Translations under genes and position numbers: made by a program | The notes under the pieces: generated by a model | What the model saw: only the letters and a program-made list of their open reading frames with translations | The model's database searches: none | What the model was told of the DNA's origin: nothing | Shown here: positions 1 to 64,000 of the stretch, piece by piece | Layout of the letters: every line of letters starts with the position of its first letter | Position numbering within the stretch: the first letter of the stretch is position 1 | IMG/VR virus record: IMGVR_UViG_3300033145_000274 | Span: 1 to 64,000 of that record | Source of the DNA: a virus | Reading direction: 5' to 3' (one strand) | Length of the DNA stretch: 64,000 nt

Positions 1-3000
1 TGAGGTATGTATTTATTGGATTATGAGCAGCCGGTATAACCAGCGGTATATTATCGTTGGTGGTCTCAACACTAACAATATGTAACGGCATAAACGTATT
101 TATCTCGGCATCAATGGTTTTAAGAAACAGTGGAGCAATGGCCACTTCATTTGGCCTGTTCATAAACAACGTCATAGCATGGCCATCTGGTAATGCGCCC
201 CTCCAAGTTCCCAGACCACGAATATACAAAGGTAGTGAAACAGTCTCACTATGGTTCTGGACAAACAACGGTAAATTAGCACCAACTTGGTCGTGGGCCG
301 CCAAAAGAAAAAGCGTAGCACTATTCGAGCCATACAACTCACTCTGAGTATTTTTAATGAATAGCGTTGCTCCCAATACATAACCCGGCGGTCCCATATA
401 TAGTGGTATACTACCATCTCGGAAAAATGAACCTTCGGTACCACCTGGAATATACAGCGGCGCATAAGTATTTAACTCGTTCTTGAAACCATTGATGTAT
501 AGCGTAGCCGTACGATTCAAAACACCAACACCCCGAATAAACAATGGTATGTTACTATTGACCTCAACCATACCTCCTATAAATAACGTAGCGCTTCTAT
601 TTAGGTCAATCTTACCAGTCATGAATAGAGGAATTTTTTCGTATCCCTGAATAAACAATGGCAAATTACTATTGATAGATATGCCACAAAGAATAAACAG
701 CGGGGGCGCTTCTCTACACGGCTCGTTAATATCAGCCGTACCAGCTTCATAAACTGTCACTCCACTAGGGTCGAAGGTACCACAAATGTTCCATTCGGTA
801 CCATCACCCATATCAAATGCATCATTCGACAATGTAACATCACCAGCAATGTTCAATACTGCGCTGTCGTTAGTGTCTACATCACCGGCCAAAGCCGTAA
901 GATTACCCATTAGCTGAGGCGAGGTCAACAGTGTTAAATCAACGTCAGTAAGTTCAACATCGCCGCTATCAGGTTTATCAATAGACACTGGAAGTGAAGC
1001 TACACCACCAAAATCTAATGCTTGCGAAGCCGTACCCGTAAGCAACATAATGGAACTACCCACCGTCCATGAGGATAGCACACCTGCATTAACCACGTCA
1101 CCCTGCAACTCCCACGTAGCACTACTGCCGCTACTATCAATAGTAATATCACCAGCGACCAAATCATTTATTATTAGGTCACCAGTTATAGTTATGTCGG
1201 TTAAACCCGTAGCGTCCACATTGAGATTACCGGCAGCACCCACCCCAAATGTAACATCATTATCTACAACAAATGTTCCAGTAATGGTTTGGGTGATGTT
1301 AGGTGCGCCAAGAGATGCAAATATCATTGCACCAAAATAATTACCACCCACCAATGAACTAACACCCGTTATAAGTATGGGGGAAGTAATAGCGCCATCT
1401 TGTTTCGTTATATCTGACCCAATCAACTGTGTCTGTCCACTTCCAGCACGGGCCAGTACAGCCGTAGACTCTATTTGTACATCCGCCGTATTACTAACAT
1501 ACAAAACCTTAGTCGTAAAAATGGTAACCGATGCACCTGTATCGAGTAATAACACACCGTCATTAACTCCAACATCTGCGGTTATTTCATAAACAGAGCT
1601 GGTCGCAAACGTAAGATTGTATAATTCGTCACTAGTGCCAGTACCAGCCAACGTGTTTGGGATACTCCCCGTCATCACAAACGTTGATGTTTGAGCAGTT
1701 AGGGTACCAATCGTAGAGAAATCAAAATTACTATCCAACGTCCACGTCGCACTGCCGCATGAAATATCGTTTCCACCATCACTCCAGTCCACGTTACCAT
1801 CAACATTCTTGGCATCCACACTTGATGTAATCGTACTACCTACAATCGTCAGATTGTCAGCCATGTCAATTTCCAACAACTCACACGTACAAGTATCTAT
1901 TGCCACATCACCACTGGACTGTTTATCTATAGCAATGCCAGGCATGGTGGCATCGGCAAAATTGATATCCTGGTTACCTGCGCCAGCAAGTAAAATCGTA
2001 CTATCTCCAGCCGTCCATAGGAAAGTGTCCCCATCCTTCTCATCTATCACGTCTCCTTGAAATTCCCACACAGCCACACTGCCAGTGCTGTTAATAGTAA
2101 TGTCACCACCACCACCATTCATGTCAATTGTGGTATCACCCGTCACGGTCATAGAGTCTAAACCAGTAGCATCAACAGAAACATTACCCGCACCAGTAGC
2201 AGAAAATTCAAGTTCACCAACAGTGAAATCACCTGTGATAACCATTGTGCGACTACCACCCCCGCCCTCAAAAAACTCCAACAATCCAGAATAATTACCT
2301 CCGACTGCGGACGATGTTCCCCTTTTCCGACAGTGAGCACTAACCTCGCCATCTTGCTGTATGATGCTACCCCAAATAATTAAATTCCCGTCACCTGTGC
2401 TAGAAACTACCGCCCCTGCTTCAACCACCATTTTACCATTTGATGCATCAGACAGTGTCAATGATACATTGTTCGCTACATCTACGGTAGAATTAGCAGC
2501 AAATGTCAATGTTCCTGTTTCAACCATTGTATCTGTGGTTACAGAGTAGTCTGACCCATCGTCAAAGGTGAGACTATACACTGCGTCCCCGCCACCCACT
2601 CCCGCAAATGTATTTGGACTACTCCCAGTCATCACAAACTTACCCGTCTCTTTGATAATCGCTGAGGCCGTAGAATAATCAAAATTACTACCAAACGTCC
2701 ACACGGTCCCGGTGCCACATGAGATGCTATTGCCACCATCGCTCCAGTCCACGTTACCATCAACATTCTTGGCATCATTACTAGACGTAATCTCTGAATT
2801 TATCAACGTAAGATTGTCAGCCATGTCGATTTCCAGCAACTCACACGTACAAGTATCTATTATCACGTCGCCACTGGACTGTTTGTCTATGGCAATGCCA
2901 GGAATAGTGGCATCGGCAAAGTTAATGTCCTGATTACCTACGCCGGCCAGCAAAATCGTACTATCTCCAGCCGTCCAAAGGAAAGTGTCCCCCGCCTTCT

Positions 3001-4855
3001 CGTCTATCACGTCTCCTTGAAATTCCCACACAGCCACACTGCCAGTGCTGTTAATCGTGATGTCTCCTCCGGCACCATCCATGTCAATTGTGGTATCACC
3101 AGTCACAGTCATCGAATCTAAACCAGTAGCGTCGATGGTGACGTTGCCGGTCGCTGTTGTGTTGAATTCAAGCACGCCAACAGTAAAATCACCGGTAATG
3201 GTTTGCGTACGATTAGTAGCACCAACCTCCCGAAACATAAGAGTCCCTCCAGTATAGTCGCCGCCAACCAGGGAACTGTCAACATATATTTTGCAAACCG
3301 CACTTACTAAACCATCCTGCTGGGTAATGTTGGCATCCCACATAAATAAATATCCAGTGCCAGCAGAAGAAAGTTCTGCTCCTGCTTCAATCTGTATATC
3401 TGTGGCAGGATAGGCGAGTAAATACTGGCCGGTGTTAATGTGTACATTTGCCCCCGCCTTTATAAACAACTCTCCACGGCAACCGCCGAACGCCGTAACA
3501 TTATAATCAGAGTTCTCATCAAACGTCAGGTTATACACGAGCTGGTTTGTACCTGCCCCAGAAAACGAGTTCGGCCCGCTTCCCGTCAGCACAAACACAC
3601 CCGTCTCTTTCGTCAGCGTCCCAATAGAAAAGAAAGTAAAATCCCCATCAAACGTCCACGTAGCACTGCCGCATGAAATATCGTTTCCAGCATGGGACCA
3701 ATCCACGTCTCCACCAACATGCTTGGCATCTGCGCTGGCGGTTAAGGTTGAACCAGTAACCGTCAGGTCACCCGCCATATCAACGTCCTGAAGTGCCAAG
3801 TCACAATTAGCCAATGTGACATCACCACTGCTTGCCTTGCTTATTATCAAATCCTCAGTAGCCTTGCCAGCAAAATCTATATCCTGAGTTGCAGTCCATT
3901 TTAGTGTCATATCAGCCGTACCGGCATCATATTGAATTGTTCCACTGTCCTCTGCCAATGTTACGTCACCCCAAAACGCAATATCAGGGTCGTTAGCAAC
4001 ATTATTGACAACCATGGTACTACCAGCATCAGAATTTGTAATCTTAAAATCACCAACAAATTCATATGTTCCATCAAGTGTCAACGTATGAGTTGTAGCA
4101 GCGGCATCATTGTATGCTTCAAACAACGCACATTCGTATATACCAGCGGCCCATACAGAACCAACATGTGGCCTCCAAATCTGAAAGTGAGCTATGTCTA
4201 TCGTACCGTCGGAATGAAACGAAGTAATACCTTCACCGCTACCAGGTATATGAACAAAATACTTTCCATCGCCAGTTAGACGACCCTGTGCTCCAATGGT
4301 CGTCTGACACTGACTAATGCTAGAATATAACTTACCAGCATCTATTGACAAAGTACCCTCAATAGTAGTTAGGCCATAAGCGCGCAGATTATCATCCGCC
4401 GTAATCACCGCACCGCTCAAAACCGTAAAGTTATTTATAGCCTTTGCTACATGGCTATGAATAATTCCAGTTCCATCCATTTGAAGAGTAGAACCATTAC
4501 GTGTAAATGTACCAACATGATAGTTATCAAAATCTCCATCATCCAACTCAATTGTGGCATTAGTACAATTTATAACACCAACGTGGTCCAATGTCATATT
4601 GGCGCCATTGTCCAGCGTCAGCGTAAAGCCACCCAGGTCAATCGTAGAACTATAACCTGCCGTCGTAATAAAGTTACCCAACGTCATGTTACCCACAAGG
4701 GTACAGTTAGTATCCCCGGCGCCAGCGCCATCAAACTCAACATCATCACCCGTACCAGGCGCAGACCCACCAGGAGCCCCACCGGAGCTAGCCGACCAAT
4801 TAGCAGCAACCGTTGGGTCCGTGCTTGTTGTACCTAACCAATAATGCTTAGCCAT
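1..4855 (-). CDS. Giant repeat (parallel beta-helix-like) tail-associated protein, C-terminus cut by window edge
   Basis: An open frame runs from an ATG at 4855 (AAGGAG about 8 bases upstream) to the left edge without a stop, giving at least 1,618 residues. The N-terminus reads MAKHYWLGTTSTDPTVAANW, followed by a Gly/Asp/Thr-rich repeat region. A module of about 319 residues containing DAKxVxGxVDWSxxGNxISCG occurs three times (DNA anchors near 3718, 2763 and 1803). The last 250 or so residues change to short PLFI/ATLFI-type repeats. It is a paralogue of the protein at 22107-26450. Its place directly after the tape measure gene suggests a tail fibre, tip or adhesin role. The beta-helix fold is inferred from composition and periodicity; function is not proven. 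Confidence 0.8.
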   Translation of the reverse strand, partial: MAKHYWLGTTSTDPTVAANWSASSGGAPGGSAPGTGDDVEFDGAGAGDTNCTLVGNMTLGNFITTAGYSSTIDLGGFTLTLDNGANMTLDHVGVINCTNATIELDDGDFDNYHVGTFTRNGSTLQMDGTGIIHSHVAKAINNFTVLSGAVITADDNLRAYGLTTIEGTLSIDAGKLYSSISQCQTTIGAQGRLTGDGKYFVHIPGSGEGITSFHSDGTIDIAHFQIWRPHVGSVWAAGIYECALFEAYNDAAATTHTLTLDGTYEFVGDFKITNSDAGSTMVVNNVANDPDIAFWGDVTLAEDSGTIQYDAGTADMTLKWTATQDIDFAGKATEDLIISKASSGDVTLANCDLALQDVDMAGDLTVTGSTLTASADAKHVGGDVDWSHAGNDISCGSATWTFDGDFTFFSIGTLTKETGVFVLTGSGPNSFSGAGTNQLVYNLTFDENSDYNVTAFGGCRGELFIKAGANVHINTGQYLLAYPATDIQIEAGAELSSAGTGYLFMWDANITQQDGLVSAVCKIYVDSSLVGGDYTGGTLMFREVGATNRTQTITGDFTVGVLEFNTTATGNVTIDATGLDSMTVTGDTTIDMDGAGGDITINSTGSVAVWEFQGDVIDEKAGDTFLWTAGDSTILLAGVGNQDINFADATIPGIAIDKQSSGDVIIDTCTCELLEIDMADNLTLINSEITSSNDAKNVDGNVDWSDGGNSISCGTGTVWTFGSNFDYSTASAIIKETGKFVMTGSSPNTFAGVGGGDAVYSLTFDDGSDYSVTTDTMVETGTLTFAANSTVDVANNVSLTLSDASNGKMVVEAGAVVSSTGDGNLIIWGSIIQQDGEVSAHCRKRGTSSAVGGNYSGLLEFFEGGGGSRTMVITGDFTVGELEFSATGAGNVSVDATGLDSMTVTGDTTIDMNGGGGDITINSTGSVAVWEFQGDVIDEKDGDTFLWTAGDSTILLAGAGNQDINFADATMPGIAIDKQSSGDVAIDTCTCELLEIDMADNLTIVGSTITSSVDAKNVDGNVDWSDGGNDISCGSATWTLDSNFDFSTIGTLTAQTSTFVMTGSIPNTLAGTGTSDELYNLTFATSSVYEITADVGVNDGVLLLDTGASVTIFTTKVLYVSNTADVQIESTAVLARAGSGQTQLIGSDITKQDGAITSPILITGVSSLVGGNYFGAMIFASLGAPNITQTITGTFVVDNDVTFGVGAAGNLNVDATGLTDITITGDLIINDLVAGDITIDSSGSSATWELQGDVVNAGVLSSWTVGSSIMLLTGTASQALDFGGVASLPVSIDKPDSGDVELTDVDLTLLTSPQLMGNLTALAGDVDTNDSAVLNIAGDVTLSNDAFDMGDGTEWNICGTFDPSGVTVYEAGTADINEPCREAPPLFILCGISINSNLPLFIQGYEKIPLFMTGKIDLNRSATLFIGGMVEVNSNIPLFIRGVGVLNRTATLYINGFKNELNTYAPLYIPGGTEGSFFRDGSIPLYMGPPGYVLGATLFIKNTQSELYGSNSATLFLLAAHDQVGANLPLFVQNHSETVSLPLYIRGLGTWRGALPDGHAMTLFMNRPNEVAIAPLFLKTIDAEINTFMPLHIVSVETTNDNIPLVIPAAHNPINTYL
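1803..3718 (-). repeat. Three tandem ~957-bp in-frame modules in the tail-proximal repeat protein
   Basis: Module anchors lie at 3718, 2763 and 1803 (spacings 955 and 960 bases). The two downstream modules share long near-identical DNA (for example around 1860-2060 and 2820-3020). The same module type appears in the 22107-26450 gene. Confidence 0.75.
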
Positions 4856-4866
4856 AATTCATCTCC

Positions 4867-7800
4867 TTACGCAATTCCAAAACCGGTTTCACGAATTCTA
4901 TCACGCAAAGCATCAATTTGTGGACCAACAACATTCATTACCATTTCCTCAAAAGCATCACCATTCTGTGTAGTAGTCTCACCACCCACGACGGTTACCG
5001 TAATAGGCTCGTGTGAGTGCGTAACAGTAATCTGAATTTCTTGCGCTAGCGCATCTCTAATGTCCATAGCAGCGCCACGCATGGACTCAAAAGCCGTCGC
5101 TATATCGGTTACCATAGCCGCCATCTGAGCAACGCCTTGATTCAGTGTCTCGGCCGCCGTACTCAAACCCGTAACCGCTTCGCCCATCGACTGGGTAGAC
5201 GTTAGTAAAACGGCTCCAGATTCATTCAACGCGGCGGCAATCTCAACCGGCAAAGTCTGCACGCTTTCCTGCATGGTCATAGCACCGGCCTGAAAAGTAG
5301 CTGACGCCTCATTGATAATTTGAGCAGAACTTTCAAGCTGAGCAGGAAAGGCACTTAGGGCATTAGTTATCTGATTGGGAACCTCGGCAAACGCCTGTCT
5401 AATATCCGTCGCCACGCCCCGCAGGGCCTCTGACATACCAGCCATACTGGACTGGGCTTCACTCGACAGGGAAATTTCAATGGTACCACCCTCACCAGCA
5501 CCACTGGCAACCCTGCCACCCTCTTGGTAACCCTTGGCAACTCCACCCTTGGCCAAAGCCTGTACTGCATTGCGGCTTACTACATATTCACCACCTTGTA
5601 GGATAGCTGATTGGTCACCCACACCATGTACCATACCGCCAGTATGGAATTTTCGGGGCGGCCTTCTTTGTCGGAATGTATCATCGTATGCAGATGTTTT
5701 ACCGGTTTGACCACGGGTGACTAAGTCTCGAAGAACATTTTGCTTAGAAGAACGTGCCTTGAAGCCTGGTCCGAAATCTTCACGAATTTGTTCTTCTGTA
5801 ATACCCGTACCAGCCAATCGTCGTTGCGCAGCAGAAAATTGACGTAGTTTGAATATGTCTATGTTGGCCTGTTCAAACAAGCTCTGGGCCGCTAATTGCT
5901 TATTGGTTTTACCACGGTTTAACCATTTCTCTGCCGTGCGTCCCAGGGTGGCCAGTTCTGCTCTCTTTTTATCAAGCTCATTTCCTTTTGCACCACGGGC
6001 TTCTAGGAATGTTATTGCTTGTTTGGTACGTGTAATCTTGGCAAGGAATTCCCTGAAGCTCAAACCATCTGGGCTATCAGAACGTGCCCACGGAGCACGA
6101 TTGGGCTTGCGTGCTGCAAACGGAGTCTCTCCGGCAGTAAAGGCAGGCCCACTGATGTTTCTAACAATAGTACCCCCAGTATTAGAAGCTGCTTCAGCGC
6201 GTCTTTTACTTGCGGCGGCTATTCTCTCATCACGATTGTCATCTGTTAACACAAACTTATTCTTACGTAATTCACGCACCTTAGACTTAACAGCTTGACT
6301 AGCCACCTGTCTTTTTTGTAGACGCTCCACGGTCCCCTGAGCAAAGGCCAATGACCTAGCATCACCACCATCGGCTTGTAATTGGGCAACACGAGCCTGG
6401 GCACCAGCCAATCTCTCGGCAAACGTCATTGAACCACCAGCAGCTTGACGCTCTATTGGTGTGACAGCACCACGACGTTCTCTAATGCGCAATGCGCGTG
6501 CGGCATTTCGTTGATTACGACGTTCTAAATTACTAGGTCTAGTTCGTGTAGCCCCAGCCCTTCTCTGCTCAAACTGTTGACGTGCATTCAGCTTATCGCT
6601 ACGAAACTTCTTGCGACGTTCATATAATGTTTTCTCATGTGGACTTAATTGAGCCATCAATGATTCTTCAGTGGGTGGGAGTTGTATTGGAACATCACTG
6701 GCAGCATGAAAGACACTTTGTGCAGCCAAACTTACCGCCCGTCCCGCTCCAACTACAGAACCACCAATGCGTGATGCGGCCTCTAGGCCAAAACCAAAGA
6801 TGGCTTCACCGGCTGCGTTGCGTTGTCGGTCTCTGATATGTCTTCTTTGTTCAGCCTCGTGTACTGGAGAATCATAATCCAAACCAGCATTATCCCACCT
6901 CTGGCGTTGATAACGACGATATTTAAGACGATATTGAGGGTTTTGGGCATTTCTTCCCCATGTTATACGTGAGTCAACTCCATGTAACGCAAAAAGGGGA
7001 CTATGTTGCTTATGCAAACGAGCTTCCCTGATATCTCCCATGCCCAATTCCCACAACTCATCTCTTTTTTCTTCGCTTAAACCACCACCAGCAGCATACA
7101 TAACACCACCACTGTGACCAACGTTATCACCACGATTGATAGCGTGCAGTAAACCCATGTTCTTTTGAGTAGAAGCACGATTCACAACGAACTCACCAGG
7201 TGTTAACATGGCGGGAACGGTATCGGTACCCTGATTTTTGAAAATAGAACCACCAAGGGCCAGACCCGCTGCATCTACAGTTACAAGACCAGCATCAATT
7301 GCGGCCAACGTAGGCATTCCACGCAATATGGTGTCCAGTTCTTTGAGACGCTCATTAAGTGTCGCGACACTGGCTGGCAACTTGTTGATTACTGCAACAT
7401 CAAGCTCTGCAAGTGCTCTACCCATTTTAACCAATGGTTCATCACGACCAGTGCGTATTGTCGTGGTGACCACTGATGCAGTTTGACGAGCAGCCGTAGC
7501 CAAACCATCTATCATTTCATCCAGCGGCTTTTGTATATCAGTAGCAAATTGGCCCAGAGCTTTGGACATGAAAGCATCAAGCTTATTACTTGTTATAGGA
7601 CTAGGTTTATCCTTGAAGGAAATGGCACCACTAAGTGGGTCTACCACCTCAAATGCCCTTTTTCTTTCAGTATCAAATTGACCAACAAGATTCTTTATTG
7701 CATCGTCGTTTAGGGTAACTCCCCTATCTGACAAGTCATTCAAGAAATCCTGGAGTCCCGCACCAATATCAGTACCCCTCCGACCTTCTAACAGACCCTT

Positions 7801-10800
7801 AAATATACCACGGGTACTCGTTGTCAGCGCTCCAATGTCTGCGGACGGCGTTGTGCCAAAGCCAGCAATAGCCCCTCTTAACCCACCGCCACCAAAAGCG
7901 CCAGCGAGACTTCGTATGGTATCTTGTCCAGATAGGCCCTCTCTTATAGCTTGCACGGTCTCGGTGCTCTCTGCAAATGCCTTCGCTGCGGCACCGCCAC
8001 CACCCAAGGTCAAATCATCACGTCCACCAGACGCCTGTATTAGTGACACGGCATCCCGAGCGGCTTTTTCCATAGACTTTTCGTGTGCAACATCAATCCT
8101 GGCTGATGCAACAGCACGTTCAGCACCACGTAATTTACTACGGGCTTGCTCAGCAGCAAATCGTGCAGGCAAATTGGTAAGTTCAGATTGCAAGCCCTGT
8201 AGGAGCTTAGTGTGTTGTGCTTCTACGTTGGTGAGAAACTGAGCTTCAGCCTCCGCACGACGGTTAAACAAACCGCTCATCAGGCTTATTTGAGCTTCTT
8301 CCTCAGCATTCACTTTATCTGGACGTGCCCCCTCCATCTGTGCTCTCAAATCAGGACCAAAGAATGGTTGTGCAAAATCCGGAACTTGAATGCCACCTAC
8401 ACGACCAGTAGTAATTCTAGCACTACCTTGTTGACCAGTACGCAACCTACCTGTTGCAGGGTCGATGCCAAACATAGCTGCGGGCGTATTCGGAAACGCA
8501 TTCTGCATACCAAGAACACCAGCACGACGAGCACCGGAAAGTCTATCTATATCAACATCACCGGCATGTACCGCCACAGTATCCCTGATACTCTGAAGAA
8601 TCTTCTGGCGGTCTTCGCGCGTACCAAAGGTATAACGTTCAGCCAAACTAAATCGCGCCTTCTTATTCTCCTCTAGCAAATTAAGCGTCTTTTGTATTTG
8701 AGCGGCCTCCTCCGTTATATCAGTTAATGCAGTTAGGGCCGTACGTAGCTTAGAACCCTCTACACTCAAATCACGCAACTGTGAAGTCACACCCGTCAAT
8801 TCTTTATTCAAAATCTTAGCACTTTGACGTTCTTCATTCAGTGCTGCAATCTGCTTATTAACTTCTCGCAAACGACCACCAATAGCAGCGGTATCAAACG
8901 GAGATGTACCAGCGGCTATGCCGGTGCCCGACAGGATACCAGATACGGTACGACCCTTTTGTGCAGTGATTTCAGCTACGCTACGTGGCACGCCACTCGT
9001 ATTACGCATACGAGCTAAGGTGCTCTCATCCTTGAAACGCTGTTGTTCTAACTGCAAGCGCTTTTTGAAAACTTGAAGTTCTAGCGCAATGCTAGACCGC
9101 ACTTGACTATCCAACTGCTTAACCATGCTTTGCATAATACGAGCAGATTTTTCGGCCTCCTCAAACGACTTGGCTAAATCCTTACCACCCAATTTAGAAA
9201 ACAACGCCTGGGCATCTTCACTAGCCAAACGACGAAACTGACCCGTACCACCAGATTCGCCACTGGCAGTAACCATGGCGTTTAACTGACCACTTACACG
9301 ATTGATAACCTGCTCACTATCTATCAAACCAGCAAATCGTTCGGAGGCCAAATCCGCAAACAGTGAGGCAGCACTATCTTTGTCTAACGACACCTCCCCA
9401 GCAATCTGCTGCAACATACCAGGTATTTCACCCATCATTGTAGTTAGGTCACGCAGGCGCTCAAAGGTATCGTCACCACCCACACCACCGGTAGCTTGCT
9501 CCAACGCACGCAAGAACTGTGGTTGGTCTGCAATGCCACTAGTACCAATGCGAGCAAAATCACCAAACCCAGGCCGACCACCAAACTCACCAAGGGCAAC
9601 ATTACCCTGCGCCAAATCACTTAACACACCCATGTGTGTTGACAAAGCCACCATGCGATGACTAGCATCAACCAAGGAAGCATTGAATTCACGCATCATC
9701 CTCAGAGAACTATTAGCTTCACTCATGCTACGTGAAAACTCTTCGGCACTAATAATACTATGCCTACGTGCTTCTATCTCGTCAGATATACCTCGCAATA
9801 CAGCCTTGGAAGATTGATTACGCAGTTCAGCCACGGACCTAACTATATTGGCACCAGTAGAATTGGCCATAGTAAAATCTTCAATACTTGCGCCGGCCGC
9901 CAGAAGCTTAGATGTCAATTCATCAAACTGTGGCAACAACGCACGCATACTACGTTTATTAGTAAGAAACTCTTCTTCGGTTCCGTCGGTACGAGCACTA
10001 CGGATATTAGCCAGCTTTGTACCAATATCTTTACCAACACGTCCAAATTCTACCGACCCAGCCAAACCGGTTCTACCAGACAATAGTTGTGGTAGGTCTA
10101 CCGCAAGGCGTTCATCAGCCCTGGCACCCATACCTGCTCGACTAATCGCTCTTAACTCTTTTAATCTGGCATCCATACGACCAAATGCACCAATTAACAC
10201 ACCACCCAAGCCACCAATAGCAGCCCCAATAGCAATACCTATGGGTCCACCCAGGGCTCCTATGGCACCACCAGCCAAAGCACCCGCACCCACGCCAACG
10301 GCTGCACTACGAAGTACCTTACCCGTACGTGCTTGTATAGCAGCCTTTCGCATTTCTTTTTCAGACTTAGCATTTTTAGCCGTTTCATTAGCAGCAGCCT
10401 CTTGCTGGGTACTCAAGTACCACAACCCAGCCGACACGGCAACCACAGCAGCACCCATACCCAACACCTTAGCACTTAAACCTGTAAACTGCTCAGAGAG
10501 CACATTAGCTGAACTAAATGGACCCTTAACACGATTCCGCATGGCTCCCATGGTACCAGATATGGGTACCCTGGAACCACCAAACAAAGCTCGTACGTTA
10601 GGATTTATACCACCACCAGGCATCTTTAAGCCCTTGAGCGTTCCAACAAAACCCTGTAGCACACCACCGGCCAAGCGCAAAGCCTCAAACCCAATAACTA
10701 CTTGAGTTAACGTAGAGACCAAATTGCCCAAAGTGCTATCTACTTCTATGAAACTTTGTAGCATAGACGATATGATGAAAACACTAGTCAGTGAAGTACC

Positions 10801-13701
10801 GGCACCCCTACCCACATTAGGACTAACACCACCAGGAGAACCAGCAGCATATTTACGTACAGCGCCACCAGCGGCATAACCGCGCATGTTGTTGATAGCA
10901 TTGAGTTTAGTGTAGCCAACGCTTTGCGCAGCTTGACGGTTGACAACAAATTCTCCAGGAGTAAGCAAGGCAGGCACAGTGTCCGTAGCTCGACCACCGG
11001 CAGCAAATTTCTTACCACTACCCACGTCAATACTCTTCAGCGTAGACCCACCCGTATGTCGAATCATTTTACCAATTAAATTGGCGGGAAGAACAGATGT
11101 ACCGGTTTTGATTTCCAACGGTATAGCCTTGGAAATCCCAGCACCAAATAGCCCTTGAAAATTCTTGGCGCTACCTACCGACTGAATGTCAAACGCTGGC
11201 TCTTTATCGTTATTAGCAATTCGTGTGTGTGTGGCGGCACGTACATATGCTTCAAACAAATTGCCAATCGTACTTTTGAACCCAACCTTTGATACCAAAT
11301 TATCAAAAGGAATTGTCTTGAATTCATTAAGTCCCAATGCTTGTTGTGAAGCATTTTTCAACAAACCACCAATGGGTGTCACCACCTGATTTTGAAATGC
11401 TAATTGGGCACCCTTGGTAGCACTAAACATTTGTGGTGAGGAAGAAACACTCGCAATGTTAAAACGAGATGCTGGAAATCTACTTCTCACAATAGATGCA
11501 GCATCGGAACTTTCGTTTTCTAAACCAGTTATGGAAGTTGACTGACGCCGTGTTATGCCCGATACACCAGCATCGTTCAAAAATGCCACACCATGACGAC
11601 CACCCACATCAACAGCAATGTTTCTACGTGCTGCGACTGCGGCCATACTACGCTTATTTAATGCTCGAAACTGGGCTTGTTCTTTAGCTGTTCTGGCTTT
11701 GAATCCTGTTTTGGTCAATGCCGCCAAAGTACCACGTTCGGCTACCGTTAGGTCTTTTACACCACCCGGAGAACCATCAGCATATCTACGTGCATTCAAT
11801 CCACCCAGGGCACCAGCACCAACGGCATCTACGGCTCGTTTGCGCATTACAAACTCACCTGGCTGCAACATAGCTGGAACAGTATCACCGGTACCCAAAC
11901 CCGGAACTAGACCACCACTCGCAAAACCTTTTCTACCCTTGCTTCTACTACCACCCACACCCACAGACCTACTCAGCATTGTTTTATTCAGAGCGTTAAT
12001 AGATGCAATCAAGCTCACCATTGTAGTATCCAATTTACCCAATAGTGTATTGGTCGCCGCCATGTTGGAGGCACTGGTAGCAGTAGCCGCAGCATTCTTG
12101 GCTGTCTGGGCTGTGCTTTGGCTTACCACGGTAGTATTCTTGGTCTGAGCCTGGGTGTTGGCTTGAGTAGCAGCTTGGGTACCAGCACCCTGACCGATAG
12201 ACTTGAATCCACCAATAAACCCAGCACCAAATTGACGCGCTATAGAAGCACCCTTGAATAAGCCTATGGCGGTTATCAACGGAACCACTGGCTTGAGTTG
12301 TCGCAACACCTGTTCTAAACTCTTGGCAAAATTCAAAGCGAAGGTAGCCAAGTTCTTAAACGTATTACTACCCGCCACATCACGAAACAACACTGCATAT
12401 ATTTCATGCACTTTAGTAAGTTGAACGGCTAGGGATGCTTGGGCCAAACGTGCATCTTCTGCTACGCTGGTTGTACCAGACAGTGCGACACTTAGAGCTT
12501 TCTGCGATGTAGCAAATTGCTGAATCAAAGGGATAACCTTGGACACCTGACGAAAACCACCAAGTTCTTCAGTGATACGAGAGAACCGCACGTCTCGTGG
12601 GTCCAGTTGTTCAAGCGCAATGCTCAATCGTTTAACGGCCTCAAATGGCCCAACAAACTTACCAGCTTCTTGTAGCTCGATATTTAGGTCACGCAAGAAT
12701 TGAATTGTACGCGGACGTTGCAAACGAGTAAAGATAGTACGGAAACCAGTAGCGATAGAGTCGGCGCTTTCACGTGTGGTGGAACGCACGCTGGTGAACA
12801 ACGCAATCAACTCTTCAAGATTACCACCGGCAGCCCCGAATGCACCACCAGTACGACGAATAGCAGAAATGATGTCGGCGCTCTCAACCGCAAAGCTACC
12901 AGCCACGGCGTTCATGGCACCCAACTTGGCTTGTAGTTGGTCAGCCGCCAAACCAAACTGACGCATAGCAGCAATGGCACCTTCTGTGGTCTGAGTCATA
13001 TTGTCGAACGTGGGAGCCAAGTCTGTTCTAGCGATAGCCGCCATGGCAATCCTGGTTTCTTTAGCACTCAAACCCGCCTGAGCCAGGGTACGGCTTACTT
13101 GCACAAGTTCATTCGACGCCACACCAATAGAACTGCTCAACCGCCCGATTTCATTAGTCAATGCAGAAAGCGCCGTCGCACTCTTACCAGTAACCTGTTG
13201 AACACGAACCATTTCCCGCTCAAAGTCTATCGCCGCCCGCACACCCTGTTTGATATTAACAACCAAACCCACAAGGATACCAGCGGGGATACTGAACGCC
13301 AAGAATCGACGTACAGCTAAAGCAGAAATACGACCAAACTCTGCCATCTCGGTTGCTGCCACTTTAGTCTCAGTCGCAACCTGCTTCATATTCTGAGATG
13401 CAGCCCGAGTATTCTTGGTAGCGCGAGCCGCCGAAACACCAGTAGCCTTCATACCAGTAGCTACCGTCCCCAAAGCTGCGGCAGCCGCATTGGCGTTATT
13501 GGTAACTTGCTGTAGTATGGTATTGGTCTGCGACAGGGAAGTATTGAAGTTCTTCAGAGCCGTATTAGCACCAGTTGGTACATTCAAGGCAATGTTTGCT
13601 TGAATGTTTTGTAACCGCGACTGAATGCGGTTGACAATCTGGGTAATGTTTTGCGGTCCCTGCAATTGCAAACGTGCAACAAGATTAAATGATTGAGCCA
13701 T
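4867..13701 (-). CDS. Tail tape measure protein
   Basis: This 2,944-residue protein should set tail length and help DNA delivery. Evidence is its size, its position after tail tube and tail assembly genes, long alanine-rich helical stretches, a hydrophobic segment near residue 160 (FLAFSIPAGILVGLVV) and glycine-rich hydrophobic stretches near 1150. Four copies of the tape-measure motif TVPAMLxPGEFVV(N/R) or a close variant lie near residues 616, 915, 2169 and 2704. Between the first two is a domain with a nuclease-like E817/D838/E863-x-K865 pattern (see findings). At roughly 1.5 angstrom per residue the tail could be up to about 440 nm. The start has a weak GGTAGAG ribosome site and follows a terminator-like hairpin. 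Confidence 0.95.
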   Translation of the reverse strand: MAQSFNLVARLQLQGPQNITQIVNRIQSRLQNIQANIALNVPTGANTALKNFNTSLSQTNTILQQVTNNANAAAAALGTVATGMKATGVSAARATKNTRAASQNMKQVATETKVAATEMAEFGRISALAVRRFLAFSIPAGILVGLVVNIKQGVRAAIDFEREMVRVQQVTGKSATALSALTNEIGRLSSSIGVASNELVQVSRTLAQAGLSAKETRIAMAAIARTDLAPTFDNMTQTTEGAIAAMRQFGLAADQLQAKLGAMNAVAGSFAVESADIISAIRRTGGAFGAAGGNLEELIALFTSVRSTTRESADSIATGFRTIFTRLQRPRTIQFLRDLNIELQEAGKFVGPFEAVKRLSIALEQLDPRDVRFSRITEELGGFRQVSKVIPLIQQFATSQKALSVALSGTTSVAEDARLAQASLAVQLTKVHEIYAVLFRDVAGSNTFKNLATFALNFAKSLEQVLRQLKPVVPLITAIGLFKGASIARQFGAGFIGGFKSIGQGAGTQAATQANTQAQTKNTTVVSQSTAQTAKNAAATATSASNMAATNTLLGKLDTTMVSLIASINALNKTMLSRSVGVGGSRSKGRKGFASGGLVPGLGTGDTVPAMLQPGEFVMRKRAVDAVGAGALGGLNARRYADGSPGGVKDLTVAERGTLAALTKTGFKARTAKEQAQFRALNKRSMAAVAARRNIAVDVGGRHGVAFLNDAGVSGITRRQSTSITGLENESSDAASIVRSRFPASRFNIASVSSSPQMFSATKGAQLAFQNQVVTPIGGLLKNASQQALGLNEFKTIPFDNLVSKVGFKSTIGNLFEAYVRAATHTRIANNDKEPAFDIQSVGSAKNFQGLFGAGISKAIPLEIKTGTSVLPANLIGKMIRHTGGSTLKSIDVGSGKKFAAGGRATDTVPALLTPGEFVVNRQAAQSVGYTKLNAINNMRGYAAGGAVRKYAAGSPGGVSPNVGRGAGTSLTSVFIISSMLQSFIEVDSTLGNLVSTLTQVVIGFEALRLAGGVLQGFVGTLKGLKMPGGGINPNVRALFGGSRVPISGTMGAMRNRVKGPFSSANVLSEQFTGLSAKVLGMGAAVVAVSAGLWYLSTQQEAAANETAKNAKSEKEMRKAAIQARTGKVLRSAAVGVGAGALAGGAIGALGGPIGIAIGAAIGGLGGVLIGAFGRMDARLKELRAISRAGMGARADERLAVDLPQLLSGRTGLAGSVEFGRVGKDIGTKLANIRSARTDGTEEEFLTNKRSMRALLPQFDELTSKLLAAGASIEDFTMANSTGANIVRSVAELRNQSSKAVLRGISDEIEARRHSIISAEEFSRSMSEANSSLRMMREFNASLVDASHRMVALSTHMGVLSDLAQGNVALGEFGGRPGFGDFARIGTSGIADQPQFLRALEQATGGVGGDDTFERLRDLTTMMGEIPGMLQQIAGEVSLDKDSAASLFADLASERFAGLIDSEQVINRVSGQLNAMVTASGESGGTGQFRRLASEDAQALFSKLGGKDLAKSFEEAEKSARIMQSMVKQLDSQVRSSIALELQVFKKRLQLEQQRFKDESTLARMRNTSGVPRSVAEITAQKGRTVSGILSGTGIAAGTSPFDTAAIGGRLREVNKQIAALNEERQSAKILNKELTGVTSQLRDLSVEGSKLRTALTALTDITEEAAQIQKTLNLLEENKKARFSLAERYTFGTREDRQKILQSIRDTVAVHAGDVDIDRLSGARRAGVLGMQNAFPNTPAAMFGIDPATGRLRTGQQGSARITTGRVGGIQVPDFAQPFFGPDLRAQMEGARPDKVNAEEEAQISLMSGLFNRRAEAEAQFLTNVEAQHTKLLQGLQSELTNLPARFAAEQARSKLRGAERAVASARIDVAHEKSMEKAARDAVSLIQASGGRDDLTLGGGGAAAKAFAESTETVQAIREGLSGQDTIRSLAGAFGGGGLRGAIAGFGTTPSADIGALTTSTRGIFKGLLEGRRGTDIGAGLQDFLNDLSDRGVTLNDDAIKNLVGQFDTERKRAFEVVDPLSGAISFKDKPSPITSNKLDAFMSKALGQFATDIQKPLDEMIDGLATAARQTASVVTTTIRTGRDEPLVKMGRALAELDVAVINKLPASVATLNERLKELDTILRGMPTLAAIDAGLVTVDAAGLALGGSIFKNQGTDTVPAMLTPGEFVVNRASTQKNMGLLHAINRGDNVGHSGGVMYAAGGGLSEEKRDELWELGMGDIREARLHKQHSPLFALHGVDSRITWGRNAQNPQYRLKYRRYQRQRWDNAGLDYDSPVHEAEQRRHIRDRQRNAAGEAIFGFGLEAASRIGGSVVGAGRAVSLAAQSVFHAASDVPIQLPPTEESLMAQLSPHEKTLYERRKKFRSDKLNARQQFEQRRAGATRTRPSNLERRNQRNAARALRIRERRGAVTPIERQAAGGSMTFAERLAGAQARVAQLQADGGDARSLAFAQGTVERLQKRQVASQAVKSKVRELRKNKFVLTDDNRDERIAAASKRRAEAASNTGGTIVRNISGPAFTAGETPFAARKPNRAPWARSDSPDGLSFREFLAKITRTKQAITFLEARGAKGNELDKKRAELATLGRTAEKWLNRGKTNKQLAAQSLFEQANIDIFKLRQFSAAQRRLAGTGITEEQIREDFGPGFKARSSKQNVLRDLVTRGQTGKTSAYDDTFRQRRPPRKFHTGGMVHGVGDQSAILQGGEYVVSRNAVQALAKGGVAKGYQEGGRVASGAGEGGTIEISLSSEAQSSMAGMSEALRGVATDIRQAFAEVPNQITNALSAFPAQLESSAQIINEASATFQAGAMTMQESVQTLPVEIAAALNESGAVLLTSTQSMGEAVTGLSTAAETLNQGVAQMAAMVTDIATAFESMRGAAMDIRDALAQEIQITVTHSHEPITVTVVGGETTTQNGDAFEEMVMNVVGPQIDALRDRIRETGFGIA

Positions 13702-13721
13702 GTGTCTCTACCCTATAAATG

Positions 13722-13780
13722 AAAAAAGGCCATACCATCAGCGTCGAGATTATGTATCTCGCCTCACCGACAGTATAGCC
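13722..13780 (-). terminator. Terminator-like hairpin upstream of the tape measure gene
   Basis: On the minus strand GGCTATAC (13780-13773) pairs with GTATGGCC (13735-13728) and is followed by six T. An inner hairpin CGAGAT/ATCTCG lies in the loop. It could attenuate transcription between the chaperone genes and the tape measure gene. Confidence 0.55.
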
Positions 13781-13794
13781 CTATCCGCGTATCG

Positions 13795-14661
13795 TTAACC
13801 AGCAGGCTTTTCTTCTGCTGCCTCTGGTTGTGGTTCGTCTTTGGGGTCATCCAGTGGCTTACCAGCGTCATCCAGAAACGGCGCTTGCTCTACTGAATAA
13901 TTACCATCTTCATCAAGAGCATTGCCCTTAATATCAGTTAGATTACCCTTTTTATCAATGTAATGACCATCAGCATTGATAAGTCGCCCATCAGTATCAA
14001 TAAACTGCTTGTCTTTGTTAACTAAGCGAAGTTGTTCATCAACAAACTTCCAATGTAACAAAAACTTGTTTTCTGGCAAACCTGCTTCATGATTCTGGTC
14101 CAATTGAAACAACATAGATGCCAGTGTTTGCGCACCCATAAAGGCCGCTTCGTCCGAACTGTGCTCTAGGTAATCATCCATGCTACTGTAGACGGGTTCC
14201 CCCGACTCATTATACACCAAACAGCGCGACACCAGGGCATTAAAGCGAGCGTTTTCCGCCTGACCTTCTGCCGTGGTTATATCAAGCTCATTCTTCTTGG
14301 CAATCAATTCACGCAAATCATTACGTACAACTCGCATATCAATAGCCATTTTACGTGCCCTGGTCAGCTTAATACCACCCTTTTGGAGCTTCAACTCCAG
14401 GGCATTGAGCTTCTCCATTAACGCAGTTTGTTGAGCTTCTTTGTCATCATCCCACAAGCCTTGTTCGCGCATGTAGGTACCAACACGTTGTCTCAATAGA
14501 CCACCAGAACTCAAAGCAGCAGAAAACGCAGCATTGTAAACTTTCTGCGCCTCACGCCCGTCTTGAGGTTTAGGCTCAATAATAGCAAACTTGGTTACCT
14601 CACTCTTACCCTCATCATCCTTTTTTGTAACATCAAAGGTTTCCTTCTTACGTTCACTCAT
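13795..14661 (-). CDS. Putative tail assembly chaperone, second gene
   Basis: A 288-residue acidic protein, start chosen at the ATG at 14661 (MSERKKETFDV) because AAGGAGAA sits just upstream; the open frame extends further but lacks a ribosome site there. The C-terminal third carries short repeats of the form DxDGRLINADGHYIDKKGN, then a Pro/Glu-rich tail. It overlaps the preceding gene by 8 bases. Position immediately before the tape measure gene is where tail assembly chaperones normally lie; no catalytic motif is visible. The role is inferred from order, not from a recognised domain. Confidence 0.6.
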   Translation of the reverse strand: MSERKKETFDVTKKDDEGKSEVTKFAIIEPKPQDGREAQKVYNAAFSAALSSGGLLRQRVGTYMREQGLWDDDKEAQQTALMEKLNALELKLQKGGIKLTRARKMAIDMRVVRNDLRELIAKKNELDITTAEGQAENARFNALVSRCLVYNESGEPVYSSMDDYLEHSSDEAAFMGAQTLASMLFQLDQNHEAGLPENKFLLHWKFVDEQLRLVNKDKQFIDTDGRLINADGHYIDKKGNLTDIKGNALDEDGNYSVEQAPFLDDAGKPLDDPKDEPQPEAAEEKPAG

Positions 14662-15052
14662 TTGGGTTCTCCTTATCACATGGCTCCACCACAAAATCAA
14701 TGTGGTGTCGATTCCACTTAACAGTCTGATTAGCAATCTCATTGCGCAACGCACGCAACTGTGTGTTTCCATTATTCAATACGTTTGTCCTGGCACGAAT
14801 CCATAACTCACGCATGTTTTGTTGTTCGGCAGTCAAATGGTCTTCGGAAGCTTCATGCCCCCATAGAAAACCAAATTCCTCCTCAAAGGCTGCCAATGCA
14901 CCAATAAAAGCTGTACGAACCTTCGTTGATACAATCTTATCAAGTCGGCGACGTGATTGTTCCAAGAAGCGTTCTTCACGCGCATGTTTCATTTTAGCGC
15001 TTAAAGCTTGCATCTGACCGTGACTCAACACGGATGGAATATCTTTTCCCAT
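14654..15052 (-). CDS. Putative tail assembly chaperone, first gene
   Basis: A 132-residue helical, charged protein containing AFIGALAAFEEEFGFLWG. It stops inside the start of the next gene, the arrangement seen in G/GT-type chaperone pairs. A frameshift fusion is not supported: the downstream frame would need +1 or -2 slippage, no convincing slip site is seen, and the second gene has its own ribosome site. Assigned by position; moderate confidence. Confidence 0.6.
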   Translation of the reverse strand: MGKDIPSVLSHGQMQALSAKMKHAREERFLEQSRRRLDKIVSTKVRTAFIGALAAFEEEFGFLWGHEASEDHLTAEQQNMRELWIRARTNVLNNGNTQLRALRNEIANQTVKWNRHHIDFVVEPCDKENPNE

Positions 15053-15054
15053 AA

Positions 15055-16110
15055 CTATCTCCTTGTTTGTTTCATCCTGTCGCGAAACTGCTGAGCAGCT
15101 TGCGTAGAAATGGTCTGTTGTGAGTCAGGCATGTGTTGCTCTCCCACAACTTTACGTTTTTTCAAAGTGGCCATGCGCTGTCGTTTTATAAAGGCCATAC
15201 CCGGCTCATTCATAGCCTCAATACGCTTGGCATCGTCGGCAGTTTCAGCCGGTATATAAACTTCTTGCGCGCCTGGCTTACGCTTATCATCACCAGTACG
15301 TTCACGCTGTTCTTTCTCACGCTTTTTTTGTTCTAGGATAATCCATCCATCCAACAGGTCATCATCTGCGATAACCTCTTTAGGTGGCGGCTCGGTATGT
15401 TCACCGATATTATCGTAAAGCTTAGACCACGCAATAAGATTCTGTTGTTCTTCTGTAAGCCAGGTGGAGGGTACCCCAAACACACGTCCCTCTTGTCTAC
15501 CGCTCGACCATATCATACGCCATTTGCCGTACTGAGCCAATTGGCGCAAGGCTTGTTCACCAGGACGGTTACGCGAATACTCGTCCAAAATTTGTCGTAA
15601 CAACCAATCTGCTTGTACTTCCAGGTCTACCGCTTGATGTTGAGCGTCTTGTGTGTTGCGAGAAATCAAATACTGCAAGCATATGGTTTGTGCTAAGCCC
15701 GTCTGTGTATAAAAATCATATTGATGGCGTCTATGTGCCAAGGTATTATGACGCTTACGTAGCCGCGCCAACATACGACGCGCCTGTTCAACACGACGAC
15801 TTTGAAAATTGACGTACTTCTGATACATCTCCACCTTGAGTGCATCCAAACGCACTGGCGCAGAGTTCAAGTCATTCTCTTCTTCCATAGACCACAGACC
15901 ATTATCAATCATAATCTGTAGCATTTCCTCATCAGTTAATACTCCATGAAACGAACATTCATATAGCGTATCGGCATATATAAATGACGCTTCTAACTTA
16001 TGAGTAGGAGAGGGGGCACACACATAATATGGTGTGTTAATTATCAGACACCTGGTCGTCCCCGCCATTACCTGGTGGAGCAATAGGTCTTGATTCTGTT
16101 CGTTGGCCAT
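15055..16110 (-). CDS. Tail-module protein of unknown function
   Basis: A 351-residue protein with a long basic helical middle (RRVEQARRMLARLRKRHN) and a Lys/Arg-rich C-terminus. Start at 16110 (MANEQNQDLL) has GGAG seven bases upstream and overlaps the previous gene by 74 bases; a later in-frame ATG at 16068 is possible but has a weaker site. It lies between tail tube and tail assembly chaperones, so tail assembly or structure is likely. Not recognised. Confidence 0.65.
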   Translation of the reverse strand: MANEQNQDLLLHQVMAGTTRCLIINTPYYVCAPSPTHKLEASFIYADTLYECSFHGVLTDEEMLQIMIDNGLWSMEEENDLNSAPVRLDALKVEMYQKYVNFQSRRVEQARRMLARLRKRHNTLAHRRHQYDFYTQTGLAQTICLQYLISRNTQDAQHQAVDLEVQADWLLRQILDEYSRNRPGEQALRQLAQYGKWRMIWSSGRQEGRVFGVPSTWLTEEQQNLIAWSKLYDNIGEHTEPPPKEVIADDDLLDGWIILEQKKREKEQRERTGDDKRKPGAQEVYIPAETADDAKRIEAMNEPGMAFIKRQRMATLKKRKVVGEQHMPDSQQTISTQAAQQFRDRMKQTRR

Positions 16111-16441
16111 TCCTAATCTCCACTTCTCGTCGTAAAGTCGCCACCTGTCGTATAAGACTTTCGCGTTCGTTTACATTCCCCTGTATCTCTCCATGCAACT
16201 GTGCCATGCGCTTTTCATACTCTTCGGTCACCGCCGCAAATTGTTCTTCGCGGAGCTTCATATTATGGTGTGAATCCAGATAAAGACTTCCAACGATGGC
16301 GGCAATCTCATCGTAGGTCCAGCCTTTTTCACGTGGGAGTTGGTCAGCATCGACCGCTTGAATAGGAATAGCCGTAGGAGAATCTAGGCTATCGAGAGGA
16401 GGAGGGGTTGGGATTTGGTCTTGGGGTGTTCCTTGTAACAT
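16037..16441 (-). CDS. Small tail-module protein, unknown
   Basis: A 134-residue protein with a proline-rich N-terminus (IPTPPPLDSLDSP), a central coiled-coil-like segment (EEYEKRMAQLHGEIQ) and a disordered C-terminus. It starts at 16441 after AGGAGTAATATAG and is the first gene after the terminator that follows the tail tube gene. Function unknown. Confidence 0.65.
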   Translation of the reverse strand: MLQGTPQDQIPTPPPLDSLDSPTAIPIQAVDADQLPREKGWTYDEIAAIVGSLYLDSHHNMKLREEQFAAVTEEYEKRMAQLHGEIQGNVNERESLIRQVATLRREVEIRNGQRTESRPIAPPGNGGDDQVSDN

Positions 16442-16473
16442 TCTATATTACTCCTGTAAAAAATCCTATGAAG

Positions 16474-16508
16474 AAAAATAGCGGGCAGAAACTCCACCCG
16501 CTATTTTT
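16474..16508 (-). terminator. Terminator after the tail tube gene
   Basis: AAAAATAGCGGG (16474-16485) pairs with CCCGCTATTTTT (16497-16508), giving a GC-rich stem with U-runs. It lies 30 bases after the tail tube stop on the minus strand and can limit read-through from that highly expressed gene. Confidence 0.8.
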
Positions 16509-16539
16509 TCATCGTCCAAATAAAAACTCATTGACTGAC

Positions 16540-17667
16540 TTACGGACGCAAGGCAACAATGGGGTCGCTGGGATGTTGAACATCAAAGTCATTGAAGTTA
16601 CTGTAACTGTATGTAACTTCCATATTGCCACCACCGGCATCACCACCGCTCACGCCAACACTTGACAACTTGTTCTTCGCACCACAATCTACAATCAAGC
16701 CTTCACACATGACAAGCTTGATAGTCTGGTCTGTAACGTTGTAGCGATTACCACAACTACCAACTCCAGTATCATAAATACCATCTTCGGTAGCGGAAAC
16801 CATATCACCAGATACACTGATGACTGTCAACTCATTAGTAACTTCAACGGGGAAGTTGATATAACGGTAATACGTTCCCTTACGACCTAGTTCAAACAAT
16901 TCCTCACGACCAAGGTCGGTGTTGACGTTCCAGCTTTGTATGTGTACGCCATAAACACCACCGGTTAAGGTATTCAAACCCGAATTGGAACCAGCAGTTA
17001 GATTTACACCAGGAATGTTTCTAGGCAATAGAGATACACTAGCACCACTACCAAAAATCACATCTTCACGACGGTTTACACCACCGGAACCAGTAATGGC
17101 CTTGGGGTCAGTAGCACCAGTAGACCATGGACCTGATATCCATGAAGCAGCAGTAAGGTCATATCCAGCAAAGCTACCGGTATCACCACCAATAACCCAT
17201 ACTTTGTTATTACCAACCAATGTACATGTTTCAGTAGCATTGCCATCTACACTAACTGAATAACCTACTGACGAGATATACAGGCCACTCATATGAACTT
17301 CGGCACCAAGGGAACTCTCGGCATAAACTTCAGTCTCTTCGTGAATACCAATGGCCATTTTACACATACCTGGAGCACGACCAGCTAGGGTAGACCCCGC
17401 AATGTCAGAGCCGGCATCATCATTCTGTGTTGCCATAAGATACACGGGCGCATAACCATCCAAAACCTTCTCGACCTGGATTTCAACATCAGGTACGCCT
17501 TCAATGTTCTCATAAATAGCAAGCTGACCAATCTCAAAAACCTGCTCCAAATTGAACGTAGTGGTTACACCCAACGTTTGAAGACCACGAATGGTCGCAT
17601 AGTTATTAGAGTCAATAGGAGCAATACCTGCTCGCTGGACAGCATAAAAAATTCGTTTATTAGCCAC
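16540..17667 (-). CDS. Major tail tube protein
   Basis: A 375-residue protein beginning MANKRIFYAVQRAGIAP, rich in beta-prone Val/Thr/Gly, with the segment REELFELGRKGTYYRYINFP typical of environmental phage tail tube proteins. It has its own upstream GTGTATAAT promoter-like site (17709-17717) and its own terminator, as expected for an abundant structural protein. No sheath gene lies next to it, favouring a non-contractile tail. Assigned from sequence character and position. Confidence 0.75.
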   Translation of the reverse strand: MANKRIFYAVQRAGIAPIDSNNYATIRGLQTLGVTTTFNLEQVFEIGQLAIYENIEGVPDVEIQVEKVLDGYAPVYLMATQNDDAGSDIAGSTLAGRAPGMCKMAIGIHEETEVYAESSLGAEVHMSGLYISSVGYSVSVDGNATETCTLVGNNKVWVIGGDTGSFAGYDLTAASWISGPWSTGATDPKAITGSGGVNRREDVIFGSGASVSLLPRNIPGVNLTAGSNSGLNTLTGGVYGVHIQSWNVNTDLGREELFELGRKGTYYRYINFPVEVTNELTVISVSGDMVSATEDGIYDTGVGSCGNRYNVTDQTIKLVMCEGLIVDCGAKNKLSSVGVSGGDAGGGNMEVTYSYSNFNDFDVQHPSDPIVALRP

Positions 17668-17708
17668 TTTTTCTCTCCTGATTCTCGCTATAAGGACTGG
17701 GCTACCAT

Positions 17709-17717
17709 ATTATACAC
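17709..17717 (-). promoter_or_regulatory. Candidate late promoter, tail tube gene
   Basis: The minus strand reads GGTGTATAATATGG about 45 bases upstream of the tail tube start. The GTGTATAA core recurs upstream of the protease, portal, 38,259 and 53,946 genes. No clear -35 box. Confidence 0.5.
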
Positions 17718-17732
17718 CATAGTTATAAAAAC

Positions 17733-18716
17733 CTAGATGTTCTCGAAGATAGCCTCGCAAGTTAATCTCACTACACCACGATGCAACCAATTGTTAGTAG
17801 TTTGCATCACTTGACTTTGAGCATTTCGCAACATACAACTTGTCCATCGAAAACCACCGTCTCCAGTGGCAGCAACAATATCAGGATACTGCATTGGACT
17901 ACTCACAGGTCGTCCTTGTACATCAATATCCACAGGAAATTGTACGCTTTCTTTCATCAAATTTCTATCTGGCAACCATATCACTTTATCATTTTGGTTG
18001 CTAAGAATGTTAAGAAGTTTGTCGCGCTCGTCCTTACTTTCAGCCAGGACATACAATAGTACATCTTGAAACACAAACTGACCACCACCCAGTTGATAGG
18101 GATGGTAACCCTGACGTTGAGAAAGTTCTAGTCCGACAGTTGGCATCTGACGACGAGCCTCAGCCAACTGATTATGTGAGCCTGAACCCGCTACAAGGAA
18201 ATCAGACCTCGACACTTTTAATGACCCATATAATAGCTCTTGTAACCACGGCTCCTTAGAAAATGACAAGGTGGGAATGCGAAATGCATAATCACACCTG
18301 ACATTTGAAGTTGTAGCAACAGAATTCGTAAACACCACACGACCGCGAGGAAAGTCTATATAATGCTCATACGCACCCACTTCGGTTGCCGTTGGTTTGA
18401 AACTACCACCTACATACACTCCAGTACACAGTTGGGGTTGTACCGCATAACTAACGCCTGTCTCCCACACCCAATTCGACCTAATGCTTTCCCACACCTG
18501 ACCACTGGTAAAGTTAGGGTCAGTCACGGGTCGCAAAATAGCTGGATGACCTCCATAAAGCCCACTTGCCTGCGACTTCAGTACATTTTCAAAACCACCT
18601 ATTTGCAACATCGACCAGTTAGCCCATGCCAACAAACCATATTGTAGGTTATCATTATACCCATCCGCACGCCAATCGGTGACGCCCTTAAACCGCCTAT
18701 AAGCCTGTAGCGCCAT
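17733..18716 (-). CDS. Structural protein of the neck/tail junction, unknown
   Basis: A 327-residue protein lacking membrane segments, with an aromatic N-terminal half and a repeat-free beta-rich body. It overlaps the previous gene by one base (TAATG) after AAGGAG, implying translational coupling. It sits between the neck-like protein and the tail tube gene, where tail terminator or completion proteins are encoded. Specific function is not recognisable. Confidence 0.65.
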   Translation of the reverse strand: MALQAYRRFKGVTDWRADGYNDNLQYGLLAWANWSMLQIGGFENVLKSQASGLYGGHPAILRPVTDPNFTSGQVWESIRSNWVWETGVSYAVQPQLCTGVYVGGSFKPTATEVGAYEHYIDFPRGRVVFTNSVATTSNVRCDYAFRIPTLSFSKEPWLQELLYGSLKVSRSDFLVAGSGSHNQLAEARRQMPTVGLELSQRQGYHPYQLGGGQFVFQDVLLYVLAESKDERDKLLNILSNQNDKVIWLPDRNLMKESVQFPVDIDVQGRPVSSPMQYPDIVAATGDGGFRWTSCMLRNAQSQVMQTTNNWLHRGVVRLTCEAIFENI

Positions 18717-19396
18717 TAGAGTCTCCTTTTGACCTCAGCCATAAACATGTGCTCTATTTCTGGCACAGCCGCCAACACAGACTGAGTAGCATAATTATTT
18801 TCAGGCATACCAGCATAATCTGTTGGAACACCCCAACCGGCACCTCGGGTTTTTATCATCACGGTATTTGTACCAGTACGAGACATAGCCGTAGGTAATG
18901 TCACCGCCACATGACTAGCAACCAAAGTATCTACTCCCTTAGTAAGTAACCAATCTAACCAAGGTATAACATCACCCTTTTCGGTTGTATAACTAGCATA
19001 CACTTTATCTAACACATCAGAATAATCAGCCTGAATGGCTCTAATAGACACAATTGTACCAACTATCCGGTGGCCCATAATTCTCGGTCTGGACACCGTA
19101 ATATGCGTAGACTGTACCCAGGCCCGTACCAAGCTATCCATAGCAGATGCGCTATCAACCACACCAAGTTCAGCGCGCAGAATGCCATCCTGAGCTACCA
19201 TGGCATGATACGTTGGATGCGCTCTCAGAGCCTTCTCTAAAATTTGTTTAGCCCCACGACGCAATGATGTCTTAAACGCAACGCTGCCAAGTTTCTTAGT
19301 CAACTCAGCATACATAGCTCGTATAACTTTATCTTTGAATACACCTACTGTGGTAATCATCTTCAACCCAATAGGTATGATACCAACGTTAACCAC
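18716..19396 (-). CDS. Neck / head-tail connector-like protein
   Basis: A 226-residue protein with a GTG start preceded by AGAGGA. The segments GILRAELGVVDS and IPWLDWLLTKG resemble phage neck or tail-completion proteins found in this genome position. It is coupled at both ends: 8-base overlap with the zinc-motif gene upstream and one base with the gene downstream. Family assignment rests on pattern and position. Confidence 0.6.
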   Translation of the reverse strand: MVNVGIIPIGLKMITTVGVFKDKVIRAMYAELTKKLGSVAFKTSLRRGAKQILEKALRAHPTYHAMVAQDGILRAELGVVDSASAMDSLVRAWVQSTHITVSRPRIMGHRIVGTIVSIRAIQADYSDVLDKVYASYTTEKGDVIPWLDWLLTKGVDTLVASHVAVTLPTAMSRTGTNTVMIKTRGAGWGVPTDYAGMPENNYATQSVLAAVPEIEHMFMAEVKRRL

Positions 19397-19928
19397 CGCC
19401 GGTCCTCTTCATCATCTGTCGAAAATATCTATTACGTCGAAAACCCCAGGGCTGTGCCTCACCCTCTCGTGCGCAATGAAAATTCCGAATGTTCTTCAAT
19501 TCATCATTAAGCAAGACAGTGGCAGCCCGTTCAAATTTAGCCAATTCAACCATGTAACCAATGACCATACACATGCCCTGTGGGTCGGCAACTTTGATAC
19601 CCAGTTCTCGCCACACACTGGGCTCCCAGTAGGTGCGCAGTCGCATGGTGTCAGTTTGTGGTAGGGTTAATATACCCACACCCTGACATCTAGGACACGT
19701 ACCATGATTTTGAAAGGATATTGGACCACCGGCCTTATATATGTTGGATGAGCGGTTAGTATACGTATCATATATACAGTTGTCACACTCTTCCTTCTTA
19801 GCTGGAAAAACCAATGTACAAGTAGAGCCTAGTTCGCCGTCGATAAATTCGTCAGCAACCCATTCGTGTATATCAAGAACTTCACTAGGAATATCAAAAT
19901 CACCCAATGCTGGAATTCTATCTGCCAT
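19389..19928 (-). CDS. Head-tail connector protein with two CxxC motifs
   Basis: A 179-residue protein with CDNC near residue 48 and CPRC near residue 78, separated by SSNIYKAGGPISF. The paired CxxC suggest a bound zinc. Proteins with this CDNC-SSNIYK-GGP-CPxC signature occur in tailed phages between capsid and tail genes, so a head completion or connector role is likely. Exact role unknown. Confidence 0.6.
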   Translation of the reverse strand: MADRIPALGDFDIPSEVLDIHEWVADEFIDGELGSTCTLVFPAKKEECDNCIYDTYTNRSSNIYKAGGPISFQNHGTCPRCQGVGILTLPQTDTMRLRTYWEPSVWRELGIKVADPQGMCMVIGYMVELAKFERAATVLLNDELKNIRNFHCAREGEAQPWGFRRNRYFRQMMKRTGGG

Positions 19929-19940
19929 GAGTCGCCACCC

Positions 19941-20129
19941 TTATGATACGACGCCACCATTCCCCATGGAACGTGCGCCCCACTTAGTATTAGCCACGGT
20001 TATGCCACCAGCATCATCAAGTTCACGCCCACCATACGCCTGTGCAGTTCCCTGTTGGCTTACGGTAGCAATACGTGTACCTTCTTTTTGTGCTTCGGCT
20101 GCATCAGATTTTGTTGCTAAAGTAGCCAT
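19941..20129 (-). CDS. Small structural-module protein, unknown
   Basis: A 62-residue polar, Ala/Gly-rich protein. GAGGTGAT lies seven bases before the ATG, and spacing to both neighbours is tight (8 and 12 bases), supporting it as a real gene. No motif recognised; perhaps a minor virion or assembly protein. Confidence 0.6.
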   Translation of the reverse strand: MATLATKSDAAEAQKEGTRIATVSQQGTAQAYGGRELDDAGGITVANTKWGARSMGNGGVVS

Positions 20130-20137
20130 AAATCACC

Positions 20138-20968
20138 TCACTTTACATATTCTTCTCGTGAACCAGGACGGTCTATTTCGTAATGGAAGTCAATTTCTAA
20201 CAAACCAGCATCCCCAGTATAATCATCGTCTTCATGCGTAGCATTACGGAACAAACGACACACCAACATGCTAGATATTGTTTTGCCCGTTCCATCTAGG
20301 TCACCCAATTCCGTCACATAATGACGATTGGCAATTAGTTGCTCGTCTGGCGTAGGGGTACTGCCATATAATGTGGTGGGATTACCAAAGGTTGCGCCCA
20401 TATTAACCCACGTACATTCCAGGCCCCAGCGAACTTGATGCACAGCCTGTACACCACCTATGGCCGGTGTCCAATGCACGTGGACTTCAATGTCCGTTCC
20501 TTCTTTATAGCTATGGGGTATTTGCGCCGTAAAAAACACCTGCTCCATTGTTCCAGGGTCAAAGGATAGCACCTGTAAATCACCCAAAAAGGCTTCCCAA
20601 TCGGGAATGTTTTGCTGGCCTTGTACAGCTATAGCACCCACGGGCACACGCAAGTCTTCCCAATAGGTATCGGCATATGCAATATCAGTAAAGGTGTGGG
20701 CACCGGTCCAAGTATAATCTAATGACTCATCAACTACGCCGGCTTCGCCTTGCTCACCCTGAATACCCTGTATGCCTTGCTCGCCCTGTTCACCTTGCTC
20801 ACCCTGCGCTACACTAAAATCCAAACGACCATTCAACCTATCGGGCTCTTGACCCTCGTAACCCAGGTCTGCATCTGTAATAGCCTTCTCTGGGTCGTAA
20901 TGTATAGCATCCCCATGATTGATAACAATCGGGGCTGGATACACTCGTGCTACATAAGTCGAAGCCAT
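20138..20968 (-). CDS. Collagen-like virion protein with C-terminal domain
   Basis: A 276-residue protein. Residues 55-77 hold eight Gly-X-Y triplets (GEQGEQGEQGIQGIQGEQG), a trimer-forming collagen-like stalk. The C-terminal 190 residues (IEVHVHWTPAIGG ... LLEIDFHYEIDRPGSREEYVK end) form a domain that recurs in uncultured phage fibre-like proteins. In the connector region it is probably an exposed trimeric fibre on head or neck. Host binding is inferred, not shown. Confidence 0.75.
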   Translation of the reverse strand: MASTYVARVYPAPIVINHGDAIHYDPEKAITDADLGYEGQEPDRLNGRLDFSVAQGEQGEQGEQGIQGIQGEQGEAGVVDESLDYTWTGAHTFTDIAYADTYWEDLRVPVGAIAVQGQQNIPDWEAFLGDLQVLSFDPGTMEQVFFTAQIPHSYKEGTDIEVHVHWTPAIGGVQAVHQVRWGLECTWVNMGATFGNPTTLYGSTPTPDEQLIANRHYVTELGDLDGTGKTISSMLVCRLFRNATHEDDDYTGDAGLLEIDFHYEIDRPGSREEYVK

Positions 20969-20976
20969 AACACGAC

Positions 20977-21300
20977 CTATTCTTCAATGGGAATTTCTGT
21001 TTGTCGTATGGCCACTTCGGCAACCACGACTAACTTATCGCCCTCTGGTACATTATCTACCGTATGACCATCAACCAACAGCTTAACATCAACAATGCCG
21101 GTTACCCCAATCAACGCCGTACGTAATGTAGCATAATCATCAGGTTGCGTAACAGCAGGATTAAGCAAGAGAAGCACAGTAGCATATTTCTGGTCAACAT
21201 CAATGTCAACCAACTTATGATTACGAGCCTTCTTGTTTTGCCAATTCTTACGCATTTGGGCTGCGGTGGGTTGTGGGACAGTATTTGGATTGTCAGACAT
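20977..21300 (-). CDS. Structural-module protein, unknown
   Basis: A 107-residue protein with a basic N-terminus (MRKNWQNKKARNHK) and a compact beta-rich C-terminal part (GIVDVKLLVDGHTV). It overlaps nothing but is spaced closely within the connector operon. No recognised family. Confidence 0.6.
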   Translation of the reverse strand: MSDNPNTVPQPTAAQMRKNWQNKKARNHKLVDIDVDQKYATVLLLLNPAVTQPDDYATLRTALIGVTGIVDVKLLVDGHTVDNVPEGDKLVVVAEVAIRQTEIPIEE

Positions 21301-21331
21301 GATTACTCCTTAAAAAAAACAATTAACTAAA

Positions 21332-21799
21332 TCAGCGGCCAGTGTCGGGACTATTACCAGAGTTGTATGGTCCTACAATGGAACGACCCAAAGAGCCGTC
21401 GCCAACCTGATAATTGAGCTTAGAACGAGAATATGCCACACACGCATTTTCAGCCAAGCCACCAAGATGTTTGGCCCTATCCTTAGTATCAACAAAGGCC
21501 GGGCCATCTTTCACACTAATGGCTTTCTTAGCAGCATCTCGATGCTCACCTTGTGAAATAAGACAAGCAGTTCTCAAAGATACTAGTGCCACAAAATCAT
21601 CATCAGCAGCAGGGTCAGGTGCAATCGAAACAGCATTGATATCAACTGTATATGATGTATCAAAACTCACTTCTTGTATGACCAAAACTGCCGATATAGC
21701 AATGAGTTCTTCTAATCTGGTATCACTATATGAATATGGTTGTACCAGGTCAAAGATAAGACCTCTGACTATGGGAACCATTGTAGTTTTCCACGACAT
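21332..21799 (-). CDS. Head-tail adaptor (gp6-like connector) protein
   Basis: A 155-residue protein with the pattern RLEELIAISAVLVIQEV, then DFVALVSLRTACLIS, matching the helical adaptor family that docks under the portal in siphoviruses and related phages. It ends in a polar tail. Position after capsid and fibre genes fits. Moderate confidence in family. Confidence 0.65.
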   Translation of the reverse strand: MSWKTTMVPIVRGLIFDLVQPYSYSDTRLEELIAISAVLVIQEVSFDTSYTVDINAVSIAPDPAADDDFVALVSLRTACLISQGEHRDAAKKAISVKDGPAFVDTKDRAKHLGGLAENACVAYSRSKLNYQVGDGSLGRSIVGPYNSGNSPDTGR

Positions 21800-21801
21800 A
21801 G

Positions 21802-22110
21802 TTATTTGTCTTTCACTGATATAAGACCATCACCTTCAAGAGTTTGGCCTGCATCGGTTACAATTAGTATTTCCAGACGGTATGTATTACCATCTGTGCC
21901 CCCCGACACCCAAAATTCGACCGTACCACCTACCACTACCTCATTATACACCGTAAGGTCCGAAACACTGCCACCACGAAGAGTGTGGGTGACAGAGGTA
22001 ATGGAAAGTATACCTTCATCCGTTGCCAACAACGTGGCAAAACTCATAGTATATTTGCGCACCTCTAAGGGTTGCTTGATAAGTATCTCTGGGGCTGTTA
22101 CTACACTCAT
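21802..22110 (-). CDS. Small Ig/fibre-like virion protein
   Basis: A 102-residue beta-rich protein starting MSVVTAPEILIKQ; this ATG (22110) is chosen because GGAGG lies 8 bases upstream, while the earlier ATG at 22125 has none. The C-terminal half (GGTVEFWVSGGTDGNTYRLE, then VTDAGQTLEGDG) resembles short Ig-like phage fibre domains. It overlaps the giant repeat gene upstream by ATGA. Confidence 0.65.
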   Translation of the reverse strand: MSVVTAPEILIKQPLEVRKYTMSFATLLATDEGILSITSVTHTLRGGSVSDLTVYNEVVVGGTVEFWVSGGTDGNTYRLEILIVTDAGQTLEGDGLISVKDK

Positions 22111-25100
22111 CTGCCGAGCCTCCATGTAGTTGGTCTATTTGCCAAGGCCAATATAGTATCACGACTTGGCAATGTGAAATAATCTGCTGCATTTGAAACA
22201 ATCGTAAATAACCAATTAAGATTCGTATCAGGGTCATCGTGAGTCCATGGACCAGCCGCAGCAGCAATTGTGGTGAATCCATTGGCATTACTATTATCTA
22301 CATAGCCAACTCCGCTGGCGACTGCCGTGCCGTCCACCCGTAAATACCACGTACCAGTAGATGTAATAGATTGTGCATTGGCAGTAAAATCACCGCCCAC
22401 AGCAAATATAGAACCAACTGGGTCATCAATTACAAAATCCTCCTGCCAGTCCATGTCACCAGTAGTTGTTATATTAAAGCCATTGGAGTCTAATGTGCCA
22501 TCCACCCCTGTGAATGATGCAGGCAACATATTTCCAGTGAGAGTCACCTTTCCTGCTGATTTATTGACCGTGACATCCTCAATAGTTTGCCCCAAAAAAT
22601 CAACGTCTTGGTTGGCCACACCAGTAAATGTTATGCTACCATCGCCACTAGTCCAAGTAAATGTATCACCATCCTTCTCATCAATGATATCGCCCTGAAA
22701 ATCCCACGTGGCAGTATTGCCTGTGTTGTCGATAGTGATGTCGCCGCCGGCACCATCCATATCAACGGTGGTGTTTCCAGTCACGGTTATAGAGGTCAGA
22801 CCAACGGCGTCGATGGTGACGTTGCCGGTGCTGGTAGTCTCAAATTCGAGGGTGCCGACGGTGAAATCACCCGTGATGGTCATGGTGCGATTACTTGCAC
22901 CAGTTTCCAGGAACTTTATCAAACCTGAATAAATACCACCAACAAGTGACGAGTTACCTGACACTTTTAATTCCGCACTGATGTCACCGTCTTGCAGCGT
23001 AACGTTAGACCCCGCCATCCACAGATATCCATTTCCAACTCTGCTAATTGTTGCCCCAGACTGAACCTGAGTTGTTCCACCACCACACAATAGATGCTTA
23101 GAATTCGATATCTCAACTGTAGCGTTAGACTCAAACAGCAATAGCCCATCTATAACGCCCGTATTCGCATCAACTGAATAATTCGAGGATTCTCCAAATG
23201 TTATGCTGTGGGGTCTCTTTGTTGATGAATCACCCGCACCCGCCAACGCATTCGGACTACTCCCCGTCATCACAAATACACCGGTCTCTTTCGTCAGCGT
23301 ATCAATGTTCTGAAAATCAAAATCACCATCAAACGTCCACACAGTCCCCGTCCCGCACGAGATGACATTCCCAGCATCACTCCAATTAACGTCTCCACCA
23401 ACATGCTTAGCATCTGCACTCGCCGTAAGGGTTGAGTCAGTTATCGCCAAATCTCCTGCCATATCAACAGCTTGCAGTTCAACGTCGCAAAACTCCAGCG
23501 TTACGTTACCACTAGTCGTCTTATCAATTGTCAGTTCTGGAACTGTCATACCTTCCAGGTCGATGGTCTGATGGCCTGTACCTCCAAGTTGTAAAGTTCC
23601 AGTGCCAACATTCCAGGTGAAGGTATCGCCGTCTACTTCGTTTATTACATCTCCTTGTAACTCAAACACTCCATCATTGTTAATCGTAATGTCACCGCCA
23701 TTACCGTTCATGTCAATCGTGGTGTTGCCAGTCACGGTCATGGAGGTTAGGCCGGTGGCGTCGATAGTGAGGTTGCCGCTGGAGGTAGTTTGGAATTCGA
23801 TAGTTCCAACAGTAAAATCACCAGTCATAATAGATGTATTATTTACTGCACCATCCACTGAAAATCGCACCCCACCTGAATAATTTCCACCAACCAATTC
23901 ACAAGTGTTTTGGGCAATAAGTAAAGACGCAATGTTTCCGTCCTGCTGAATAACATCGGCACTAACCAAATATACATACCCGCTACCCGGACTGTCGATT
24001 ATCACACCCGATTCAATCTGGACTGTACAGCCAGACGTAGCTCGAATGAATCTACCAGGAGTAGCCAACTCAACTACAGCACCCGACTCAAACAACAGCG
24101 CACCACCTGCTGCCACATTTACCTGTTCCGTAACTTCATAGCTGGAATTCTCGCCAAACGTCAACCCATAGAGTTCAATACCGGCACCACCATTTCCGGC
24201 AATCGTCTTGCCCGTCCCCGTCAACACGAACGTCGCGGTTTCTTCGGCAATCGCTCCAATCAAGTTGAAATCAAAATCACTGTCAAATGTCCACACCGTC
24301 CCCGTCCCACACGAGATATCGTTCCCCGCATCACTCCAGTCTACATCTCCTACAACATGCTTAGCATCAGCGCTGGCCGTAAGGGTTGAATCAGTTATTG
24401 CAAGGTCACCGGCCATATCAACAGCTTGTAATTCAACATCACAAAACTCCAGCGTCACATCGCCGCTGGTCTGCTTGTCGATTGTCAGTTCTGGAACTGT
24501 CATGCCTTCCAGGTCTATAGTCTGATTGCCTGTACCTCCAAGTTGAAGAATTGCACCGCCAACAACCCACAAGAATGTATCTCCTACAACTTGATTGATA
24601 ACATCGCCCTGCAACTCCCACGTTGCTGAACCTCCAGCGTTATCAATCGTAATATCACCACCACCACCATCCATGTCTATCGTAGTGTCTCCAGCCACGG
24701 TCATGGAGTCCATGCCGGTGGCGTCGATGGTGATGTTGCCGGAGGAAGTGGTCTCGAATTCGAGGGTGCCTACGGTGAAGGCACCGGTGATGGCCATCGT
24801 ACGGTTGTTTATACCAGGTTCCAGAAACTTCAAAAGCCCTGAGTAATTGCCGCCAACCATCGAACTGTTACCCTGCATTTGACAGTCAGCACTAATTTCG
24901 CCATCTTGCTGTATGATGTCACCGGTTGCAACCCAGAAAAATCCGCTGCCAGTGCCACTGATTTCCGCTCCGCTTAGAATTGAAGTATCGCCATCCGCTA
25001 GGAAACCTTGCCCGTTGGCGACATCGACAGTTGCCCCTGCTGCCAATATCAAATCAACCGTCCGTGCCGATACTGTTATTTGGTAACTTGAATTCTCAGC

Positions 25101-26450
25101 AAATGTCATATTTGGCAACTTGTCCGCTTCGCCGGTCCCAGCGCCCGCCACCGTATTCGGCCCATTCCCCGTCAGTACAAACACACCGGTTTCCCGTGTC
25201 AACGTCCCAATCGCCGAGAAATCAAAATCTCCATCAAACGTCCAGGTGGCTGCGCCACATGAGATGACATTCCCCGCGTCACTCCAATTAACATCTCCAC
25301 CAACATGCTTGGCGTCGGCACTAGCGGTTAAGGTTGAACCAGTAACCGTCAGGTCACCCGCCATATCAACGTCCTGAAGCTCCAAGTCACCATTAGCCAG
25401 TATTACATCACCACTACTTGTCTTATCTATTACCAAATCCTCGGTGGCTTTACCAGCGAAGTCTATATTCTGAGTTGCGGTCTGGGCTAACGTCATATCA
25501 CCAGCACCCGCATCATATTGAAGTGTGCCACTATCCTCTACCAATGTCACATCACCCCAACACTCAATGTCGGGGTCGTTGGCAACATTGTTGATAATCA
25601 TGTCACCAGCACCCTCATTCCGAAATATCAAATCACCCGTAAATGTATACGACCCATCCAACGTGAAAGTATAATTCAAAGCACTATCATTAGATACTTC
25701 AAACAACGCACATTCGTATACACCCTCAGCCCACACTGAACCCGCCTGGGGTCTCCAGATATGAAACCAAGCTACGTCTATCGTACCATTAGGATTAAAC
25801 GAAGTAATACCTTCACCATTACCAGGCACATGAACAAAATACCTTCCCCCACCCGTGAGACGACCCTGTACCCCAATGGTCGTCTTACACTGACCAATGC
25901 TAGAATATAGCTGACTAGCATCTATTAACAAAGTACCATCAATGGTAGTTATGCCATAGGCTCGCGTAGATGTAACCACCGTAATCACCGCACCGCTCAA
26001 AATCGTAAGGTGATTTATAGCCCTGGCAACATGGCTAGTAATGTTTCCAGTTCCACCCATCACCAACGTCGAGCTACCGCGAATAAACGTCCCCACATTA
26101 TTATTATCAAAATTCCCATTAGTCAACGAAATCGTAGCATCGCCACAATCAAATTCCCCCGCCTGGTCTAATGTGATGTCAGCACCATCATCCATAGTGA
26201 GCGTATGACCACCATTGCCCAGGTCCAGCTTCGCAGCGTAGCCCACCAGAGTAGTCAAACCGCCCCAGGTAATGTCCCCCACCAATGTACACGGATTATC
26301 ACCCCCGCCATCAAACTGGACTTCATCGCCCGTGCCGGGTACAGAACCTCCAGGCACACCACCAGAACCAGTAGTAGACCAATTGACCGCTACCGTAGGG
26401 TCTGTGGGAGACCCTCCGTCAGTACCTAACCACCAATGAGAAATGGCCAT
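22107..26450 (-). CDS. Giant repeat (parallel beta-helix-like) capsid-proximal protein
   Basis: A complete 1,447-residue protein starting MAISHWWLGTDGGSPTDP, with the same N-terminal domain and repeat modules as the protein at 1-4855. The DAKHVGGDVNWSDAGN module occurs three times, about 316-318 residues apart (DNA anchors 25303, 24355, 23401). Sub-motifs TVGTLEFETTSSGN and TIDMDGxGGDITI recur in each. It lies directly downstream of the major capsid gene and its terminator, and its stop overlaps the next start (ATGA). Probably a head-attached fibre or decoration; fold and role are inferred. Confidence 0.8.
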   Translation of the reverse strand: MAISHWWLGTDGGSPTDPTVAVNWSTTGSGGVPGGSVPGTGDEVQFDGGGDNPCTLVGDITWGGLTTLVGYAAKLDLGNGGHTLTMDDGADITLDQAGEFDCGDATISLTNGNFDNNNVGTFIRGSSTLVMGGTGNITSHVARAINHLTILSGAVITVVTSTRAYGITTIDGTLLIDASQLYSSIGQCKTTIGVQGRLTGGGRYFVHVPGNGEGITSFNPNGTIDVAWFHIWRPQAGSVWAEGVYECALFEVSNDSALNYTFTLDGSYTFTGDLIFRNEGAGDMIINNVANDPDIECWGDVTLVEDSGTLQYDAGAGDMTLAQTATQNIDFAGKATEDLVIDKTSSGDVILANGDLELQDVDMAGDLTVTGSTLTASADAKHVGGDVNWSDAGNVISCGAATWTFDGDFDFSAIGTLTRETGVFVLTGNGPNTVAGAGTGEADKLPNMTFAENSSYQITVSARTVDLILAAGATVDVANGQGFLADGDTSILSGAEISGTGSGFFWVATGDIIQQDGEISADCQMQGNSSMVGGNYSGLLKFLEPGINNRTMAITGAFTVGTLEFETTSSGNITIDATGMDSMTVAGDTTIDMDGGGGDITIDNAGGSATWELQGDVINQVVGDTFLWVVGGAILQLGGTGNQTIDLEGMTVPELTIDKQTSGDVTLEFCDVELQAVDMAGDLAITDSTLTASADAKHVVGDVDWSDAGNDISCGTGTVWTFDSDFDFNLIGAIAEETATFVLTGTGKTIAGNGGAGIELYGLTFGENSSYEVTEQVNVAAGGALLFESGAVVELATPGRFIRATSGCTVQIESGVIIDSPGSGYVYLVSADVIQQDGNIASLLIAQNTCELVGGNYSGGVRFSVDGAVNNTSIMTGDFTVGTIEFQTTSSGNLTIDATGLTSMTVTGNTTIDMNGNGGDITINNDGVFELQGDVINEVDGDTFTWNVGTGTLQLGGTGHQTIDLEGMTVPELTIDKTTSGNVTLEFCDVELQAVDMAGDLAITDSTLTASADAKHVGGDVNWSDAGNVISCGTGTVWTFDGDFDFQNIDTLTKETGVFVMTGSSPNALAGAGDSSTKRPHSITFGESSNYSVDANTGVIDGLLLFESNATVEISNSKHLLCGGGTTQVQSGATISRVGNGYLWMAGSNVTLQDGDISAELKVSGNSSLVGGIYSGLIKFLETGASNRTMTITGDFTVGTLEFETTSTGNVTIDAVGLTSITVTGNTTVDMDGAGGDITIDNTGNTATWDFQGDIIDEKDGDTFTWTSGDGSITFTGVANQDVDFLGQTIEDVTVNKSAGKVTLTGNMLPASFTGVDGTLDSNGFNITTTGDMDWQEDFVIDDPVGSIFAVGGDFTANAQSITSTGTWYLRVDGTAVASGVGYVDNSNANGFTTIAAAAGPWTHDDPDTNLNWLFTIVSNAADYFTLPSRDTILALANRPTTWRLGR
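23401..25303 (-). repeat. Three tandem ~950-bp in-frame modules in the capsid-proximal repeat protein
   Basis: Module anchors (the DAKH codons) lie at 25303, 24355 and 23401, spacings 948 and 954 bases. Adjacent DNA such as GTCACGGTCATGGAG-type segments is nearly identical between modules, so recent duplication or recombination is likely. Confidence 0.75.
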
Positions 26451-26473
26451 GTAGGACTTTCTTGCTAAAAAAA

Positions 26474-26512
26474 AGAGTGATGGCGAACGACCATCGCCGT
26501 CGCCATCACTCT
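26474..26512 (-). terminator. Strong terminator after the major capsid gene
   Basis: AGAGTGATGGCG (26474-26485) pairs perfectly with CGCCATCACTCT (26501-26512), and the minus strand continues into eight T. It lies between the capsid gene stop and the giant repeat gene start. Confidence 0.9.
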
Positions 26513-26541
26513 ATATTAACATCGTATATGAAGATACTTCC

Positions 26542-27552
26542 TTAGAAGCTCATCAAGATAACTCGACGGTTGTCAAGAACCGCGAAGCCGTGCTCTCCCC
26601 AAGCGTACACACCAGCACGTCGCTGACGGTGAAGAGTTGGGTCGTCATAAACGCTTACCTCTTCACGGACGGGGTTGACAAAGCTGTCATTGGTACGCAA
26701 GTCAAGGCCAACCATCAACTCCACATCACTGGTCTGCAAGTTGCCGCTCAGTTCATTTGTGAAGAAGTTTTGGTATTCTTGACCAACACCAAGCTCATCC
26801 AAGTCGTGTAGGTTTACACCAAAGATACGATTCAGCGTACCGTCTTGGGCTTGGAAGATGTCACGACGAGTAAGCTCGTCAATCTGGTCCACGCCCCAGT
26901 CACGAATGTCCTCGACGCCCTCTGGGCTGAGAAACATATCGGTCAATTGACCACGGTTGATGGAAGTAGAGTTACCACCACCATTACGTCGCATAACCGT
27001 CTTGCCTAAGCTTACCACTCGCTTGGTGAACTGACCAGCGGTTGCAGCGCTGTCATAGACAACGATGTTGCGGTCAGCGCCAGCAGCCAAAATGGTGTGC
27101 CAAGCGTCGTCATTGGTTTTCTTGATAAAGCTGGATTCAAGAACCTGCATAGCACGAGAAACAATATCCCAACGTGCGTCACGGGCATACTTCAGCAACC
27201 AGTCAATGGAACAGCCAACGTCATACGTTGGAACCATTACGAAGTCACCTTCTACGTTACGCTCAGGAATACGTCCCTGATTAGGAATCGTATAGGCAAC
27301 GTAATCTTTTTCAGTACCGGGTTGAACAAAATCCAACGGGAACTCTGGTGCAGCACCAGGAGCCAAACGGACTCGTTCAAAAATACCACCACTAATATCG
27401 CCGGACATAACGCCCTTGCGCAGAGGTGATTCAAGAGCCACCGCCAATTGCTTGGTAGCTGCTGCGGACTGAACTTCGTCCTTTGAGCCACTGTCGCGTA
27501 GCAATTGTGTCATGGCACTCGTGGGTTCAGCCACTTGTGTATTTTCAGCCAT
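26542..27552 (-). CDS. Major capsid protein (HK97 fold)
   Basis: A 336-residue protein with the signature run of a widespread environmental phage capsid family: GQLTDMFLSPEGVEDIRDWG, IFGVNLHDLDELGVGQEYQ, VGLDLRTNDSFVNPVREE and DDPTLHRQRRAGVYAWGEHG. It follows decoration and protease-scaffold genes and has its own strong terminator. The N-terminus up to about residue 45 is the likely processed or scaffold-contacting part (inference). Confidence 0.95.
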   Translation of the reverse strand: MAENTQVAEPTSAMTQLLRDSGSKDEVQSAAATKQLAVALESPLRKGVMSGDISGGIFERVRLAPGAAPEFPLDFVQPGTEKDYVAYTIPNQGRIPERNVEGDFVMVPTYDVGCSIDWLLKYARDARWDIVSRAMQVLESSFIKKTNDDAWHTILAAGADRNIVVYDSAATAGQFTKRVVSLGKTVMRRNGGGNSTSINRGQLTDMFLSPEGVEDIRDWGVDQIDELTRRDIFQAQDGTLNRIFGVNLHDLDELGVGQEYQNFFTNELSGNLQTSDVELMVGLDLRTNDSFVNPVREEVSVYDDPTLHRQRRAGVYAWGEHGFAVLDNRRVILMSF

Positions 27553-27604
27553 GTTTTTCTCTCCAAATTAAAGTAGTTTCAGTTCATGTTACGCCAGTTG
27601 TAGA

Positions 27605-28099
27605 TTACGTATTATGAGTATCACTCGGTAGTTTGATGTATACCTTAGCGTATCCATCTTCATCCAATGAGGACTCAAAACGCCCAACAACAGGATAATC
27701 AGCACCAGGACCAACGCTAATCGTTAATAGACCACTGGGGCCAAGATAAGCTATCTTGCCAGCGGTAGGTACATGTGCTACGCCAGTAGGAGCATAGAAC
27801 ATATTAGTTACAACCCAACCATCACGCAGCAAGCCCACTTTGGAGCCCTTCTGGTGTTCACTCTTCTGGAAATTCAGATGAGTACGGGTTAGGTCCTTGT
27901 CAACCATGTCATCAAGCAACAGGCCAACGGGATATGAGCCAGACGGGTTGGCAGCATATTCAACTTCAGCAGCTTGCTGGTCGAGAGCCGCACCAGAACC
28001 GGCGGTTTTTAGTACAGTAACACCACCACGTGTGGCTTCTTGGTCCATGAAAAAACTAATTTCAGTGATGGCCAAGTATCGGTCACCTTTTAGAGCCAT
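27605..28099 (-). CDS. Head decoration / capsid-associated protein
   Basis: A 164-residue protein starting MALKGDRYLAITEISFFMDQ; this ATG is chosen because GGAGG lies 8 bases upstream. The body (GSGAALDQQ, YPVGLLLDDMVDKDLTRTHL, GWVVTNM) and end (GRFESSLDEDGYAKVYI) match a structural family usually encoded next to the capsid gene of marine and freshwater phages. Likely stabilises or decorates the shell. Confidence 0.75.
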   Translation of the reverse strand: MALKGDRYLAITEISFFMDQEATRGGVTVLKTAGSGAALDQQAAEVEYAANPSGSYPVGLLLDDMVDKDLTRTHLNFQKSEHQKGSKVGLLRDGWVVTNMFYAPTGVAHVPTAGKIAYLGPSGLLTISVGPGADYPVVGRFESSLDEDGYAKVYIKLPSDTHNT

Positions 28100-28145
28100 A
28101 TTAGCAGCCTCCAAAAAAAATCTGTCTTGTTAAAAGGAAACATGT

Positions 28146-28817
28146 TTACTTACCAGCATCACCGTGCATGGAAGTATCAAGGTAAGCAGCCAACGAGGTC
28201 ATCAACTCGTCCTGAGAAGCTTCGCCCTCATCGGAACCCATAGCTGGGTCCTCATCTGGCTCGGCATTCTCCAGGTCAGCATCACCAGCAGCGGCTTCGC
28301 CCTCTGGGTCAGATTCGGGTTCTTCGCCAGCTTCGGCGTTGCCCTCATCATTCGTGTCGTCTTTAGGGGCCTTGGCCGCCTCAGACTTCATTTCAACTAC
28401 CTTGGCAAACTTGTCGTCGTCAAGGTCATTGAATTCAGCAGCAACCGTTTCGGCATCAGCTTTATCAATACCCTTATCAACTAGAATTGCCACACGGGCA
28501 GTTGTCTTAGCAATGGCTTCAACCTCAGTAAGCTTGGTAGTTGCCTCAGCTAGTTGTGTGTCTACGTCAGCCCTTGCGGCCTCGGCAGTGTCTTTCGCCT
28601 TCACAGCGTCATTGAACGAAGCAGTTAGCTCATCAATTTTCGCCTGTGCAGCCTTCAAATCGGCTTCAAGCGTAGTAATCTCAGCAGATTTCTCAGCCAA
28701 GGCACTTTTTACCTGGGCTTCGCCAAGCTCATCAACCTTCGTATTGGCCGCAGCCAAGTCAGCTTGCAGACCCTTAATTTGGTCTTCCAACTGGCCAGTA
28801 TATTTTTCGTCAGCCAT
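28146..28817 (-). CDS. Nested scaffold protein (internal start)
   Basis: In the same frame as the protease-scaffold gene, ATG at 28817 (MADEKYTGQLEDQ) is preceded by AGGGAGAG nine bases upstream. It would give a 223-residue coiled-coil, acidic-tailed protein, exactly the scaffold portion. This resembles the lambda C/Nu3 layout. Expression is inferred from the ribosome site. Confidence 0.55.
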   Translation of the reverse strand: MADEKYTGQLEDQIKGLQADLAAANTKVDELGEAQVKSALAEKSAEITTLEADLKAAQAKIDELTASFNDAVKAKDTAEAARADVDTQLAEATTKLTEVEAIAKTTARVAILVDKGIDKADAETVAAEFNDLDDDKFAKVVEMKSEAAKAPKDDTNDEGNAEAGEEPESDPEGEAAAGDADLENAEPDEDPAMGSDEGEASQDELMTSLAAYLDTSMHGDAGK

Positions 28818-29666
28818 ATTCGTCTCTCCCTGTTTTGGGTCTGGGACTAAAATTTGTTCTTGTTCAGATACCGCAATGAAATCCGAAGCAATAACTCCAA
28901 CAAATCGTTTGGTATCATTAACTATGACACTCTCTGGGTTTGCGGGATTTTCCACAAGACCCTTACCACTAAACGTGATGTTCTTCAATACCCTACCGAG
29001 TTTACCACCATTGTATTCACCACACCCGCCATATCTACGCAAGTGTTTAGTAAGAAAGGCAGTAGCATCTGTTCTGGTAACTATTTGCTGTTCCCCATTA
29101 GCGTGGGTCACACCATAATCAAATCCACCAAACAGACACTCCATTGAAACAAACCAATCGCCATTCTTAATACTTTCGATAAGTTCAGCGGCTTCGGCTT
29201 CAAGTGTTTCATCTTTGCTATTGATATGTCGATATACGACAGCACTAGTCAAAATATGAAACTTATCTGGAATATCCTCAAAGGGAATGTCATCGGCAAT
29301 AACTACCAAGTCATCATCAACAACTGTATTCGCCGTAATATGTCCAATAATTTGTCTAGGCTTATGACCAACATTAAAAGGCTTATCTTCTGGTGTCAGT
29401 CTTGCAGCCCATGTTTCTTGACATGTAAAGACATCATCATTGTTATTCCATCCTGTTGACACCAATATAGAGTGAATAGGATACAAATCAAATGTTGTTG
29501 CTTTACCAGCAGCAGCAAAGGCTTGTGCAACGACGGGCTGTTGTAGCAAAACAGCAGGGCTTTTTAGTACAGGACTTAAATAAGCAACCACATTCTGTTG
29601 TGCAACAGGAACCGCCAGACCAGCAGCAATCTCAGCAGCGTATACCGGAATCGGGGATTTGGTCAT
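28146..29666 (-). CDS. Prohead protease-scaffold fusion protein
   Basis: A 506-residue protein. The N-terminal ~280 residues (NVGHKPRQIIGHI, GDWFVSMECLFGGFDYGV, FLTKHLRRYGG) look like the maturation protease domain of this phage group. The C-terminal ~220 residues are a long coiled coil (LEDQIKGLQADLAAANTKV) ending in an acidic tail, typical of scaffold. An internal ATG at 28817 with its own ribosome site would make scaffold alone. It lies between portal and capsid genes. Catalytic residues are not assigned with certainty. Confidence 0.8.
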   Translation of the reverse strand: MTKSPIPVYAAEIAAGLAVPVAQQNVVAYLSPVLKSPAVLLQQPVVAQAFAAAGKATTFDLYPIHSILVSTGWNNNDDVFTCQETWAARLTPEDKPFNVGHKPRQIIGHITANTVVDDDLVVIADDIPFEDIPDKFHILTSAVVYRHINSKDETLEAEAAELIESIKNGDWFVSMECLFGGFDYGVTHANGEQQIVTRTDATAFLTKHLRRYGGCGEYNGGKLGRVLKNITFSGKGLVENPANPESVIVNDTKRFVGVIASDFIAVSEQEQILVPDPKQGETNMADEKYTGQLEDQIKGLQADLAAANTKVDELGEAQVKSALAEKSAEITTLEADLKAAQAKIDELTASFNDAVKAKDTAEAARADVDTQLAEATTKLTEVEAIAKTTARVAILVDKGIDKADAETVAAEFNDLDDDKFAKVVEMKSEAAKAPKDDTNDEGNAEAGEEPESDPEGEAAAGDADLENAEPDEDPAMGSDEGEASQDELMTSLAAYLDTSMHGDAGK

Positions 29667-29685
29667 TAAACCATCCTCTCACTTT

Positions 29686-29695
29686 GTTATACACC
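29686..29695 (-). promoter_or_regulatory. Candidate late promoter, protease-scaffold gene
   Basis: The minus strand reads TGGTGTATAACAAAG about 25 bases upstream of the ATG at 29666. Shares the GTGTATAA core with the other late sites. Confidence 0.45.
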
Positions 29696-29703
29696 ATAAA
29701 AAG

Positions 29704-30048
29704 TTAAATGGGGCGTTTTTTAGATGAAAGAAATTCATCAATGTCGTTAGCAGCTTGAGATTTATCATCAATACCGACAAAACCCTTCACGTCATTATAC
29801 ACCTTTTGCCCTGATGCAATAGCAGTTTGCGCTTTATCAGAACCCGCAGCATAGTATGAAACACGCTTGCGAATATCTCCATCCTGTACAGTCACAGTAT
29901 ATATACTAACATCTAATGAAGTTACATTCCCATTGGAATCGCGATAGGAATATACGCTCAGGTCTTCGACATCAGGAATCGACGTACCGTTAATAGAAAC
30001 AGTCAAACCCTTCGTTTCAGTATCAGCACTAATTTGAATTTGAGCCAT
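29704..30048 (-). CDS. Small head-module protein, unknown
   Basis: A 114-residue protein starting MAQIQISADTETKG, chosen because GGAGGTG lies 6 bases upstream (earlier ATGs lack one). Beta-rich N-terminus with SIPDVEDLSVYSY, then a helical, polar C-terminus. It overlaps the portal gene end by 20 bases. Function unknown; position suggests a head assembly role. Confidence 0.65.
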   Translation of the reverse strand: MAQIQISADTETKGLTVSINGTSIPDVEDLSVYSYRDSNGNVTSLDVSIYTVTVQDGDIRKRVSYYAAGSDKAQTAIASGQKVYNDVKGFVGIDDKSQAANDIDEFLSSKKRPI

Positions 30049-32296
30049 CAGAGGCACCTCCATAAATTTGTTCTTCATCACAGTTTAATGCAGCATAAGT
30101 AGTAACTTGAATCATACGAGTATCATCGACGGATGGTTCCACTTGTTTTGCTGCTACAATTTTACCATACAGAGCATCATATAATTGTTGACACTGAGCA
30201 GGAACGGCATGACCATTACTTAGAATGGTCTTTACGTGGTCAGCCGTAATGTTCTCATAGGGTTCGGTCCTACATAATACCGCAAACTTCACTCGTTCAG
30301 CTTGTTTGACCTGTTCGGAAGAGAGAGCACGCAACGATTTCTTGTCATAGTGCTTCAAAAGAATAGGAGTGACAACATCAGAAATTGCCGTCTGTGCTGA
30401 ACGTGCCCACACCATTGAGGTCAGATAGGCGGCGGTACTAGATGCCCCGGCGGGCTTAGGCGTGCGCGTTTTGCGTTTGCTACCATCTTTAGAATTCTTT
30501 GGACGCCCCTTGCTGGGTACACCCGATTTTTTTTGTGTAGCGGGAGGACCACTCTTCATTGCAGCGGTTTTCTCAGCCACCTGAAGTTGTTGTTCAAATG
30601 GACTATCCATGTCAAGAAACTCTTCAGGAAATTCTTCTGACATACCAGTTTGTTCTGGTGCAATATAGCCACGCTGTAAAGCCAACTTCATAAACTGGAA
30701 TACCTTCTCGGGCGCGTGCCATGGTGATGTTTTAGCCTTCATTAGCTTCTGCTTACGACGCCTTTCTTCGTAACGAGTCTTCATTTCTTCAAACTCGGGA
30801 AGCTCACCAAACCTCTCCACTAAAGTTTCCACGGAAATTACATCTCGGTCAGCCAATTGAATCAACAAGGCTTTTTCAGCAGCTTCGTCTGCTAACACCA
30901 TATTGTCAAACACTAGCTTGGCTCCCTTTTGAAAGCCCATAGCCTGACGCACTAATTCAATCTCCTGTTCCCAGAATGACCTCAGAGCATCGCGTCCATA
31001 TTCAAGGCGCTGCACCAATGTCTTCAGTGAAATATAATTATTGGTAAAACCAGCCGCAGTGGCAGCACCGGTCAAAGTAGGCGGCACCCCCAGGCCAGCA
31101 TAGATACTATTCCACACGGGCTTGTATTTGGCATCGCCAAGAAACTCATGTACGTTGGTTTGATAGTCTTCAACACTAAGTTCAGGACCCCAAATGATAT
31201 CAAATGCGCCACCACCGGGGTTAGACAATAGAATCTCAGACAAGCGTGCAATAGCCGCTTCGGTGGGAAATATAGACATCTCAGGATGAGATTCATTGAT
31301 ATGACCCAACTTCCAAATACGCACTTGGGAAATCGCCCCATCTAGTGCAGCCAGGTCGGCCAACTTCATTTTTTCCAGCAGAACAATATCATCCATGATA
31401 GCATATGTCATGGGGTCGGCCCATGATTGCCAGTCATCTTTTTTATAATAAAAAGACATGACCTTATCAGGGTCAAGTGGAATCACTGTATCGCCGCGCT
31501 GAATTGCTTCACGAATATCATCAGGAAGCATTTCCACCAAGCGTTGTTCAGCAACATTACGTGGATTATTAACTGATTGTCGTAATTTGAAACTGACTTT
31601 CAGGGCATACGCCTGTTTGCCAACGAACTTCGATAATTCTTCGCCCAATAGTTCAAGACTAAGTGGATTCAAAAAGTTATAGCGCAAAGGAATGTTACGC
31701 TTACCAGTACGCAATGGTTTATCTACAACCACATCAGGTTCCAATTTACCATCAGCCCCCATGGCACGCATACGTCGTTCATTCAATTGTGGCAGCTTAC
31801 CAGTAGTTCGCTTGATAACATTCATACCCTCACGGTAAAACAAATTCAAAAAACGCTCACACACGCGAGGACCAGCTACTTTTTTCCACCATCCACGATA
31901 AAATTTTTGTATACGAGGATTCGGATGTACAAGCTTCGCACCCTGACAACCAAAGTCGGACATGAGGTCCATGACATTACGAATTATACCAACCCTACGG
32001 TACGCATTACGACATGAGGCCAATATCTCTTCTGGTTTATGTGGAATAGATTCATTAGGTCGAAAGAACTCATAATCTGTACGAGTGAATTGATTACGTA
32101 CAGATGTATTAGTATCATAATTCGCATAACGGTCACGTGAACCTATAGCAGAAAATAACCCATCATATGCTTTCAACGCCCTGCCTGTCGCCATGGATAT
32201 ATCACCAGCAGAACCCGTAATAAAGGCGCCCTGTGCCGTATGAGCAGGAAAGTTAGTGGGCATGGAAGAAGGAGCTTGGGAGCGCTTTTTTGCCAT
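30029..32296 (-). CDS. Portal protein
   Basis: A 755-residue protein located between large terminase and protease-scaffold. Start set at the ATG at 32296 (MAKKRSQAP) because AGGAG lies 7 bases upstream. Residues ~30-520 form the portal body, including RLEYGRDALRSFWEQEIELV and the helical segment EEMKTRYEERRRKQKLMKAK; the C-terminal 200 residues are basic and low-complexity (KKSGVPSKGRPKNSKDGSKR), perhaps DNA-contacting. Assigned mainly from order, size and body sequence. Confidence 0.85.
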   Translation of the reverse strand: MAKKRSQAPSSMPTNFPAHTAQGAFITGSAGDISMATGRALKAYDGLFSAIGSRDRYANYDTNTSVRNQFTRTDYEFFRPNESIPHKPEEILASCRNAYRRVGIIRNVMDLMSDFGCQGAKLVHPNPRIQKFYRGWWKKVAGPRVCERFLNLFYREGMNVIKRTTGKLPQLNERRMRAMGADGKLEPDVVVDKPLRTGKRNIPLRYNFLNPLSLELLGEELSKFVGKQAYALKVSFKLRQSVNNPRNVAEQRLVEMLPDDIREAIQRGDTVIPLDPDKVMSFYYKKDDWQSWADPMTYAIMDDIVLLEKMKLADLAALDGAISQVRIWKLGHINESHPEMSIFPTEAAIARLSEILLSNPGGGAFDIIWGPELSVEDYQTNVHEFLGDAKYKPVWNSIYAGLGVPPTLTGAATAAGFTNNYISLKTLVQRLEYGRDALRSFWEQEIELVRQAMGFQKGAKLVFDNMVLADEAAEKALLIQLADRDVISVETLVERFGELPEFEEMKTRYEERRRKQKLMKAKTSPWHAPEKVFQFMKLALQRGYIAPEQTGMSEEFPEEFLDMDSPFEQQLQVAEKTAAMKSGPPATQKKSGVPSKGRPKNSKDGSKRKTRTPKPAGASSTAAYLTSMVWARSAQTAISDVVTPILLKHYDKKSLRALSSEQVKQAERVKFAVLCRTEPYENITADHVKTILSNGHAVPAQCQQLYDALYGKIVAAKQVEPSVDDTRMIQVTTYAALNCDEEQIYGGASDGSNSN

Positions 32297-32348
32297 TGAG
32301 ATTTCTCCTATAGGCAACGGAATTGGAATGCGAATTCATTTCTATTCA

Positions 32349-32357
32349 ATTATACAC
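32349..32357 (-). promoter_or_regulatory. Candidate late promoter, portal gene
   Basis: The minus strand reads CTGGTGTATAATTGAA about 50 bases upstream of the portal ATG, in the gap after the terminase stop. Same core as other late sites. Confidence 0.5.
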
Positions 32358-32362
32358 CAGAA

Positions 32363-34471
32363 CTACCCACGACGTACCGCTTTGCCGTAGGCACCCGTGT
32401 TTATCTTCGACACCAAATGGTCTGGCCCAACATACATGGCGTTACCCACACCACGTGGTCCACGCCTTTCACCAGCATAGCCACCCACAAATGTGTGTTG
32501 AACACCTTCGAGTTTGTTATCCATCACACGAGCCACCATATTGGCCATAAGCAAGGCAGAATATCGGTCTTTACGTAAGCGGCCTTTCCGATTACCTGGA
32601 AGTTTCACTTCGGGAGTATCCCATCTGTCTCGACCACCAGTTGTTTGGTCATGGATAATAGTGGCCAATTCATCTTTGAGTTCTTCAATCTCAACAACAC
32701 AGTCCTCAAGGGTATCATGGTCTCGTCCATGTATTTTATCTACAGAAATGGCTTCACTAATAGTAGCCGGGTCAAAATACGGAAAGAGCGTGATTTTGCT
32801 CTCAAAGTCCTTTTTCATACCATGGTTGGCATCTCGGGTGAAATCAGCTTGCGCAAACTGCACCATGTGTAGGAGATGGTTACCGGCCTCAACATCCGTG
32901 GGTTTACCCGGTTTCTCCCACCAAAATACATCAGTATCTCCTTGCTTAATCCATGGCCACAAGGGGCGTTCTCCTCTGGTGGCGTCTAATTCATCATGGT
33001 CATGCAGTGCTTCCATGATAGCAATACCACCACCCTGGGTATCAATGGCAATATGGTTAGTTGGAAACACGCGCATCAAATCACGAATTTTACGAGCACA
33101 ATAGGTATAAAACGACTTACGTTGAGTTTTACCACTTTTTTTGATACGCTCACGAAGTTCTTGACGATTGATAGACCAGCAATATACAATACGACGATGG
33201 TCTGGGTGACACTCCAAAATGACTAGTGCAAAGTTGTCCTGTTCCGACGCTGGGTCAATACCATAAATGTATTCACAATTTGGATTGCCACGAACACCCG
33301 CCGAAAACTGCACATCACCACTCGGTAATCGGATGGGGTCCTTGCATACACACGCTTCAATCAAACTACGCTTAAAGAAACCGTCGCTATCACGAGTAAA
33401 ACATGCACCATATTCCATGTTATAGATGGCTCTATGCACGGTCGCCTTGGCCTGATAGACCTGGGTTTCATCCATAAAACCAAATGGTAGTTTTGGCCAT
33501 GGTATACGAAAGATACTAAATTGTTTCCAGTCGAAACCATCTGGTACAGCACCCTTGAAGATTTCTTCTAACTTGTGAGTATCACCAGCCGATTCAATGA
33601 TTTGTTTGTAGCGTAACCAATAATCGTAAAAATGATTAAAGGCATAGTATGCCGTACCACTTACAATGGTTTGGTTTCCAAAACCAATATCTACTTCATC
33701 CGCCTCAGCGTACATACCCAAAGATTTCAGTACCTTAATACGTGTCATGTCTTTAGAACGCCGTTCGGGACTAGCGGATACCGATGCAAACCCCTTAATG
33801 ACTACTTCAAAAATTTCTAACGGAATGGATGCAAACTCATCGGCAATAGTATAGTGAGCACGCAAACCACGAATCTTTGTACCATCACCCAATGGAATGG
33901 CCACTATCTCACTCTCTCCAACATAGAAATTACAGCGGTCCACATCACGCTTGGGACCTTCATGTCGTCCCTCTCCAATCATATTCCGTAGTATGGGAGA
34001 AGCACGCCAAAATTGTTCCATGTACTCAAAGAGAAGTTTGGACTGTCGAAACGCAGCACCAACCACCACCACCTTACTACCTTGATGAAAAATAGCACGC
34101 AACATGGCATATAGAGATAGAATCCACGTTTTGCCACCTCCACGAGTCGCTATTAACATTGGAAACTTACGCTTCCATAGCTCCTGTAAGATGGTCACTT
34201 GAAAAGGCATTAAACGAATGTTAAATAGCCACTTGCATGTGTAGTAGAAGTATTCAGGCTGGGACATAAAGTCCACAATTTCCAAGACGGGATTGTTAAA
34301 AAGAGCAGCCCTGCCTGAGTCCAATAACATATTGGGTACTTGGGACTCATCAAAATCAGGTGGCAAACCCATATATTCATTGTCAACCATTGCGTCAATA
34401 GCTTCAACAGTCAACAGCTTTTTAGAAATATGTAGTCTACTCTGTGGACTGGGCAGTGTTAACGTGGACAT
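32363..34471 (-). CDS. Terminase large subunit (packaging ATPase-nuclease)
   Basis: A 702-residue motor that translocates and cuts DNA. The Walker A-like TRGGGKT is at residues 109-115; a Walker B-like HYTIADE follows. The C-terminal RNase H-like nuclease shows YIYGIDPASEQDNFA, then HIAIDTQGGG and a late acidic HDTLEDCVVEIEELKDE. Start set at 34471 (MSTLTLPSPQ) after AGAGGA; it overlaps the ERCC4 nuclease gene by 35 bases. Confidence 0.93.
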   Translation of the reverse strand: MSTLTLPSPQSRLHISKKLLTVEAIDAMVDNEYMGLPPDFDESQVPNMLLDSGRAALFNNPVLEIVDFMSQPEYFYYTCKWLFNIRLMPFQVTILQELWKRKFPMLIATRGGGKTWILSLYAMLRAIFHQGSKVVVVGAAFRQSKLLFEYMEQFWRASPILRNMIGEGRHEGPKRDVDRCNFYVGESEIVAIPLGDGTKIRGLRAHYTIADEFASIPLEIFEVVIKGFASVSASPERRSKDMTRIKVLKSLGMYAEADEVDIGFGNQTIVSGTAYYAFNHFYDYWLRYKQIIESAGDTHKLEEIFKGAVPDGFDWKQFSIFRIPWPKLPFGFMDETQVYQAKATVHRAIYNMEYGACFTRDSDGFFKRSLIEACVCKDPIRLPSGDVQFSAGVRGNPNCEYIYGIDPASEQDNFALVILECHPDHRRIVYCWSINRQELRERIKKSGKTQRKSFYTYCARKIRDLMRVFPTNHIAIDTQGGGIAIMEALHDHDELDATRGERPLWPWIKQGDTDVFWWEKPGKPTDVEAGNHLLHMVQFAQADFTRDANHGMKKDFESKITLFPYFDPATISEAISVDKIHGRDHDTLEDCVVEIEELKDELATIIHDQTTGGRDRWDTPEVKLPGNRKGRLRKDRYSALLMANMVARVMDNKLEGVQHTFVGGYAGERRGPRGVGNAMYVGPDHLVSKINTGAYGKAVRRG

Positions 34472-34928
34472 GTTCAATGGTCCTCTTAAAGATATTAGAT
34501 GCCACCTCTTTGCCATTAGCTCCACACAAAACAATATGCACACGATGGTCACACATCATCTCGGTCATTCTCTTTAGAATAAATGGACCACGAAATTTAA
34601 GATAGCGCCATTTGGATTTGGGAATACCAGAACCGACTGGATAATTCAACACGTCGGTCATATTAAACTCCAGCAAAATCCACGGATGCTGGATACCATC
34701 CAGGCGTTCAAGTTCGCGTTGAAAACGTGCTTCCGTAACGTTCTTAGCCCATTCAGAAATACTTCCTTTACGTTCAATAGCCAGAAAATTTTCCATACCC
34801 TCAAGAGTATAATCCCCAGTATCCAATTTGCGCGTATGAGTACCAGCACAATACTTAGACTTCTTCCAAGTCCAACCCTGGTCGGTTTTTTCACGTGTGT
34901 CACGTAATACTACATACTGCGAATCCAT
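34437..34928 (-). CDS. ERCC4/XPF-type nuclease
   Basis: A 163-residue single-domain protein with DTREK near residue 10, LDTGDYTLEG near 36 and the catalytic IERKGSISEW near 51, matching the GDxn-ERKx3D core of ERCC4 nucleases. No helicase or HhH domain. It starts directly after the dehydratase stop and overlaps terminase, so it is co-expressed with packaging genes. It may process branched DNA before or during packaging (inference). Confidence 0.8.
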   Translation of the reverse strand: MDSQYVVLRDTREKTDQGWTWKKSKYCAGTHTRKLDTGDYTLEGMENFLAIERKGSISEWAKNVTEARFQRELERLDGIQHPWILLEFNMTDVLNYPVGSGIPKSKWRYLKFRGPFILKRMTEMMCDHRVHIVLCGANGKEVASNIFKRTIEHVHVNTAQSTE

Positions 34929-36083
34929 TTATTCATTCCTAATCTTTAATTGCGCTATGTCGGCCGTAACCATGTCTGTAACCAATTGATTAAATGCTAT
35001 TTGTGGTTCCCAGCCCAGCACATTCTGAATCTTATCTGTCTTGCCCTGTAAATGAGGCACTTCTGCGGGTCGTATGAATTCTGGGTCTACGTAGATATAA
35101 TCCTTATAATCCAACTTCATATGGTCAAACACACTAAATGCGCACTCACAAAAATCACGCACACTATGAGACTTACCAGTGGCCACCACATAATCATCTG
35201 GGGTGTCATGTTGAAGCATCATATGCATGGCGCGTACATAATCCTTGGCGTGACCCCAATCACGAGAAGCATCCAGGTTTCCCAGTCGTAATTTGGGGAA
35301 AGAATCCATATCACAGTAAATTTTATACTGAACGGCATTACAAGAAAAGTCCTTATAAGAAGATGCCCCCACTTTGCTTATCCATTGTTGAAACTCTGCA
35401 ACCCACTTAGTAATTTTTCTAGTCACAAAGTTTTCGCCACGCCGTGGGCTTTCATGATTAAACAAAATACCACAACATCCAAATAGACCATAGGCATCAC
35501 GATACAAATTGACAGCTTGGTGCGCAGCCACCTTGGCTATGGCATATGGACTACGCGGATTCAACGGCACGGATTCATCCTGAAACATAATGGTTTCCGT
35601 TTTTTGCGGCCCACCACCAATCATCAGTGGACCAACACGCCGTGTAATAGAGTGGTAATTGTCACCAAACATCTCACTAGTAGACGCCTGATAAAAACGA
35701 GTAGTATCAATATATCCATTTTGGCGTATAGCTTCCAAAAGATTTAACACACCCATAGCCGTACTATCCCAGGTTGCCAACGGCTGTTGAAAACTAGTGC
35801 CCACATGACTCTGGGCCGCCAGATTATATATCTCGTCCGGAGGACTACCAAAGTGTTGTGTAGCCCACGTCAAAACACCAGACATAGATGCATAATCAGT
35901 AATGTCACCTTCCATCAGACGAAATCTTGCGTTATCCATTACACCAGCCAGGCGTTCCGTCGTGTCTGTACTAGAACGCCGTTTCACACCCAGGACCTTA
36001 TAACCCTCAGCTAATAGTAATTCCGATAGATACGAACCATCTTGTCCAGTCACGCCAATAATAATAGCTGACTTATTCTTCAT
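34929..36083 (-). CDS. gmd: GDP-mannose 4,6-dehydratase
   Basis: A 384-residue short-chain dehydratase converting GDP-mannose to GDP-4-keto-6-deoxymannose. The NADP-binding GVTGQDGSYLSE is near residue 10, ASTSEMFG holds the catalytic Thr/Ser-Glu pair, and RSPYAIAK has the YxxxK pair; NHESPRRGENFVTRKI and NLDASRDWGHAKDYV are family signatures. Length is slightly above the usual 340-375. The start may be 36083 or 36086 after GGAGG. It sits between small and large terminase genes, which is unusual. Likely alters host or virion glycans. Confidence 0.93.
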   Translation of the reverse strand: MKNKSAIIIGVTGQDGSYLSELLLAEGYKVLGVKRRSSTDTTERLAGVMDNARFRLMEGDITDYASMSGVLTWATQHFGSPPDEIYNLAAQSHVGTSFQQPLATWDSTAMGVLNLLEAIRQNGYIDTTRFYQASTSEMFGDNYHSITRRVGPLMIGGGPQKTETIMFQDESVPLNPRSPYAIAKVAAHQAVNLYRDAYGLFGCCGILFNHESPRRGENFVTRKITKWVAEFQQWISKVGASSYKDFSCNAVQYKIYCDMDSFPKLRLGNLDASRDWGHAKDYVRAMHMMLQHDTPDDYVVATGKSHSVRDFCECAFSVFDHMKLDYKDYIYVDPEFIRPAEVPHLQGKTDKIQNVLGWEPQIAFNQLVTDMVTADIAQLKIRNE

Positions 36084-36306
36084 CATTATCCTCCACATCT
36101 ACTGGTGGTAATATGTCACCTAGATACTCACCAACCGCGTGCGTATCTTCTTGAGACACCACCTCTGGTACAGTAACTATTTCAAATGACCTAGCCGGAG
36201 GCGGTGGGGGAGGTGGCGCAGGCCGATTACTAACATTGAAATTAGCAATAGAGCTTTTATCCACCGTACCAATGGGCTTATTTTTGTTCATTCTGAAGTC
36301 TGTCAT
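36073..36306 (-). CDS. Small proline-rich protein, unknown
   Basis: A 77-residue protein starting MTDFRMNKNKPIG after AAGGAGAA. It carries a PAPPPPPPPA tract and an acidic C-terminus (DVEDNDEE). It overlaps the small-terminase-like gene by 29 bases and the dehydratase start by 11. No domain recognised. Confidence 0.6.
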   Translation of the reverse strand: MTDFRMNKNKPIGTVDKSSIANFNVSNRPAPPPPPPPARSFEIVTVPEVVSQEDTHAVGEYLGDILPPVDVEDNDEE

Positions 36307-37111
36307 CTTGCAATTCTCCTTCTGGTGATAAAAACGGTTTGTCCATGATGCCATCCTCGAACTCCATGACCTCATTCCAATCATCGCGTGTAATCTGGGC
36401 AGCCATCTTCATTTTCTCTGCTTGATGCCCCTCTTTAACACGACTACGATGTATGTCCAATTCCTTAACAAGTTCAAAAAAGTTATGCCGGCTCTCTTCA
36501 ATCTGCTTAAAACGTTGGTCACGTGAACCTTTTAGGTCACGCAACTTGGCGTCTTTACGCGCCTGATAATCTAAATGTTGTTTGGCCATGGTTAATTTAG
36601 CCGCAGACAGAGAATTAACCTGTGTCTTCCAAGCATTCAAGCTCAAAGCATCGCGGTCCTCAAAAGCCTTGTCCTCTTCCGTAACAATCACCTTTTCAAG
36701 CTCATCCATTAAACGCATGGCATTAGTTTGAGCCGCAATGGCACGCTGAGAAAATATATCAAGCATAATCAGGTCTTTCATCATCAACTCATCTGTAGCT
36801 ACAATATCAGATGAAGACACAAGTTGATTACTATACGACGCCCACGATTGTTCAAAAAACCCAACTTCTGACCCCATAAGGCCCTTTTTTATTTCCACCC
36901 AAAAAATACTTGCATGAAGGCGTGCAACCCAATCACTCTGTTCAATGGTTCGTTCTACAGTCGGTAGGGCCGCTATCTGCCTACGTACTGCATCTTCAGT
37001 ACGCCGCAACTTCATCGCAATTTCCGCCACGGTCATTGTTTCATGATTGGCAGCCACGTATTCTTGCTCAGACCTACTAATCTTACCACGTTTCTTGGTC
37101 GTCGTCGTCAT
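36278..37111 (-). CDS. Probable terminase small subunit (HTH plus coiled coil)
   Basis: A 277-residue protein. Residues 10-48 (ISRSEQEYVAANHETMTVAE...RRTEDAVRRQI) form a helix-turn-helix like those in small terminases and DNA-recognition proteins; the rest is long, charged and helical. It lies upstream of large terminase, separated by two inserted genes. Assignment is by HTH, helix content and position; another DNA-binding role is possible. Confidence 0.55.
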   Translation of the reverse strand: MTTTTKKRGKISRSEQEYVAANHETMTVAEIAMKLRRTEDAVRRQIAALPTVERTIEQSDWVARLHASIFWVEIKKGLMGSEVGFFEQSWASYSNQLVSSSDIVATDELMMKDLIMLDIFSQRAIAAQTNAMRLMDELEKVIVTEEDKAFEDRDALSLNAWKTQVNSLSAAKLTMAKQHLDYQARKDAKLRDLKGSRDQRFKQIEESRHNFFELVKELDIHRSRVKEGHQAEKMKMAAQITRDDWNEVMEFEDGIMDKPFLSPEGELQDDRLQNEQK

Positions 37112-37712
37112 TTAACATATCTCCAATAATGCTTCGCACAGACGCCACCACCGCATCTTGCTTTGACTTACTCAAGCGAGCGCCATCAAGCAAGCGCATG
37201 TAATCGGCTCTAAGCTCCAATGGTATCTCATCAGAAACACATTGCAACAATTCAGCACGCGATATATGTGTAAATACATCGAGGTCATCAGATGGGATAA
37301 CGTGAGCAACTTTAGAAGCATCGCATGACTCCACTAAACTACGTTTGGCTTGATTACGATAGTACCACCCAGACCATTTAGCACACTCATTCTTATCCTC
37401 AAATTCTACACAACAAGTTTTGTCGGATGAGTTGACGAAACCACAAGATAAGCAAGGAGGTGAGTTCCTGTGCAATTTATTACGTCGTAGGTTGATGAAC
37501 TGATTTCTCACGCACACGCGGAGAAATGTCTTTAGGGAGCAGCCCTTGTCTGGGAGGAAGCTCGGAAGGGCTTCTGTTGCAAATATAAATCCTTCTTGAC
37601 GTAGGTCATCTTCATCATAGTATCCAAAACAAAAATTAGATACAAGACCATTGACGGCATTATATATGTCGTCCAAAACTTGTTGTTCGGTATAGCCTTC
37701 GGGAATATACAT
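37083..37712 (-). CDS. Sigma-factor-like protein with zinc-finger insert
   Basis: A 209-residue protein. Residues ~30-78 (DEDDLRQEGFIFATEALPSF, then SLKTFLRVCVRNQFINLRRN) match sigma70 region 2, which binds core polymerase and the -10 box. It is followed by a cysteine cluster (CLSCGFVNSSDKTCC plus C) that may bind zinc. A helical C-terminus (SKSKQDAVVASVRSIIGDML) could be a region-4-like HTH. Position at the head of the late operon suggests it directs late transcription (inference). Confidence 0.65.
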   Translation of the reverse strand: MYIPEGYTEQQVLDDIYNAVNGLVSNFCFGYYDEDDLRQEGFIFATEALPSFLPDKGCSLKTFLRVCVRNQFINLRRNKLHRNSPPCLSCGFVNSSDKTCCVEFEDKNECAKWSGWYYRNQAKRSLVESCDASKVAHVIPSDDLDVFTHISRAELLQCVSDEIPLELRADYMRLLDGARLSKSKQDAVVASVRSIIGDMLNDDDDQETW

Positions 37713-37843
37713 TAGTCTTCATCATCCGCTTCACTTATAAACAGATTTACATAAGTGGTGGTCTCGTCAGCTTTAGACTGCTTGTAAAGACCTACGATTA
37801 CCCAGTGGGCTAACCGGGGGGTTTCTCTATCAACATTCTCCAT
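37712..37843 (-). CDS. Small acidic protein, 43 residues, unknown
   Basis: A short gene reading MENVDRETPRLAHWVIVGLY and ending SEADDED. GAGAGGTGG lies just upstream of the ATG at 37843; it overlaps the previous gene by 14 bases, and its TAA overlaps the sigma-like gene's ATG (TAATG). The tight coupling supports it as real. Function unknown. Confidence 0.6.
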   Translation of the reverse strand: MENVDRETPRLAHWVIVGLYKQSKADETTTYVNLFISEADDED

Positions 37844-38072
37844 GACATCCACCTCTCTTGCTTACTTGTGGAACCATCTCGGCATCGGCTTCTATATCAA
37901 CGTCAAAATCAAAGAACTCTATTTGGAGTCGATTGCCCTTGGCGTTACAGTCCATAAATAGTGAAGTAATGCCCTGAATTAGCTTACCTGTTTCGACATC
38001 CACTACCTCAATAGTGTCGTTTGAATCGGGGGCACAGCTAGGGTTTGCGCAGCTTTGGACTTTTATCCTCAT
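37830..38072 (-). CDS. Small cysteine-containing protein, unknown
   Basis: An 80-residue protein starting MRIKVQSCANPSCAPDSNDT; this ATG has GGAGG 6 bases upstream. It has a CxxxxC pair at the N-terminus and GGCHGEC at the C-terminus, so a metal site is possible. It overlaps both neighbours. No family recognised. Confidence 0.6.
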   Translation of the reverse strand: MRIKVQSCANPSCAPDSNDTIEVVDVETGKLIQGITSLFMDCNAKGNRLQIEFFDFDVDIEADAEMVPQVSKRGGCHGEC

Positions 38073-38259
38073 CGTCGTCCTCCGTTGTGGGTGCGAAGCC
38101 CCACTCTTTTGTGTTGCCAACAATAGCAGCTTGGGCAGCCTCGGTTTCTGGGTCGAGAATTTTTAAGTCGTCTTCGACTGCTTGCTTGACATTTTCGTCC
38201 CCTTGCGTGTATAACAAAGAGGGGATAAGTGGTGGTTTGGTCTCACTATCGTTCGACAT
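38038..38259 (-). CDS. First gene of the leftward operon, unknown
   Basis: A 73-residue acidic protein (MSNDSETKPPLIPSLLYTQG...EDDDEDKSPKLRKP). It is the first gene downstream of the divergent promoter region and overlaps the next gene by 35 bases. The reading frame is supported by position and coupling; function unknown. Confidence 0.6.
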   Translation of the reverse strand: MSNDSETKPPLIPSLLYTQGDENVKQAVEDDLKILDPETEAAQAAIVGNTKEWGFAPTTEDDDEDKSPKLRKP

Positions 38260-38345
38260 ACTAATCTCCTAGTTTGAACTCGGTTTGTGCGAAGCACCAC
38301 TTTATTATACACACTAACACAGTGATTTTTCAAGGAGAATCGAAA
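38260..38345. promoter_or_regulatory. Divergent promoter region between left and right arms
   Basis: This 86-base gap separates the last leftward and first rightward genes. The minus strand carries GTGTATAATAAAG (TATAAT complement at 38304-38309). The plus strand carries TATTATACAC plus AAGGAGA for the 38346 start. An inverted repeat GTGC-GAA-GCAC lies at 38287-38297. It is the natural switch point between the two arms. Confidence 0.6.
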
Positions 38346-38573
38346 ATGAATCAGATTTGGAGTCCAATTGAGGAGCAATTCATTAGAGACAATGCCGATA
38401 TCGTAACTGATGAAGTAGGCGCCGCTCAGCTTAGTGCGATAGTAGGCCGTCCTATCAGTATTTATGCCTGGCGGAAAAAGAGGCAGAAGATGGGGTTACA
38501 CAAAGCTCCGGGGAGGGGCGTTTGTAAGGTATTGCAGCAACACCAGCCCATGGCTATGAGGAGAGTAGTATGA
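38346..38573 (+). CDS. Small helix-turn-helix-like protein
   Basis: A 75-residue basic protein starting MNQIWSPIEEQFIRDNADIV (AAGGAGA upstream). The pattern IRDNADIVTDEVGAAQLSAI, then ISIYAWRKKRQKMGL, looks like a short HTH that reads DNA. As the first rightward gene, next to the divergent promoter, it may regulate both arms. It overlaps the next gene by ATGA. Confidence 0.6.
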   Translation: MNQIWSPIEEQFIRDNADIVTDEVGAAQLSAIVGRPISIYAWRKKRQKMGLHKAPGRGVCKVLQQHQPMAMRRVV

Positions 38574-38833
38574 GAGAACCGAGGTTGTTTAGAGGGCCCA
38601 ACAAAGAGGTTCTGACTGTCGATGTAACGCTATTGCACTTTGGCTTGTGTAAGTGCAGAAGTATTGCAGAAGCGGCTCTAGCGCAAGAGTCAGAACAAGC
38701 TGATATGACGGTTGTGCTGGAGGAAATCATAGATACAGTTCAGACGACCATGCATGATATTGAAGACAGTGCGATGTTGGATGAAGTTCAAGCACTGTTA
38801 GCAGGGGCAGAGGGGGCAAAAGTGGCGGTTTGA
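38570..38833 (+). CDS. Small acidic protein, unknown
   Basis: An 87-residue protein, coupled to the HTH-like gene through an ATGA overlap. N-terminal beta-like part (KEVLTVDVTLLHFG), then acidic helices (ESEQADMTVVLEEIIDTVQ). No recognised family. Confidence 0.6.
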   Translation: MREPRLFRGPNKEVLTVDVTLLHFGLCKCRSIAEAALAQESEQADMTVVLEEIIDTVQTTMHDIEDSAMLDEVQALLAGAEGAKVAV

Positions 38834-39478
38834 TTCAGAAGTAGTGGCGGTTATTTCTGAAAATAAAAAGTAGTCGTTTGAATTCTTTGGGGGCTTGCTG
38901 CTTTTGCACCCCCCGCGCCCAGCCGGGGGGTATGTACCCCCCCCACCCTCCATTTATACTAACCCCCCTAGGGTTCCCCCCTCCCCCTTACCCAACCCCC
39001 TCCTCCGGGCTATCGACCCCCTCTGGGTATGTACTCACTCGGGACTACTTCCCCCCTCTACGTGAGTATCTCTCTGTGGTGTGCCATCCCCTCTCGATGC
39101 GTACCACTGTGGTATTAGCTTAGAGTACACCGTACCCTATAGCAAATCCCATGCCAATCAAAAACACCGTTTCCCCCCTCCGATGGTTCCCAACGATTTT
39201 CCAACCAGGGTAAAATCAACCTAACATGTTGCAGCGAACCAACTTAGGTACTCCATACTTCTGGGGGGTGCTGCTCTGAAAGCGGGGGGTGGGGTGATTC
39301 GGAGGGAAGAAAAACACCGAAAGAAAGATTCTCGAAAGATTTTAACCCGTTGCTACCAAACGGGTTACGACACAAGATGATTCTAGCTTGTTTCCAAGCT
39401 TAGAATAACCGATACAATACAAGGGCGGGCCGACAAAGGCTCGGAACACAACACCACCACAAACCGAAAGGGAACACA
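38834..39478. other. Non-coding C-rich region with hairpins
   Basis: About 645 bases with no convincing gene. 38905-39075 is dominated by runs of 3-8 C (G-runs on the minus strand). Further right are two perfect hairpins, AACCCGTT/AACGGGTT at 39344-39366 and ATTCTAGCTTG/CAAGCTTAGAAT at 39380-39406, followed by CCGATACAAT, which resembles the spacer and -10 of the early promoters and may drive the gene at 39479. A replication origin or other control site is possible but unproven. Confidence 0.5.
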
Positions 39479-39826
39479 ATGGCAACCACTACCACTAACA
39501 CACGCAAACTACGGGAAGCTATCTCGGAACTATCGACGGGTTCCGTTACACACACCCTACAGGCCAAACGTGCCCTCCCCAAACGTAGTACGTACTACGA
39601 AAACGTAGCTGAGTGGCACAACCTGTTGGAGGGGGTACTGGAGAATTATGGGTATACTACCGAAGAACCCTGTCCTGCCATTCACACCGACTATGGGCGG
39701 GGTGTTGCCACCCTAGTCATCGACCCCGCCATGGCCAGCCACACCCCCGTACGGGTGTCTTACATCCACTATCAGTGGTATCGGATGCCGTCCCTACGGT
39801 GGGAAGTAGTCTGTTACCCCGCATGA
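39479..39826 (+). CDS. Unknown protein of the GC-rich block, gene 1
   Basis: A 115-residue protein with a Thr-rich N-terminus (MATTTTNTRKLREAI) and an aromatic C-terminus (VSYIHYQWYRMPSLRWEVV). Weak ribosome site (AAAGGGAAC). First of four unknown genes with high GC and C-runs. A hairpin follows the stop. Confidence 0.65.
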   Translation: MATTTTNTRKLREAISELSTGSVTHTLQAKRALPKRSTYYENVAEWHNLLEGVLENYGYTTEEPCPAIHTDYGRGVATLVIDPAMASHTPVRVSYIHYQWYRMPSLRWEVVCYPA

Positions 39827-39841
39827 GGGGTGTACTGCCTA

Positions 39842-39859
39842 GCCCCCTTGCGAGGGGGC
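39842..39859 (+). terminator. Intergenic GC hairpin 1 of the GC-rich block
   Basis: GCCCCCT/AGGGGGC with a TGCG loop, followed 10 bases later by a T-run. It may be a weak terminator or an RNA-processing or stability element. Confidence 0.5.
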
Positions 39860-39901
39860 CTGGTTGTACTGTTTTTCAACCCCTCTCAAGGAGTACGAGT
39901 T

Positions 39902-40402
39902 ATGTCAAGCAAAAAAGTGCAGAAAGTCACCCACAGCGAACTGGCCACCCTCTTGGGGAGTCTCAAGGGTGCTACGATTCTCAGCCTCACCTGGACGGGG
40001 GGTGACCCCGCCCGCTACAAGAGGGACCACGGACGGATTACCAAGGTATCCCGCTACAGCGGAATGGTCAATGCCCGCTACGACCGGAAAAAAGCCAAGG
40101 AATTCGGCATCCCCCTCGACCAGGTGGAGACCAAGCCGGTCACCTGGAGGGAGAGGGAGGGCAAGACCCCCATTCTGAGGCATACCATGTATGGCACCCG
40201 CTATGTCGAGTTCTACCCCGCCAGCGGGGGCACAGCGTTCACCCTAGACGGCACCCCCTGCGAGCGGGGCGACGTGAGGGAGTTGCTCAAGCCCCCCAGC
40301 AAGGGTGGACCGGCGGTTGTCTACCGTACCCCCAAGCTGACTAGCATCAGCGGTGCGGTAATCGGTGGTACCACCTATCAGGTGGTTGCTGACCCCACCT
40401 AG
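39902..40402 (+). CDS. Unknown protein of the GC-rich block, gene 2
   Basis: A 166-residue basic protein starting MSSKKVQKVTHSELATLLGS after AAGGAG. Central part rich in Arg/Tyr/Lys (YKRDHGRITKVSRYSGMVNA), and a hydrophobic end (LTSISGAVIGGTTYQVVADP). No recognised domain; could bind nucleic acid. Confidence 0.7.
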   Translation: MSSKKVQKVTHSELATLLGSLKGATILSLTWTGGDPARYKRDHGRITKVSRYSGMVNARYDRKKAKEFGIPLDQVETKPVTWREREGKTPILRHTMYGTRYVEFYPASGGTAFTLDGTPCERGDVRELLKPPSKGGPAVVYRTPKLTSISGAVIGGTTYQVVADPT

Positions 40403-40410
40403 CACGGGGC

Positions 40411-40463
40411 CAGCGGGTGTCCCCCACAACGGGGGACGCTCGTCCTGCCCCACTACGGTGGGG
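40411..40463 (+). repeat. Intergenic GC hairpins 2 and 3
   Basis: GTCCCCC/GGGGGAC with loop ACAAC (about 40419-40437), then CCCCAC/GTGGGG (40448-40463). They fill the gap between genes 2 and 3 of the GC-rich block. No clear T-run, so processing or stability elements are as likely as terminators. Confidence 0.55.
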
Positions 40464-40503
40464 TAAGACCAGCGTTAACCACCCCCTGACTGAGGAGAAG
40501 AAA

Positions 40504-40890
40504 ATGCCCAGAATGAGTGAAGATGCCCTGCTCGATGCGGCCCTGGCCTCCCCCGATATGGCCCCCTTTGCCATGTTCGACCTAGACCTGGGGGGTATGA
40601 CCGACCCCCAAACGGGTGACCTGGTGTTCCCCGAATTCAACGGCCAATACACCCCCCTCTGGAGAATTACCCAGAATGGGGAAGAGACACAACGCCAACG
40701 GGAGCACGCCAAACAGGTGGCACGTACCCAGACCAGAGCGTTACACCTGGAGAGGGTCAAGGCCCTGGCCAAACGTATCGACGACGGACTCCCCCTATTC
40801 GAGGAAAATGCCCCCCTCGATGAGTGGCACCGCTTCTGGGGTGGTCTTACTCCTACTGAGAAGCTAGCCCAACTCGACATTGAAGACTAG
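40504..40890 (+). CDS. Unknown protein of the GC-rich block, gene 3
   Basis: A 128-residue acidic, helical protein starting MPRMSEDALLDAALASPDMA after GAGGAG. It contains NGEETQRQREHAKQVARTQT and HRFWGGLTPTEKLAQLDI. No family recognised. Confidence 0.7.
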   Translation: MPRMSEDALLDAALASPDMAPFAMFDLDLGGMTDPQTGDLVFPEFNGQYTPLWRITQNGEETQRQREHAKQVARTQTRALHLERVKALAKRIDDGLPLFEENAPLDEWHRFWGGLTPTEKLAQLDIED

Positions 40891-40903
40891 GGGCGGCGAC
40901 CTG

Positions 40904-40921
40904 CTCCCCCGCAAGGGGGAG
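40904..40921 (+). repeat. Intergenic GC hairpin 4
   Basis: CTCCCCC/GGGGGAG closed by a GCAA tetraloop, between genes 3 and 4 of the GC-rich block. Confidence 0.55.
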
Positions 40922-40966
40922 TTAGTCAGCGTTCCTTTCACACCCCCTATTTTGAGGAGAAAAGCG

Positions 40967-41362
40967 ATGAAAGCAGAATCCCGGACGTATACCGAAAACG
41001 GGGTACTGGTACACGAGCAAATGGTCCCCCACATGTGGGTGGTCATCAGTACGTACAACCCGTGTCCCACCACCACCCCATGGGACTACTACGGTATGAA
41101 AAACGTACGCGAGATTCAAACGGTACTCCGTAAGGTGGGTATCCACCCCGTCAGTTTGACTACCACTCGTACGCTACTCTACCCCGTTGGTTCTGGGCAG
41201 GGCGGGGCCGTCCGGTTTGGGGATAACATGACCCCCGGTACCTATCGGGTGGCAGTTAAGAAGCACCAAGAGAGGAGGGCACGGTCAGCCCTGGCAGCCC
41301 ACCACGAAGAGGTACTCAACTGGTTGGATGGCACGGCCCCCATGCCCGAGGCATGTCAGTAG
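40967..41362 (+). CDS. Unknown protein of the GC-rich block, gene 4
   Basis: A 131-residue protein starting MKAESRTYTENGVLVHEQMV after GAGGAG. Contains TPWDYYGMKNVREIQTVLRK and a basic helical C-terminus. A true terminator follows. Function unknown. Confidence 0.7.
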   Translation: MKAESRTYTENGVLVHEQMVPHMWVVISTYNPCPTTTPWDYYGMKNVREIQTVLRKVGIHPVSLTTTRTLLYPVGSGQGGAVRFGDNMTPGTYRVAVKKHQERRARSALAAHHEEVLNWLDGTAPMPEACQ

Positions 41363-41384
41363 GGTACGACCTACCCCCTAGTCT

Positions 41385-41409
41385 AGCCCCCACCACGGGG
41401 GCTTTCTTT
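41385..41409 (+). terminator. Terminator ending the GC-rich block
   Basis: AGCCCCC (41385-41391) pairs with GGGGGCT (41397-41403) followed by TTCTTT. Confidence 0.75.
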
Positions 41410-41411
41410 AT

Positions 41412-41461
41412 GTACCACCCCATCCAGGCTGCTGTGGCCCCCCATGAGCGGTAGTCAGCGA
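41412..41461 (+). repeat. 50-bp dispersed repeat, copy 1
   Basis: Starts GTACCACCCCATCC and ends GTAGTCAGCGA. Copies 2-6 share the CCCA-CC start, a GCCTG/GCTTGG centre and the GTAGTCAGCGA end. Confidence 0.55.
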
Positions 41462-41523
41462 GATTGTCTGTCAGTACCTCATAAGCAAGGAAGCATTATC
41501 TTGGAATTATTTGATTTGTGGGG

Positions 41524-41551
41524 TTGCTTTCGACGATATACATGGTATAAT
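41524..41551 (+). promoter_or_regulatory. Early promoter P1
   Basis: TTGCTT, 16-base spacer containing CGATA, TATAAT. Preceded by GGGG. Drives the 41575 gene. Confidence 0.75.
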
Positions 41552-41574
41552 CCAGTAGTTGAAAGGATACGACC

Positions 41575-41736
41575 ATGCCTGATGGATACAAGCGAAAAAG
41601 AAGGAACCGAGGGGATATGCGGTCACGATTCTACGCCGCATATCGGTCTGCTCGATTTGCTGCCCGTTTTGGTATGGTACGTATTGACGTAGTCCGAATC
41701 TGTGTTACAATCAGGGAGAAAAAAGATGAGCATTAA
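41575..41736 (+). CDS. Small very basic protein, 53 residues
   Basis: Reads MPDGYKRKRRNRGDMRSRFY; Arg/Lys make up a large share, suggesting nucleic-acid binding. AAAGGA lies upstream. Its 3' part contains promoter P2 and it overlaps the next start. Short and unrecognised, so moderate confidence. Confidence 0.45.
   Translation: MPDGYKRKRRNRGDMRSRFYAAYRSARFAARFGMVRIDVVRICVTIREKKDEH
41684..41711 (+). promoter_or_regulatory. Early promoter P2
   Basis: TTGACG, 16-base spacer with CCGAA, TACAAT; 15 bases upstream of the 41726 ATG. Confidence 0.6.
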
Positions 41737-42016
41737 GTTTCGCGTAGACAATACCGGTCTGGACGTGGATATTCACGTCAATAACGCCGATGAGGGGTTC
41801 TACACCAAGAGTATGTGCTGTGGGGGTATCGAACACCCCCCATTCGTCTCCGTCACATGGGGCCAGTGGAACCACGACATTACCCCCCCCACCAGTCGGA
41901 TGGTTACCATGTACCTCGATAGGGTGGATGTCCTTGAGCTACAAGAGGCCCTTGCCCAGCGATTGGGGGAGTTGGACAAGGCCCAAAAGGAGTACGACGA
42001 GGCCCAAGACACCTAG
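41726..42016 (+). CDS. Small early protein, unknown
   Basis: A 96-residue protein starting MSIKFRVDNTGLDVDIHVNN after GGGAG. Beta-rich N-terminal half with CCGG, and a C-terminal helix (LQEALAQRLGELDKAQKEYD). A terminator follows. No recognised family. Confidence 0.7.
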   Translation: MSIKFRVDNTGLDVDIHVNNADEGFYTKSMCCGGIEHPPFVSVTWGQWNHDITPPTSRMVTMYLDRVDVLELQEALAQRLGELDKAQKEYDEAQDT

Positions 42017-42031
42017 TCAGCCCCCTCCCTG

Positions 42032-42068
42032 AGCCCTGCTGGCGTTCCCCCGCCAGTGGGGCTTTTTT
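42032..42068 (+). terminator. Terminator
   Basis: AGCCCTGCTGGCG pairs with CGCCAGTGGGGCT, then TTTTTT. It directly precedes a CGTAAG box cassette. Confidence 0.85.
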
Positions 42069-42165
42069 CGTAAGTGCTTACGTCACAACGACTTACGTCA
42101 AAAGGGCGGCCCCCACATCGACGTAACCCCTTACACAGCAACGACTTACGAAAACCTCAAGTTTA
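42069..42165 (+). repeat. Intergenic CGACTTACG cassette, copy 1
   Basis: Palindrome CGTAAGTGCTTACG (42069-42082), then two ACGACTTACG boxes (about 42087 and 42141), a GGCGGCCCCC block, and TCAAGTTT. Same layout as copies near 43300, 44165, 46540, 47235, 48705, 50300 and 51525. Confidence 0.7.
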
Positions 42166-42169
42166 TGGG

Positions 42170-42197
42170 TTGACTTACCGATAACATATGATAGAAT
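42170..42197 (+). promoter_or_regulatory. Early promoter P3
   Basis: TTGACT, 16-base spacer with CCGATA, TAGAAT; TCAAGTTT upstream. The ATG at 42207 lies only 10 bases after the -10 box. Confidence 0.8.
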
Positions 42198-42206
42198 GAG
42201 GACACT

Positions 42207-42368
42207 ATGAACATTATCCGATTCCTGACCCACGTCGCCTATGTTGGCGATAAGCACCGCCCCGAGGGGGTCAGCGTCCCCCGCTGGCAAGCCATGGTGA
42301 AGTGGCTGGCCCTCCGCGATAGCGAGGGTCACAGCCGAACCAGCTTGGCGGCGGTCCATGAGCGATAG
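42207..42368 (+). CDS. Small early protein, possibly leaderless
   Basis: A 53-residue protein reading MNIIRFLTHVAYVGDKHRPE. The ATG lies at or within about 3 bases of the predicted transcription start, so a leaderless message is likely. Its last codons overlap copy 2 of the 50-bp repeat. Unrecognised. Confidence 0.5.
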   Translation: MNIIRFLTHVAYVGDKHRPEGVSVPRWQAMVKWLALRDSEGHSRTSLAAVHER

Positions 42369-42375
42369 TCAGCGA
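42327..42375 (+). repeat. 50-bp dispersed repeat, copy 2
   Basis: Starts GGTCACAGCCGAACCAGCTT and ends GATAGTCAGCGA, just before promoter P4. Confidence 0.5.
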
Positions 42376-42382
42376 ATTGGGC

Positions 42383-42410
42383 TTGCCATTGCCGAAAAGT
42401 ATGATATAAT
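42383..42410 (+). promoter_or_regulatory. Early promoter P4
   Basis: TTGCCA, 16-base spacer with CCGAA, TATAAT. Drives the 42444 gene. Confidence 0.75.
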
Positions 42411-42443
42411 ACAACAGTCACCACAACCACTGGAGGGCCAAAC

Positions 42444-42764
42444 ATGCCCCGTCTTACTCAAGCTCAAATGTCAAACCTCATGGTCATATACGACAATGAA
42501 ACCGACCCTGTGTGTCGCAACCACCTGGGCAGCATCATCCGCCGACAGGTGAAACTGTTCACGGACCGCCCCGCCACCACCGCCACGCCCCGGCCCTACG
42601 GCCCCAACGACTTCAGCCGTATGACCAACGAGGAAATCCACGCCGCCATGGGAACCGGCAAAATCCATGCCATTAAACTGGTAAGGGACCGCACACACCT
42701 GGGTTTGCTTGACGCCAAGCGGATGGTCGAACGCTTGGTTCCTGAGTGTGTCCAAACTTTCTGA
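42444..42764 (+). CDS. Small protein with L7/L12 C-terminal-like segment
   Basis: A 106-residue protein, GGAGGG upstream. Residues ~79-101 (IHAIKLVRDRTHLGLLDAKR) follow the pattern of the ribosomal protein bL12 C-terminal domain (IKxVRxxTxLGLKEAKxxVE), known in stand-alone phage proteins. The N-terminal 70 residues are different and polar. It may contact translation factors or other partners; that is inference. Confidence 0.65.
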   Translation: MPRLTQAQMSNLMVIYDNETDPVCRNHLGSIIRRQVKLFTDRPATTATPRPYGPNDFSRMTNEEIHAAMGTGKIHAIKLVRDRTHLGLLDAKRMVERLVPECVQTF

Positions 42765-42784
42765 AAACTTCTCAAGCTTTGGGG

Positions 42785-42813
42785 TTGACCCAACCGATAA
42801 AACATGATATAAT
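42785..42813 (+). promoter_or_regulatory. Early promoter P5
   Basis: TTGACC, 17-base spacer with CCGATA, TATAAT; TCAAGCTTTGGGG upstream. Drives the 42848 gene. Confidence 0.8.
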
Positions 42814-42847
42814 AGGGGCATACAACACACGAACAAGGGAGAAAATC

Positions 42848-43024
42848 ATGTGCGGTATTTGCGGCGGCGAAGTACATGTCAATGGTGACGGCGACCTCCT
42901 GTGTATGGGGTCATGCGGAAGCGTCTTGACCCGTGAGGAAATCGACGCAGACGAACCGTCCCACCCCCAAGTGGAAGAATGGGACAGTGAATGGGAGGAA
43001 TATCAAGACTTTTACGAGGGGTGA
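42848..43024 (+). CDS. Small zinc-ribbon-like acidic protein
   Basis: A 58-residue protein starting MCGICGGEVHVNGDGDLLCM; two cysteine pairs (CGIC, CMGSC) suggest a zinc ribbon, followed by an acidic tail (EEWDSEWEEYQDFYEG). GGGAG upstream. Partner unknown. Confidence 0.6.
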   Translation: MCGICGGEVHVNGDGDLLCMGSCGSVLTREEIDADEPSHPQVEEWDSEWEEYQDFYEG

Positions 43025-43283
43025 GGAGTGCTACCCAAAGTCTGGGGATGCTCACCCCCACCTTATATCCCCAAGGGGATTGGGGGGTTCAGGCGTAGCA
43101 TATCGTAAAGCTCTGTTGCTCAATGCGAAAGGCCCTGCCCCTCCCTTGAAAATCCATGGCCCCAGTACGGGGGCCACTCATGTGGGGGAGTGTACATAAC
43201 CCATGTGAGGAAGTGGTTGTTCGCCTCGTTCTACCACAATAATCCTGAGAATGAGGTTGCTATCTTTTCGTTTCTCTCCCTTG

Positions 43284-43320
43284 AGCCCTGCAACGACGTA
43301 AGTCGTTGTGGGGCTTTACT
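43284..43320 (+). terminator. Terminator hairpin with GTAA tetraloop
   Basis: AGCCCTGCAACGAC, GTAA, GTCGTTGTGGGGCT then T-rich. The stem contains the cassette motif ACGACGTAAGTCGT. Start of cassette copy 2. Confidence 0.75.
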
Positions 43321-43407
43321 TTACGTCAACAAGGCGGCCCCCGGCTTGACGCAACCCCTTGCTATCAAAGGATTTACGACAATCTCATAAACTCTCAAGT
43401 TTCGGCC

Positions 43408-43435
43408 TTGACTTTCCGATACACTATGATATAAT
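43408..43435 (+). promoter_or_regulatory. Early promoter P6
   Basis: TTGACT, 16-base spacer with CCGATA, TATAAT; TCAAGTTT upstream. Drives the radical SAM gene. Confidence 0.85.
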
Positions 43436-43457
43436 AGTCGTAACAAAGGGAGAAACC

Positions 43458-44153
43458 ATGTACTTGCAAATCACTACTCGTTGCAATATGTCCTGTGCTC
43501 ACTGTTGTTTTTCATGCACAAAAGAGGGGGATGACATGCCCCTCTCAGTCTTCCGCAAGGCCATTGAATTCGACTGCTACATCACACTGGGGGGTGGCGA
43601 ACCCACCCTACACAGACACTTCAATACCATGCTGCTGGAATCGCTAGCAAGCAAAGACCATGGAGAGGGGGGCTTGACAGTCATCACAAATGGCAGCGTC
43701 ACCCGCACAGCCCTATTGTTGGCAGCGTTGGCCAAGTCTAATGTACTAGATGCCCAAATTAGCCGCGATGAATACCACGACCCTATCGACCCACGAGTGG
43801 TCAGGGCCTTTGAGAAAATCGGGGAAAAAACCCGCTCCGTCACCCACCTCCAACACCACCCCGGCATCCGCAACACCACCCAACAGGACGACCCCAAACC
43901 CTACGGTAGGGGCATTGAACTATTGGGACTAGAACCAGACGACCTGGAACATGATGGTTCCGATTGTATGTGTTCCGACCACATTGTCAAGCCAAATGGC
44001 AATATCATGCAATGTGGGTGCCCCGACGCCCCCATGATAGGTGATGTAGAAAATGGTATTGGTGATTCCTGCTCGGGTGGTGGGGAGTGTTGTCATAGTT
44101 CCGAGTTTCACAACTGGTGTATAGAAAACGACCACGAACACTGGCTAGTATAA
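43458..44153 (+). CDS. Radical SAM protein with SPASM-like C-terminus
   Basis: A 231-residue protein starting MYLQITTRCNMSCAHCCFSC (AAAGGGAG upstream). C9, C13 and C16 form the CxxxCxxC site for a 4Fe-4S cluster that cleaves S-adenosylmethionine; GGGEPTLH near residue 40 is the SAM-binding GGEP motif. The C-terminus has many cysteines (CMCSDHIVKPNGNIMQCGCP, GDSCSGGGECC), like a SPASM auxiliary cluster. Such proteins modify peptides or other substrates. It has its own promoter and is flanked by terminators; substrate unknown. Confidence 0.85.
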   Translation: MYLQITTRCNMSCAHCCFSCTKEGDDMPLSVFRKAIEFDCYITLGGGEPTLHRHFNTMLLESLASKDHGEGGLTVITNGSVTRTALLLAALAKSNVLDAQISRDEYHDPIDPRVVRAFEKIGEKTRSVTHLQHHPGIRNTTQQDDPKPYGRGIELLGLEPDDLEHDGSDCMCSDHIVKPNGNIMQCGCPDAPMIGDVENGIGDSCSGGGECCHSSEFHNWCIENDHEHWLV

Positions 44154-44158
44154 CACCC

Positions 44159-44194
44159 GGCCCCGCATCGACGTAAGTTGGTGCGGGGCCTTGA
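44159..44194 (+). terminator. Terminator hairpin with GTAA loop
   Basis: GGCCCCGCATCGAC, GTAA, GTTGGTGCGGGGCC, then TTGACTT. Follows the radical SAM gene and begins cassette copy 3. Confidence 0.7.
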
Positions 44195-44195
44195 C

Positions 44196-44266
44196 TTACG
44201 ACGATAAGGTGGCCCCCGGCTTGACGCAACCCCTGTCGTGGCAACGACTTACGATAATCTCAAGTT
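44196..44266 (+). repeat. Intergenic CGACTTACG cassette, copy 3
   Basis: Contains GACTTACGACGATAAGGTGG, GGCCCCCGGC, then GCAACGACTTACGATAAT and TCAAGTT, as in copy 1. Confidence 0.65.
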
Positions 44267-44271
44267 GGTGA

Positions 44272-44300
44272 TTGACTTTGCCGATATAATATGGTAGAAT
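44272..44300 (+). promoter_or_regulatory. Early promoter P7
   Basis: TTGACT, 17-base spacer with CCGATA, TAGAAT. The next ATG (44307) is only 7 bases after the -10 box, so the transcript is leaderless or non-coding. Confidence 0.75.
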
Positions 44301-44306
44301 GACACC

Positions 44307-44426
44307 ATGAGCAAGGAAGCAACCTCTGTGTGGGTGTCTGTGTGTGATAACACGCCGTCCCACCCCAACCAGCTTGGTTGGCCGCGAATAAGTCGTAGTC
44401 AGCGACTTTGTGCAGTCTGGGGTTGA
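44307..44426 (+). CDS. Doubtful 39-residue ORF or small RNA
   Basis: Reads MSKEATSVWVSVCDNTPSHP to a TGA inside promoter P8. No ribosome site, predicted leaderless start, and half of it is copy 3 of the 50-bp repeat. A short non-coding RNA between two promoters is equally possible. It lies downstream of the radical SAM gene and carries two cysteines, but nothing more links them. Confidence 0.3.
   Translation: MSKEATSVWVSVCDNTPSHPNQLGWPRISRSQRLCAVWG
44355..44405 (+). repeat. 50-bp dispersed repeat, copy 3
   Basis: Starts CGTCCCACCCCAACCAGCTT and ends CGTAGTCAGCGAC, 17 bases before promoter P8. Confidence 0.55.
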
Positions 44427-44451
44427 CTTGTGGGCTACCGTGGTGTATAAT
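44423..44451 (+). promoter_or_regulatory. Early promoter P8
   Basis: TTGACT, 17-base spacer without CCGATA, TATAAT (in TGTATAAT). GGGG just upstream. Confidence 0.75.
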
Positions 44452-44468
44452 TGCATGGAGGGCAGAAA

Positions 44469-44579
44469 ATGAAGTGTCTAGTGTGCGGTCATAACATGGT
44501 ACAGAAACGTAATACACAGACCGGTAAAGTCTACTGGGTATGTGAAGCGTGTCAAGCAAGTATCAAAATAAAGGACTAA
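44469..44579 (+). CDS. Zinc-ribbon micro-protein
   Basis: 36 residues, MKCLVCGHNMVQKRNTQTGK ... CEACQ, with two CxxC pairs 21 residues apart: a minimal zinc ribbon. GGAGGG lies upstream. First gene of the operon with the phosphoribosyltransferase. Confidence 0.65.
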   Translation: MKCLVCGHNMVQKRNTQTGKVYWVCEACQASIKIKD

Positions 44580-44583
44580 AAAC

Positions 44584-45024
44584 ATGTCGGGGTGTGCTGA
44601 TTATCTGAAAAACGCAATTGACGCCAACGCCCGTAAGGAATTGGCGGCTAAAATGTGCAAATCCCTACGCAAACACATGAAGCATGGTCTGGAATTCGAT
44701 GCTATCGCCGTACGTGGCGTATCGGGCATGTTGGTTGGTGTGACCGTTTCGGACAAACTGGACATCCCATTGGTGGTAGTCCGCAAGGAAACCTCCCCGC
44801 ATTCCAGCAACGCATGTGAGGGCATTCCACGGGTACATAGTAAGAAGTACATCATTGTAGACGATTGCATCGACAGTGGCAACACCATTCATAAAATAGT
44901 CGCCCTACTAGATGAAATCTATCCCGATTCCCAATGTGTGGGAATCTGCCTGTATGGTCAGAGTGATTATGACAGTGCGCCCGCCAAGGTACTATTCAAG
45001 AAATATGGCCGGTTGGCCGGTTGA
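44584..45024 (+). CDS. Phosphoribosyltransferase-like protein
   Basis: A 146-residue type I PRTase-fold protein. The PRPP-binding loop YIIVDDCIDSGNTI (residues ~90-103) has the two acidic residues and the GxT of the family; VRGVSGMLVG near residue 44 fits the PPi loop. Likely acts in nucleotide salvage or cofactor synthesis, base specificity unknown. Ends in the -35 box of the next promoter. Confidence 0.85.
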   Translation: MSGCADYLKNAIDANARKELAAKMCKSLRKHMKHGLEFDAIAVRGVSGMLVGVTVSDKLDIPLVVVRKETSPHSSNACEGIPRVHSKKYIIVDDCIDSGNTIHKIVALLDEIYPDSQCVGICLYGQSDYDSAPAKVLFKKYGRLAG

Positions 45025-45049
45025 CAATTCCCGCTCCGTATGCTATAAT
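45021..45049 (+). promoter_or_regulatory. Consensus sigma70 promoter P9
   Basis: TTGACA, 17-base spacer, TATAAT: full consensus in both boxes. A perfect 9-bp-arm inverted repeat covers the -10 box (next entry). Confidence 0.9.
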
Positions 45050-45056
45050 AGCATAC
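45038..45056 (+). promoter_or_regulatory. Palindromic candidate operator over P9
   Basis: GTATGCTATAATAGCATAC is a perfect 19-base palindrome centred in the -10 box, a classic place for a repressor site. Confidence 0.5.
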
Positions 45057-45069
45057 ATGGGAGAAAAAG

Positions 45070-45276
45070 ATGAAGCCAGACAAAGCAACCCGACACCGCG
45101 ACCAGTACAAACGTCAGTTGACAATGTTGGAGGTCTACATAACGGGACGCATCAAACAGCTTGACAATATCACCCGGCAACGACCGGCGGAAAGTACCGC
45201 CTGTGAAATGGCCCAGGGCGAATTAAATATGCTTCTGACCCAGGTTCTCCCTGAAATGAGAAAGGTACAATCGTGA
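45070..45276 (+). CDS. Small helical protein, unknown
   Basis: A 68-residue basic, helical protein (MKPDKATRHRDQYKRQLTML) with GGGAG upstream. Its TGA overlaps the GTG start of the next gene (GTGA), so the two are coupled. Unrecognised. Confidence 0.65.
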   Translation: MKPDKATRHRDQYKRQLTMLEVYITGRIKQLDNITRQRPAESTACEMAQGELNMLLTQVLPEMRKVQS

Positions 45277-45581
45277 ACATTCTTGAATCGTGTCGTATCA
45301 ACGACGTGTTGGGCATTATCTACGGCCAGAACAGCCATGAGCGTGTGTGTCGCGTATTGGAAGTCCGAGACCTCGCCCAGCAACCACTTGCCAGTAAAAC
45401 CCTGGCCCGTCGCCCATACCTCCAACGAGGTACTCGCCTTGTTACATGTCAAAGTGCCGATGGTCAAATTCGGTCATTCTACGCTGGCGTCGAACAAACA
45501 GCCCGGCCCATTCCGAAACTGCGAGCGGCATGGCTGCACCTGCGACGAAAGCTACCAGCCAGAAAGCGTGTGACAACGTGA
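45273..45581 (+). CDS. Small protein, GTG start, unknown
   Basis: A 102-residue protein reading MNILESCRINDVLGIIYGQN, ending in a very basic tail (KLRAAWLHLRRKLPARKRV). Coupled by GTGA overlaps on both sides. Beta-rich middle could be an SH3-like fold (inference). Confidence 0.6.
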   Translation: MNILESCRINDVLGIIYGQNSHERVCRVLEVRDLAQQPLASKTLARRPYLQRGTRLVTCQSADGQIRSFYAGVEQTARPIPKLRAAWLHLRRKLPARKRVTT

Positions 45582-45844
45582 ACTACGAAGTGATGCATGG
45601 CCAACGTACGCATTATATCCAGGCGGGCAATTCCTATGCCGCGTGCCTGGATGTTTTGCGTATAGAAGCCGAAGAAAATGACGTACAACAAGCCCAGTTT
45701 CGCGTGATACACTTGCCACATGGCAAACTAGAATGTATCCCCATGGCTTCCGTGCTTAGATTGCGACTAATCGCCCTAAACCCTGACGGTGCAAGTGGTT
45801 GCGACGAACAGGGGGCACCCCCAATGGACTTAACCCATTGGTAA
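45578..45844 (+). CDS. Small protein, GTG start, unknown
   Basis: An 88-residue protein starting at the GTG at 45578 (VNYEVMHGQRTHYIQAGNSY), coupled to the upstream stop. No motif recognised. A CGACTTACG box and promoter P10 follow. Confidence 0.6.
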   Translation: MNYEVMHGQRTHYIQAGNSYAACLDVLRIEAEENDVQQAQFRVIHLPHGKLECIPMASVLRLRLIALNPDGASGCDEQGAPPMDLTHW

Positions 45845-45876
45845 CAAACGACTTACGAAAACATTCAAGTTTGGGG

Positions 45877-45904
45877 TTGCATTGTCCGATATTTACAGTA
45901 TAAT
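45877..45904 (+). promoter_or_regulatory. Early promoter P10
   Basis: TTGCAT, 16-base spacer with CCGATA, TATAAT; ACGACTTACG and TCAAGTTTGGGG upstream (45848-45876). Confidence 0.8.
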
Positions 45905-45967
45905 GGGGGCACAAGCGACAACAACACCAATCGGAGCGGTTGCTGTAGAAATACGCAACCCAAAATC

Positions 45968-46150
45968 ATGTATCGTTGCGAAAAGTGTGGGGTGACTACG
46001 GAGCCTGGGCAAAAGGCTTTGTTGGTCATCACACAAACCAGACCACGGACCTACCTCAATGGTCGCGACCAAGTTGTTGGCCAGGGCCATGAGACCGTGA
46101 AAGAAATCAAAGTCTGCCCCAAGTGCTACCCGAAAGAGGAGGACGAATAG
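45968..46150 (+). CDS. Zinc-ribbon small protein
   Basis: A 60-residue protein starting MYRCEKCGVTTEPGQ and ending CPKCYPKEEDE: two CxxC pairs. A 60-base leader contains GGTTGC/GCAACC hairpin arms and no strong ribosome site, so translation may be controlled. Stop overlaps the next GTG start. Confidence 0.65.
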   Translation: MYRCEKCGVTTEPGQKALLVITQTRPRTYLNGRDQVVGQGHETVKEIKVCPKCYPKEEDE

Positions 46151-46347
46151 TGGAAAACGGAACCCTCACATTACGGCTAGCTAATGGCAAGGAACTCACC
46201 ACAAGGCGTGGGTTTGAATTGGCCTGCTTTCTGGCCAGTCAGGGCAGCAGCATCGTACCCCTTTCCTCCAAGCGAAGGGGTGGAAAGTCTAAGGGTGCTC
46301 GTGGACGTGGCCGCCAGATGGTCAAGCGTACTAGAGACGCACAGTAG
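46150..46347 (+). CDS. Small basic protein, GTG start
   Basis: A 65-residue protein (VENGTLTLRLANGKELTTRR) with GAGGAGG upstream, ending in a Lys/Arg/Gly tail (KRRGGKSKGARGRGRQMVKR) likely to bind nucleic acid. The tRNA gene follows 7 bases later. Confidence 0.6.
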   Translation: MENGTLTLRLANGKELTTRRGFELACFLASQGSSIVPLSSKRRGGKSKGARGRGRQMVKRTRDAQ

Positions 46348-46354
46348 AAACATT

Positions 46355-46423
46355 GCGGGATAGTGTAACGGCAACACGCAGCCCTCATACGGCTACACTC
46401 TGGGTTCAACTCCCGGTCCCGCG
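46355..46423 (+). tRNA. tRNA with anticodon CAT (Met or lysidine-type Ile)
   Basis: 69 bases. Acceptor GCGGGAT pairs with GTCCCGC; D arm GTGT/ACAC; anticodon arm with loop CTCATAC (one C-A mismatch at the stem top); T arm CTGGG/CCCGG with loop TTCAACT. CCA is not encoded. CAT can read Met or, if modified, Ile AUA. Confidence 0.85.
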
Positions 46424-46535
46424 ACTTAGCCAAGCAAGGTTATGAGCCTCGCAACGTGTTAGGAAGTTCCAACCTGTCGGCCCGAGAGGACAAGATACCG
46501 AGTGGAAGACACCGAGGCCCTAACGGCGCGACAAA
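46424..46535 (+). other. Possible structured RNA downstream of the tRNA
   Basis: No gene. GCCTCG (about 46446) can pair with CGAGGC (about 46513), and GTTAGG (about 46459) with CCTAAC (about 46519), in interleaved order, which would make a pseudoknot. It is co-transcribed with the tRNA and ends in a terminator. Role unknown. Confidence 0.3.
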
Positions 46536-46570
46536 GCCCCGTAATGACGTAAGTTGTTGCGGGGCCTTTG
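46536..46570 (+). terminator. Terminator hairpin with GTAA loop
   Basis: GCCCCGTAATGAC, GTAA, GTTGTTGCGGGGC then TTTG. Start of cassette copy 4, which continues to about 46655. Confidence 0.65.
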
Positions 46571-46658
46571 TTTATGACAAATAGGTGGCCCCCGGCGTAG
46601 CGTAACTCCTGTCCTACCAACGATTTACAATAATTACAAAAACTTTCAAGCTTCGCTG

Positions 46659-46686
46659 TTGCATTACCGATAATCTATGATATAAT
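46659..46686 (+). promoter_or_regulatory. Early promoter P11
   Basis: TTGCAT, 16-base spacer with CCGATA, TATAAT; TCAAGCTT upstream. Confidence 0.8.
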
Positions 46687-46723
46687 AAGTGCATACAACA
46701 AACCACAACCATGGGAGCAAACG

Positions 46724-46885
46724 ATGATGTTGATTAAGCTTGGTTCCACGATTGAGTTGTCTGGACACCCCGTCCAGGTTATTCGGATTGCCAACGACGG
46801 CGTGACCGTCCGGCGTAAAGGCGGCCACTGTCTGAAAATCGACTTGAAACAGGCAGCCCGTGCCGTGACACCCAAACCGGCCTGA
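46724..46885 (+). CDS. Small beta-rich protein, 53 residues
   Basis: Reads MMLIKLGSTIELSGHPVQVI and GVTVRRKGGHCLKIDLKQAA. The pattern suggests a tiny SH3- or KOW-like barrel. GGGAG lies upstream; the start may be 46724 or 46727. Its end overlaps copy 4 of the 50-bp repeat. Confidence 0.6.
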   Translation: MMLIKLGSTIELSGHPVQVIRIANDGVTVRRKGGHCLKIDLKQAARAVTPKPA

Positions 46886-46914
46886 TTGGCCGTCTGTGGT
46901 GAGTAGTCAGTGAA
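46865..46914 (+). repeat. 50-bp dispersed repeat, copy 4
   Basis: Starts GTGACACCCAAACCGGCCTG, ends AGTAGTCAGTGA. Immediately followed by the tRNA-like element. Confidence 0.5.
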
Positions 46915-47229
46915 CCCGTAGGCCGGTCAGCATCGGAGGTAACAGAGCACGAACAATACCGTATGGGGTCAAGTACACGCCCCCTGCAACGGAAAGTACG
47001 CCGTTGGGGATACTGTACGGACGTTCGAGCTTGGAATTACTATTCCCACCGCACAAGCGGGTGCGACTCCCGCTACGGGTAGCTTATAGTGTAGGCCCAC
47101 ACGGGCCGAATAACGAGGCGTCCAAATCTCCACGCCTACAACCCCGCTACAGCGGGGAGAGACTGTAAGGGAGTAGGACCGGAGCAAAACGCAAAGCGAG
47201 TATCGGTAACCGATTGCCACCTACCCCTT

Positions 47230-47265
47230 GGCCCCACGCGACGTAAGTCGTGGTGGGGCCTTAAC
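47230..47265 (+). terminator. Terminator hairpin with GTAA loop
   Basis: GGCCCCACGCGAC, GTAA, GTCGTGGTGGGGCC, then TTAACTT. Start of cassette copy 5 (GACTTACGACGATAAGG, GGCCCCCGC, AGGACTTACGACAAT). Confidence 0.7.
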
Positions 47266-47352
47266 TTACGACGATAAGGAGGCCCCCGCATCGCCGTAAA
47301 CCCTGACACAGCAAGGACTTACGACAATCCGAGAAACTTTCAAGTTCCAGTG

Positions 47353-47380
47353 TTGACTTTCCGATACAATATGATAGAAT
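47353..47380 (+). promoter_or_regulatory. Early promoter P12
   Basis: TTGACT, 16-base spacer with CCGATA, TAGAAT; TCAAGTT upstream. Drives the GP88-like operon. Confidence 0.85.
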
Positions 47381-47416
47381 ACATGCTTCCAACACAACAC
47401 ACACATGGAGCGACAC

Positions 47417-48199
47417 ATGTTAAAATTCTCCCAGGCGAACGCCAAAACAGATGCCCTATACGGGGTTCTCCAATTGAGACAATTTCTATTCGACAACCGC
47501 AAGGTCTACAGTATAGACTTGCCAGCGGGCTACACCTGCCCTGGAGCTAAAATCTGTATGTCACGGGCAGTACCCCGCCAAGACGACCCCTCACGATTCA
47601 CTATCAGAGACGGCCCCCATTGTGAATTCCGATGCTTTTCCGCCTCTCAAGAGGTAATCTACCCCCCCACTCGCCGACTACGTAAACGCAACCTGGATGC
47701 CCTGCGAAGCATAGGCAAATCGGGGGGTGGAGTCAACCGCTATCGTGACCTAATCCTGAAGAGTCTACCCACCAACGCGGGGGTCATTCGGTACCACGTT
47801 GGGGGTGACTTCTACTGTATCTCCTACCTGCGGGGGGCTATTGCAGCCGCCAAGCAACGTCCCGATGTGCTGTTCTACGCCTATACTAAGAGCCTACACT
47901 TTCTGAAGGGTATAGTACTCCCCGACAACTTCCGGCTCACCCTTAGTCGAGGGGGCAAGTATGACCACCACACAGAGTGGTTGGATATCCGCCAAGCGGT
48001 GGTAGTCTATTCGGAGGAAGAGGCTGCCCAAATGGGACTGCCTGTCGATAAGGACGATTCTCACGCCGCATCCCCCAATAAAGGTAATAGCAAAGGGGGG
48101 TCGTTTGCCCTCCTGGTCCACGGCGTTCAGCCCGCTAATACCGTCGCCGCCGCCGCCTTGTCCGCCCTGCGGGGAAAGGGTAGCTATGCCCGCAAATAG
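47417..48199 (+). CDS. GP88-family protein
   Basis: A 260-residue protein. SIDLPAGYTCPGAKICMSRA near residue 32, the CEFRCFSASQE segment, RLRKRNLD, then RYHVGGDFYCISY and DVLFYAYTKSLHF match the gene product 88 family of phages and plasmids. Function of the family is unknown; conserved cysteines hint at metal binding. Start at 47417 has GGAG 6 bases upstream (ATG at 47405 has none). It overlaps the methyltransferase gene by 14 bases. Confidence 0.8.
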   Translation: MLKFSQANAKTDALYGVLQLRQFLFDNRKVYSIDLPAGYTCPGAKICMSRAVPRQDDPSRFTIRDGPHCEFRCFSASQEVIYPPTRRLRKRNLDALRSIGKSGGGVNRYRDLILKSLPTNAGVIRYHVGGDFYCISYLRGAIAAAKQRPDVLFYAYTKSLHFLKGIVLPDNFRLTLSRGGKYDHHTEWLDIRQAVVVYSEEEAAQMGLPVDKDDSHAASPNKGNSKGGSFALLVHGVQPANTVAAAALSALRGKGSYARK

Positions 48200-48650
48200 T
48201 CAGCAGACAGCCATACATCGCAAACGTGCTAGCGTGCCCTGCCGATGGTTATTTGAGCAAGGCAAGCTAATAGCCCCCATACTCGATTGGGGTTGCGGGC
48301 ACGGCAAAGACGTAATCTGGATGCGGAACGCTTACGGGTATGACCCGCACTACCAGCCGAGGCTCCCCGTCGATGGGGATTTGTTCAACACCGTATTGTG
48401 TACCTATGTGCTCAATACAATTCCAAACTACCACGACCGTTGTGTTATTGTAGCGGAGGCCCTGGAGTACCTCGTTCATGGGGGGTGGATGTACATTACC
48501 ATTCGGGCAGACAAAAAGAACCTAAAGGGGTGGACACTACGGGGTACATGGCAAAACTACATAGGGAACCAACTACAGCATGGAGACTTCACCCTCGTGC
48601 GACGTACCAGTGGATATGAAATATGGGGGTGGCAACAACCTCCCTATTAG
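48186..48650 (+). CDS. Small SAM-dependent methyltransferase
   Basis: A 154-residue protein starting MPANSQQTAIHRKRASVPCR. The SAM-binding motif I is ILDWGCGHGKDV near residue 35; LFNTVLCTYVLNTIPN is motif IV-like. The HRKRA start and overall pattern resemble the small methyltransferases annotated near DNA phosphorothioation genes; target unknown. Co-transcribed with GP88. Confidence 0.75.
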   Translation: MPANSQQTAIHRKRASVPCRWLFEQGKLIAPILDWGCGHGKDVIWMRNAYGYDPHYQPRLPVDGDLFNTVLCTYVLNTIPNYHDRCVIVAEALEYLVHGGWMYITIRADKKNLKGWTLRGTWQNYIGNQLQHGDFTLVRRTSGYEIWGWQQPPY

Positions 48651-48668
48651 CGTGTGTGGTTGTGTTGA

Positions 48669-48703
48669 AGCTCACGGGTGGTTCGCTACCCGTGGGCTTT
48701 TTT
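48669..48703 (+). terminator. Terminator
   Basis: AGCTCACGGGTG pairs with ACCCGTGGGCT, then TTTTT. Followed by cassette copy 6 (CGTAAGTGCTGACG, CAACAACTTACGACG, ACGACTTGCG). Confidence 0.85.
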
Positions 48704-48815
48704 CGTAAGTGCTGACGTAGCAACAACTTACGACGATTTGGTGGCCCCCGCAAAACCATAAACCCTTGCACCACAACGACTTGCGTCAATCCGTAAAAAT
48801 GGTGAAGTTTGGGGT

Positions 48816-48843
48816 TGCAAGTTTCGATAAACATGGTAGAATG
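48816..48843 (+). promoter_or_regulatory. Early promoter P13
   Basis: TTGCAA, 16-base spacer with TCGATA, TAGAAT; GAAGTTTGGGG upstream. Confidence 0.75.
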
Positions 48844-48884
48844 ATGGCAGTTTCAACAACATCACTTTTTTCAAGGAGTCATTT

Positions 48885-50186
48885 ATGACTACGCAAGCAC
48901 AAGAGCAGTCCGGCCAGTCGATTGCAACCGAGAGGCAGGAAAGCTACAGCGGCGACGTTATTCGCGAGAATCTGGAAATGGGCGACAAGCAAGGCTTCAA
49001 GGCCGTCGCCAAGTATTGGCTCGAAAACGGCTGTATGTCGTTCGACAAGGCTCAAGAGCGATTGGCCAGCGACCAACAGCAAATCGAAGATTTCCACTCC
49101 CCCCTGAAGGAGTGGGATGTTGTAGTCAAGCACAGTGGCATCGCCTTTCGACACCTGTCCAGTGGGCGGGATTACTCCCCCACCGACCATGCCCTCAATC
49201 TCATGTGTCAGGTTGGCCGTGGCATGTCCTCATGGACAGTACGCAATCTGAGGGACCCCATCCCCCACGCCACAAAGAAAGATGCGGACGGCGAGCCGGT
49301 AGCGGTCAAGGGTGGCGAACGTGGTCAGGCCGACTTTGAGGTACTCCGCGACTACATTAAGGTACACCTGTTCCACTCCGACCGTGTGGACCAGACCAAG
49401 CCCAGACTGTTCCGAACCTGGAGTGATGGCACCCTACGTGCCCTGCTTAGTGAGCAGTACACGATTGTCAACAACTTGTGGTTTCTGGACGTACTCCGCA
49501 AGGCCATTCCGGGGGGTGTTGTCTCCCACTGGCAGGGTGACGCCGATAGCATCTTCGGCAACATTCTGATTCCCGATACAATTCGGGCCGAAAGTGATTC
49601 CGACTTCGGCGGTATGCTCAGCGTGGGCAATAGCGAGATAGGAACCCGCCGAATTTCCTCCCTCCCCAGCGTGTTCCGAGCCATCTGTATGAACGGGTGC
49701 ATTTGGGACCAAGAATCCGGCACGGGTATCAACAAGGTTCACCGTGGCAAGGTCAATTTCATCGACCTGGAACATCACATCATCGAGAACCTAGAAGCTC
49801 AGATTCCCCTACTTCCCCAGGGTATCCAGCGGGTCCTCGGGTTGCGTGCGTACGGCTGTGGTGACACCCCCTTGTCCAACCTGTTGGCCCAGACTGCCAT
49901 CGACCATAGTCTGTCCAAACGACAGGTGGGGGTTATCTACGACGGCTGGAATGAGGAGCTACGCCTGCTAGGCCGCAAGGAAGCCCAGACCGCTTACGGG
50001 CTCACCAACGCCATCACACGGGCCGGGCAGCAGCTTGGCAGCAATGACCAGTGGGTCCGGTTCGACACCATCGGTGGGGAGTTCGCCAACTTCAACCGTG
50101 ACGGGTGGGATAAGTTCCGTAACCGGGCCGACAACCTGTCCGCCAAACAGGTGGAGAAGAGACTCGGAGAACTGGCCACTGTATGA
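48885..50186 (+). CDS. DUF932-like phage/plasmid protein
   Basis: A 433-residue protein, AAGGAG upstream. Residues ~185-290 (RALLSEQYTIVNNLWFLDVL, IPDTIRAESDSDFGGMLSVG, SEIGTRRISSLPSVFRAICM) resemble the DUF932/TIGR03299 family found in phages and plasmids, whose role is unknown. It is the largest early gene in this stretch and has its own promoter. Possible role in replication or host takeover is only inferred. Confidence 0.7.
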   Translation: MTTQAQEQSGQSIATERQESYSGDVIRENLEMGDKQGFKAVAKYWLENGCMSFDKAQERLASDQQQIEDFHSPLKEWDVVVKHSGIAFRHLSSGRDYSPTDHALNLMCQVGRGMSSWTVRNLRDPIPHATKKDADGEPVAVKGGERGQADFEVLRDYIKVHLFHSDRVDQTKPRLFRTWSDGTLRALLSEQYTIVNNLWFLDVLRKAIPGGVVSHWQGDADSIFGNILIPDTIRAESDSDFGGMLSVGNSEIGTRRISSLPSVFRAICMNGCIWDQESGTGINKVHRGKVNFIDLEHHIIENLEAQIPLLPQGIQRVLGLRAYGCGDTPLSNLLAQTAIDHSLSKRQVGVIYDGWNEELRLLGRKEAQTAYGLTNAITRAGQQLGSNDQWVRFDTIGGEFANFNRDGWDKFRNRADNLSAKQVEKRLGELATV

Positions 50187-50254
50187 TAGCCATGCTTATC
50201 ATCACGGCAATAATCGTCAACATATTGCTACATATTGCCGAACGCCAGCAGTGA
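50183..50254 (+). CDS. 23-residue membrane micropeptide
   Basis: MIAMLIITAIIVNILLHIAE plus RQQ: one membrane helix and a short charged end. ATG overlaps the upstream stop (ATGA), and a strong terminator follows 6 bases after its stop. Too short to identify. Confidence 0.45.
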   Translation: MIAMLIITAIIVNILLHIAERQQ

Positions 50255-50259
50255 ACATA

Positions 50260-50296
50260 CCCCCCGACTGGACTATCCGGTCGGGGGGATGTTTTT
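50260..50296 (+). terminator. Strong terminator
   Basis: CCCCCCGAC (50260-50268) pairs with GTCGGGGGG (50280-50288), then TGTTTTTG. Confidence 0.85.
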
Positions 50297-50299
50297 GTT

Positions 50300-50400
50300 T
50301 GTCCTAAGTGGTTGTGGCGTAACGACTTAGGGCAAACAGGGGGCCGCCATCATGACACAACTCCCTATGTAGCCGTAACTTATATTCATTCAAGTTTTGG
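50300..50400 (+). repeat. Intergenic cassette, copy 7 (diverged)
   Basis: CCTAAGTGG, GTAACGACTTAGGG, GGGGGCCGCC, then CGTAACTTAT and TCAAGTTTTGGGG. Same order of elements but more diverged boxes. Confidence 0.5.
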
Positions 50401-50402
50401 GG

Positions 50403-50430
50403 TTGACTTATCCGAATAGTATTGTATAAT
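50403..50430 (+). promoter_or_regulatory. Early promoter P14
   Basis: TTGACT, 16-base spacer with CCGAATA, TATAAT; TCAAGTTTTGGGG upstream. Confidence 0.8.
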
Positions 50431-50476
50431 AGAGTAACACCAAACAACAATTCCCCTTTTTCAGGAGTGTTTTAGA

Positions 50477-51076
50477 ATGAAGCGTTTACTCGATTGCTTG
50501 TCCCAAGCAGAAGTCGGTCAAGAGGTAACCTTTAACTACCATGGTGGTAGTACCCCCGGCGAAGCACGTACCGTCCGTGTTATGGCCTCGACCACCGATG
50601 CGTTGCTGTCCGAACACATGCTTGGTCTGGACATTGTCCAGAACGAAATATGTGACTACCGCTTTGACCGGGCCAGTGATGTGTATATCATCACCGATGA
50701 CAAACCCGTCCCCAACATCAGGGTACGACACACCACCCATACATTCGTCGAAGCCCGTAAACGCCTGCACAACCAGATTGACGAACTCAACGGTGAAGAC
50801 CTGGCCGAAATCCTGGCGGAAATCGAAGGCGACGACAATGGTAATTTCGACGCAAGCACGGGCGAGGTAACCTTACTACGCAGTGTTTTGATTCCACATT
50901 GCAAACTCAATGCCGACAAGGCAGGCTTGGACTGGGTCAACGAAGACGGCGAAGTGCTCACCAGCCAGTGGCAGTTTCTCAACAACGCCGTACGTCTGTA
51001 TCTGGAAGACAACGAAGTTCCCCCCGTCGAATTTGCCTGCAAACTTTTTCAACATTTGGGATTGACAATCCAATAG
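50477..51076 (+). CDS. WYL-like domain protein
   Basis: A 199-residue protein, AGGAGTGTTTTAGA upstream. Residues 15-70 (VTFNYHGGSTPGEARTVRVM ... YRFDRASDVYII) resemble the small SH3-like WYL domain that senses ligands or nucleic acid; the rest is helical and acidic. No HTH is visible. A regulatory or modulator role is likely, but weakly supported. Confidence 0.5.
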   Translation: MKRLLDCLSQAEVGQEVTFNYHGGSTPGEARTVRVMASTTDALLSEHMLGLDIVQNEICDYRFDRASDVYIITDDKPVPNIRVRHTTHTFVEARKRLHNQIDELNGEDLAEILAEIEGDDNGNFDASTGEVTLLRSVLIPHCKLNADKAGLDWVNEDGEVLTSQWQFLNNAVRLYLEDNEVPPVEFACKLFQHLGLTIQ

Positions 51077-51089
51077 AACATGTTATAAT
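51062..51089 (+). promoter_or_regulatory. Early promoter P15
   Basis: TTGACA, 16-base spacer, TATAAT; lies in the last codons of the previous gene. Spacer lacks CCGATA. Confidence 0.85.
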
Positions 51090-51135
51090 AGACGTGTTCA
51101 ACTTACCTGTTTTTTCCTCAACAAGGAGTAGTATC

Positions 51136-51432
51136 ATGGCGAAAGCCACATTTTCCAACACCGATTTGTGTGTCGCATGGGCACATCAGGCTAAGGCCGA
51201 CCCCCAGGGGACACGCGGAGACGTAGTCCGTACCCTCATGGGCAAAATGGAGCAAGACCCCGGCAACGCCGAAGAGTACCGCAAGGTCTACAACAACGTG
51301 ACCCAGCGGGTCAAGCAGTTGGGCAACCACCCGACAAAACCGGTTCAGTTCCCGCAACTGGCGGCTGGCAAGAAGGGTGCCCGACGCACCGACGCCCAAA
51401 TGGAAGACCTCCAGGCTCTCTTCATCGACTAG
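51136..51432 (+). CDS. Small early protein, unknown
   Basis: A 98-residue protein starting MAKATFSNTDLCVAWAHQAK, AAGGAG upstream. Helical, with a Gly/Lys/Arg stretch (LAAGKKGARRTDAQME). The consensus promoter and ribosome site suggest high expression. Function unknown. Confidence 0.7.
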   Translation: MAKATFSNTDLCVAWAHQAKADPQGTRGDVVRTLMGKMEQDPGNAEEYRKVYNNVTQRVKQLGNHPTKPVQFPQLAAGKKGARRTDAQMEDLQALFID

Positions 51433-51490
51433 GGTATCGCTCAAGGCACGAGGGTACCGCTGTCACCAGCGAAATACCCTGGACCCGAAA

Positions 51491-51522
51491 CCCCAGCAGC
51501 CGAAAGGTTGCTGGGGTTTTTT
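51491..51522 (+). terminator. Terminator with GAAA tetraloop
   Basis: CCCCAGCAGCC, GAAA, GGTTGCTGGGG, then TTTTTT. Confidence 0.9.
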
Positions 51523-51615
51523 CGTAAGTGCTTACGTCGCAACAACTTGCGACGATTAGGGGGGCACCACATCGACGTAACTGGTGTGGTAACAACAACT
51601 TACGGAAATTCTCAA
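51523..51615 (+). repeat. Intergenic CGACTTACG cassette, copy 8
   Basis: CGTAAGTGCTTACG, CAACAACTTGCGACG, a GGGGGGC block, ATCGACGTAAC and CAACAACTTACGG, then TCAAG. Confidence 0.65.
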
Positions 51616-51619
51616 GCCA

Positions 51620-51648
51620 TTGACTTCTTTGTGTCGATATGGTATAAT
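51620..51648 (+). promoter_or_regulatory. Early promoter P16
   Basis: TTGACT, 17-base spacer with TCGATA, TATAAT. Confidence 0.8.
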
Positions 51649-51734
51649 AGTTGCGGAGAGCAATTTCTGTGCCAATACACAGAAAAAATGAGAGAATAAG
51701 GGCACCGCATACCGGCCCCACCGTAGTGCCGCCC

Positions 51735-51785
51735 TGTGTCACCCAATCCAACCTGGTTAGTCACCAATAGTCGGTAGTCAGCGAG
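51735..51785 (+). repeat. 50-bp dispersed repeat, copy 5
   Basis: Starts TGTGTCACCCAATCCAACCT and ends GGTAGTCAGCGAG, upstream of P17. Confidence 0.55.
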
Positions 51786-51803
51786 TGTCAGTGAGCATTG
51801 GGC

Positions 51804-51831
51804 TTGACAAGAGCGCCAGGAAGTGTATAAT
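51804..51831 (+). promoter_or_regulatory. Early promoter P17
   Basis: TTGACA, 16-base spacer, TATAAT (in TGTATAAT). Confidence 0.85.
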
Positions 51832-51874
51832 AGAATGCGAGCAACTATCGTGCCAACCAACCCAGGAAATGCCT

Positions 51875-52132
51875 ATGAGTACAAAAAAGAAGATTTATGT
51901 CACCAGCGGTGAGTTGGCCGTAGTCACAATTGCAGACGGCCCTATTGCCGCCATCAAAACCGCCCTGTTTCAATTTGGAACAGATAAGCGCCTGGATGAT
52001 GACTTTATTTATCTGGACGAACGTGGCTTCAGACACGACGACACAGCACAATACATAGTACCCCTTGAACAGGCTTTAGCCGAGGCGGGGTACGTCTACG
52101 AGGAACCCAAGTTCCCATCGGCTGAGGTATAG
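51875..52132 (+). CDS. Small early protein, unknown
   Basis: An 85-residue protein starting MSTKKKIYVTSGELAVVTIA; AGGA lies 7 bases upstream. Pattern AIKTALFQFGTDKRLDDDFI-YLDERGFR suggests a compact alpha/beta fold. A terminator follows. Not recognised. Confidence 0.65.
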   Translation: MSTKKKIYVTSGELAVVTIADGPIAAIKTALFQFGTDKRLDDDFIYLDERGFRHDDTAQYIVPLEQALAEAGYVYEEPKFPSAEV

Positions 52133-52153
52133 TCAGCCCCACTAAAGTGACCA

Positions 52154-52186
52154 GCCCTGCATGTTCGTGCGGGGCTTCTTCTTTTT
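52154..52186 (+). terminator. Terminator
   Basis: GCCCTGCA (52154-52161) pairs with TGCGGGGC (52167-52174), then TTCTTCTTTTT. Confidence 0.8.
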
Positions 52187-52202
52187 AAGCAAGGGAAGCA
52201 TC

Positions 52203-52346
52203 ATGCTAGAAAAAATACTTCACGAACTCAACTGGTACACCTTCAGATTCAACTGGAGGCCAACCACCATTCGTTACGACCTGCCGGCTAACCGCCGTGT
52301 AGTCTGGCAGCACCTACCCACTGGTGAAATAAGAATGTCCCACTAA
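52203..52346 (+). CDS. Small protein, 47 residues
   Basis: Starts MLEKILHELNWYTFRFNWRP, AGGGAAG upstream. Aromatic and basic. First of a run of small genes without their own visible promoter. Unrecognised. Confidence 0.5.
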   Translation: MLEKILHELNWYTFRFNWRPTTIRYDLPANRRVVWQHLPTGEIRMSH

Positions 52347-52361
52347 CAACAAGAAGAAAAA

Positions 52362-52571
52362 ATGCCAAAGAAAAGAATCGTCCTAATCATCACCAGTTGT
52401 AAACAATGCACCCATGGCTGCGTCGTACCCAACCCCTATCTACCCGACAAGGGCGAACACATATACAGTTGGATGTGTTATAAGTTGGGGCGCTGCGTGT
52501 ATCGCCTGAAACCATGGGAGGAGCTTGCTAACTCTATTCCTGATGCTTGTCCATTACCTAATGAAGAATAA
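52362..52571 (+). CDS. Tandem cysteine-rich paralogue A
   Basis: A 69-residue protein. Core: ITSCKQC, WMCYKL, WEELANSIPDACPLPNEE. Two more genes with the same core follow, so this is a tandem triplication. Four conserved cysteines suggest a zinc site. Confidence 0.7.
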   Translation: MPKKRIVLIITSCKQCTHGCVVPNPYLPDKGEHIYSWMCYKLGRCVYRLKPWEELANSIPDACPLPNEE

Positions 52572-52580
52572 GGAAAAAAC

Positions 52581-52784
52581 ATGACAAAGAAAATCACCAT
52601 CAACAGTTGCAAGCACTGTCCCAATCACATAGCCGAACGAGACCACACCGGCGATTCGCCTGAACCCTTCTTTAAGTGGAGGTGTTCTATACTACGCCAC
52701 CGCTATGTTGTACGGCGTTATGTGGAGTGGAATGACAATAGTCTCTTCATTCCCGATGACTGTCCACTACCAGAAGACGAGTGA
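52581..52784 (+). CDS. Tandem cysteine-rich paralogue B
   Basis: A 67-residue protein: INSCKHC, WRCSIL, NSLFIPDDCPLPEDE. Same layout as A and C; weak AAGGAAAA ribosome site. Confidence 0.7.
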   Translation: MTKKITINSCKHCPNHIAERDHTGDSPEPFFKWRCSILRHRYVVRRYVEWNDNSLFIPDDCPLPEDE

Positions 52785-52794
52785 GAAAGAAAAC

Positions 52795-52992
52795 ATGTCA
52801 AGAAAAATCATCATCATCACCTCTTGTTACCAATGCGACTCTCACTCATTAGAACAGGACCGCACCCACGACGGTTCGTTGGTTTATAATGGTATGTGTT
52901 ATAAACTGAACCGCTACACACAGCGTAATGTATCATGGGAAACTCTAGCCACCTTCATGCCTGATGACTGCCCACTACCAGACGACAAGTGA
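52795..52992 (+). CDS. Tandem cysteine-rich paralogue C
   Basis: A 65-residue protein: ITSCYQC, GMCYKLNR, WETLATFMPDDCPLPDDK. Closest to A. The intergenic GTGAGAAAGAAAACATG before this gene and the next is identical, showing duplication of the junction too. Confidence 0.7.
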   Translation: MSRKIIIITSCYQCDSHSLEQDRTHDGSLVYNGMCYKLNRYTQRNVSWETLATFMPDDCPLPDDK

Positions 52993-53002
52993 GAAAGAAA
53001 AC

Positions 53003-53179
53003 ATGTACATATACACATATTGGAACAACGAAAGAGAATGGCACGGAGAGGTCCTAGCCCATTTCAAGGCAGCTTCACAGGCCGAAGCTGACCAGGAGTT
53101 TATGAAACGGACATCCTATAATCCCCACGATGTCCGAATAGATTGCACGGTTAGAACTCACAAACCCAAACGATGTTGA
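53003..53179 (+). CDS. Small protein after the paralogue array
   Basis: A 58-residue protein, MYIYTYWNNEREWHGEVLAH; helical middle with AASQAEADQEF and a basic end. Pattern resembles short phage proteins with a YxVxA-AxSxEEA motif. Last plus-strand gene before a convergent junction. Confidence 0.55.
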   Translation: MYIYTYWNNEREWHGEVLAHFKAASQAEADQEFMKRTSYNPHDVRIDCTVRTHKPKRC

Positions 53180-53240
53180 CATTGTAAGCGTCCGTCGTAA
53201 GTCTGCGACAAATGACTAAGTATGTCCCTCTCTTGCTCAC

Positions 53241-53356
53241 ATGTAGCGAAGTATAACGTTTGTGTTATATTTGGCTACACAGGGCACCAGTCTAGCGTCA
53301 CAGCCCATCCGGCCTGATTGGTCTGGCATGGTCCGTAGCCAGCGACTTTTGTGACG
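53241..53356. terminator. Hairpins at the convergent junction
   Basis: TGTAGC/GCTACA enclosing TATAAC/GTTATA (53241-53281) and CGTCACA/TGTGACG (53296-53356) lie between convergent genes ending at 53179 and 53360. They could stop transcription in both directions. The second contains copy 6 of the 50-bp repeat. Confidence 0.45.
53296..53346 (+). repeat. 50-bp dispersed repeat, copy 6
   Basis: Starts CGTCACAGCCCATCCGGCCT, ends CGTAGCCAGCGAC. Unlike the other copies, no plus-strand promoter follows. Confidence 0.5.
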
Positions 53357-53359
53357 AGC

Positions 53360-53707
53360 CTATGCAGCCGTAGCGTACACTGGAGTTGGTGGACGGTCAT
53401 AGACGCCTGGCTTGACTGTGTCAGGCAATTGGGGAGGGGCTAAAACAATGGGAGATTCAGGGGGCAAGTCTGAGAGAGCGGCACGTCGCACCTTCTTACC
53501 TCCACGAGTATAAATCCCCACCATGCCCATGTCCATGAGATACTCACTTGAGTATTTAGCCGGCTTGGGCTCACCAATAAGATACTGAGCGTGGCCAAAT
53601 TGAGTCTGGAGTTGCTCAATGATTTCTTCAGCCTCTTCGTGAGAACCCACGTTAGAGACATGGGTCCAGCCCTGAGACATAAGCAAGGGAAAAGAAGAAA
53701 GTATCAT
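53360..53707 (-). CDS. Unknown protein of the minus-strand island, gene 2
   Basis: A 115-residue protein starting MILSSFPLLMSQGWTHVSNV (6 bases after the upstream stop). Contains a helical segment (EEAEEIIEQLQTQFGHAQYL) and a proline-rich C-terminus (YDRPPTPVYATAA). Unrecognised. Confidence 0.6.
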   Translation of the reverse strand: MILSSFPLLMSQGWTHVSNVGSHEEAEEIIEQLQTQFGHAQYLIGEPKPAKYSSEYLMDMGMVGIYTRGGKKVRRAALSDLPPESPIVLAPPQLPDTVKPGVYDRPPTPVYATAA

Positions 53708-53712
53708 GGGTC

Positions 53713-53946
53713 TTACTCTACTATGTGATAGATTTCTTGCCAACGACTCATGTTGGTACCTGGCTTATCGTATTGGAAGATATTACACCCAGAATGAAAG
53801 TTCAGCCCAAACCACGCCTCACTAAAGCGACCCGCTAGCCAACGCCCATCACACTTCACCAAGTAATAATGGACCCCGGTTGTTATGATGTCGGGGTGCT
53901 TATGGCCATCTCCCTTGGTCCAGTCAAGCTTTTTGAGTGTAGGCAT
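53713..53946 (-). CDS. Unknown protein of the minus-strand island, gene 1
   Basis: A 77-residue protein (MPTLKKLDWTKGDGHKHPDI) with AGGA upstream. Aromatic, with GVHYYLVKCDGRWLAGRFSE. It is read against all neighbouring early genes from its own promoter, so it may be an acquired cassette. Confidence 0.65.
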   Translation of the reverse strand: MPTLKKLDWTKGDGHKHPDIITTGVHYYLVKCDGRWLAGRFSEAWFGLNFHSGCNIFQYDKPGTNMSRWQEIYHIVE

Positions 53947-54591
53947 GAGTAGTTCCTAAGAGAAAAGGACAGGGGACCAGAAACAACACTTGACGGCAAC
54001 TCATTAGGTCCCCTGCCCAGTCGTAATTAACGCGGTGTTATTAAAACAACAGGGAACAGAAGCCACCGCGTGTGCTCCAGGTTGTTCCTGCCTACTTTAT
54101 TATACACTACTTGAGTCCTTTGTCAATCCCTTTTTTTCTGGAATCGAAAAACTCAGCACAGTAGAGCATACTTACAACAGTAAATCTTGAAGAGTATAGC
54201 CTTCCTTGCTTACTTCATCAAATATGTCCTAAGCCACGGCCCTTTGCTTGTACATGTATAAGCCTAAAGTCTGCCCTAGCGATTCGAGCTTACATGCTCA
54301 GGTTCGCCCGTCATCTCAGACCGAAAACCTGTAGAGAAAAACCATATTGTTAGAAGCGAGCCCTACCGAGTGTGCATGATATAGAATGCACAACTGGCAT
54401 CGCCACTCGTCTCTTTGAGCTTCAACATTGTAACCAACTAGGCTCATCAGACCCTCAACACAAAAACATGTATCAAAAATATGGGAAAGCTGTTGAGGTA
54501 GCCTTCAAAAAGTGGAAGAAAATCTTCCTTACACTATTATACCGGCCAAAATAAGCGTCTGTCCAGTCCATTTTTTCTTTTTTTTCTCTAG
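53947..54591. other. Gene-poor stretch upstream of the minus-strand island
   Basis: Contains an inverted repeat GACAGGGGACC/GGTCCCCTGCC (about 53969-54019) in the leader of the minus operon, its promoter (54099-54126), and about 450 bases up to 54591 in which no supported gene or clear structure is seen apart from a T-rich run at 54571-54588. Confidence 0.45.
54099..54126 (-). promoter_or_regulatory. Minus-strand consensus promoter
   Basis: On the minus strand TTGACA (54126-54121), 16-base spacer, TATAAT (54104-54099) in GTGTATAAT. Drives the 53,946-53,360 pair through a leader of about 145 bases. Confidence 0.85.
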
Positions 54592-54619
54592 TTGACACAC
54601 ACGTATCCTATGATATAAT
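54592..54619 (+). promoter_or_regulatory. Promoter P18
   Basis: TTGACA, 16-base spacer, TATAAT. Start of right-arm transcription. Confidence 0.85.
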
Positions 54620-54681
54620 AGCAGGGTGAGCATAGTTGGCTTTGAGTTGGCTGGCCAAAAAGCGTTAAAACCCCCTATACA

Positions 54682-54849
54682 GTGGGAGATTGTGGGGATT
54701 CGTGGGGAAATTTTGCTCGCTGCGTGGTCAGCAGGTACAAAGTGTACGACCGCGACCCAGACGCCTCCGCTCCCCCGCGTCTTCTGTCTGTATTGTCCTA
54801 CTGTAGTATATCGTATAAAACCCCCGAAAACAAGAGAAAAAAACAATGA
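54682..54849 (+). CDS. Possible 55-residue protein, start uncertain
   Basis: A frame without stops reads RYKVYDRDPDASAPPRLLSV and ends in a TGA overlapping the next ATG (ATGA), a sign of coupling. The only in-frame common start is a GTG at 54682 without a good ribosome site. It could instead be part of a long leader. Confidence 0.3.
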   Translation: MGDCGDSWGNFARCVVSRYKVYDRDPDASAPPRLLSVLSYCSISYKTPENKRKKQ

Positions 54850-54941
54850 ACTTCCCCTCCCACGTTCGCACCGCCCTGACGTGGCTCTGCCTATTGGCGG
54901 TAGCCGTCGTACTCTTACTTACAGGATTAACGGCTAGTTAA
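54846..54941 (+). CDS. 31-residue membrane micropeptide
   Basis: MNFPSHVRTALTWLCLLAVA followed by VVLLLTGLTAS: one hydrophobic helix. Weak ribosome site. Function unknown. Confidence 0.45.
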   Translation: MNFPSHVRTALTWLCLLAVAVVLLLTGLTAS

Positions 54942-54980
54942 ACACCCAATTAACCGCAATACAAACTTCCAATTACCCCC

Positions 54981-55009
54981 TTGACAAGTTAAAGTCCATA
55001 TGCTAAAAT
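54981..55009 (+). promoter_or_regulatory. Promoter P19
   Basis: TTGACA, 17-base spacer, TAAAAT. A 140-base leader follows in which ACCGGTT (about 55051) can pair with AACCGGT (about 55114) around a GCTC/GAGC hairpin. Confidence 0.8.
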
Positions 55010-55157
55010 CGTCTATAGAGAAAATACAGGTCGTATTAAAGAACAGTTACCGGTTGGGCATGAAGGCTCGCGACGGAGCGGATGTTGGCTTACCGTGAAA
55101 TCTGGACGTTTATAACCGGTGTTGATAACTTACATGAAACAATTTTAGGAGAAAACC

Positions 55158-55520
55158 ATGGAAATAATTCCTCCCCCCATACCCAGGTTAGCCATTGAAA
55201 TCAAGTACCGCATTCATGCGATGAGACAGATTAAACAAAGAGAACACAGGGATGGAGTCACGATATGGGCGGGCACAGGCCGGCGTACCCTGGATACTGG
55301 GCTCCCAGGAACCGATATCTACCCAGAATTCCGAGACCGTTCACTCCTATCTCTCTTGTGGGCACTCATGCCATTGTGCTCATCAGTAGACTACCCCAAG
55401 TTGAAAGAACACATCCGTATATTCACAACTGAGTTGCCAGGATGCGGCGGACGCTTCTCGGTGGCATCACTGGAGCGGGCTGTTAAAGCTCTTGAATGTA
55501 CAATTGACCTACTCTACTAG
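55158..55520 (+). CDS. Unknown right-arm protein
   Basis: A 120-residue protein, AGGAG upstream (MEIIPPPIPRLAIEIKYRIH). Helical C-terminus (FSVASLERAVKALECTIDLL). First gene of the long right-arm operon. Not recognised. Confidence 0.65.
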   Translation: MEIIPPPIPRLAIEIKYRIHAMRQIKQREHRDGVTIWAGTGRRTLDTGLPGTDIYPEFRDRSLLSLLWALMPLCSSVDYPKLKEHIRIFTTELPGCGGRFSVASLERAVKALECTIDLLY

Positions 55521-55536
55521 TTCCGGAAGCATAAAC

Positions 55537-55710
55537 ATGGACATATCTGACATAATTATCGGAACTGGCTGGGCGCTAATGATAATAAGTATAGTGTTGG
55601 TCATTACGGGAGCACTGGTATGGTGGAATGATGACTATCAGAAATCAGAAGGAGCACAGACAAATGATAAAAACAATAGCCATAGTGATATCAACAATTG
55701 TAATCTTTAG
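55537..55710 (+). CDS. 57-residue membrane protein
   Basis: MDISDIIIGTGWALMIISIV leads a single membrane helix ending near GALVWWND, then a polar tail. GGAAG upstream. One of several small membrane proteins here. Confidence 0.55.
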   Translation: MDISDIIIGTGWALMIISIVLVITGALVWWNDDYQKSEGAQTNDKNNSHSDINNCNL

Positions 55711-55729
55711 CATAGTGAAGGGGTCATAA
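55664..55729 (+). CDS. 21-residue membrane micropeptide
   Basis: MIKTIAIVISTIVIFSIVKG plus S. AGGAG 11 bases upstream; overlaps the previous gene out of frame, and its TAA shares one base with the next ATG. Evidence is only coupling and ribosome site. Confidence 0.4.
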   Translation: MIKTIAIVISTIVIFSIVKGS

Positions 55730-55818
55730 TGTCATCTTTAGACGTAATAGTGTGTGGAGTCCTATTTGGAATCTTTCTGATAATACTTTCCGAAATCTTT
55801 AATCAGAACAGACTATAA
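55729..55818 (+). CDS. 29-residue membrane micropeptide
   Basis: MSSLDVIVCGVLFGIFLIIL followed by SEIFNQNRL. GAAGGGG upstream; coupled by TAATG. Hydrophobic helix with polar end. Confidence 0.45.
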   Translation: MSSLDVIVCGVLFGIFLIILSEIFNQNRL

Positions 55819-55828
55819 GGACAATACC

Positions 55829-55870
55829 ATGCCAGCGCAACTCACATACAGTGGTATAACAAATGAGTAA
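55829..55870 (+). CDS. Possible 13-residue leader peptide
   Basis: MPAQLTYSGITNE with AAGGA upstream; its stop overlaps the next gene's ATG (ATGAGTAA), which otherwise has no clear ribosome site. It may couple translation. Confidence 0.3.
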   Translation: MPAQLTYSGITNE

Positions 55871-56132
55871 ACCAATCGGCATTAACGCCAGCAGACTACA
55901 GCGAAAACTGCACAAAGACGAAGCTGCCTTTGTTGAACAATGGCAGTCGTTTAATGAGAACAACGAGGCGATTCGGTACATATTGTCGTCCGATAATATG
56001 TTACCACCCATACCAAGCCAACATGATTGTGTGATAGCAGAGACCATGATACAGTGGTTGGGCTCCAATGTTGGCATGGGGTTTGTGTTAAGTGTTCTTG
56101 AAAAGTTAGGGTATGGGGTCAGTAAATCATGA
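55863..56132 (+). CDS. Unknown right-arm protein
   Basis: An 89-residue helical protein (MSKPIGINASRLQRKLHKDE). No strong ribosome site; translation may be coupled to the short upstream peptide. Its TGA overlaps the next start (ATGA). Unrecognised. Confidence 0.6.
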   Translation: MSKPIGINASRLQRKLHKDEAAFVEQWQSFNENNEAIRYILSSDNMLPPIPSQHDCVIAETMIQWLGSNVGMGFVLSVLEKLGYGVSKS

Positions 56133-56407
56133 AACTAGTCCTCTGCACACACTGTCATGACGTGTTCAAGCTAGACAGAATCCTACGACAGTGTAGGTGT
56201 GAGCGCACGTATGGTTTCTACCGGGATGATGGTATAACTGCCATATATGGTGGTTTTACTGCTATCCCTATTGGTTTTAATAATAGGACGCTCGCAAATG
56301 CAATAGAGAACCAACCACAAGAAGGCATGGGAGAACGGTTTACGGCATTTGTGATACCAAAAACATGTCCTACAATGATAAAGGATAACCCCGATGCAAT
56401 CCCTTAA
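56129..56407 (+). CDS. Zinc-motif protein of unknown function
   Basis: A 92-residue protein with CTHC at residues 6-9 and CRC near 22-24, then DDGITAIYGGFTAIPIGFNN and a final CPT motif. Family-like pattern known in phages and actinobacteria as uncharacterised. Overlaps both neighbours. Confidence 0.6.
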   Translation: MKLVLCTHCHDVFKLDRILRQCRCERTYGFYRDDGITAIYGGFTAIPIGFNNRTLANAIENQPQEGMGERFTAFVIPKTCPTMIKDNPDAIP

Positions 56408-56768
56408 AAAACTCACCGATGAACAAACAAAGATGGCTGCTGAAGCTGTGGTGTGCTTGGTTCAAGATAGATTATACGATGCCATTTCCCGTGGTTCAAC
56501 GCTCCACGCAGCGGAAGTTGGTCGTTGTGAGGCCGAACGAGAATGGGACAAAGACCACCCTGATAATGGAGTAGGTTGCCCCGACGGCTGGGTGAGTGCC
56601 AATCCATTTCAAGACCGAAATAACTATAAGAGTGACCAAGCCGACCGGGCGATGGAAGATGTCAAAGAATGGCGTGTGGTCAGCACGTTTGTTATGACAC
56701 GTCTGTGTAGTATGTTGAAGAATACCGAACTCGAAACCCTACGTCAGAAGGACAAAACAAATGATTAA
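56394..56768 (+). CDS. Unknown right-arm protein
   Basis: A 124-residue acidic helical protein (MQSLKKLTDEQTKMAAEAVV) with WDKDHPDNGVGCPDGWVSAN in the middle. Overlaps the macro-domain gene by 8 bases. Not recognised. Confidence 0.6.
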   Translation: MQSLKKLTDEQTKMAAEAVVCLVQDRLYDAISRGSTLHAAEVGRCEAEREWDKDHPDNGVGCPDGWVSANPFQDRNNYKSDQADRAMEDVKEWRVVSTFVMTRLCSMLKNTELETLRQKDKTND

Positions 56769-57294
56769 GTATGTCACAGGTAATTTGTTTGAGTTGATAA
56801 AGCCAGAAACATCCATCGTCATTCCCCACATATGTAACGACTCCGGTGGTTGGGGAGCGGGTTTTGTGATGGCGCTCTCGAAACAATGGCCGCCAACCAT
56901 GCTGAAGGACAGTCCAGAGTGGAAATATCGTCAGTGGTTTGATTCCAGAGACTCCCACTTCACCAAATACGACAATCCATTTAGTCTTGATAGTGTGCAA
57001 GATGTTACGCCAACCGACTACATAGTCGTAGCCAACATGATTGCACAACACGGCACCAGAAGTGCTGAAAACCCCAAGCCAATCAAGTATGCCGCTTTGG
57101 TACAGTGTATGATTAAGGTCGCCGACATGTGTCGCGACTATCGTGAAATCCATGCACCAAAGTTTGGTTCTGGCCTGGCGGGTGGCAACTGGGCGTTCAT
57201 CGAAGAACTCATTGAGGAGCTTTGGTGTAGTCGCGGAATCCCTGTAACCATTTATGAACTTCCGCCAAGGATATCACATGACGCCTCAAAATAG
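56761..57294 (+). CDS. Macro domain protein (ADP-ribose processing)
   Basis: A 177-residue stand-alone macro domain. GNLFEL at residue 7, IVIPHICNDSGGWGAGFVMA (residues ~19-38, ADP-ribose loop), VVANMIAQHG near 90 and KFGSGLAGGNW near 138 match the ALC1/Poa1-like class. It probably binds or hydrolyses ADP-ribose groups on protein or nucleic acid, which would counter ADP-ribosylation-based or NAD-derived host defence (inference). Confidence 0.88.
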   Translation: MIKYVTGNLFELIKPETSIVIPHICNDSGGWGAGFVMALSKQWPPTMLKDSPEWKYRQWFDSRDSHFTKYDNPFSLDSVQDVTPTDYIVVANMIAQHGTRSAENPKPIKYAALVQCMIKVADMCRDYREIHAPKFGSGLAGGNWAFIEELIEELWCSRGIPVTIYELPPRISHDASK

Positions 57295-57874
57295 CCCGGC
57301 AGAACTGCTGAAAGAGTTCTTATCGGAACATCGCGAGTCTAAGGACAGTGGCTTTGCACCTGTAACAGAACAGGATATGCAGCAATTGTATGAGTTGATG
57401 CACGCCATTGTAACAGCCAAGTGGAGCCCAGATTGCGATGGTGACCGACCTATCAACTTTGACATCATTGACCGCACACGGTTTGAGCCGATGCATTGGG
57501 CCAAGACACCATACCGACATCATGCTGAGTGCATGGAAAACCGCATGGCAGCCAATCGACTATTGGAAGACATACTTGATAGTTGTGTTACCAATGTCCG
57601 CACGGCAGCAGCTAGACTCGATACAGAAATACGTGTTCGACAATACTATCGGCGAGAAGAAGAAAAGCATAATGCAACATTCCAGAAAGGTCAAGAGCTT
57701 GTGTGTGTAGAGGCACCTGAAGATTGCCTAACCGTAGGTCAAACTTACATAGCGAAAAATTATTCGTATTGGGCTACGGATGGAGAGAAGGTCAGTATTG
57801 ATGCCGATGGTCGTGGCTTCTGGTATGGCAAGCCGGTTGAATACTTCACAGCCAAGGAGAAACATGATGAATAA
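57278..57874 (+). CDS. Unknown protein with SH3-like C-terminus
   Basis: A 198-residue protein starting MTPQNSPAELLKEFLSEHRE after AAGGA. Helical first 140 residues; the end (LVCVEAPEDCLTVGQTYIAK ... FWYGKPVEYFTAK) looks like the small beta-barrel common in phage proteins. Overlaps macro gene by 17 bases. Confidence 0.6.
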   Translation: MTPQNSPAELLKEFLSEHRESKDSGFAPVTEQDMQQLYELMHAIVTAKWSPDCDGDRPINFDIIDRTRFEPMHWAKTPYRHHAECMENRMAANRLLEDILDSCVTNVRTAAARLDTEIRVRQYYRREEEKHNATFQKGQELVCVEAPEDCLTVGQTYIAKNYSYWATDGEKVSIDADGRGFWYGKPVEYFTAKEKHDE

Positions 57875-58028
57875 ACTACTGTTAGGGTCATGTGCCATGG
57901 GTCTATTGGTTAGCAACATGACAGTTCATGGTATACCACGTGGTTTGTGGATTGGTCTAGTAGCCTCGGGTGGGTATCTGATAATTATGCAGATACTCTT
58001 TGCTTGCAACGTATGTAAAAGGCTATAA
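57864..58028 (+). CDS. 54-residue membrane protein
   Basis: MMNKLLLGSCAMGLLVSNMT with a second hydrophobic stretch (LWIGLVASGGYLIIMQILFA) and CNVCKRL at the end. AAGGAGAAAC upstream. N-terminus could be a signal anchor; LGSC resembles a lipobox weakly. Confidence 0.55.
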   Translation: MMNKLLLGSCAMGLLVSNMTVHGIPRGLWIGLVASGGYLIIMQILFACNVCKRL

Positions 58029-58030
58029 CA

Positions 58031-58213
58031 ATGATATGTGACATGTGTGGTAAAGACAAACCAAAAACGACATGCCAACCAACCATGAGCCAGTTGGTCT
58101 TTGGTGGTTTTCCAATTCATACGCAAAGCCGTTGTGATGGTTGTGAACGCAAGGTGTGTGCGTCTATTGACAAGATATTGGACAGACTAGAAGTTGAATC
58201 ACACATGGAGTAA
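58031..58213 (+). CDS. Zinc-finger-like small protein
   Basis: A 60-residue protein, MICDMCGKDKPKTTC ... CDGCERKVC, with two CxxC pairs. No clear ribosome site; directly follows the membrane protein. Confidence 0.6.
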   Translation: MICDMCGKDKPKTTCQPTMSQLVFGGFPIHTQSRCDGCERKVCASIDKILDRLEVESHME

Positions 58214-58217
58214 TAAT

Positions 58218-58469
58218 ATGGCAAGGGACAAATACTACAACAAGTTGGTGAAGTTTGATAGCGAGTATTTTCGCGACACGCTAGCGTCCACTCAAATCAC
58301 ATGCAACGAAGAAGAATTATGTCGTGTGTTAGCAACGTGGGCATATGATGGTGATTTTTATGTCGATAGTTGTGGTTGGGAGATGCTCACTAAAATTGAA
58401 ACACACTTCAGTAAGCGAGTACGTGAACAGGTATTATATAACCTTTTTCATCGAAACCATGACACATGA
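58218..58469 (+). CDS. Unknown right-arm protein
   Basis: An 83-residue protein starting MARDKYYNKLVKFDSEYFRD, GGAG 7 bases upstream. Helical, with WAYDGDFYVDSCGWEMLTKI. Overlaps the TOPRIM gene by ATGA. Confidence 0.6.
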   Translation: MARDKYYNKLVKFDSEYFRDTLASTQITCNEEELCRVLATWAYDGDFYVDSCGWEMLTKIETHFSKRVREQVLYNLFHRNHDT

Positions 58470-59050
58470 GCGAATTTGAACAGCACCTACGAGAGCGCGG
58501 CCTGAACGCGATGCACCGCTGTTGGAGCACCGGCCCACTGCCAAAGAAACCCAGGGATGAACATGTCATTTTCCCGCTTATAGCGCCTGGTGGACGATAC
58601 ATTGGGCATCAGCGTTACTTTTGGCGTCGAGATAAACTACGTAGCAATGATGAGCAAGGAAAGTACATCACTACATATCTTGATGAGTGTAAGCTTACGG
58701 GCTTTTATGGCTGGGAGAACTGCTACGGACACAGCCCTCTCTTCGTCACTGAGGGAATTTGGGATAGCATTCGCGTGGGGAACTGTTACTTCGATTGTGT
58801 GGCGCTCCTATGCAACAGTCCTAGCAGACAGTTAAAACAACACATTAGGATGCTTGCTAATGGTCGTTCCGTTATAGCTTTAATAGACAGGGATGAAAAC
58901 AAAGCTGGAGAGAGATTGGGTCGAGCCTTCGACTATGCTTTTGAACCAGATAAGTGGTATGAGGACTTCAGTGCCATGCCACATGATGTGTGTTTTGCTC
59001 GTATGACAAAAATCCTTAACACGCTAGGAAAGCTAACATGTACAAATTAG
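58466..59050 (+). CDS. TOPRIM-domain protein
   Basis: A 194-residue protein. LFVTEGIWDSIRVGN (residues ~92-106) carries the TOPRIM glutamate, and VIALIDRDENKAGERLG (~136-152) the DxD-like motif, as in DnaG primases and DnaB-associated toprims. It lacks a full primase or helicase and may be a replication accessory or nuclease-like factor. Confidence 0.7.
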   Translation: MSEFEQHLRERGLNAMHRCWSTGPLPKKPRDEHVIFPLIAPGGRYIGHQRYFWRRDKLRSNDEQGKYITTYLDECKLTGFYGWENCYGHSPLFVTEGIWDSIRVGNCYFDCVALLCNSPSRQLKQHIRMLANGRSVIALIDRDENKAGERLGRAFDYAFEPDKWYEDFSAMPHDVCFARMTKILNTLGKLTCTN

Positions 59051-59127
59051 TATTGAACATGCAAGCTATTGACACCTACCAACGGCAAGTGGCTTGGTAT
59101 GGAGCTACAGAAGGAGTGCTAAAATGA
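59038..59127 (+). CDS. 29-residue small protein
   Basis: MYKLVLNMQAIDTYQRQVAW then YGATEGVLK; AGGAAAG upstream; its TGA overlaps the next ATG. Supported by coupling only. Confidence 0.4.
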   Translation: MYKLVLNMQAIDTYQRQVAWYGATEGVLK

Positions 59128-59288
59128 CACAGATTTTTCAGTTTTTTCAGTATTGTGTGGACTGTCAGTGGAATAGTACGTTGGGTTGTATAGTGGAAGA
59201 ACCACATCACTACGACTACAGTCGGCGCGAACGAGTCTCTGATGTAACCCCCTGTGCTCGTTTTATGGAAATCAATATGGAGGATTGA
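59124..59288 (+). CDS. 54-residue cysteine-containing protein
   Basis: MTQIFQFFQYCVDCQWNSTL ... CIVEE ... CARF; GAAGGAG upstream. Four cysteines suggest a metal site. Unknown. Confidence 0.55.
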   Translation: MTQIFQFFQYCVDCQWNSTLGCIVEEPHHYDYSRRERVSDVTPCARFMEINMED

Positions 59289-59291
59289 ATC

Positions 59292-59489
59292 ATGAACATG
59301 GAGAGCGTTATCAGAACACTATGTGTGTTTGTGGGTTGTCTTACGTGGTTTTGCGTAGTATGTTACGTTGTTATCCAACTTGGTTTGCTAACATGCCTGG
59401 CGATTGTTGTGGTCTTATTTGTATCACTTCTATCAATTGTCGCTGGTATAGCAGGCCAGGGCATAGACATTGGAGATTCCCATGACTAA
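59292..59489 (+). CDS. 65-residue two-helix membrane protein
   Basis: Starts MNMESVIRTLCVFVGCLTWF with GGAGG upstream. Two hydrophobic helices (~10-30 and 31-54). Could be holin-like in topology, but no lysis genes are nearby. Confidence 0.6.
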   Translation: MNMESVIRTLCVFVGCLTWFCVVCYVVIQLGLLTCLAIVVVLFVSLLSIVAGIAGQGIDIGDSHD

Positions 59490-59745
59490 TAGAGTGTTGA
59501 TGTGGATATTGTCGCGTTTGGTACACGCAACGATAGCTGGGCTAGCTGGTCTAGGTATGTTGACGGCGGTGTGCTTGTTAAGTGATGATTTCATGTTTGT
59601 GGTATGGGAACATACGTTTATAGTTATGTTCGCTGCTGTGTCACTTGGTAGTTTTATGTTAACGTGTGATGAATACATTGCCAAGTGGATGGTATTAGAT
59701 AGGCCACGTAGATTCATACAGCCACTATTAGACAAGGACACATGA
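59482..59745 (+). CDS. 87-residue membrane protein
   Basis: MTNRVLMWILSRLVHATIAG, with two or three membrane helices up to residue ~60 and a basic C-terminus. GGAG upstream; overlaps the previous gene by 8 bases. Confidence 0.6.
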   Translation: MTNRVLMWILSRLVHATIAGLAGLGMLTAVCLLSDDFMFVVWEHTFIVMFAAVSLGSFMLTCDEYIAKWMVLDRPRRFIQPLLDKDT

Positions 59746-59746
59746 C

Positions 59747-60241
59747 ATGTATACACACGAAGTGGTTTGTCTAAGCATCACAACCTTTGTCGGAACCTGC
59801 GTTATGGGTGCTGTGCATTGGTATGGTCGCTTACATTGGCGTGTACCAGAGGATGCTGAGCATCGTTATTGTCAACGTGATGTTAACTATGTTTTAGGCA
59901 CAGAGAGTGCTGCCAGGCTTAGTGAATGGGATGCTGATGGTCCACCATATAAAGTTGGTGATACATCTATAAGATTTTTTTCTGAAGAACATCTTCGGCT
60001 GACAGCCCAGCGCACATGGAAGACTGTTGTTCCCCGTGGTAGGGTTTTGATTGTGTGTCAATCTGGTGAGTTGGGACCCGTAGAAGTTTTAGCTGGTCCA
60101 TCCAAATTGATACGCTTAGGTAATCAGTTATGGCAAAGCTGGGAGAAAATCGACTTTAATACGGCAGTCAACGACCCACGTTATCTGTCGTTGGAAAAAC
60201 AATGGAATGCTCTGTGGCAAAGGGCTGGATTTTTGACTTGA
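59747..60241 (+). CDS. Membrane-anchored protein, unknown
   Basis: A 164-residue protein with an N-terminal helix (VVCLSITTFVGTCVMGAVHW), then a soluble domain (RTWKTVVPRGRVLIVCQSGE). AAGGA upstream. Its end overlaps the -35 box of P20. Confidence 0.6.
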   Translation: MYTHEVVCLSITTFVGTCVMGAVHWYGRLHWRVPEDAEHRYCQRDVNYVLGTESAARLSEWDADGPPYKVGDTSIRFFSEEHLRLTAQRTWKTVVPRGRVLIVCQSGELGPVEVLAGPSKLIRLGNQLWQSWEKIDFNTAVNDPRYLSLEKQWNALWQRAGFLT

Positions 60242-60265
60242 CAAATCCAAAATACATGCTAAAAT
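60238..60265 (+). promoter_or_regulatory. Promoter P20
   Basis: TTGACA, 16-base spacer, TAAAAT; drives 60284 and following genes. Confidence 0.8.
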
Positions 60266-60283
60266 TAACCGAAGGAGAATCCT

Positions 60284-60769
60284 ATGGACTCACAGACTAT
60301 TGATGTTTACTACAGTGTTCAAAATGGTGGGGATGGCTCGGCCTATCCCGATTTTATGGAAACTCAGAAACTAGCCGAGTGGGACCAAGCACACATGGAT
60401 GAAGGCTGGGGCGAGTCGTGTGATGGTGTATTTAGGTTTCGTGTTCACCCTGGTAGTTATTTAGGTAGTCCTGATGTTATGACCGAACTGGGTTATTTAA
60501 TCGACCACTACCTAGAGGAATACGACTATGAAGGATGGGAACTACTAGATGAATTCATGCAAGATTTCTTTCCCAATGGCCTGCCTGTGTTGGTGGTATT
60601 TCCATCGGATGACCAGGAGTATTATCTTATATGTCGTGCCGATACCAATGAGCAAATAACGAAGAGGTATGCCTATGACTCCAAACTCGAACCAGCACAG
60701 ACTACAGAACTAGGTCGTGCTGTATTGGAAGCTACACTCAATGCCCTAAACAAAGGCCAGGTACAATGA
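60284..60769 (+). CDS. Unknown acidic protein
   Basis: A 161-residue protein starting MDSQTIDVYYSVQNGGDGSA. Acidic; segments GWGESCDGVFRFRVHPGSYL and ELLDEFMQDFFP. GAAGGAG upstream. Not recognised. Confidence 0.65.
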   Translation: MDSQTIDVYYSVQNGGDGSAYPDFMETQKLAEWDQAHMDEGWGESCDGVFRFRVHPGSYLGSPDVMTELGYLIDHYLEEYDYEGWELLDEFMQDFFPNGLPVLVVFPSDDQEYYLICRADTNEQITKRYAYDSKLEPAQTTELGRAVLEATLNALNKGQVQ

Positions 60770-61200
60770 TAGCATATATGATAATGGACCGTAAAACAAA
60801 CCGCTGGTGGCGACGTGGGGTCGGTGCATCATGGCGTACCAAACAGGAAGAGGGAAGTATATGGAGCAGGACGGGACCTGTTGCCCTAGCCATACGACAT
60901 ATCCAGCGGTGTTCTCCGTCATCTGAGCCAGTGAAGATACAGTTTGTAATGACCACCCCTTTGGATATTGTGGTTTTAGATGGAGAAACATGGATATATG
61001 ACCAGGATTGTGATACGTGGTTGTGGGGTACAGCAAACAATGGCTGCGGTGTGTTTATTTTTGGAAATGATTGGTGTGCTAATATCGTAACACCACATGC
61101 TTATGTTGACGTAGACGCACAAGTGGGACCATGCACAACACGTGATGAGGCCATGACTAAAGCACTAAAACTTTTAAGGGAACTGAAAAATGACGAGTAA
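60766..61200 (+). CDS. Unknown protein
   Basis: A 144-residue protein, coupled by ATGA. MIAYMIMDRKTNRWWRRGVG then beta-rich region; helical end. Not recognised. Confidence 0.6.
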   Translation: MIAYMIMDRKTNRWWRRGVGASWRTKQEEGSIWSRTGPVALAIRHIQRCSPSSEPVKIQFVMTTPLDIVVLDGETWIYDQDCDTWLWGTANNGCGVFIFGNDWCANIVTPHAYVDVDAQVGPCTTRDEAMTKALKLLRELKNDE

Positions 61201-61477
61201 GACCACGGTCTTTTTGCATGATATGATTACCACCTCTGTATTGATAGTCGTGGTAGTTGGTTCAATACTAACGGGTGCAATGTTTGGCTTTACCAAGGGC
61301 TATACTGATGCAACCCTAGAGGTTCAAACCCAAGCTATGCTCCATGAGTTTGCCGAATGTCCCACGAATGGCGAGTGGAAGAGTAGACACACGGTAGCCT
61401 ATGAGTATCTAGCTACTACCGAAGCTCCTCTATACGCAGAAGATGAACAATGGAACAAACCAGAGCAACCAAACTAA
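61190..61477 (+). CDS. Membrane-anchored small protein
   Basis: A 95-residue protein with one N-terminal membrane helix (TSVLIVVVVGSILTGAMFGF) and a soluble acidic tail. Overlaps both neighbours. Confidence 0.6.
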   Translation: MTSKTTVFLHDMITTSVLIVVVVGSILTGAMFGFTKGYTDATLEVQTQAMLHEFAECPTNGEWKSRHTVAYEYLATTEAPLYAEDEQWNKPEQPN

Positions 61478-61686
61478 CACAGTGGCATGTCGTCTATATA
61501 CACCCAATCCATCACGATGGCGGCGTATGGAAGGTCATGGCGTCTTCAGCAGATGATACACTGCACAAGTTCAGGACTTGGGTAGGTTGGAGTACCCACA
61601 GGCATCGTTGGGTACCACGTAAAGCCCGTGTGGTGTGCTGTACACAAGACTATGCATGGGCGTGTGTTCAATTACTAACAGGATGA
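61450..61686 (+). CDS. Small aromatic protein, unknown
   Basis: A 78-residue protein (MEQTRATKLTQWHVVYIHPI), Trp/His-rich, ending just before the radical SAM gene. Overlaps the previous gene by 28 bases. Confidence 0.55.
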   Translation: MEQTRATKLTQWHVVYIHPIHHDGGVWKVMASSADDTLHKFRTWVGWSTHRHRWVPRKARVVCCTQDYAWACVQLLTG

Positions 61687-62583
61687 ATGATGATTACCAA
61701 AATGAAACGTTTTGACGGTGGTGAAGGTAACGTATGGAAGTACGTCGTCCATTTTGATAAGCCGACACCAGCCATTGCTGAAGCCGTATTATATCGCTAT
61801 GGTTCCTTCAACGAACGCACGGTTGCGTGTTGTAGCGTGCAAAGCGGTTGTCCGGTCGGTTGTACGTTCTGTGGTACAGGCAAGAAGTTTATTCGCAATC
61901 TGTCTACTAGTGAGATAGTGCAGCAAGTCATTGAGGTTTTCAAAGACCAGGGCATTGCTGATATTAACGACAACTGCGCCAAGCTACAGATTATGTTCAT
62001 GTCTATGGGTGAGCCGTTTCTGAATTACAACAGCGTGAGCCTAGCCATAGAACAACTGCATGATTTGTATCCCAATGCCGAACTCCTGGTATCAACCATA
62101 GCTCCTATGAAACCCATGAACTTGAACGATTTCATCACTTTGTCTAAGCGATGCTCCAAGGTTGGCCTACAGTTTTCCATTCATGCGTCCGATGATACAA
62201 AACGTAACGCACTAATTCCTTACAACAAGTTGTCGCTAGTTGAACTGAGGAATTATGGAACACAGTGGTGGCATAAGACTGGGAGGAAGCCGTATATCAA
62301 TTACTGTGTTACCGAAGACTTTAATTACTACGACATGCGGCGCCTGCATCAGTTATTTCCCACCAATGTGTTCAACGTAACACTATCGGTGTTATGTTCT
62401 ACAGAGGAAACCATGAAAGAGGCTGGTTATCGTGACATACAACGTATTCGTTGGATTGCCGACGAGTTTATGTCGTTAGGATACAATGTGCGTGTGTTTG
62501 ACCCCGCTGGACAAGACGACATAGGTGGTGGTTGCGGCCAATTGTGGTATGTTCAACAACATCTACTAAGGAGCCAAGTATGA
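61687..62583 (+). CDS. RlmN/Cfr-like radical SAM RNA methyltransferase
   Basis: A 298-residue protein. C55, C59 and C62 (GCPVGCTFCGTG) form the radical SAM cluster site. C48, seven residues before C55, aligns with RlmN C118, and C283 in GGGCGQLW aligns with the methyl-carrying C355. MSMGEPFLN and the ISTSEI-like LSTSEIVQQV segment are also RlmN features. The N-terminal accessory domain of RlmN (~90 residues) is missing. RlmN methylates C2 of A2503 in 23S rRNA and A37 of some tRNAs; here the target is unknown. Confidence 0.88.
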   Translation: MMITKMKRFDGGEGNVWKYVVHFDKPTPAIAEAVLYRYGSFNERTVACCSVQSGCPVGCTFCGTGKKFIRNLSTSEIVQQVIEVFKDQGIADINDNCAKLQIMFMSMGEPFLNYNSVSLAIEQLHDLYPNAELLVSTIAPMKPMNLNDFITLSKRCSKVGLQFSIHASDDTKRNALIPYNKLSLVELRNYGTQWWHKTGRKPYINYCVTEDFNYYDMRRLHQLFPTNVFNVTLSVLCSTEETMKEAGYRDIQRIRWIADEFMSLGYNVRVFDPAGQDDIGGGCGQLWYVQQHLLRSQV

Positions 62584-63239
62584 AAGACATGACTATTACG
62601 GCTGGTCCAGGTGATAAAGTTCGATTCTTCTTCATTGACGCAGGGCGTGATGATGATATCGAACACGCCATAAGCCACAATTTACAGTTTGATAAGGTGT
62701 ATACCATTACACGTGTTGTGGTACATAAATACACTACGCGCGTATGGCTTGATGGTATATCAACGCCCGTTGGCTTCAATAGCGTGTTGTTTGTTGATGA
62801 ACAAATTGACCGTGTTGCCTCTGCCGCTCGTCGGGCATACTACACAGACCAGGAACGTCGCACCGGCCTACCGTATGATACCGATAAGATAAACATCAAA
62901 GATACAATTTATGGTATTCGCGCCCTGGTGAAAGGCATCATATTTAATGACCCAATGTATGATGTACGAGATAACGAATCATATGACATTGGCATTATGC
63001 TGATGTCGGCTCTGGTCGTTGGTCCATATTTACCAGCCCTTATTGAATTTACTGACCTGCTAGCAGAAGACCTGGCGTATTACTTTCACATGGCCATGCA
63101 GTTCAATATATTTACGGATGATGATAAGATTGCATGTGCGTGGTTTGAGAGGGACGGCGCTATGGCTTTTCTAAGCGACATATGGTGTATCCAAGGTGTC
63201 CCACACAAACAATTGAGAAACGGAGGCGTAGTATTATGA
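62580..63239 (+). CDS. Unknown right-arm protein
   Basis: A 219-residue protein starting MKDMTITAGPGDKVRFFFID, AAGGAG upstream, ATGA-coupled to the RlmN-like gene. N-terminal beta-rich part with DKVYTITRVVVHKYTTRVWL; helical remainder. Not recognised. Confidence 0.6.
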   Translation: MKDMTITAGPGDKVRFFFIDAGRDDDIEHAISHNLQFDKVYTITRVVVHKYTTRVWLDGISTPVGFNSVLFVDEQIDRVASAARRAYYTDQERRTGLPYDTDKINIKDTIYGIRALVKGIIFNDPMYDVRDNESYDIGIMLMSALVVGPYLPALIEFTDLLAEDLAYYFHMAMQFNIFTDDDKIACAWFERDGAMAFLSDIWCIQGVPHKQLRNGGVVL

Positions 63240-63487
63240 AAATACGAAACGGTTTCGTAAGCAACAGCAGTAGTAGTAGCTTTATTGTTACAGATAAGAA
63301 TCACCCATTGTGGTACTTTCTGATGGCGTTAAGCAAGGCAGGCTGTGCTGACTTTACTATTGATGAGCACAGAGTTGACGACACATGTGATAATGGAGTA
63401 TGGTTGGCTATTGGGCAGTTCAATGAGTTGGCTAACCGAAGCTTCGATTATACCGAGTTTCTCACACAAACTTCATTTAATGGGTAA
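63236..63487 (+). CDS. Protein with conserved SNSSSSSF N-terminus
   Basis: An 83-residue protein starting MKIRNGFVSNSSSSSFIVTD after GGAGG. This N-terminal motif (KIRxGFVSNSSSSSF) recurs in many otherwise unrelated bacterial and phage proteins; its meaning is unknown. The rest shows no family. Confidence 0.65.
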   Translation: MKIRNGFVSNSSSSSFIVTDKNHPLWYFLMALSKAGCADFTIDEHRVDDTCDNGVWLAIGQFNELANRSFDYTEFLTQTSFNG

Positions 63488-63568
63488 TGATATGAAGCGA
63501 ACAAGAGCACGAAGATGAATCGTCGGACGTAGTTACTAACATGACAGTAATTTTAGAGGAGATAAACG

Positions 63569-64000
63569 ATGAGTAAAATAGTTGTTAAAGTCTGTAAAAT
63601 AGACGAAATCATACCGCATGGCAATGCCGATGCGTTAGAAGTAGCTTGTGTTGGTGCATGGACAACCTGTGTCAAGAAGGATGTATTTGCCGCAGGTGAC
63701 CTGGTGGTCTTTATTCCTCCCGATGCTATTCTTCCAAAAGAATTACATGAGCATTTGGGTATCACTCAGTATTGTGGTGAAATGCCGCAGAGTAGTGGAG
63801 AAGCTGAGCAAGGAAAGAGACGTGTGCGAGCTACACGTTTGAGGGGAGTGCGGTCGTTCGGTACTCTAATGACCATAGCTGATGTAGTAGAATACTTCAG
63901 GTCGGTACATGGTCATCCTCCTTCTCATTGTTATCCTTTTATGGAGGGCAACGAACTTTCTGTGTTGCTTGGCATCACCAAATATGAACCACCAGAGAAG
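63569..64000 (+). CDS. RNA ligase, DRB0094/Rnl5 type, N-terminal part
   Basis: 144 residues before the right edge, starting MSKIVVKVCKIDEIIPHGNA (GAGGAGA upstream). IIPHGNADALEVACVGAWTT, DLVVFIPPDAILP, RVRATRLRGVRSFG and the end LLGITKYEPPE match the N-terminal OB-like module and linker of DRB0094-family RNA ligases. The catalytic lysine motif lies beyond the window. It probably seals RNA breaks, such as tRNAs cut by host anticodon nucleases. Confidence 0.85.
   Translation, partial: MSKIVVKVCKIDEIIPHGNADALEVACVGAWTTCVKKDVFAAGDLVVFIPPDAILPKELHEHLGITQYCGEMPQSSGEAEQGKRRVRATRLRGVRSFGTLMTIADVVEYFRSVHGHPPSHCYPFMEGNELSVLLGITKYEPPEK

What the first reader, a model, noticed from the sequence alone, without database searches (positions are those of the whole stretch)
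41524..51648. Early promoter family with a conserved spacer motif (CCGATA) and upstream TCAAGTTT box
At least ten plus-strand promoters share not only -35 and -10 boxes but also CCGATA or a close variant (CGATA, CCGAATA, CCGAAA, TCGATA) in the 16-17-base spacer (P1-P7, P10-P14, P16), and most have TCAAGTTT(n)GGGG directly before the -35 box. Ordinary sigma70 promoters have no conserved spacer sequence, so this suggests a dedicated regulator or polymerase-modifying factor that reads the spacer face. Promoters P8, P9, P15 and P17-P20 lack CCGATA and form an internal control group.
Basis: seen in the sequence. Interest (0 to 1): 0.75.

Follow-up and report, generated by a model that had tools for sequence, protein, structure and literature searches.

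The report
Phage promoters with two interleaved codes
Promoters of this uncultured phage and of many distant relatives appear to carry two overlapping start signals, an ordinary one and a second one resembling the signal of the bacterial flagellar sigma factor, which suggests that two forms of RNA polymerase share the same phage genes.

Summary
In detail: 10 of 15 called plus-strand promoters at 41.4-52.2 kb have CGATA/CCGAW in the spacer, against 1 of 43 elsewhere in the 125-kb phage record. It is not a spacer motif, however. CGATA and the upstream TCAAGTTT box form one bipartite element, T[A/C]AAG-N17/18-CGATA, found 191+259 times at those two gaps against about 17 at any other gap in 3.8 Mb of this and related phage DNA. 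The unit floats over the ordinary TTGACA/TATAAT promoter in several registers, one with CGATA downstream of TATAAT. Both boxes match the flagellar sigma28/FliA consensus TAAAGTTT-n11-GCCGATAA, but the spacer is 1-2 bp longer and the canonical spacing is near background. I read these as dual-sigma promoters: sigma70 sites with interleaved sigma28-like sites, read by a diverged, probably phage-encoded sigma. The best candidate is the sigma-like protein at 37083-37712(-), present in 28 of 50 motif-fetched and 2 of 47 decoy-fetched records, though it may be only a clade marker. Host FliA and a non-sigma regulator remain open. No transcription start is mapped and the host is unknown. My literature searches found no such report.

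The parts
41524..41551 (+). sigma70-like promoter TTGCTT-16-TATAAT with CGACGATA in the spacer; no TMAAG box
41684..41711 (+). sigma70-like promoter TTGACG-16-TACAAT with CCGAA in the spacer; no TMAAG box
42157..42197 (+). dual element: TCAAGTTT-CCGATAA interleaved with TTGACT-16-TAGAAT
42383..42410 (+). sigma70-like promoter TTGCCA-16-TATAAT with GCCGAAA in the spacer; no TMAAG box
42772..42813 (+). dual element: TCAAGCTT-CCGATAA interleaved with TTGACC-17-TATAAT
43395..43435 (+). dual element: TCAAGTTT-CCGATAC interleaved with TTGACT-16-TATAAT
44260..44300 (+). dual element: TCAAGTTG-TGCCGATAT interleaved with TTGACT-17-TAGAAT; best score of the record
44423..44451 (+). sigma70-like promoter without the element
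45021..45049 (+). sigma70-like promoter TTGACA-17-TATAAT without the element
45865..45904 (+). dual element: TCAAGTTT-CCGATAT interleaved with TTGCAT-16-TATAAT
46646..46686 (+). dual element: TCAAGCTT-CCGATAA interleaved with TTGCAT-16-TATAAT
47340..47380 (+). dual element: TCAAGTTC-CCGATAC interleaved with TTGACT-16-TAGAAT
48803..48842 (+). variant dual element: TGAAGTTT-TTCGATAA with TTGCAA-16-TAGAAT
50390..50430 (+). variant dual element: TCAAGTTT-CCGAATA with TTGACT-16-TATAAT
51049..51089 (+). weak variant: TCAACATT-CCAATA with TTGACA-16-TATAAT
51612..51648 (+). dual element: TCAAGCCA-TGTCGATAT with TTGACT-17-TATAAT (other register)
51804..51831 (+). sigma70-like promoter TTGACA-16-TATAAT without the element
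37083..37712 (-). type A sigma-like protein, 209 aa, Sigma70_r2 (E 4.6e-9), no Sigma70_r4 by sequence; candidate reader

Best explanation
Most of these sites are two promoters written over each other. One is an ordinary sigma70-type promoter (TTGACN-16/17-TGnTATAAT-like), for the host's primary holoenzyme. The other is a sigma28/FliA-like promoter with its own -35 (YTMAAGTTT) and -10 (TGCCGATAW) boxes, 12-13 bp apart, placed so that the key bases of the two codes do not collide. A sigma factor other than the primary one reads the second code, most likely a phage-encoded one; the best candidate is the type A sigma-like protein at 37083-37712(-). Because the sites overlap, only one form of polymerase can occupy a promoter at a time, so the genes could pass from host holoenzyme to phage-sigma holoenzyme without new promoters. 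Shown by sequence: the bipartite element, its fixed inner spacing, its floating register over sigma70, its conservation, and a sigma-like gene beside the array. Inferred: that it is a promoter and not an operator, that a phage sigma (type A) reads it, and the hand-over in time.
For: Gap spectrum with one sharp peak at 17/18: 191 and 259 against about 17 elsewhere. Both boxes match the sigma28 consensus. 352 of 451 elements overlap a strong sigma70 site against 10 of 143 wrong-gap controls. Several registers, including -8 (42 of 450). Elements without a sigma70 site stand within 60 nt above an RBS and ORF in 18 of 75 cases against 6 of 125 controls (p 9e-5). In motif-rich records nearly all copies are on one strand. 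Type A in 28 of 50 motif-fetched against 2 of 47 decoy-fetched records; in 21 of 28 type A loci with at least 3 kb of DNA beyond it, the motif lies there. The better matching decoy record carries one composite in its 3.3-kb locus L364. Precedent: the phage 7-11 sigma factor reads a bipartite promoter of its own, GTAAtg-(16)-aCTA (PMC8948821, abstract and passages).
Against: No transcript or binding data. Type A has no region 4 by sequence, Foldseek gave no match at E 0.001 or better (best 0.014), and its C-terminal helices align to sigma region 4 only by flexible alignment at 11-17 A rmsd. Any core gene of the clade would co-occur with the motif as type A does. G002 has type A and an array of promoters but no composite. 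11 of 22 motif-fetched records without type A have a composite in the held locus, among them G051 (5) and G045 (3), though all are possible fragments. Several elements classed as lacking sigma70 keep a degenerate TATGRR at the usual -10 place (my reading), so few are clean sigma28-only sites. The nearest relatives of the second phage sigma (G038, G039) lack the motif.
Confidence: 0.5

Rival explanations
1. The second code is read by the host's own flagellar-type sigma factor (FliA/SigD/WhiG), so the phage genes are expressed both in ordinary cells and in cells with active sigma28.
For: Both boxes match the FliA consensus word for word. A host reader would explain the element in records where no sigma factor other than type A was found, such as G001, and its absence in G002 if that host lacks FliA.
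Against: The spacing is 1-2 bp longer than the consensus spacing and the consensus spacing is near background (23 against about 17), uniformly across divergent phages. Host unknown.
Confidence: 0.2
2. The element is an operator of a phage repressor or activator that happens to resemble a sigma28 promoter; it overlaps sigma70 promoters because that is where such a protein acts.
For: Most elements overlap a strong sigma70 promoter (352 of 451), and many putative lone elements keep a degenerate -10 box at the usual register.
Against: The element is not palindromic, the half-sites match two sigma boxes at about a sigma spacing, and the unit lies in several registers relative to sigma70. No candidate DNA-binding gene other than sigma-like ones was looked for systematically.
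Confidence: 0.22
3. The shared words are only the trace of recent duplication of an intergenic terminator-promoter cassette.
For: In the window several sites do lie in related cassettes of 92-169 nt that are 61-77% identical to a reference copy (families D1, D2, D6).
Against: The same element stands in phages whose flanks look unrelated and whose type A proteins are 21-39% identical to the window's in 42 of 43 cases, and in registers that copying would not give.
Confidence: 0.03

Closest known systems
Flagellar sigma28 (FliA/SigD/WhiG) promoters
   Same: -35 TAAAGTTT and -10 GCCGATAA words, in that order (PMC2859248, PMC7286023, passages)
   Different: 12-13 bp between the octamers instead of 11; C allowed at the second -35 base (TCAAG, the only form in this window's array); interleaved with sigma70 boxes; in phages
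Phage-encoded sigma factors of phiEco32 (gp36, tAATGTAtA) and 7-11 (gp47, GTAAtg-(16)-aCTA)
   Same: A phage sigma redirects host core polymerase to phage promoters with their own words (PMC8948821, abstract and passages)
   Different: Those promoters serve middle/late genes; I saw no mention of overlap with sigma70 promoters (term 'overlap' 0 hits in that text); different words
T4 middle promoters with MotA (recalled, from no call)
   Same: A phage factor changes which promoter words the host polymerase uses
   Different: MotA is an activator that replaces the -35 contact; here a second -35 and a second -10 word occur together and float relative to the sigma70 boxes

Membership tests
sigma28/FliA promoter | -35 word TAAAGTTT | tested here: met
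   Consensus YTMAAG[AT]TT over 247 composites outside the window (TMAAG was required to enter the set); the window's array has TCAAG, one base off
sigma28/FliA promoter | -10 word GCCGATAA | tested here: met
   TGCCGATAW over 247 composites (CGATA was required, and 80 of the loci were fetched with GCCGATA, which favours the GC before it)
sigma28/FliA promoter | 11 bp between the octamers | tested here: not met
   Gap 16 (= n11) 23 against background about 17; gaps 17 and 18 (= n12, n13) 191 and 259
sigma28/FliA promoter | Transcription needs FliA-type holoenzyme | not testable with these tools
   no expression data
sigma70 promoter | TTGACA/TATAAT-like boxes 16-18 bp apart | tested here: met
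sigma70-family sigma factor (type A, 37083-37712) | Region 2 (Sigma70_r2) | tested here: met
   36.4 bits, cut-off 24
sigma70-family sigma factor (type A, 37083-37712) | Region 4 for the -35 box | tested here: inconclusive
   No Sigma70_r4 match in that gene; model has a three-helix C-terminal part that aligns flexibly to sigma region 4
FliA/WhiG sigma subfamily (TIGR02479) | Score over the curated cut-off | tested here: not met
   Type A 14.6 bits, the 124301-124930 protein 19.1 bits, cut-off 189.6; 0 of 40 other records over the cut-off

The most novel reading that the evidence does not exclude
A large, old clade of uncultivated tailed phages uses 'relay promoters': sigma70 promoters into which a second, FliA-like promoter for a phage sigma factor is interleaved without collision, so that the same genes are handed from host to phage holoenzyme, and the phage holoenzyme shuts out the host one by occupying the same DNA. 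The phage sigma would be a small two-domain sigma that reached FliA-like words with a longer spacer.
Probability: 0.35. Interest if true: 0.82.

Novelty: new variant of a known kind. Interest (0 to 1): 0.7.

Why it matters
If right, phages have solved how to keep genes on across a change of sigma factor by writing two promoter codes into the same 40-60 bp, in several registers and many times per genome. The 352 overlapping cases are natural examples for the rules of promoter overlap, and the phage sigma-like proteins are directly testable candidates for FliA-like specificity with a new spacing. It also shows that an apparent 'spacer motif' can be half of another promoter.

Tried and rejected
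Rejected: chance; cassette duplication as the full cause; a motif bound to the sigma70 spacer (register -8); a general feature of this phage's strong promoters (1 of 43 elsewhere). A stricter window-like pattern found nothing in viral contigs.

Undecided or led nowhere: host (no near DNA in phages; terminase 21-28% identical to 19 named phages; 4 genome hits in metagenome bins named Alphaproteobacteria, SAR202, Flavobacteriales and Gemmataceae). The 209-aa sigma at record 124301-124930 and its relatives, and 157-169-aa ones, are patchy among motif-rich records, so neither explains all. Of 12 genes of the 209-aa family, 3 near relatives have the dual promoter 145-151 bp upstream, this record a TTAAG form at 155 bp, one an element at 336 bp, and 7 none within 400 bp. 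PDB sequence searches gave weak sigma hits for type A and the 209-aa protein. A tree of 28 of 50 type A proteins (22 dropped for under 3 kb of early DNA or a short protein) has the motif on both sides of its deepest split, 21 motif and 7 none, at least 4 changes. The model of the 209-aa protein (mean pLDDT 76) was not searched. All 10 literature searches gave no report, in the titles and abstracts listed, of sigma28-like promoters interleaved with sigma70 in phages; only open-licence papers are held and I opened three by passages. An actinobacterial FliA -35 variant (CTCA) is recalled only; two searches did not bring it up.

Limits of the counts: identical contexts counted once; L001-L005 and L225-L227 left out, decoys also out of 101. 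Loci L105-L184 were fetched because CGATA lies between TTGACA and TATAAT, which inflates that register. Searches give 451 and 450 composites because of different duplicate keys. In one search I gave 50 of the 80 listed motif loci. In one search, 32 of 50 motif loci and 7 of 47 decoy loci hold a composite.
Full report
What was checked. The window is bases 1-64000 of a 125,079-base virus record with a large terminase subunit and a tape-measure protein, so a tailed phage; the record is classed linear and may be a fragment, and the host is unknown.

The observation. A loose scan of 41.4-54.0 kb gives 17 distinct promoter-like sites, 14 with the motif or a near form by my reading. A stricter scan gives 10 of 15 with CGATA or CCGAW against 1 of 43 elsewhere in the record. 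Shuffled spacers never reached the observed number of exact CGATA (0 of 20,000). Elsewhere the record has other strong promoters of the form TTGACA-16-TGnTATAAT without it, so it belongs to this block and not to the phage's promoters in general.

It is conserved, and not only copied. Inside the window several sites sit in related intergenic cassettes, so copying had to be tested. Relatives were fetched by two proteins. In promoters of many of them the same words stand in like places while the flanks differ. In 94 distinct strong promoters of all loci then held, the own record included, CGATA was the most over-represented 5-mer of the spacer: 33 against 2.6 from a Markov model.

It is half of a bipartite element. 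Distances between T[AC]AAG and CGATA peak at 17 and 18 (pooled over 331 sources, 3.8 Mb: 191 and 259, all other gaps from 8 to 30 between 6 and 28). A weight-matrix scan of ten records shows the same peak in seven; G038, G039 and G040 do not clearly exceed their shuffles. Exact copies number four or more on one strand in 25 of 41 whole records (my tally; G016 15 to 0, G001 0 to 12; reversed-pattern controls 0 to 3 per strand). Of the 16 others several are fragments. This record has nine plus-strand TCAAG copies, eight in the finding's block and one at 68454, and one TAAAG match on each strand elsewhere that I take for chance.

It floats over the sigma70 promoter. Of 450 composites, the TATAAT-like box starts 12 bp after the start of CGATA in 157, 10, 11, 13 or 14 bp in 101, 7 or 8 bp in 44, and 8 bp before it in 42; 12 have other offsets and 94 no strong sigma70 site. 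At -8 the TMAAG box lies in the sigma70 spacer and CGATA below TATAAT; this record has such a site at 68454-68480. So it is not a spacer motif. 352 of 451 elements overlap a strong sigma70 site against 10 of 143 wrong-gap controls. Those without one stand within 60 nt above an RBS and ORF in 18 of 75 cases against 6 of 125, though several keep a degenerate TATGRR at the usual -10 place.

What it resembles. The long form YTMAAG[AT]TT-N12/13-TGCCGATAW matches the sigma28/FliA consensus TAAAGTTT-n11-GCCGATAA (passages of PMC2859248 and PMC7286023) in both words. The spacing is 1-2 bp longer, and the FliA spacing itself is near background (23 against about 17). It looks as if it works like a sigma28 promoter; by the spacing test it is not a standard one.

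Who reads it. The record encodes two sigma-like proteins: type A at 37083-37712(-), between the structural genes and the block, with region 2 only by sequence, and a 209-aa protein at 124301-124930, outside the window, with region 4 over the cut-off and a weak region 2. Related records also have shorter ones. Fifty distinct type A proteins were found in held DNA at E below 1e-50. Type A is in 28 of 50 motif-fetched and 2 of 47 decoy-fetched records, and in 21 of 28 type A loci with at least 3 kb beyond it the motif lies on the divergent side. Its AlphaFold model (mean pLDDT 84, pTM 0.49) is a sigma domain 2 plus C-terminal helices. Foldseek lists mostly sigma factors but none at E 0.001 or better; VIA-align gives domain 2 Z about 9-10 and reaches the C-terminal part only by flexible alignment. 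A plain sigma70-like promoter lies 173-273 bp above the type A gene in 11 of 49 cases, a sigma28-like one (TTAAG variant) in 1 of 49. These facts make type A the best candidate but do not prove it: any core gene of the clade would co-occur. Against it, G002 has type A and an array of plain promoters with no composite, and 11 of 22 motif-fetched records without type A have a composite in the held locus.

Verdict. I give about 0.95 to the bipartite element being real and selected, about 0.75 to it being a sigma-type promoter, and about 0.5 to the full statement with a phage-encoded sigma.

Noticed in passing
window 42069-51604: CGTAAGT and its inverse ACTTACG cluster upstream of these promoters: 7 of 14 and 9 of 14 plus-strand positions of the record lie at 42.0-51.6 kb, often as an inverted pair 22 bp apart with a further ACTTACG 22-36 bp before the -35 box. 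A separate operator or activator site is possible; G002 has similar words above its promoters.
   Followed up: partly
window 41450, 42364, 44394, 51773 and G016 112585-112870: TAGTCAGCGA occurs 4 times, all on the + strand, in repeats with a small hairpin-like stretch before sigma70-like promoters; the same word recurs in the array of the distant record G016. Function unknown.
   Followed up: partly
window 4867-37712 (-) and related structural-gene strands: TGGTGTAT(A) without a clear -35 box is enriched above structural genes and on their strand (5 to 0, 8 to 1, 3 to 0, 1 to 0, 7 to 1 in G000, G001, G008, G010, G016): a likely late promoter class.
   Followed up: partly
G000:C1:124301-124930 (+), L009:301-930: Second sigma-like gene of the phage, outside the window near the end of the record; three near relatives carry the dual promoter 145-151 bp upstream of it.
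   Followed up: partly
L319 (G002:C1:1-20000): A relative's array of strong sigma70-like promoters has no TMAAG box; several have CCG, TCGG or TCGA just after the -35 but no GATA, which looks like loss or change of the element.
   Followed up: partly
window 46354-46425 (+) and 47405-48199 (+): A tRNA-Met gene and a GP88-family gene lie among the dual promoters; radical-SAM, phosphoribosyltransferase and methyltransferase genes are also in the block.
   Followed up: no

What the first reader, a model, noticed from the sequence alone, without database searches (positions are those of the whole stretch)
61687..62583. Phage-encoded RlmN/Cfr-like enzyme with both catalytic cysteines
The cluster cysteines, the pre-cluster cysteine (C48) and the C-terminal GCGQL cysteine (C283) needed for the two-step methyl transfer are all present, so the protein looks active. 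The N-terminal RNA-binding domain is missing, suggesting a changed substrate (phage or host tRNA, or rRNA). Cfr methylation confers antibiotic resistance in hosts; here it may tune translation or protect RNA during infection.
Basis: partly seen in the sequence, partly recalled or inferred. Interest (0 to 1): 0.75.

Follow-up and report, generated by a model that had tools for sequence, protein, structure and literature searches.

The report
Phage radical methylase linked to NAD
This phage gene encodes an enzyme that keeps the methyl-transfer machinery of the ribosome-methylating enzymes RlmN and Cfr but has lost their RNA-gripping parts, and because its relatives keep turning up inside NAD-making gene clusters, it may put a methyl group on NAD or one of its precursors rather than on RNA.

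Summary
ORF 61687-62583 (+, 298 aa) is a radical SAM protein related to RlmN/Cfr. It has the cluster cysteines C55/C59/C62, the resolving cysteine C48, the methyl-carrying cysteine C283 and the catalytic glutamate E32. All five cysteines are invariant in 100 relatives, and the N-terminal HhH2 RNA-binding domain is absent.

It is not an RlmN or a Cfr: it scores far below both curated cut-offs, forms its own clade outside RlmN+Cfr, and 28 of 32 cellular carriers also have a true RlmN. Residues that touch RNA in the Cfr-rRNA structure are replaced by other, equally fixed residues (10 of 22 contact positions against 13 of 247 others, P = 9e-7).

The gene recurs beside NAD genes. Of 30 viral records with both, 12 have it within 7 kb of NAMPT (2.4 expected); dCMP deaminase, RNR and CCA-adding enzyme show no such link to NAMPT. 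In some bacteria it lies inside NAD operons. The phage's own record encodes NAMPT, an NMNAT-like protein and a Nudix protein.

Best reading: a class A radical SAM C-methylase that modifies NAD(P) or a precursor, possibly protecting rebuilt NAD from host NADases. The chemistry and change of substrate are well supported. The NAD substrate is inferred from gene neighbourhood and untested.

The parts
61687..62583 (+). Radical SAM class A C-methylase-like gene, 298 aa (the finding)
61729..61800 (+). beta' extension kept from RlmN/Cfr (residues ~15-38, includes E32 = RlmN E105); the HhH2 RNA-binding domain that precedes it in RlmN/Cfr is absent
61828..61830 (+). C48, equivalent of RlmN C118 / Cfr C105 (proton abstraction, resolves the enzyme-substrate crosslink)
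61849..61872 (+). CX3CX2C [4Fe-4S] cluster motif C55/C59/C62
62491..62547 (+). family signature R-x-F-D-P-A-G-Q-D-D-I-G-G-G-C-G-Q-L-W with C283, equivalent of the methyl-carrying C355/C338
62580..63239 (+). downstream gene (219 aa from the ATG at 62580, no family match) whose ATG overlaps the methylase stop codon
63569..64000 (+). RNA ligase (phrog_968, KxxGTN motif), runs on past the window to record position ~64699
56761..57294 (+). possible macro-domain-like protein (assigned by BLAST clustering with the L039 protein, which hits PF01661; no direct Pfam hit)

Best explanation
The protein belongs to an unnamed family, related to but outside RlmN/Cfr, of stand-alone class A radical SAM methylases. 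It should use the RlmN/Cfr ping-pong: SAM methylates C283 (deprotonated by E32); a second SAM gives the 5'-deoxyadenosyl radical; the Cys-CH2 radical adds to an sp2 carbon of the substrate; C48 removes the proton and the C-S bond breaks to leave a C-methyl group. The substrate is not the A2503 or A37 RNA that RlmN and Cfr use. It is most likely a small adenine- or pyridine-containing molecule of the NAD pathway, with NAD(P) itself first. In phages the likely use is to mark or harden the NAD that the phage rebuilds with NAMPT and NMNAT, so that host NADase or cyclic-ADPR defences act on it poorly. Shown here: homology, conserved catalytic residues, loss of the RNA-binding domain, replaced substrate-contact residues, own clade, co-existence with true RlmN, specific linkage to NAD genes. 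Inferred: that it is active, that the target is NAD-related, which atom is methylated, and the counter-defence role.
For: Catalytic set invariant. AF2 model with pLDDT 90.9 and best PDB matches all RlmN, TM 0.69-0.76. Family-fixed changes concentrate on the residues that contact RNA in Cfr: 10/22 against 13/247, P = 9e-7; the RNA-phosphate serines become V46/M103/L134, the stem arginine R184 becomes A131, the ribose arginine R327 becomes F271 (contacts from PMC13001441). Own clade. 28/32 cellular carriers also have RlmN over the cut-off. NAMPT within 7 kb in 12/30 viral records, 2.4 expected, 0 of 20,000 simulations; dCMP deaminase 1/14, RNR 1/19 and CCA 1/18 relative to NAMPT, all at expectation. 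25 of 111 loci have a NAD gene within 6 kb, 12 directly adjacent; recurrent over the family tree. Bacterial operons: PncA-like, NAPRT, methylase, NAD synthase, second radical SAM, NadD, PncC-like, NAD kinase with overlapping ORFs in L090; nicotinamidase, methylase, NtrR-type ADPR-responsive repressor in L101 (several of these hits are below the curated equivalog cut-offs). The phage's own record encodes NAMPT, an NMNAT-like protein and a Nudix protein.
Against: In the window itself no NAD gene is adjacent; NAMPT is 49 kb away and an RNA ligase lies three genes downstream. About three quarters of the loci have no NAD gene within 6 kb, and 20 of 50 large records show no NAMPT at all (some are fragments). 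Phage accessory genes cluster by lifestyle, so a linkage does not prove a shared substrate. All characterised class A methylases act on RNA. No activity has been measured.
Confidence: 0.42

Rival explanations
1. It is an RNA C-methylase with a new RNA target (phage tRNAs, tRNA fragments or host RNA during infection), and the NAD linkage only reflects that both are counter-defence or metabolic cargo in large phages.
For: Its nearest characterised homologues act on RNA. RNA ligase, RtcB and CCA-adding enzyme lie near some members, including the window; linkage to CCA enzyme is weakly above expectation, 5/18 against 1.5, P = 0.012. Stenotrophomonas phage ANB28 has tRNAs on both sides.
Against: RNA backbone and stem contacts and the N-terminal RNA-binding domain are lost. 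RlmN needs features of the whole tRNA, and a 17-nt anticodon stem-loop is not methylated (PMC5130265). Only 16 of 85 viral loci have a tRNA within the fetched flank. The location inside bacterial NAD operons is hard to explain.
Confidence: 0.25
2. It methylates another small nucleotide or base (a (d)NTP, an ADP-ribose signal molecule, or a precursor for modified DNA), not NAD itself.
For: Same sequence evidence for a non-RNA substrate. NADAR and macro-domain genes near 8 and 6 loci suggest ADP-ribose chemistry.
Against: The recurrent and specific neighbours are NAD synthesis genes, not dNTP genes: RNR and dCMP deaminase show no linkage to the methylase.
Confidence: 0.18
3. It modifies an enzyme or protein of NAD metabolism (a C-methylated aromatic or amide residue).
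For: Linkage to NAD enzymes; other radical SAM methylases modify proteins.
Against: The NAD enzymes beside it differ (NAMPT, NAPRT, NadE, Prs, PncA), so no single protein target is shared.
Confidence: 0.07
4. It is a functional RlmN or Cfr that methylates A2503 or A37.
For: Homology and both cysteines.
Against: 105 bits against a cut-off of 290 for RlmN and 74.5 against 530 for Cfr; N-terminal domain missing; outside the clade; cellular carriers already have RlmN.
Confidence: 0.05

Closest known systems
RlmN (23S rRNA A2503 / tRNA A37 C2-methyltransferase)
   Same: Radical SAM fold (TM 0.69-0.76 to solved RlmNs), CX3CX2C, both catalytic cysteines, catalytic glutamate, beta' extension
   Different: No HhH2 RNA-binding domain, RNA-contact residues replaced by other invariant residues, separate clade, co-exists with true RlmN, NAD gene neighbours
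Cfr (23S rRNA A2503 C8-methyltransferase, resistance protein)
   Same: Same catalytic residues and predicted chemistry
   Different: Lacks W101, S103, S153, S187, R184, R327, N288 equivalents and the N-terminal domain; 74.5 bits against a cut-off of 530
Short phage radical SAM proteins of Moorella phage MTATph1, Kehishuvirus 'tikkala', Vibrio phage D479, Yersinia phage P778
   Same: Nearest group in the midpoint-rooted tree, also without the N-terminal domain
   Different: They lack both catalytic cysteines (Gly and Ile/Phe in the alignment), so they cannot use the RlmN methylation route
Phage NAD+ salvage and reconstitution pathways (NAMPT + NMNAT salvage; NARP1)
   Same: Same genomes and often the same gene cluster (NAMPT and NMNAT only, NARP1 genes were not searched for)
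   Different: The known pathways (PMC12774641, PMC13232231) rebuild plain NAD+; no methylase was found described in them

Membership tests
Class A radical SAM methylase (RlmN/Cfr type) | single radical SAM domain with CX3CX2C | tested here: met
   C55/C59/C62 invariant; AF2 model of one domain
Class A radical SAM methylase (RlmN/Cfr type) | two conserved catalytic cysteines and the glutamate that activates the methyl-carrying one | tested here: met
   C48, C283, E32 in 101/101 rows
Class A radical SAM methylase (RlmN/Cfr type) | methylates an sp2 carbon | not testable with these tools
   needs enzymology
RlmN | score above the curated TIGR00048 cut-off | tested here: not met
   105.5 bits, cut-off 290
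RlmN | N-terminal HhH2 RNA-binding domain | tested here: not met
   protein starts at the beta' extension
RlmN | placed inside the RlmN+Cfr clade | tested here: not met
   separate clades, SH-aLRT 99 each; quick tree only
RlmN | methylates A2503 of 23S rRNA or A37 of tRNA | not testable with these tools
   indirect: contact residues lost, true RlmN also present in 28/32 cellular carriers
Cfr | score above the curated Cfr cut-off | tested here: not met
   74.5 bits, cut-off 530
Cfr | RNA-contact residues W101, S103, S187, R184, R327, N288 | tested here: not met
   absent or replaced
NAD-pathway enzyme | genetic linkage to NAD synthesis genes beyond chance | tested here: met
   12/30 against 2.4 expected, three control genes negative; bacterial operons
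NAD-pathway enzyme | acts on NAD or a precursor | not testable with these tools
   inference only

The most novel reading that the evidence does not exclude
Phages and some bacteria make a C-methylated form of NAD(P) (methyl on C2 or C8 of the adenine, or on the pyridine ring) with a radical SAM enzyme related to the RlmN/Cfr lineage, so that their cofactor pool is not destroyed by NAD-degrading immune systems.
Probability: 0.25. Interest if true: 0.95.

Novelty: new variant of a known kind. Interest (0 to 1): 0.72.

Why it matters
All characterised class A radical SAM methylases modify RNA. A family with the same chemistry, a rebuilt substrate pocket and a home in NAD operons would extend this mechanism to a metabolite. 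If the target is NAD, it would be a new way for phages to beat NAD-depletion immunity: altering the molecule rather than only rebuilding it. The family is widespread (175 matching viral stretches in one collection, phages of Vibrio, Salmonella, Aeromonas and Stenotrophomonas, and dispersed bacteria), is unnamed in the libraries searched, and can be tested directly because a C48A variant should trap its own substrate.

Tried and rejected
RlmN or Cfr orthology: rejected by cut-offs, tree and co-existing RlmN. Catalytically dead homologue: rejected, catalytic residues invariant. Fused extra domains in longer members: the N-terminal extensions look like over-called start codons. The second radical SAM gene of the window (43359-44153) as a partner that recurs in NAD operons: no meaningful similarity to the radical SAM proteins of L090 or L055. 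Housekeeping gene of the order of the L090 genome: rejected, 1 of 193 genomes has the signature. Defence gene: no PADLOC hit for it or three neighbours. A control set of viral contigs chosen by dCMP deaminase to measure a base rate for NAMPT: most contigs too short, so not used; the within-record distance test was used instead. Reading E32 as an adenine-recognition residue: rejected after PMC9692996, which gives E105 a catalytic role. Literature searches found no description of this family or of methylated NAD in phages (open-licence papers only). L122 was at first counted in the family but is an RlmN-group protein; the 1/101 deviations probably come largely from this row.

Full report
Observation. 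The ORF at 61687-62583 (+) is real: 298 aa, its ATG directly follows the stop codon of the previous ORF, and its stop overlaps the ATG of the next gene at 62580. It hits the radical SAM domain in Pfam just below the cut-off (27.7 against 29.5 bits), RlmN in NCBIfam with E = 2.7e-30 over residues 29-286, and Cfr models with E about 1e-20. phmmer against the PDB finds only RlmN and Cfr. The record is a 125,079-base viral contig. The window holds a terminase large subunit (32363-34552), so 'phage-encoded' is fair.

Catalytic residues. In 101 aligned rows the cysteines C48, C55, C59, C62 and C283 and the glutamate E32 are invariant. They align with E. coli RlmN C118, C125, C129, C132, C355 and E105. 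E105 is described as the base that deprotonates the methyl-carrying cysteine (PMC9692996). The chemistry of class A radical SAM methylases is therefore very probably intact. One search pattern included the GGCGQLW motif, which could enrich for C283, but a second independent pattern (QIM[FV]MSM) was also used.

What is missing or changed. The HhH2 RNA-binding domain is absent; the protein starts in the beta' extension. I mapped the RNA contacts listed for the Cfr-rRNA cryo-EM structure (PMC13001441) onto the family. The serines that hold the 3' phosphate of the target nucleotide become V46 (S103), M103 (S153) and L134 (S187). S151 becomes Q101. The stem arginine R184 becomes A131 and the stem serine S182 becomes P129 in most members. 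The ribose contacts R327 and N288 become F271 and T232, and W101 has no counterpart. These are not random losses: the replacements are themselves fixed. Positions fixed in the family (95% or more) with a residue rare in RlmN+Cfr (10% or less) make up 10 of 22 contact positions and 13 of 247 other aligned positions (odds ratio 15, P = 9e-7). This is what a rebuilt pocket for a different, conserved substrate would look like. The mapping rests on a sequence alignment; I had no coordinates.

Phylogeny and fold. In a tree with 32 family members, 25 RlmN-group proteins, 3 Cfr proteins and other phage homologues, the family is one clade (SH-aLRT 99) and RlmN+Cfr (with three unlabelled homologues) is another (99) (quick method, midpoint root). 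Four short phage homologues, with one long-branched one, fall nearest the family, but the four lack both catalytic cysteines. AF2 with 89 sequences gives pLDDT 90.9 and pTM 0.91; the best six PDB matches are RlmN or RlmN-type structures (TM 0.69-0.76).

Not a replacement for RlmN. Of 32 cellular genomes that carry the gene, 28 also have an RlmN above the curated cut-off. In one such order only 1 of 193 genomes has the family signature, so the gene is sporadic and probably mobile.

Neighbourhood. Clustering genes around 111 family loci gave NAMPT, a Nudix group, Prs, NadE, PncA, NadD and NAPRT, plus NADAR and macro-domain proteins (identities checked on examples). 25 of 111 loci have a NAD gene within 6 kb and 12 are directly adjacent. 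In the bacterial contig L090 the order is isochorismatase/PncA-like (read by eye and by cluster, no NCBIfam hit), NAPRT, methylase, NAD synthase, another radical SAM protein, NadD, PncC-like, NAD kinase, with overlapping ORFs; in Ornithinimicrobium (L101) it is nicotinamidase, methylase and an NtrR-type ADPR-responsive repressor, again overlapping. These bacterial cases matter because phage cargo clustering does not readily explain them.

Statistical control. 30 of 50 large viral records with the gene have a NAMPT/NAPRT match. In these 30 the two genes lie within 7 kb in 12, where random placement gives 2.4 and none of 20,000 simulations reached 12. The same test between NAMPT and dCMP deaminase (1/14), RNR (1/19) or CCA enzyme (1/18) gave the expected values, and the positive control CTP_transf/NMNAT to NAMPT gave 15/21. 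The 12 close cases come from diverged members, and on a tree of 100 members NAD adjacency needs 15 changes, at least 8 of them forced by well-supported branches. The methylase also showed a weak linkage to CCA enzyme (5/18 against 1.5, P = 0.012). I have no good base rate for NAMPT in comparable phages; in the phage collection 1,912 of 50,697 records match it.

The window's own phage. No NAD gene is next to the methylase here. The record does encode NAMPT (110208-111626), a protein with a partial match to the nucleotidyltransferase family of NMNAT (105867-106979), a Nudix protein (77914-78432) and a CCA/poly(A) polymerase head domain protein (108918-109604). An RNA ligase lies three genes downstream, and a macro-domain-like gene about 4.4 kb upstream. 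The RNA rival is therefore not excluded for this member.

Mechanism proposed. Shown: homology, residues, predicted fold, clade, linkage. Inferred: activity, target, methylated atom, biological role. I think the enzyme C-methylates NAD(P) or a precursor on an sp2 carbon. For a phage that rebuilds NAD during infection (NAMPT and NMNAT; compare NARP1 in PMC12774641 and PMC13232231), an altered NAD could stay usable for redox while resisting NADase or TIR enzymes. That last step is speculation. Bacterial members in NAD operons, one of them with an ADPR-responsive repressor, suggest a role in NAD upkeep beyond phage conflict.

Verdict. It works like RlmN/Cfr in predicted chemistry and is not a member of either. 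It is a new variant of class A radical SAM methylases with an unusual and testable lead towards NAD.

Noticed in passing
L090:7815-8516, L120 (cluster 122), L055:4102-4923: A second, different radical SAM gene lies in the same NAD gene clusters as the methylase in bacteria and in one phage; function unknown.
   Followed up: partly
L148, L150, L153, L154: Short RlmN-like radical SAM proteins in Moorella, crAss-like, Vibrio and Yersinia phages lack both catalytic cysteines, so they must do something other than RlmN-type methylation.
   Followed up: partly
63182-63487 and L260:1113-4447: Several small proteins of this phage share the N-terminal motif R-x-GFVSNSSS (at least five copies among the genes after the methylase).
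   Followed up: no
window 43359-44153; record 65936-67039, 96287-97063, 119418-120365: The phage record encodes several further radical SAM-like proteins (two of the three outside the window hit PF04055; the one at 65936-67039 shows a Cys motif but no Pfam hit).
   Followed up: partly
L120:5040-5297 and L121:4980-5168: Two bacterial NAD operons carry shortened copies of the methylase (85 and 62 aa) that keep the C-terminal part; decayed genes or assembly errors.
   Followed up: partly
record 93067-98375: Gene group that reads like surface-sugar synthesis (aminotransferase, epimerase, cytidylyltransferase, repeated glycosyltransferase-like ORFs); judged by eye only.
   Followed up: no
window 46354-46425: A single tRNA with CAT anticodon in the phage window.
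   Followed up: no
OR529408.1 96528-97367: A member of the methylase family in Stenotrophomonas phage BUCTxx99 lies under a feature annotated 'prohibitin family protein', apparently a wrong name.
   Followed up: no
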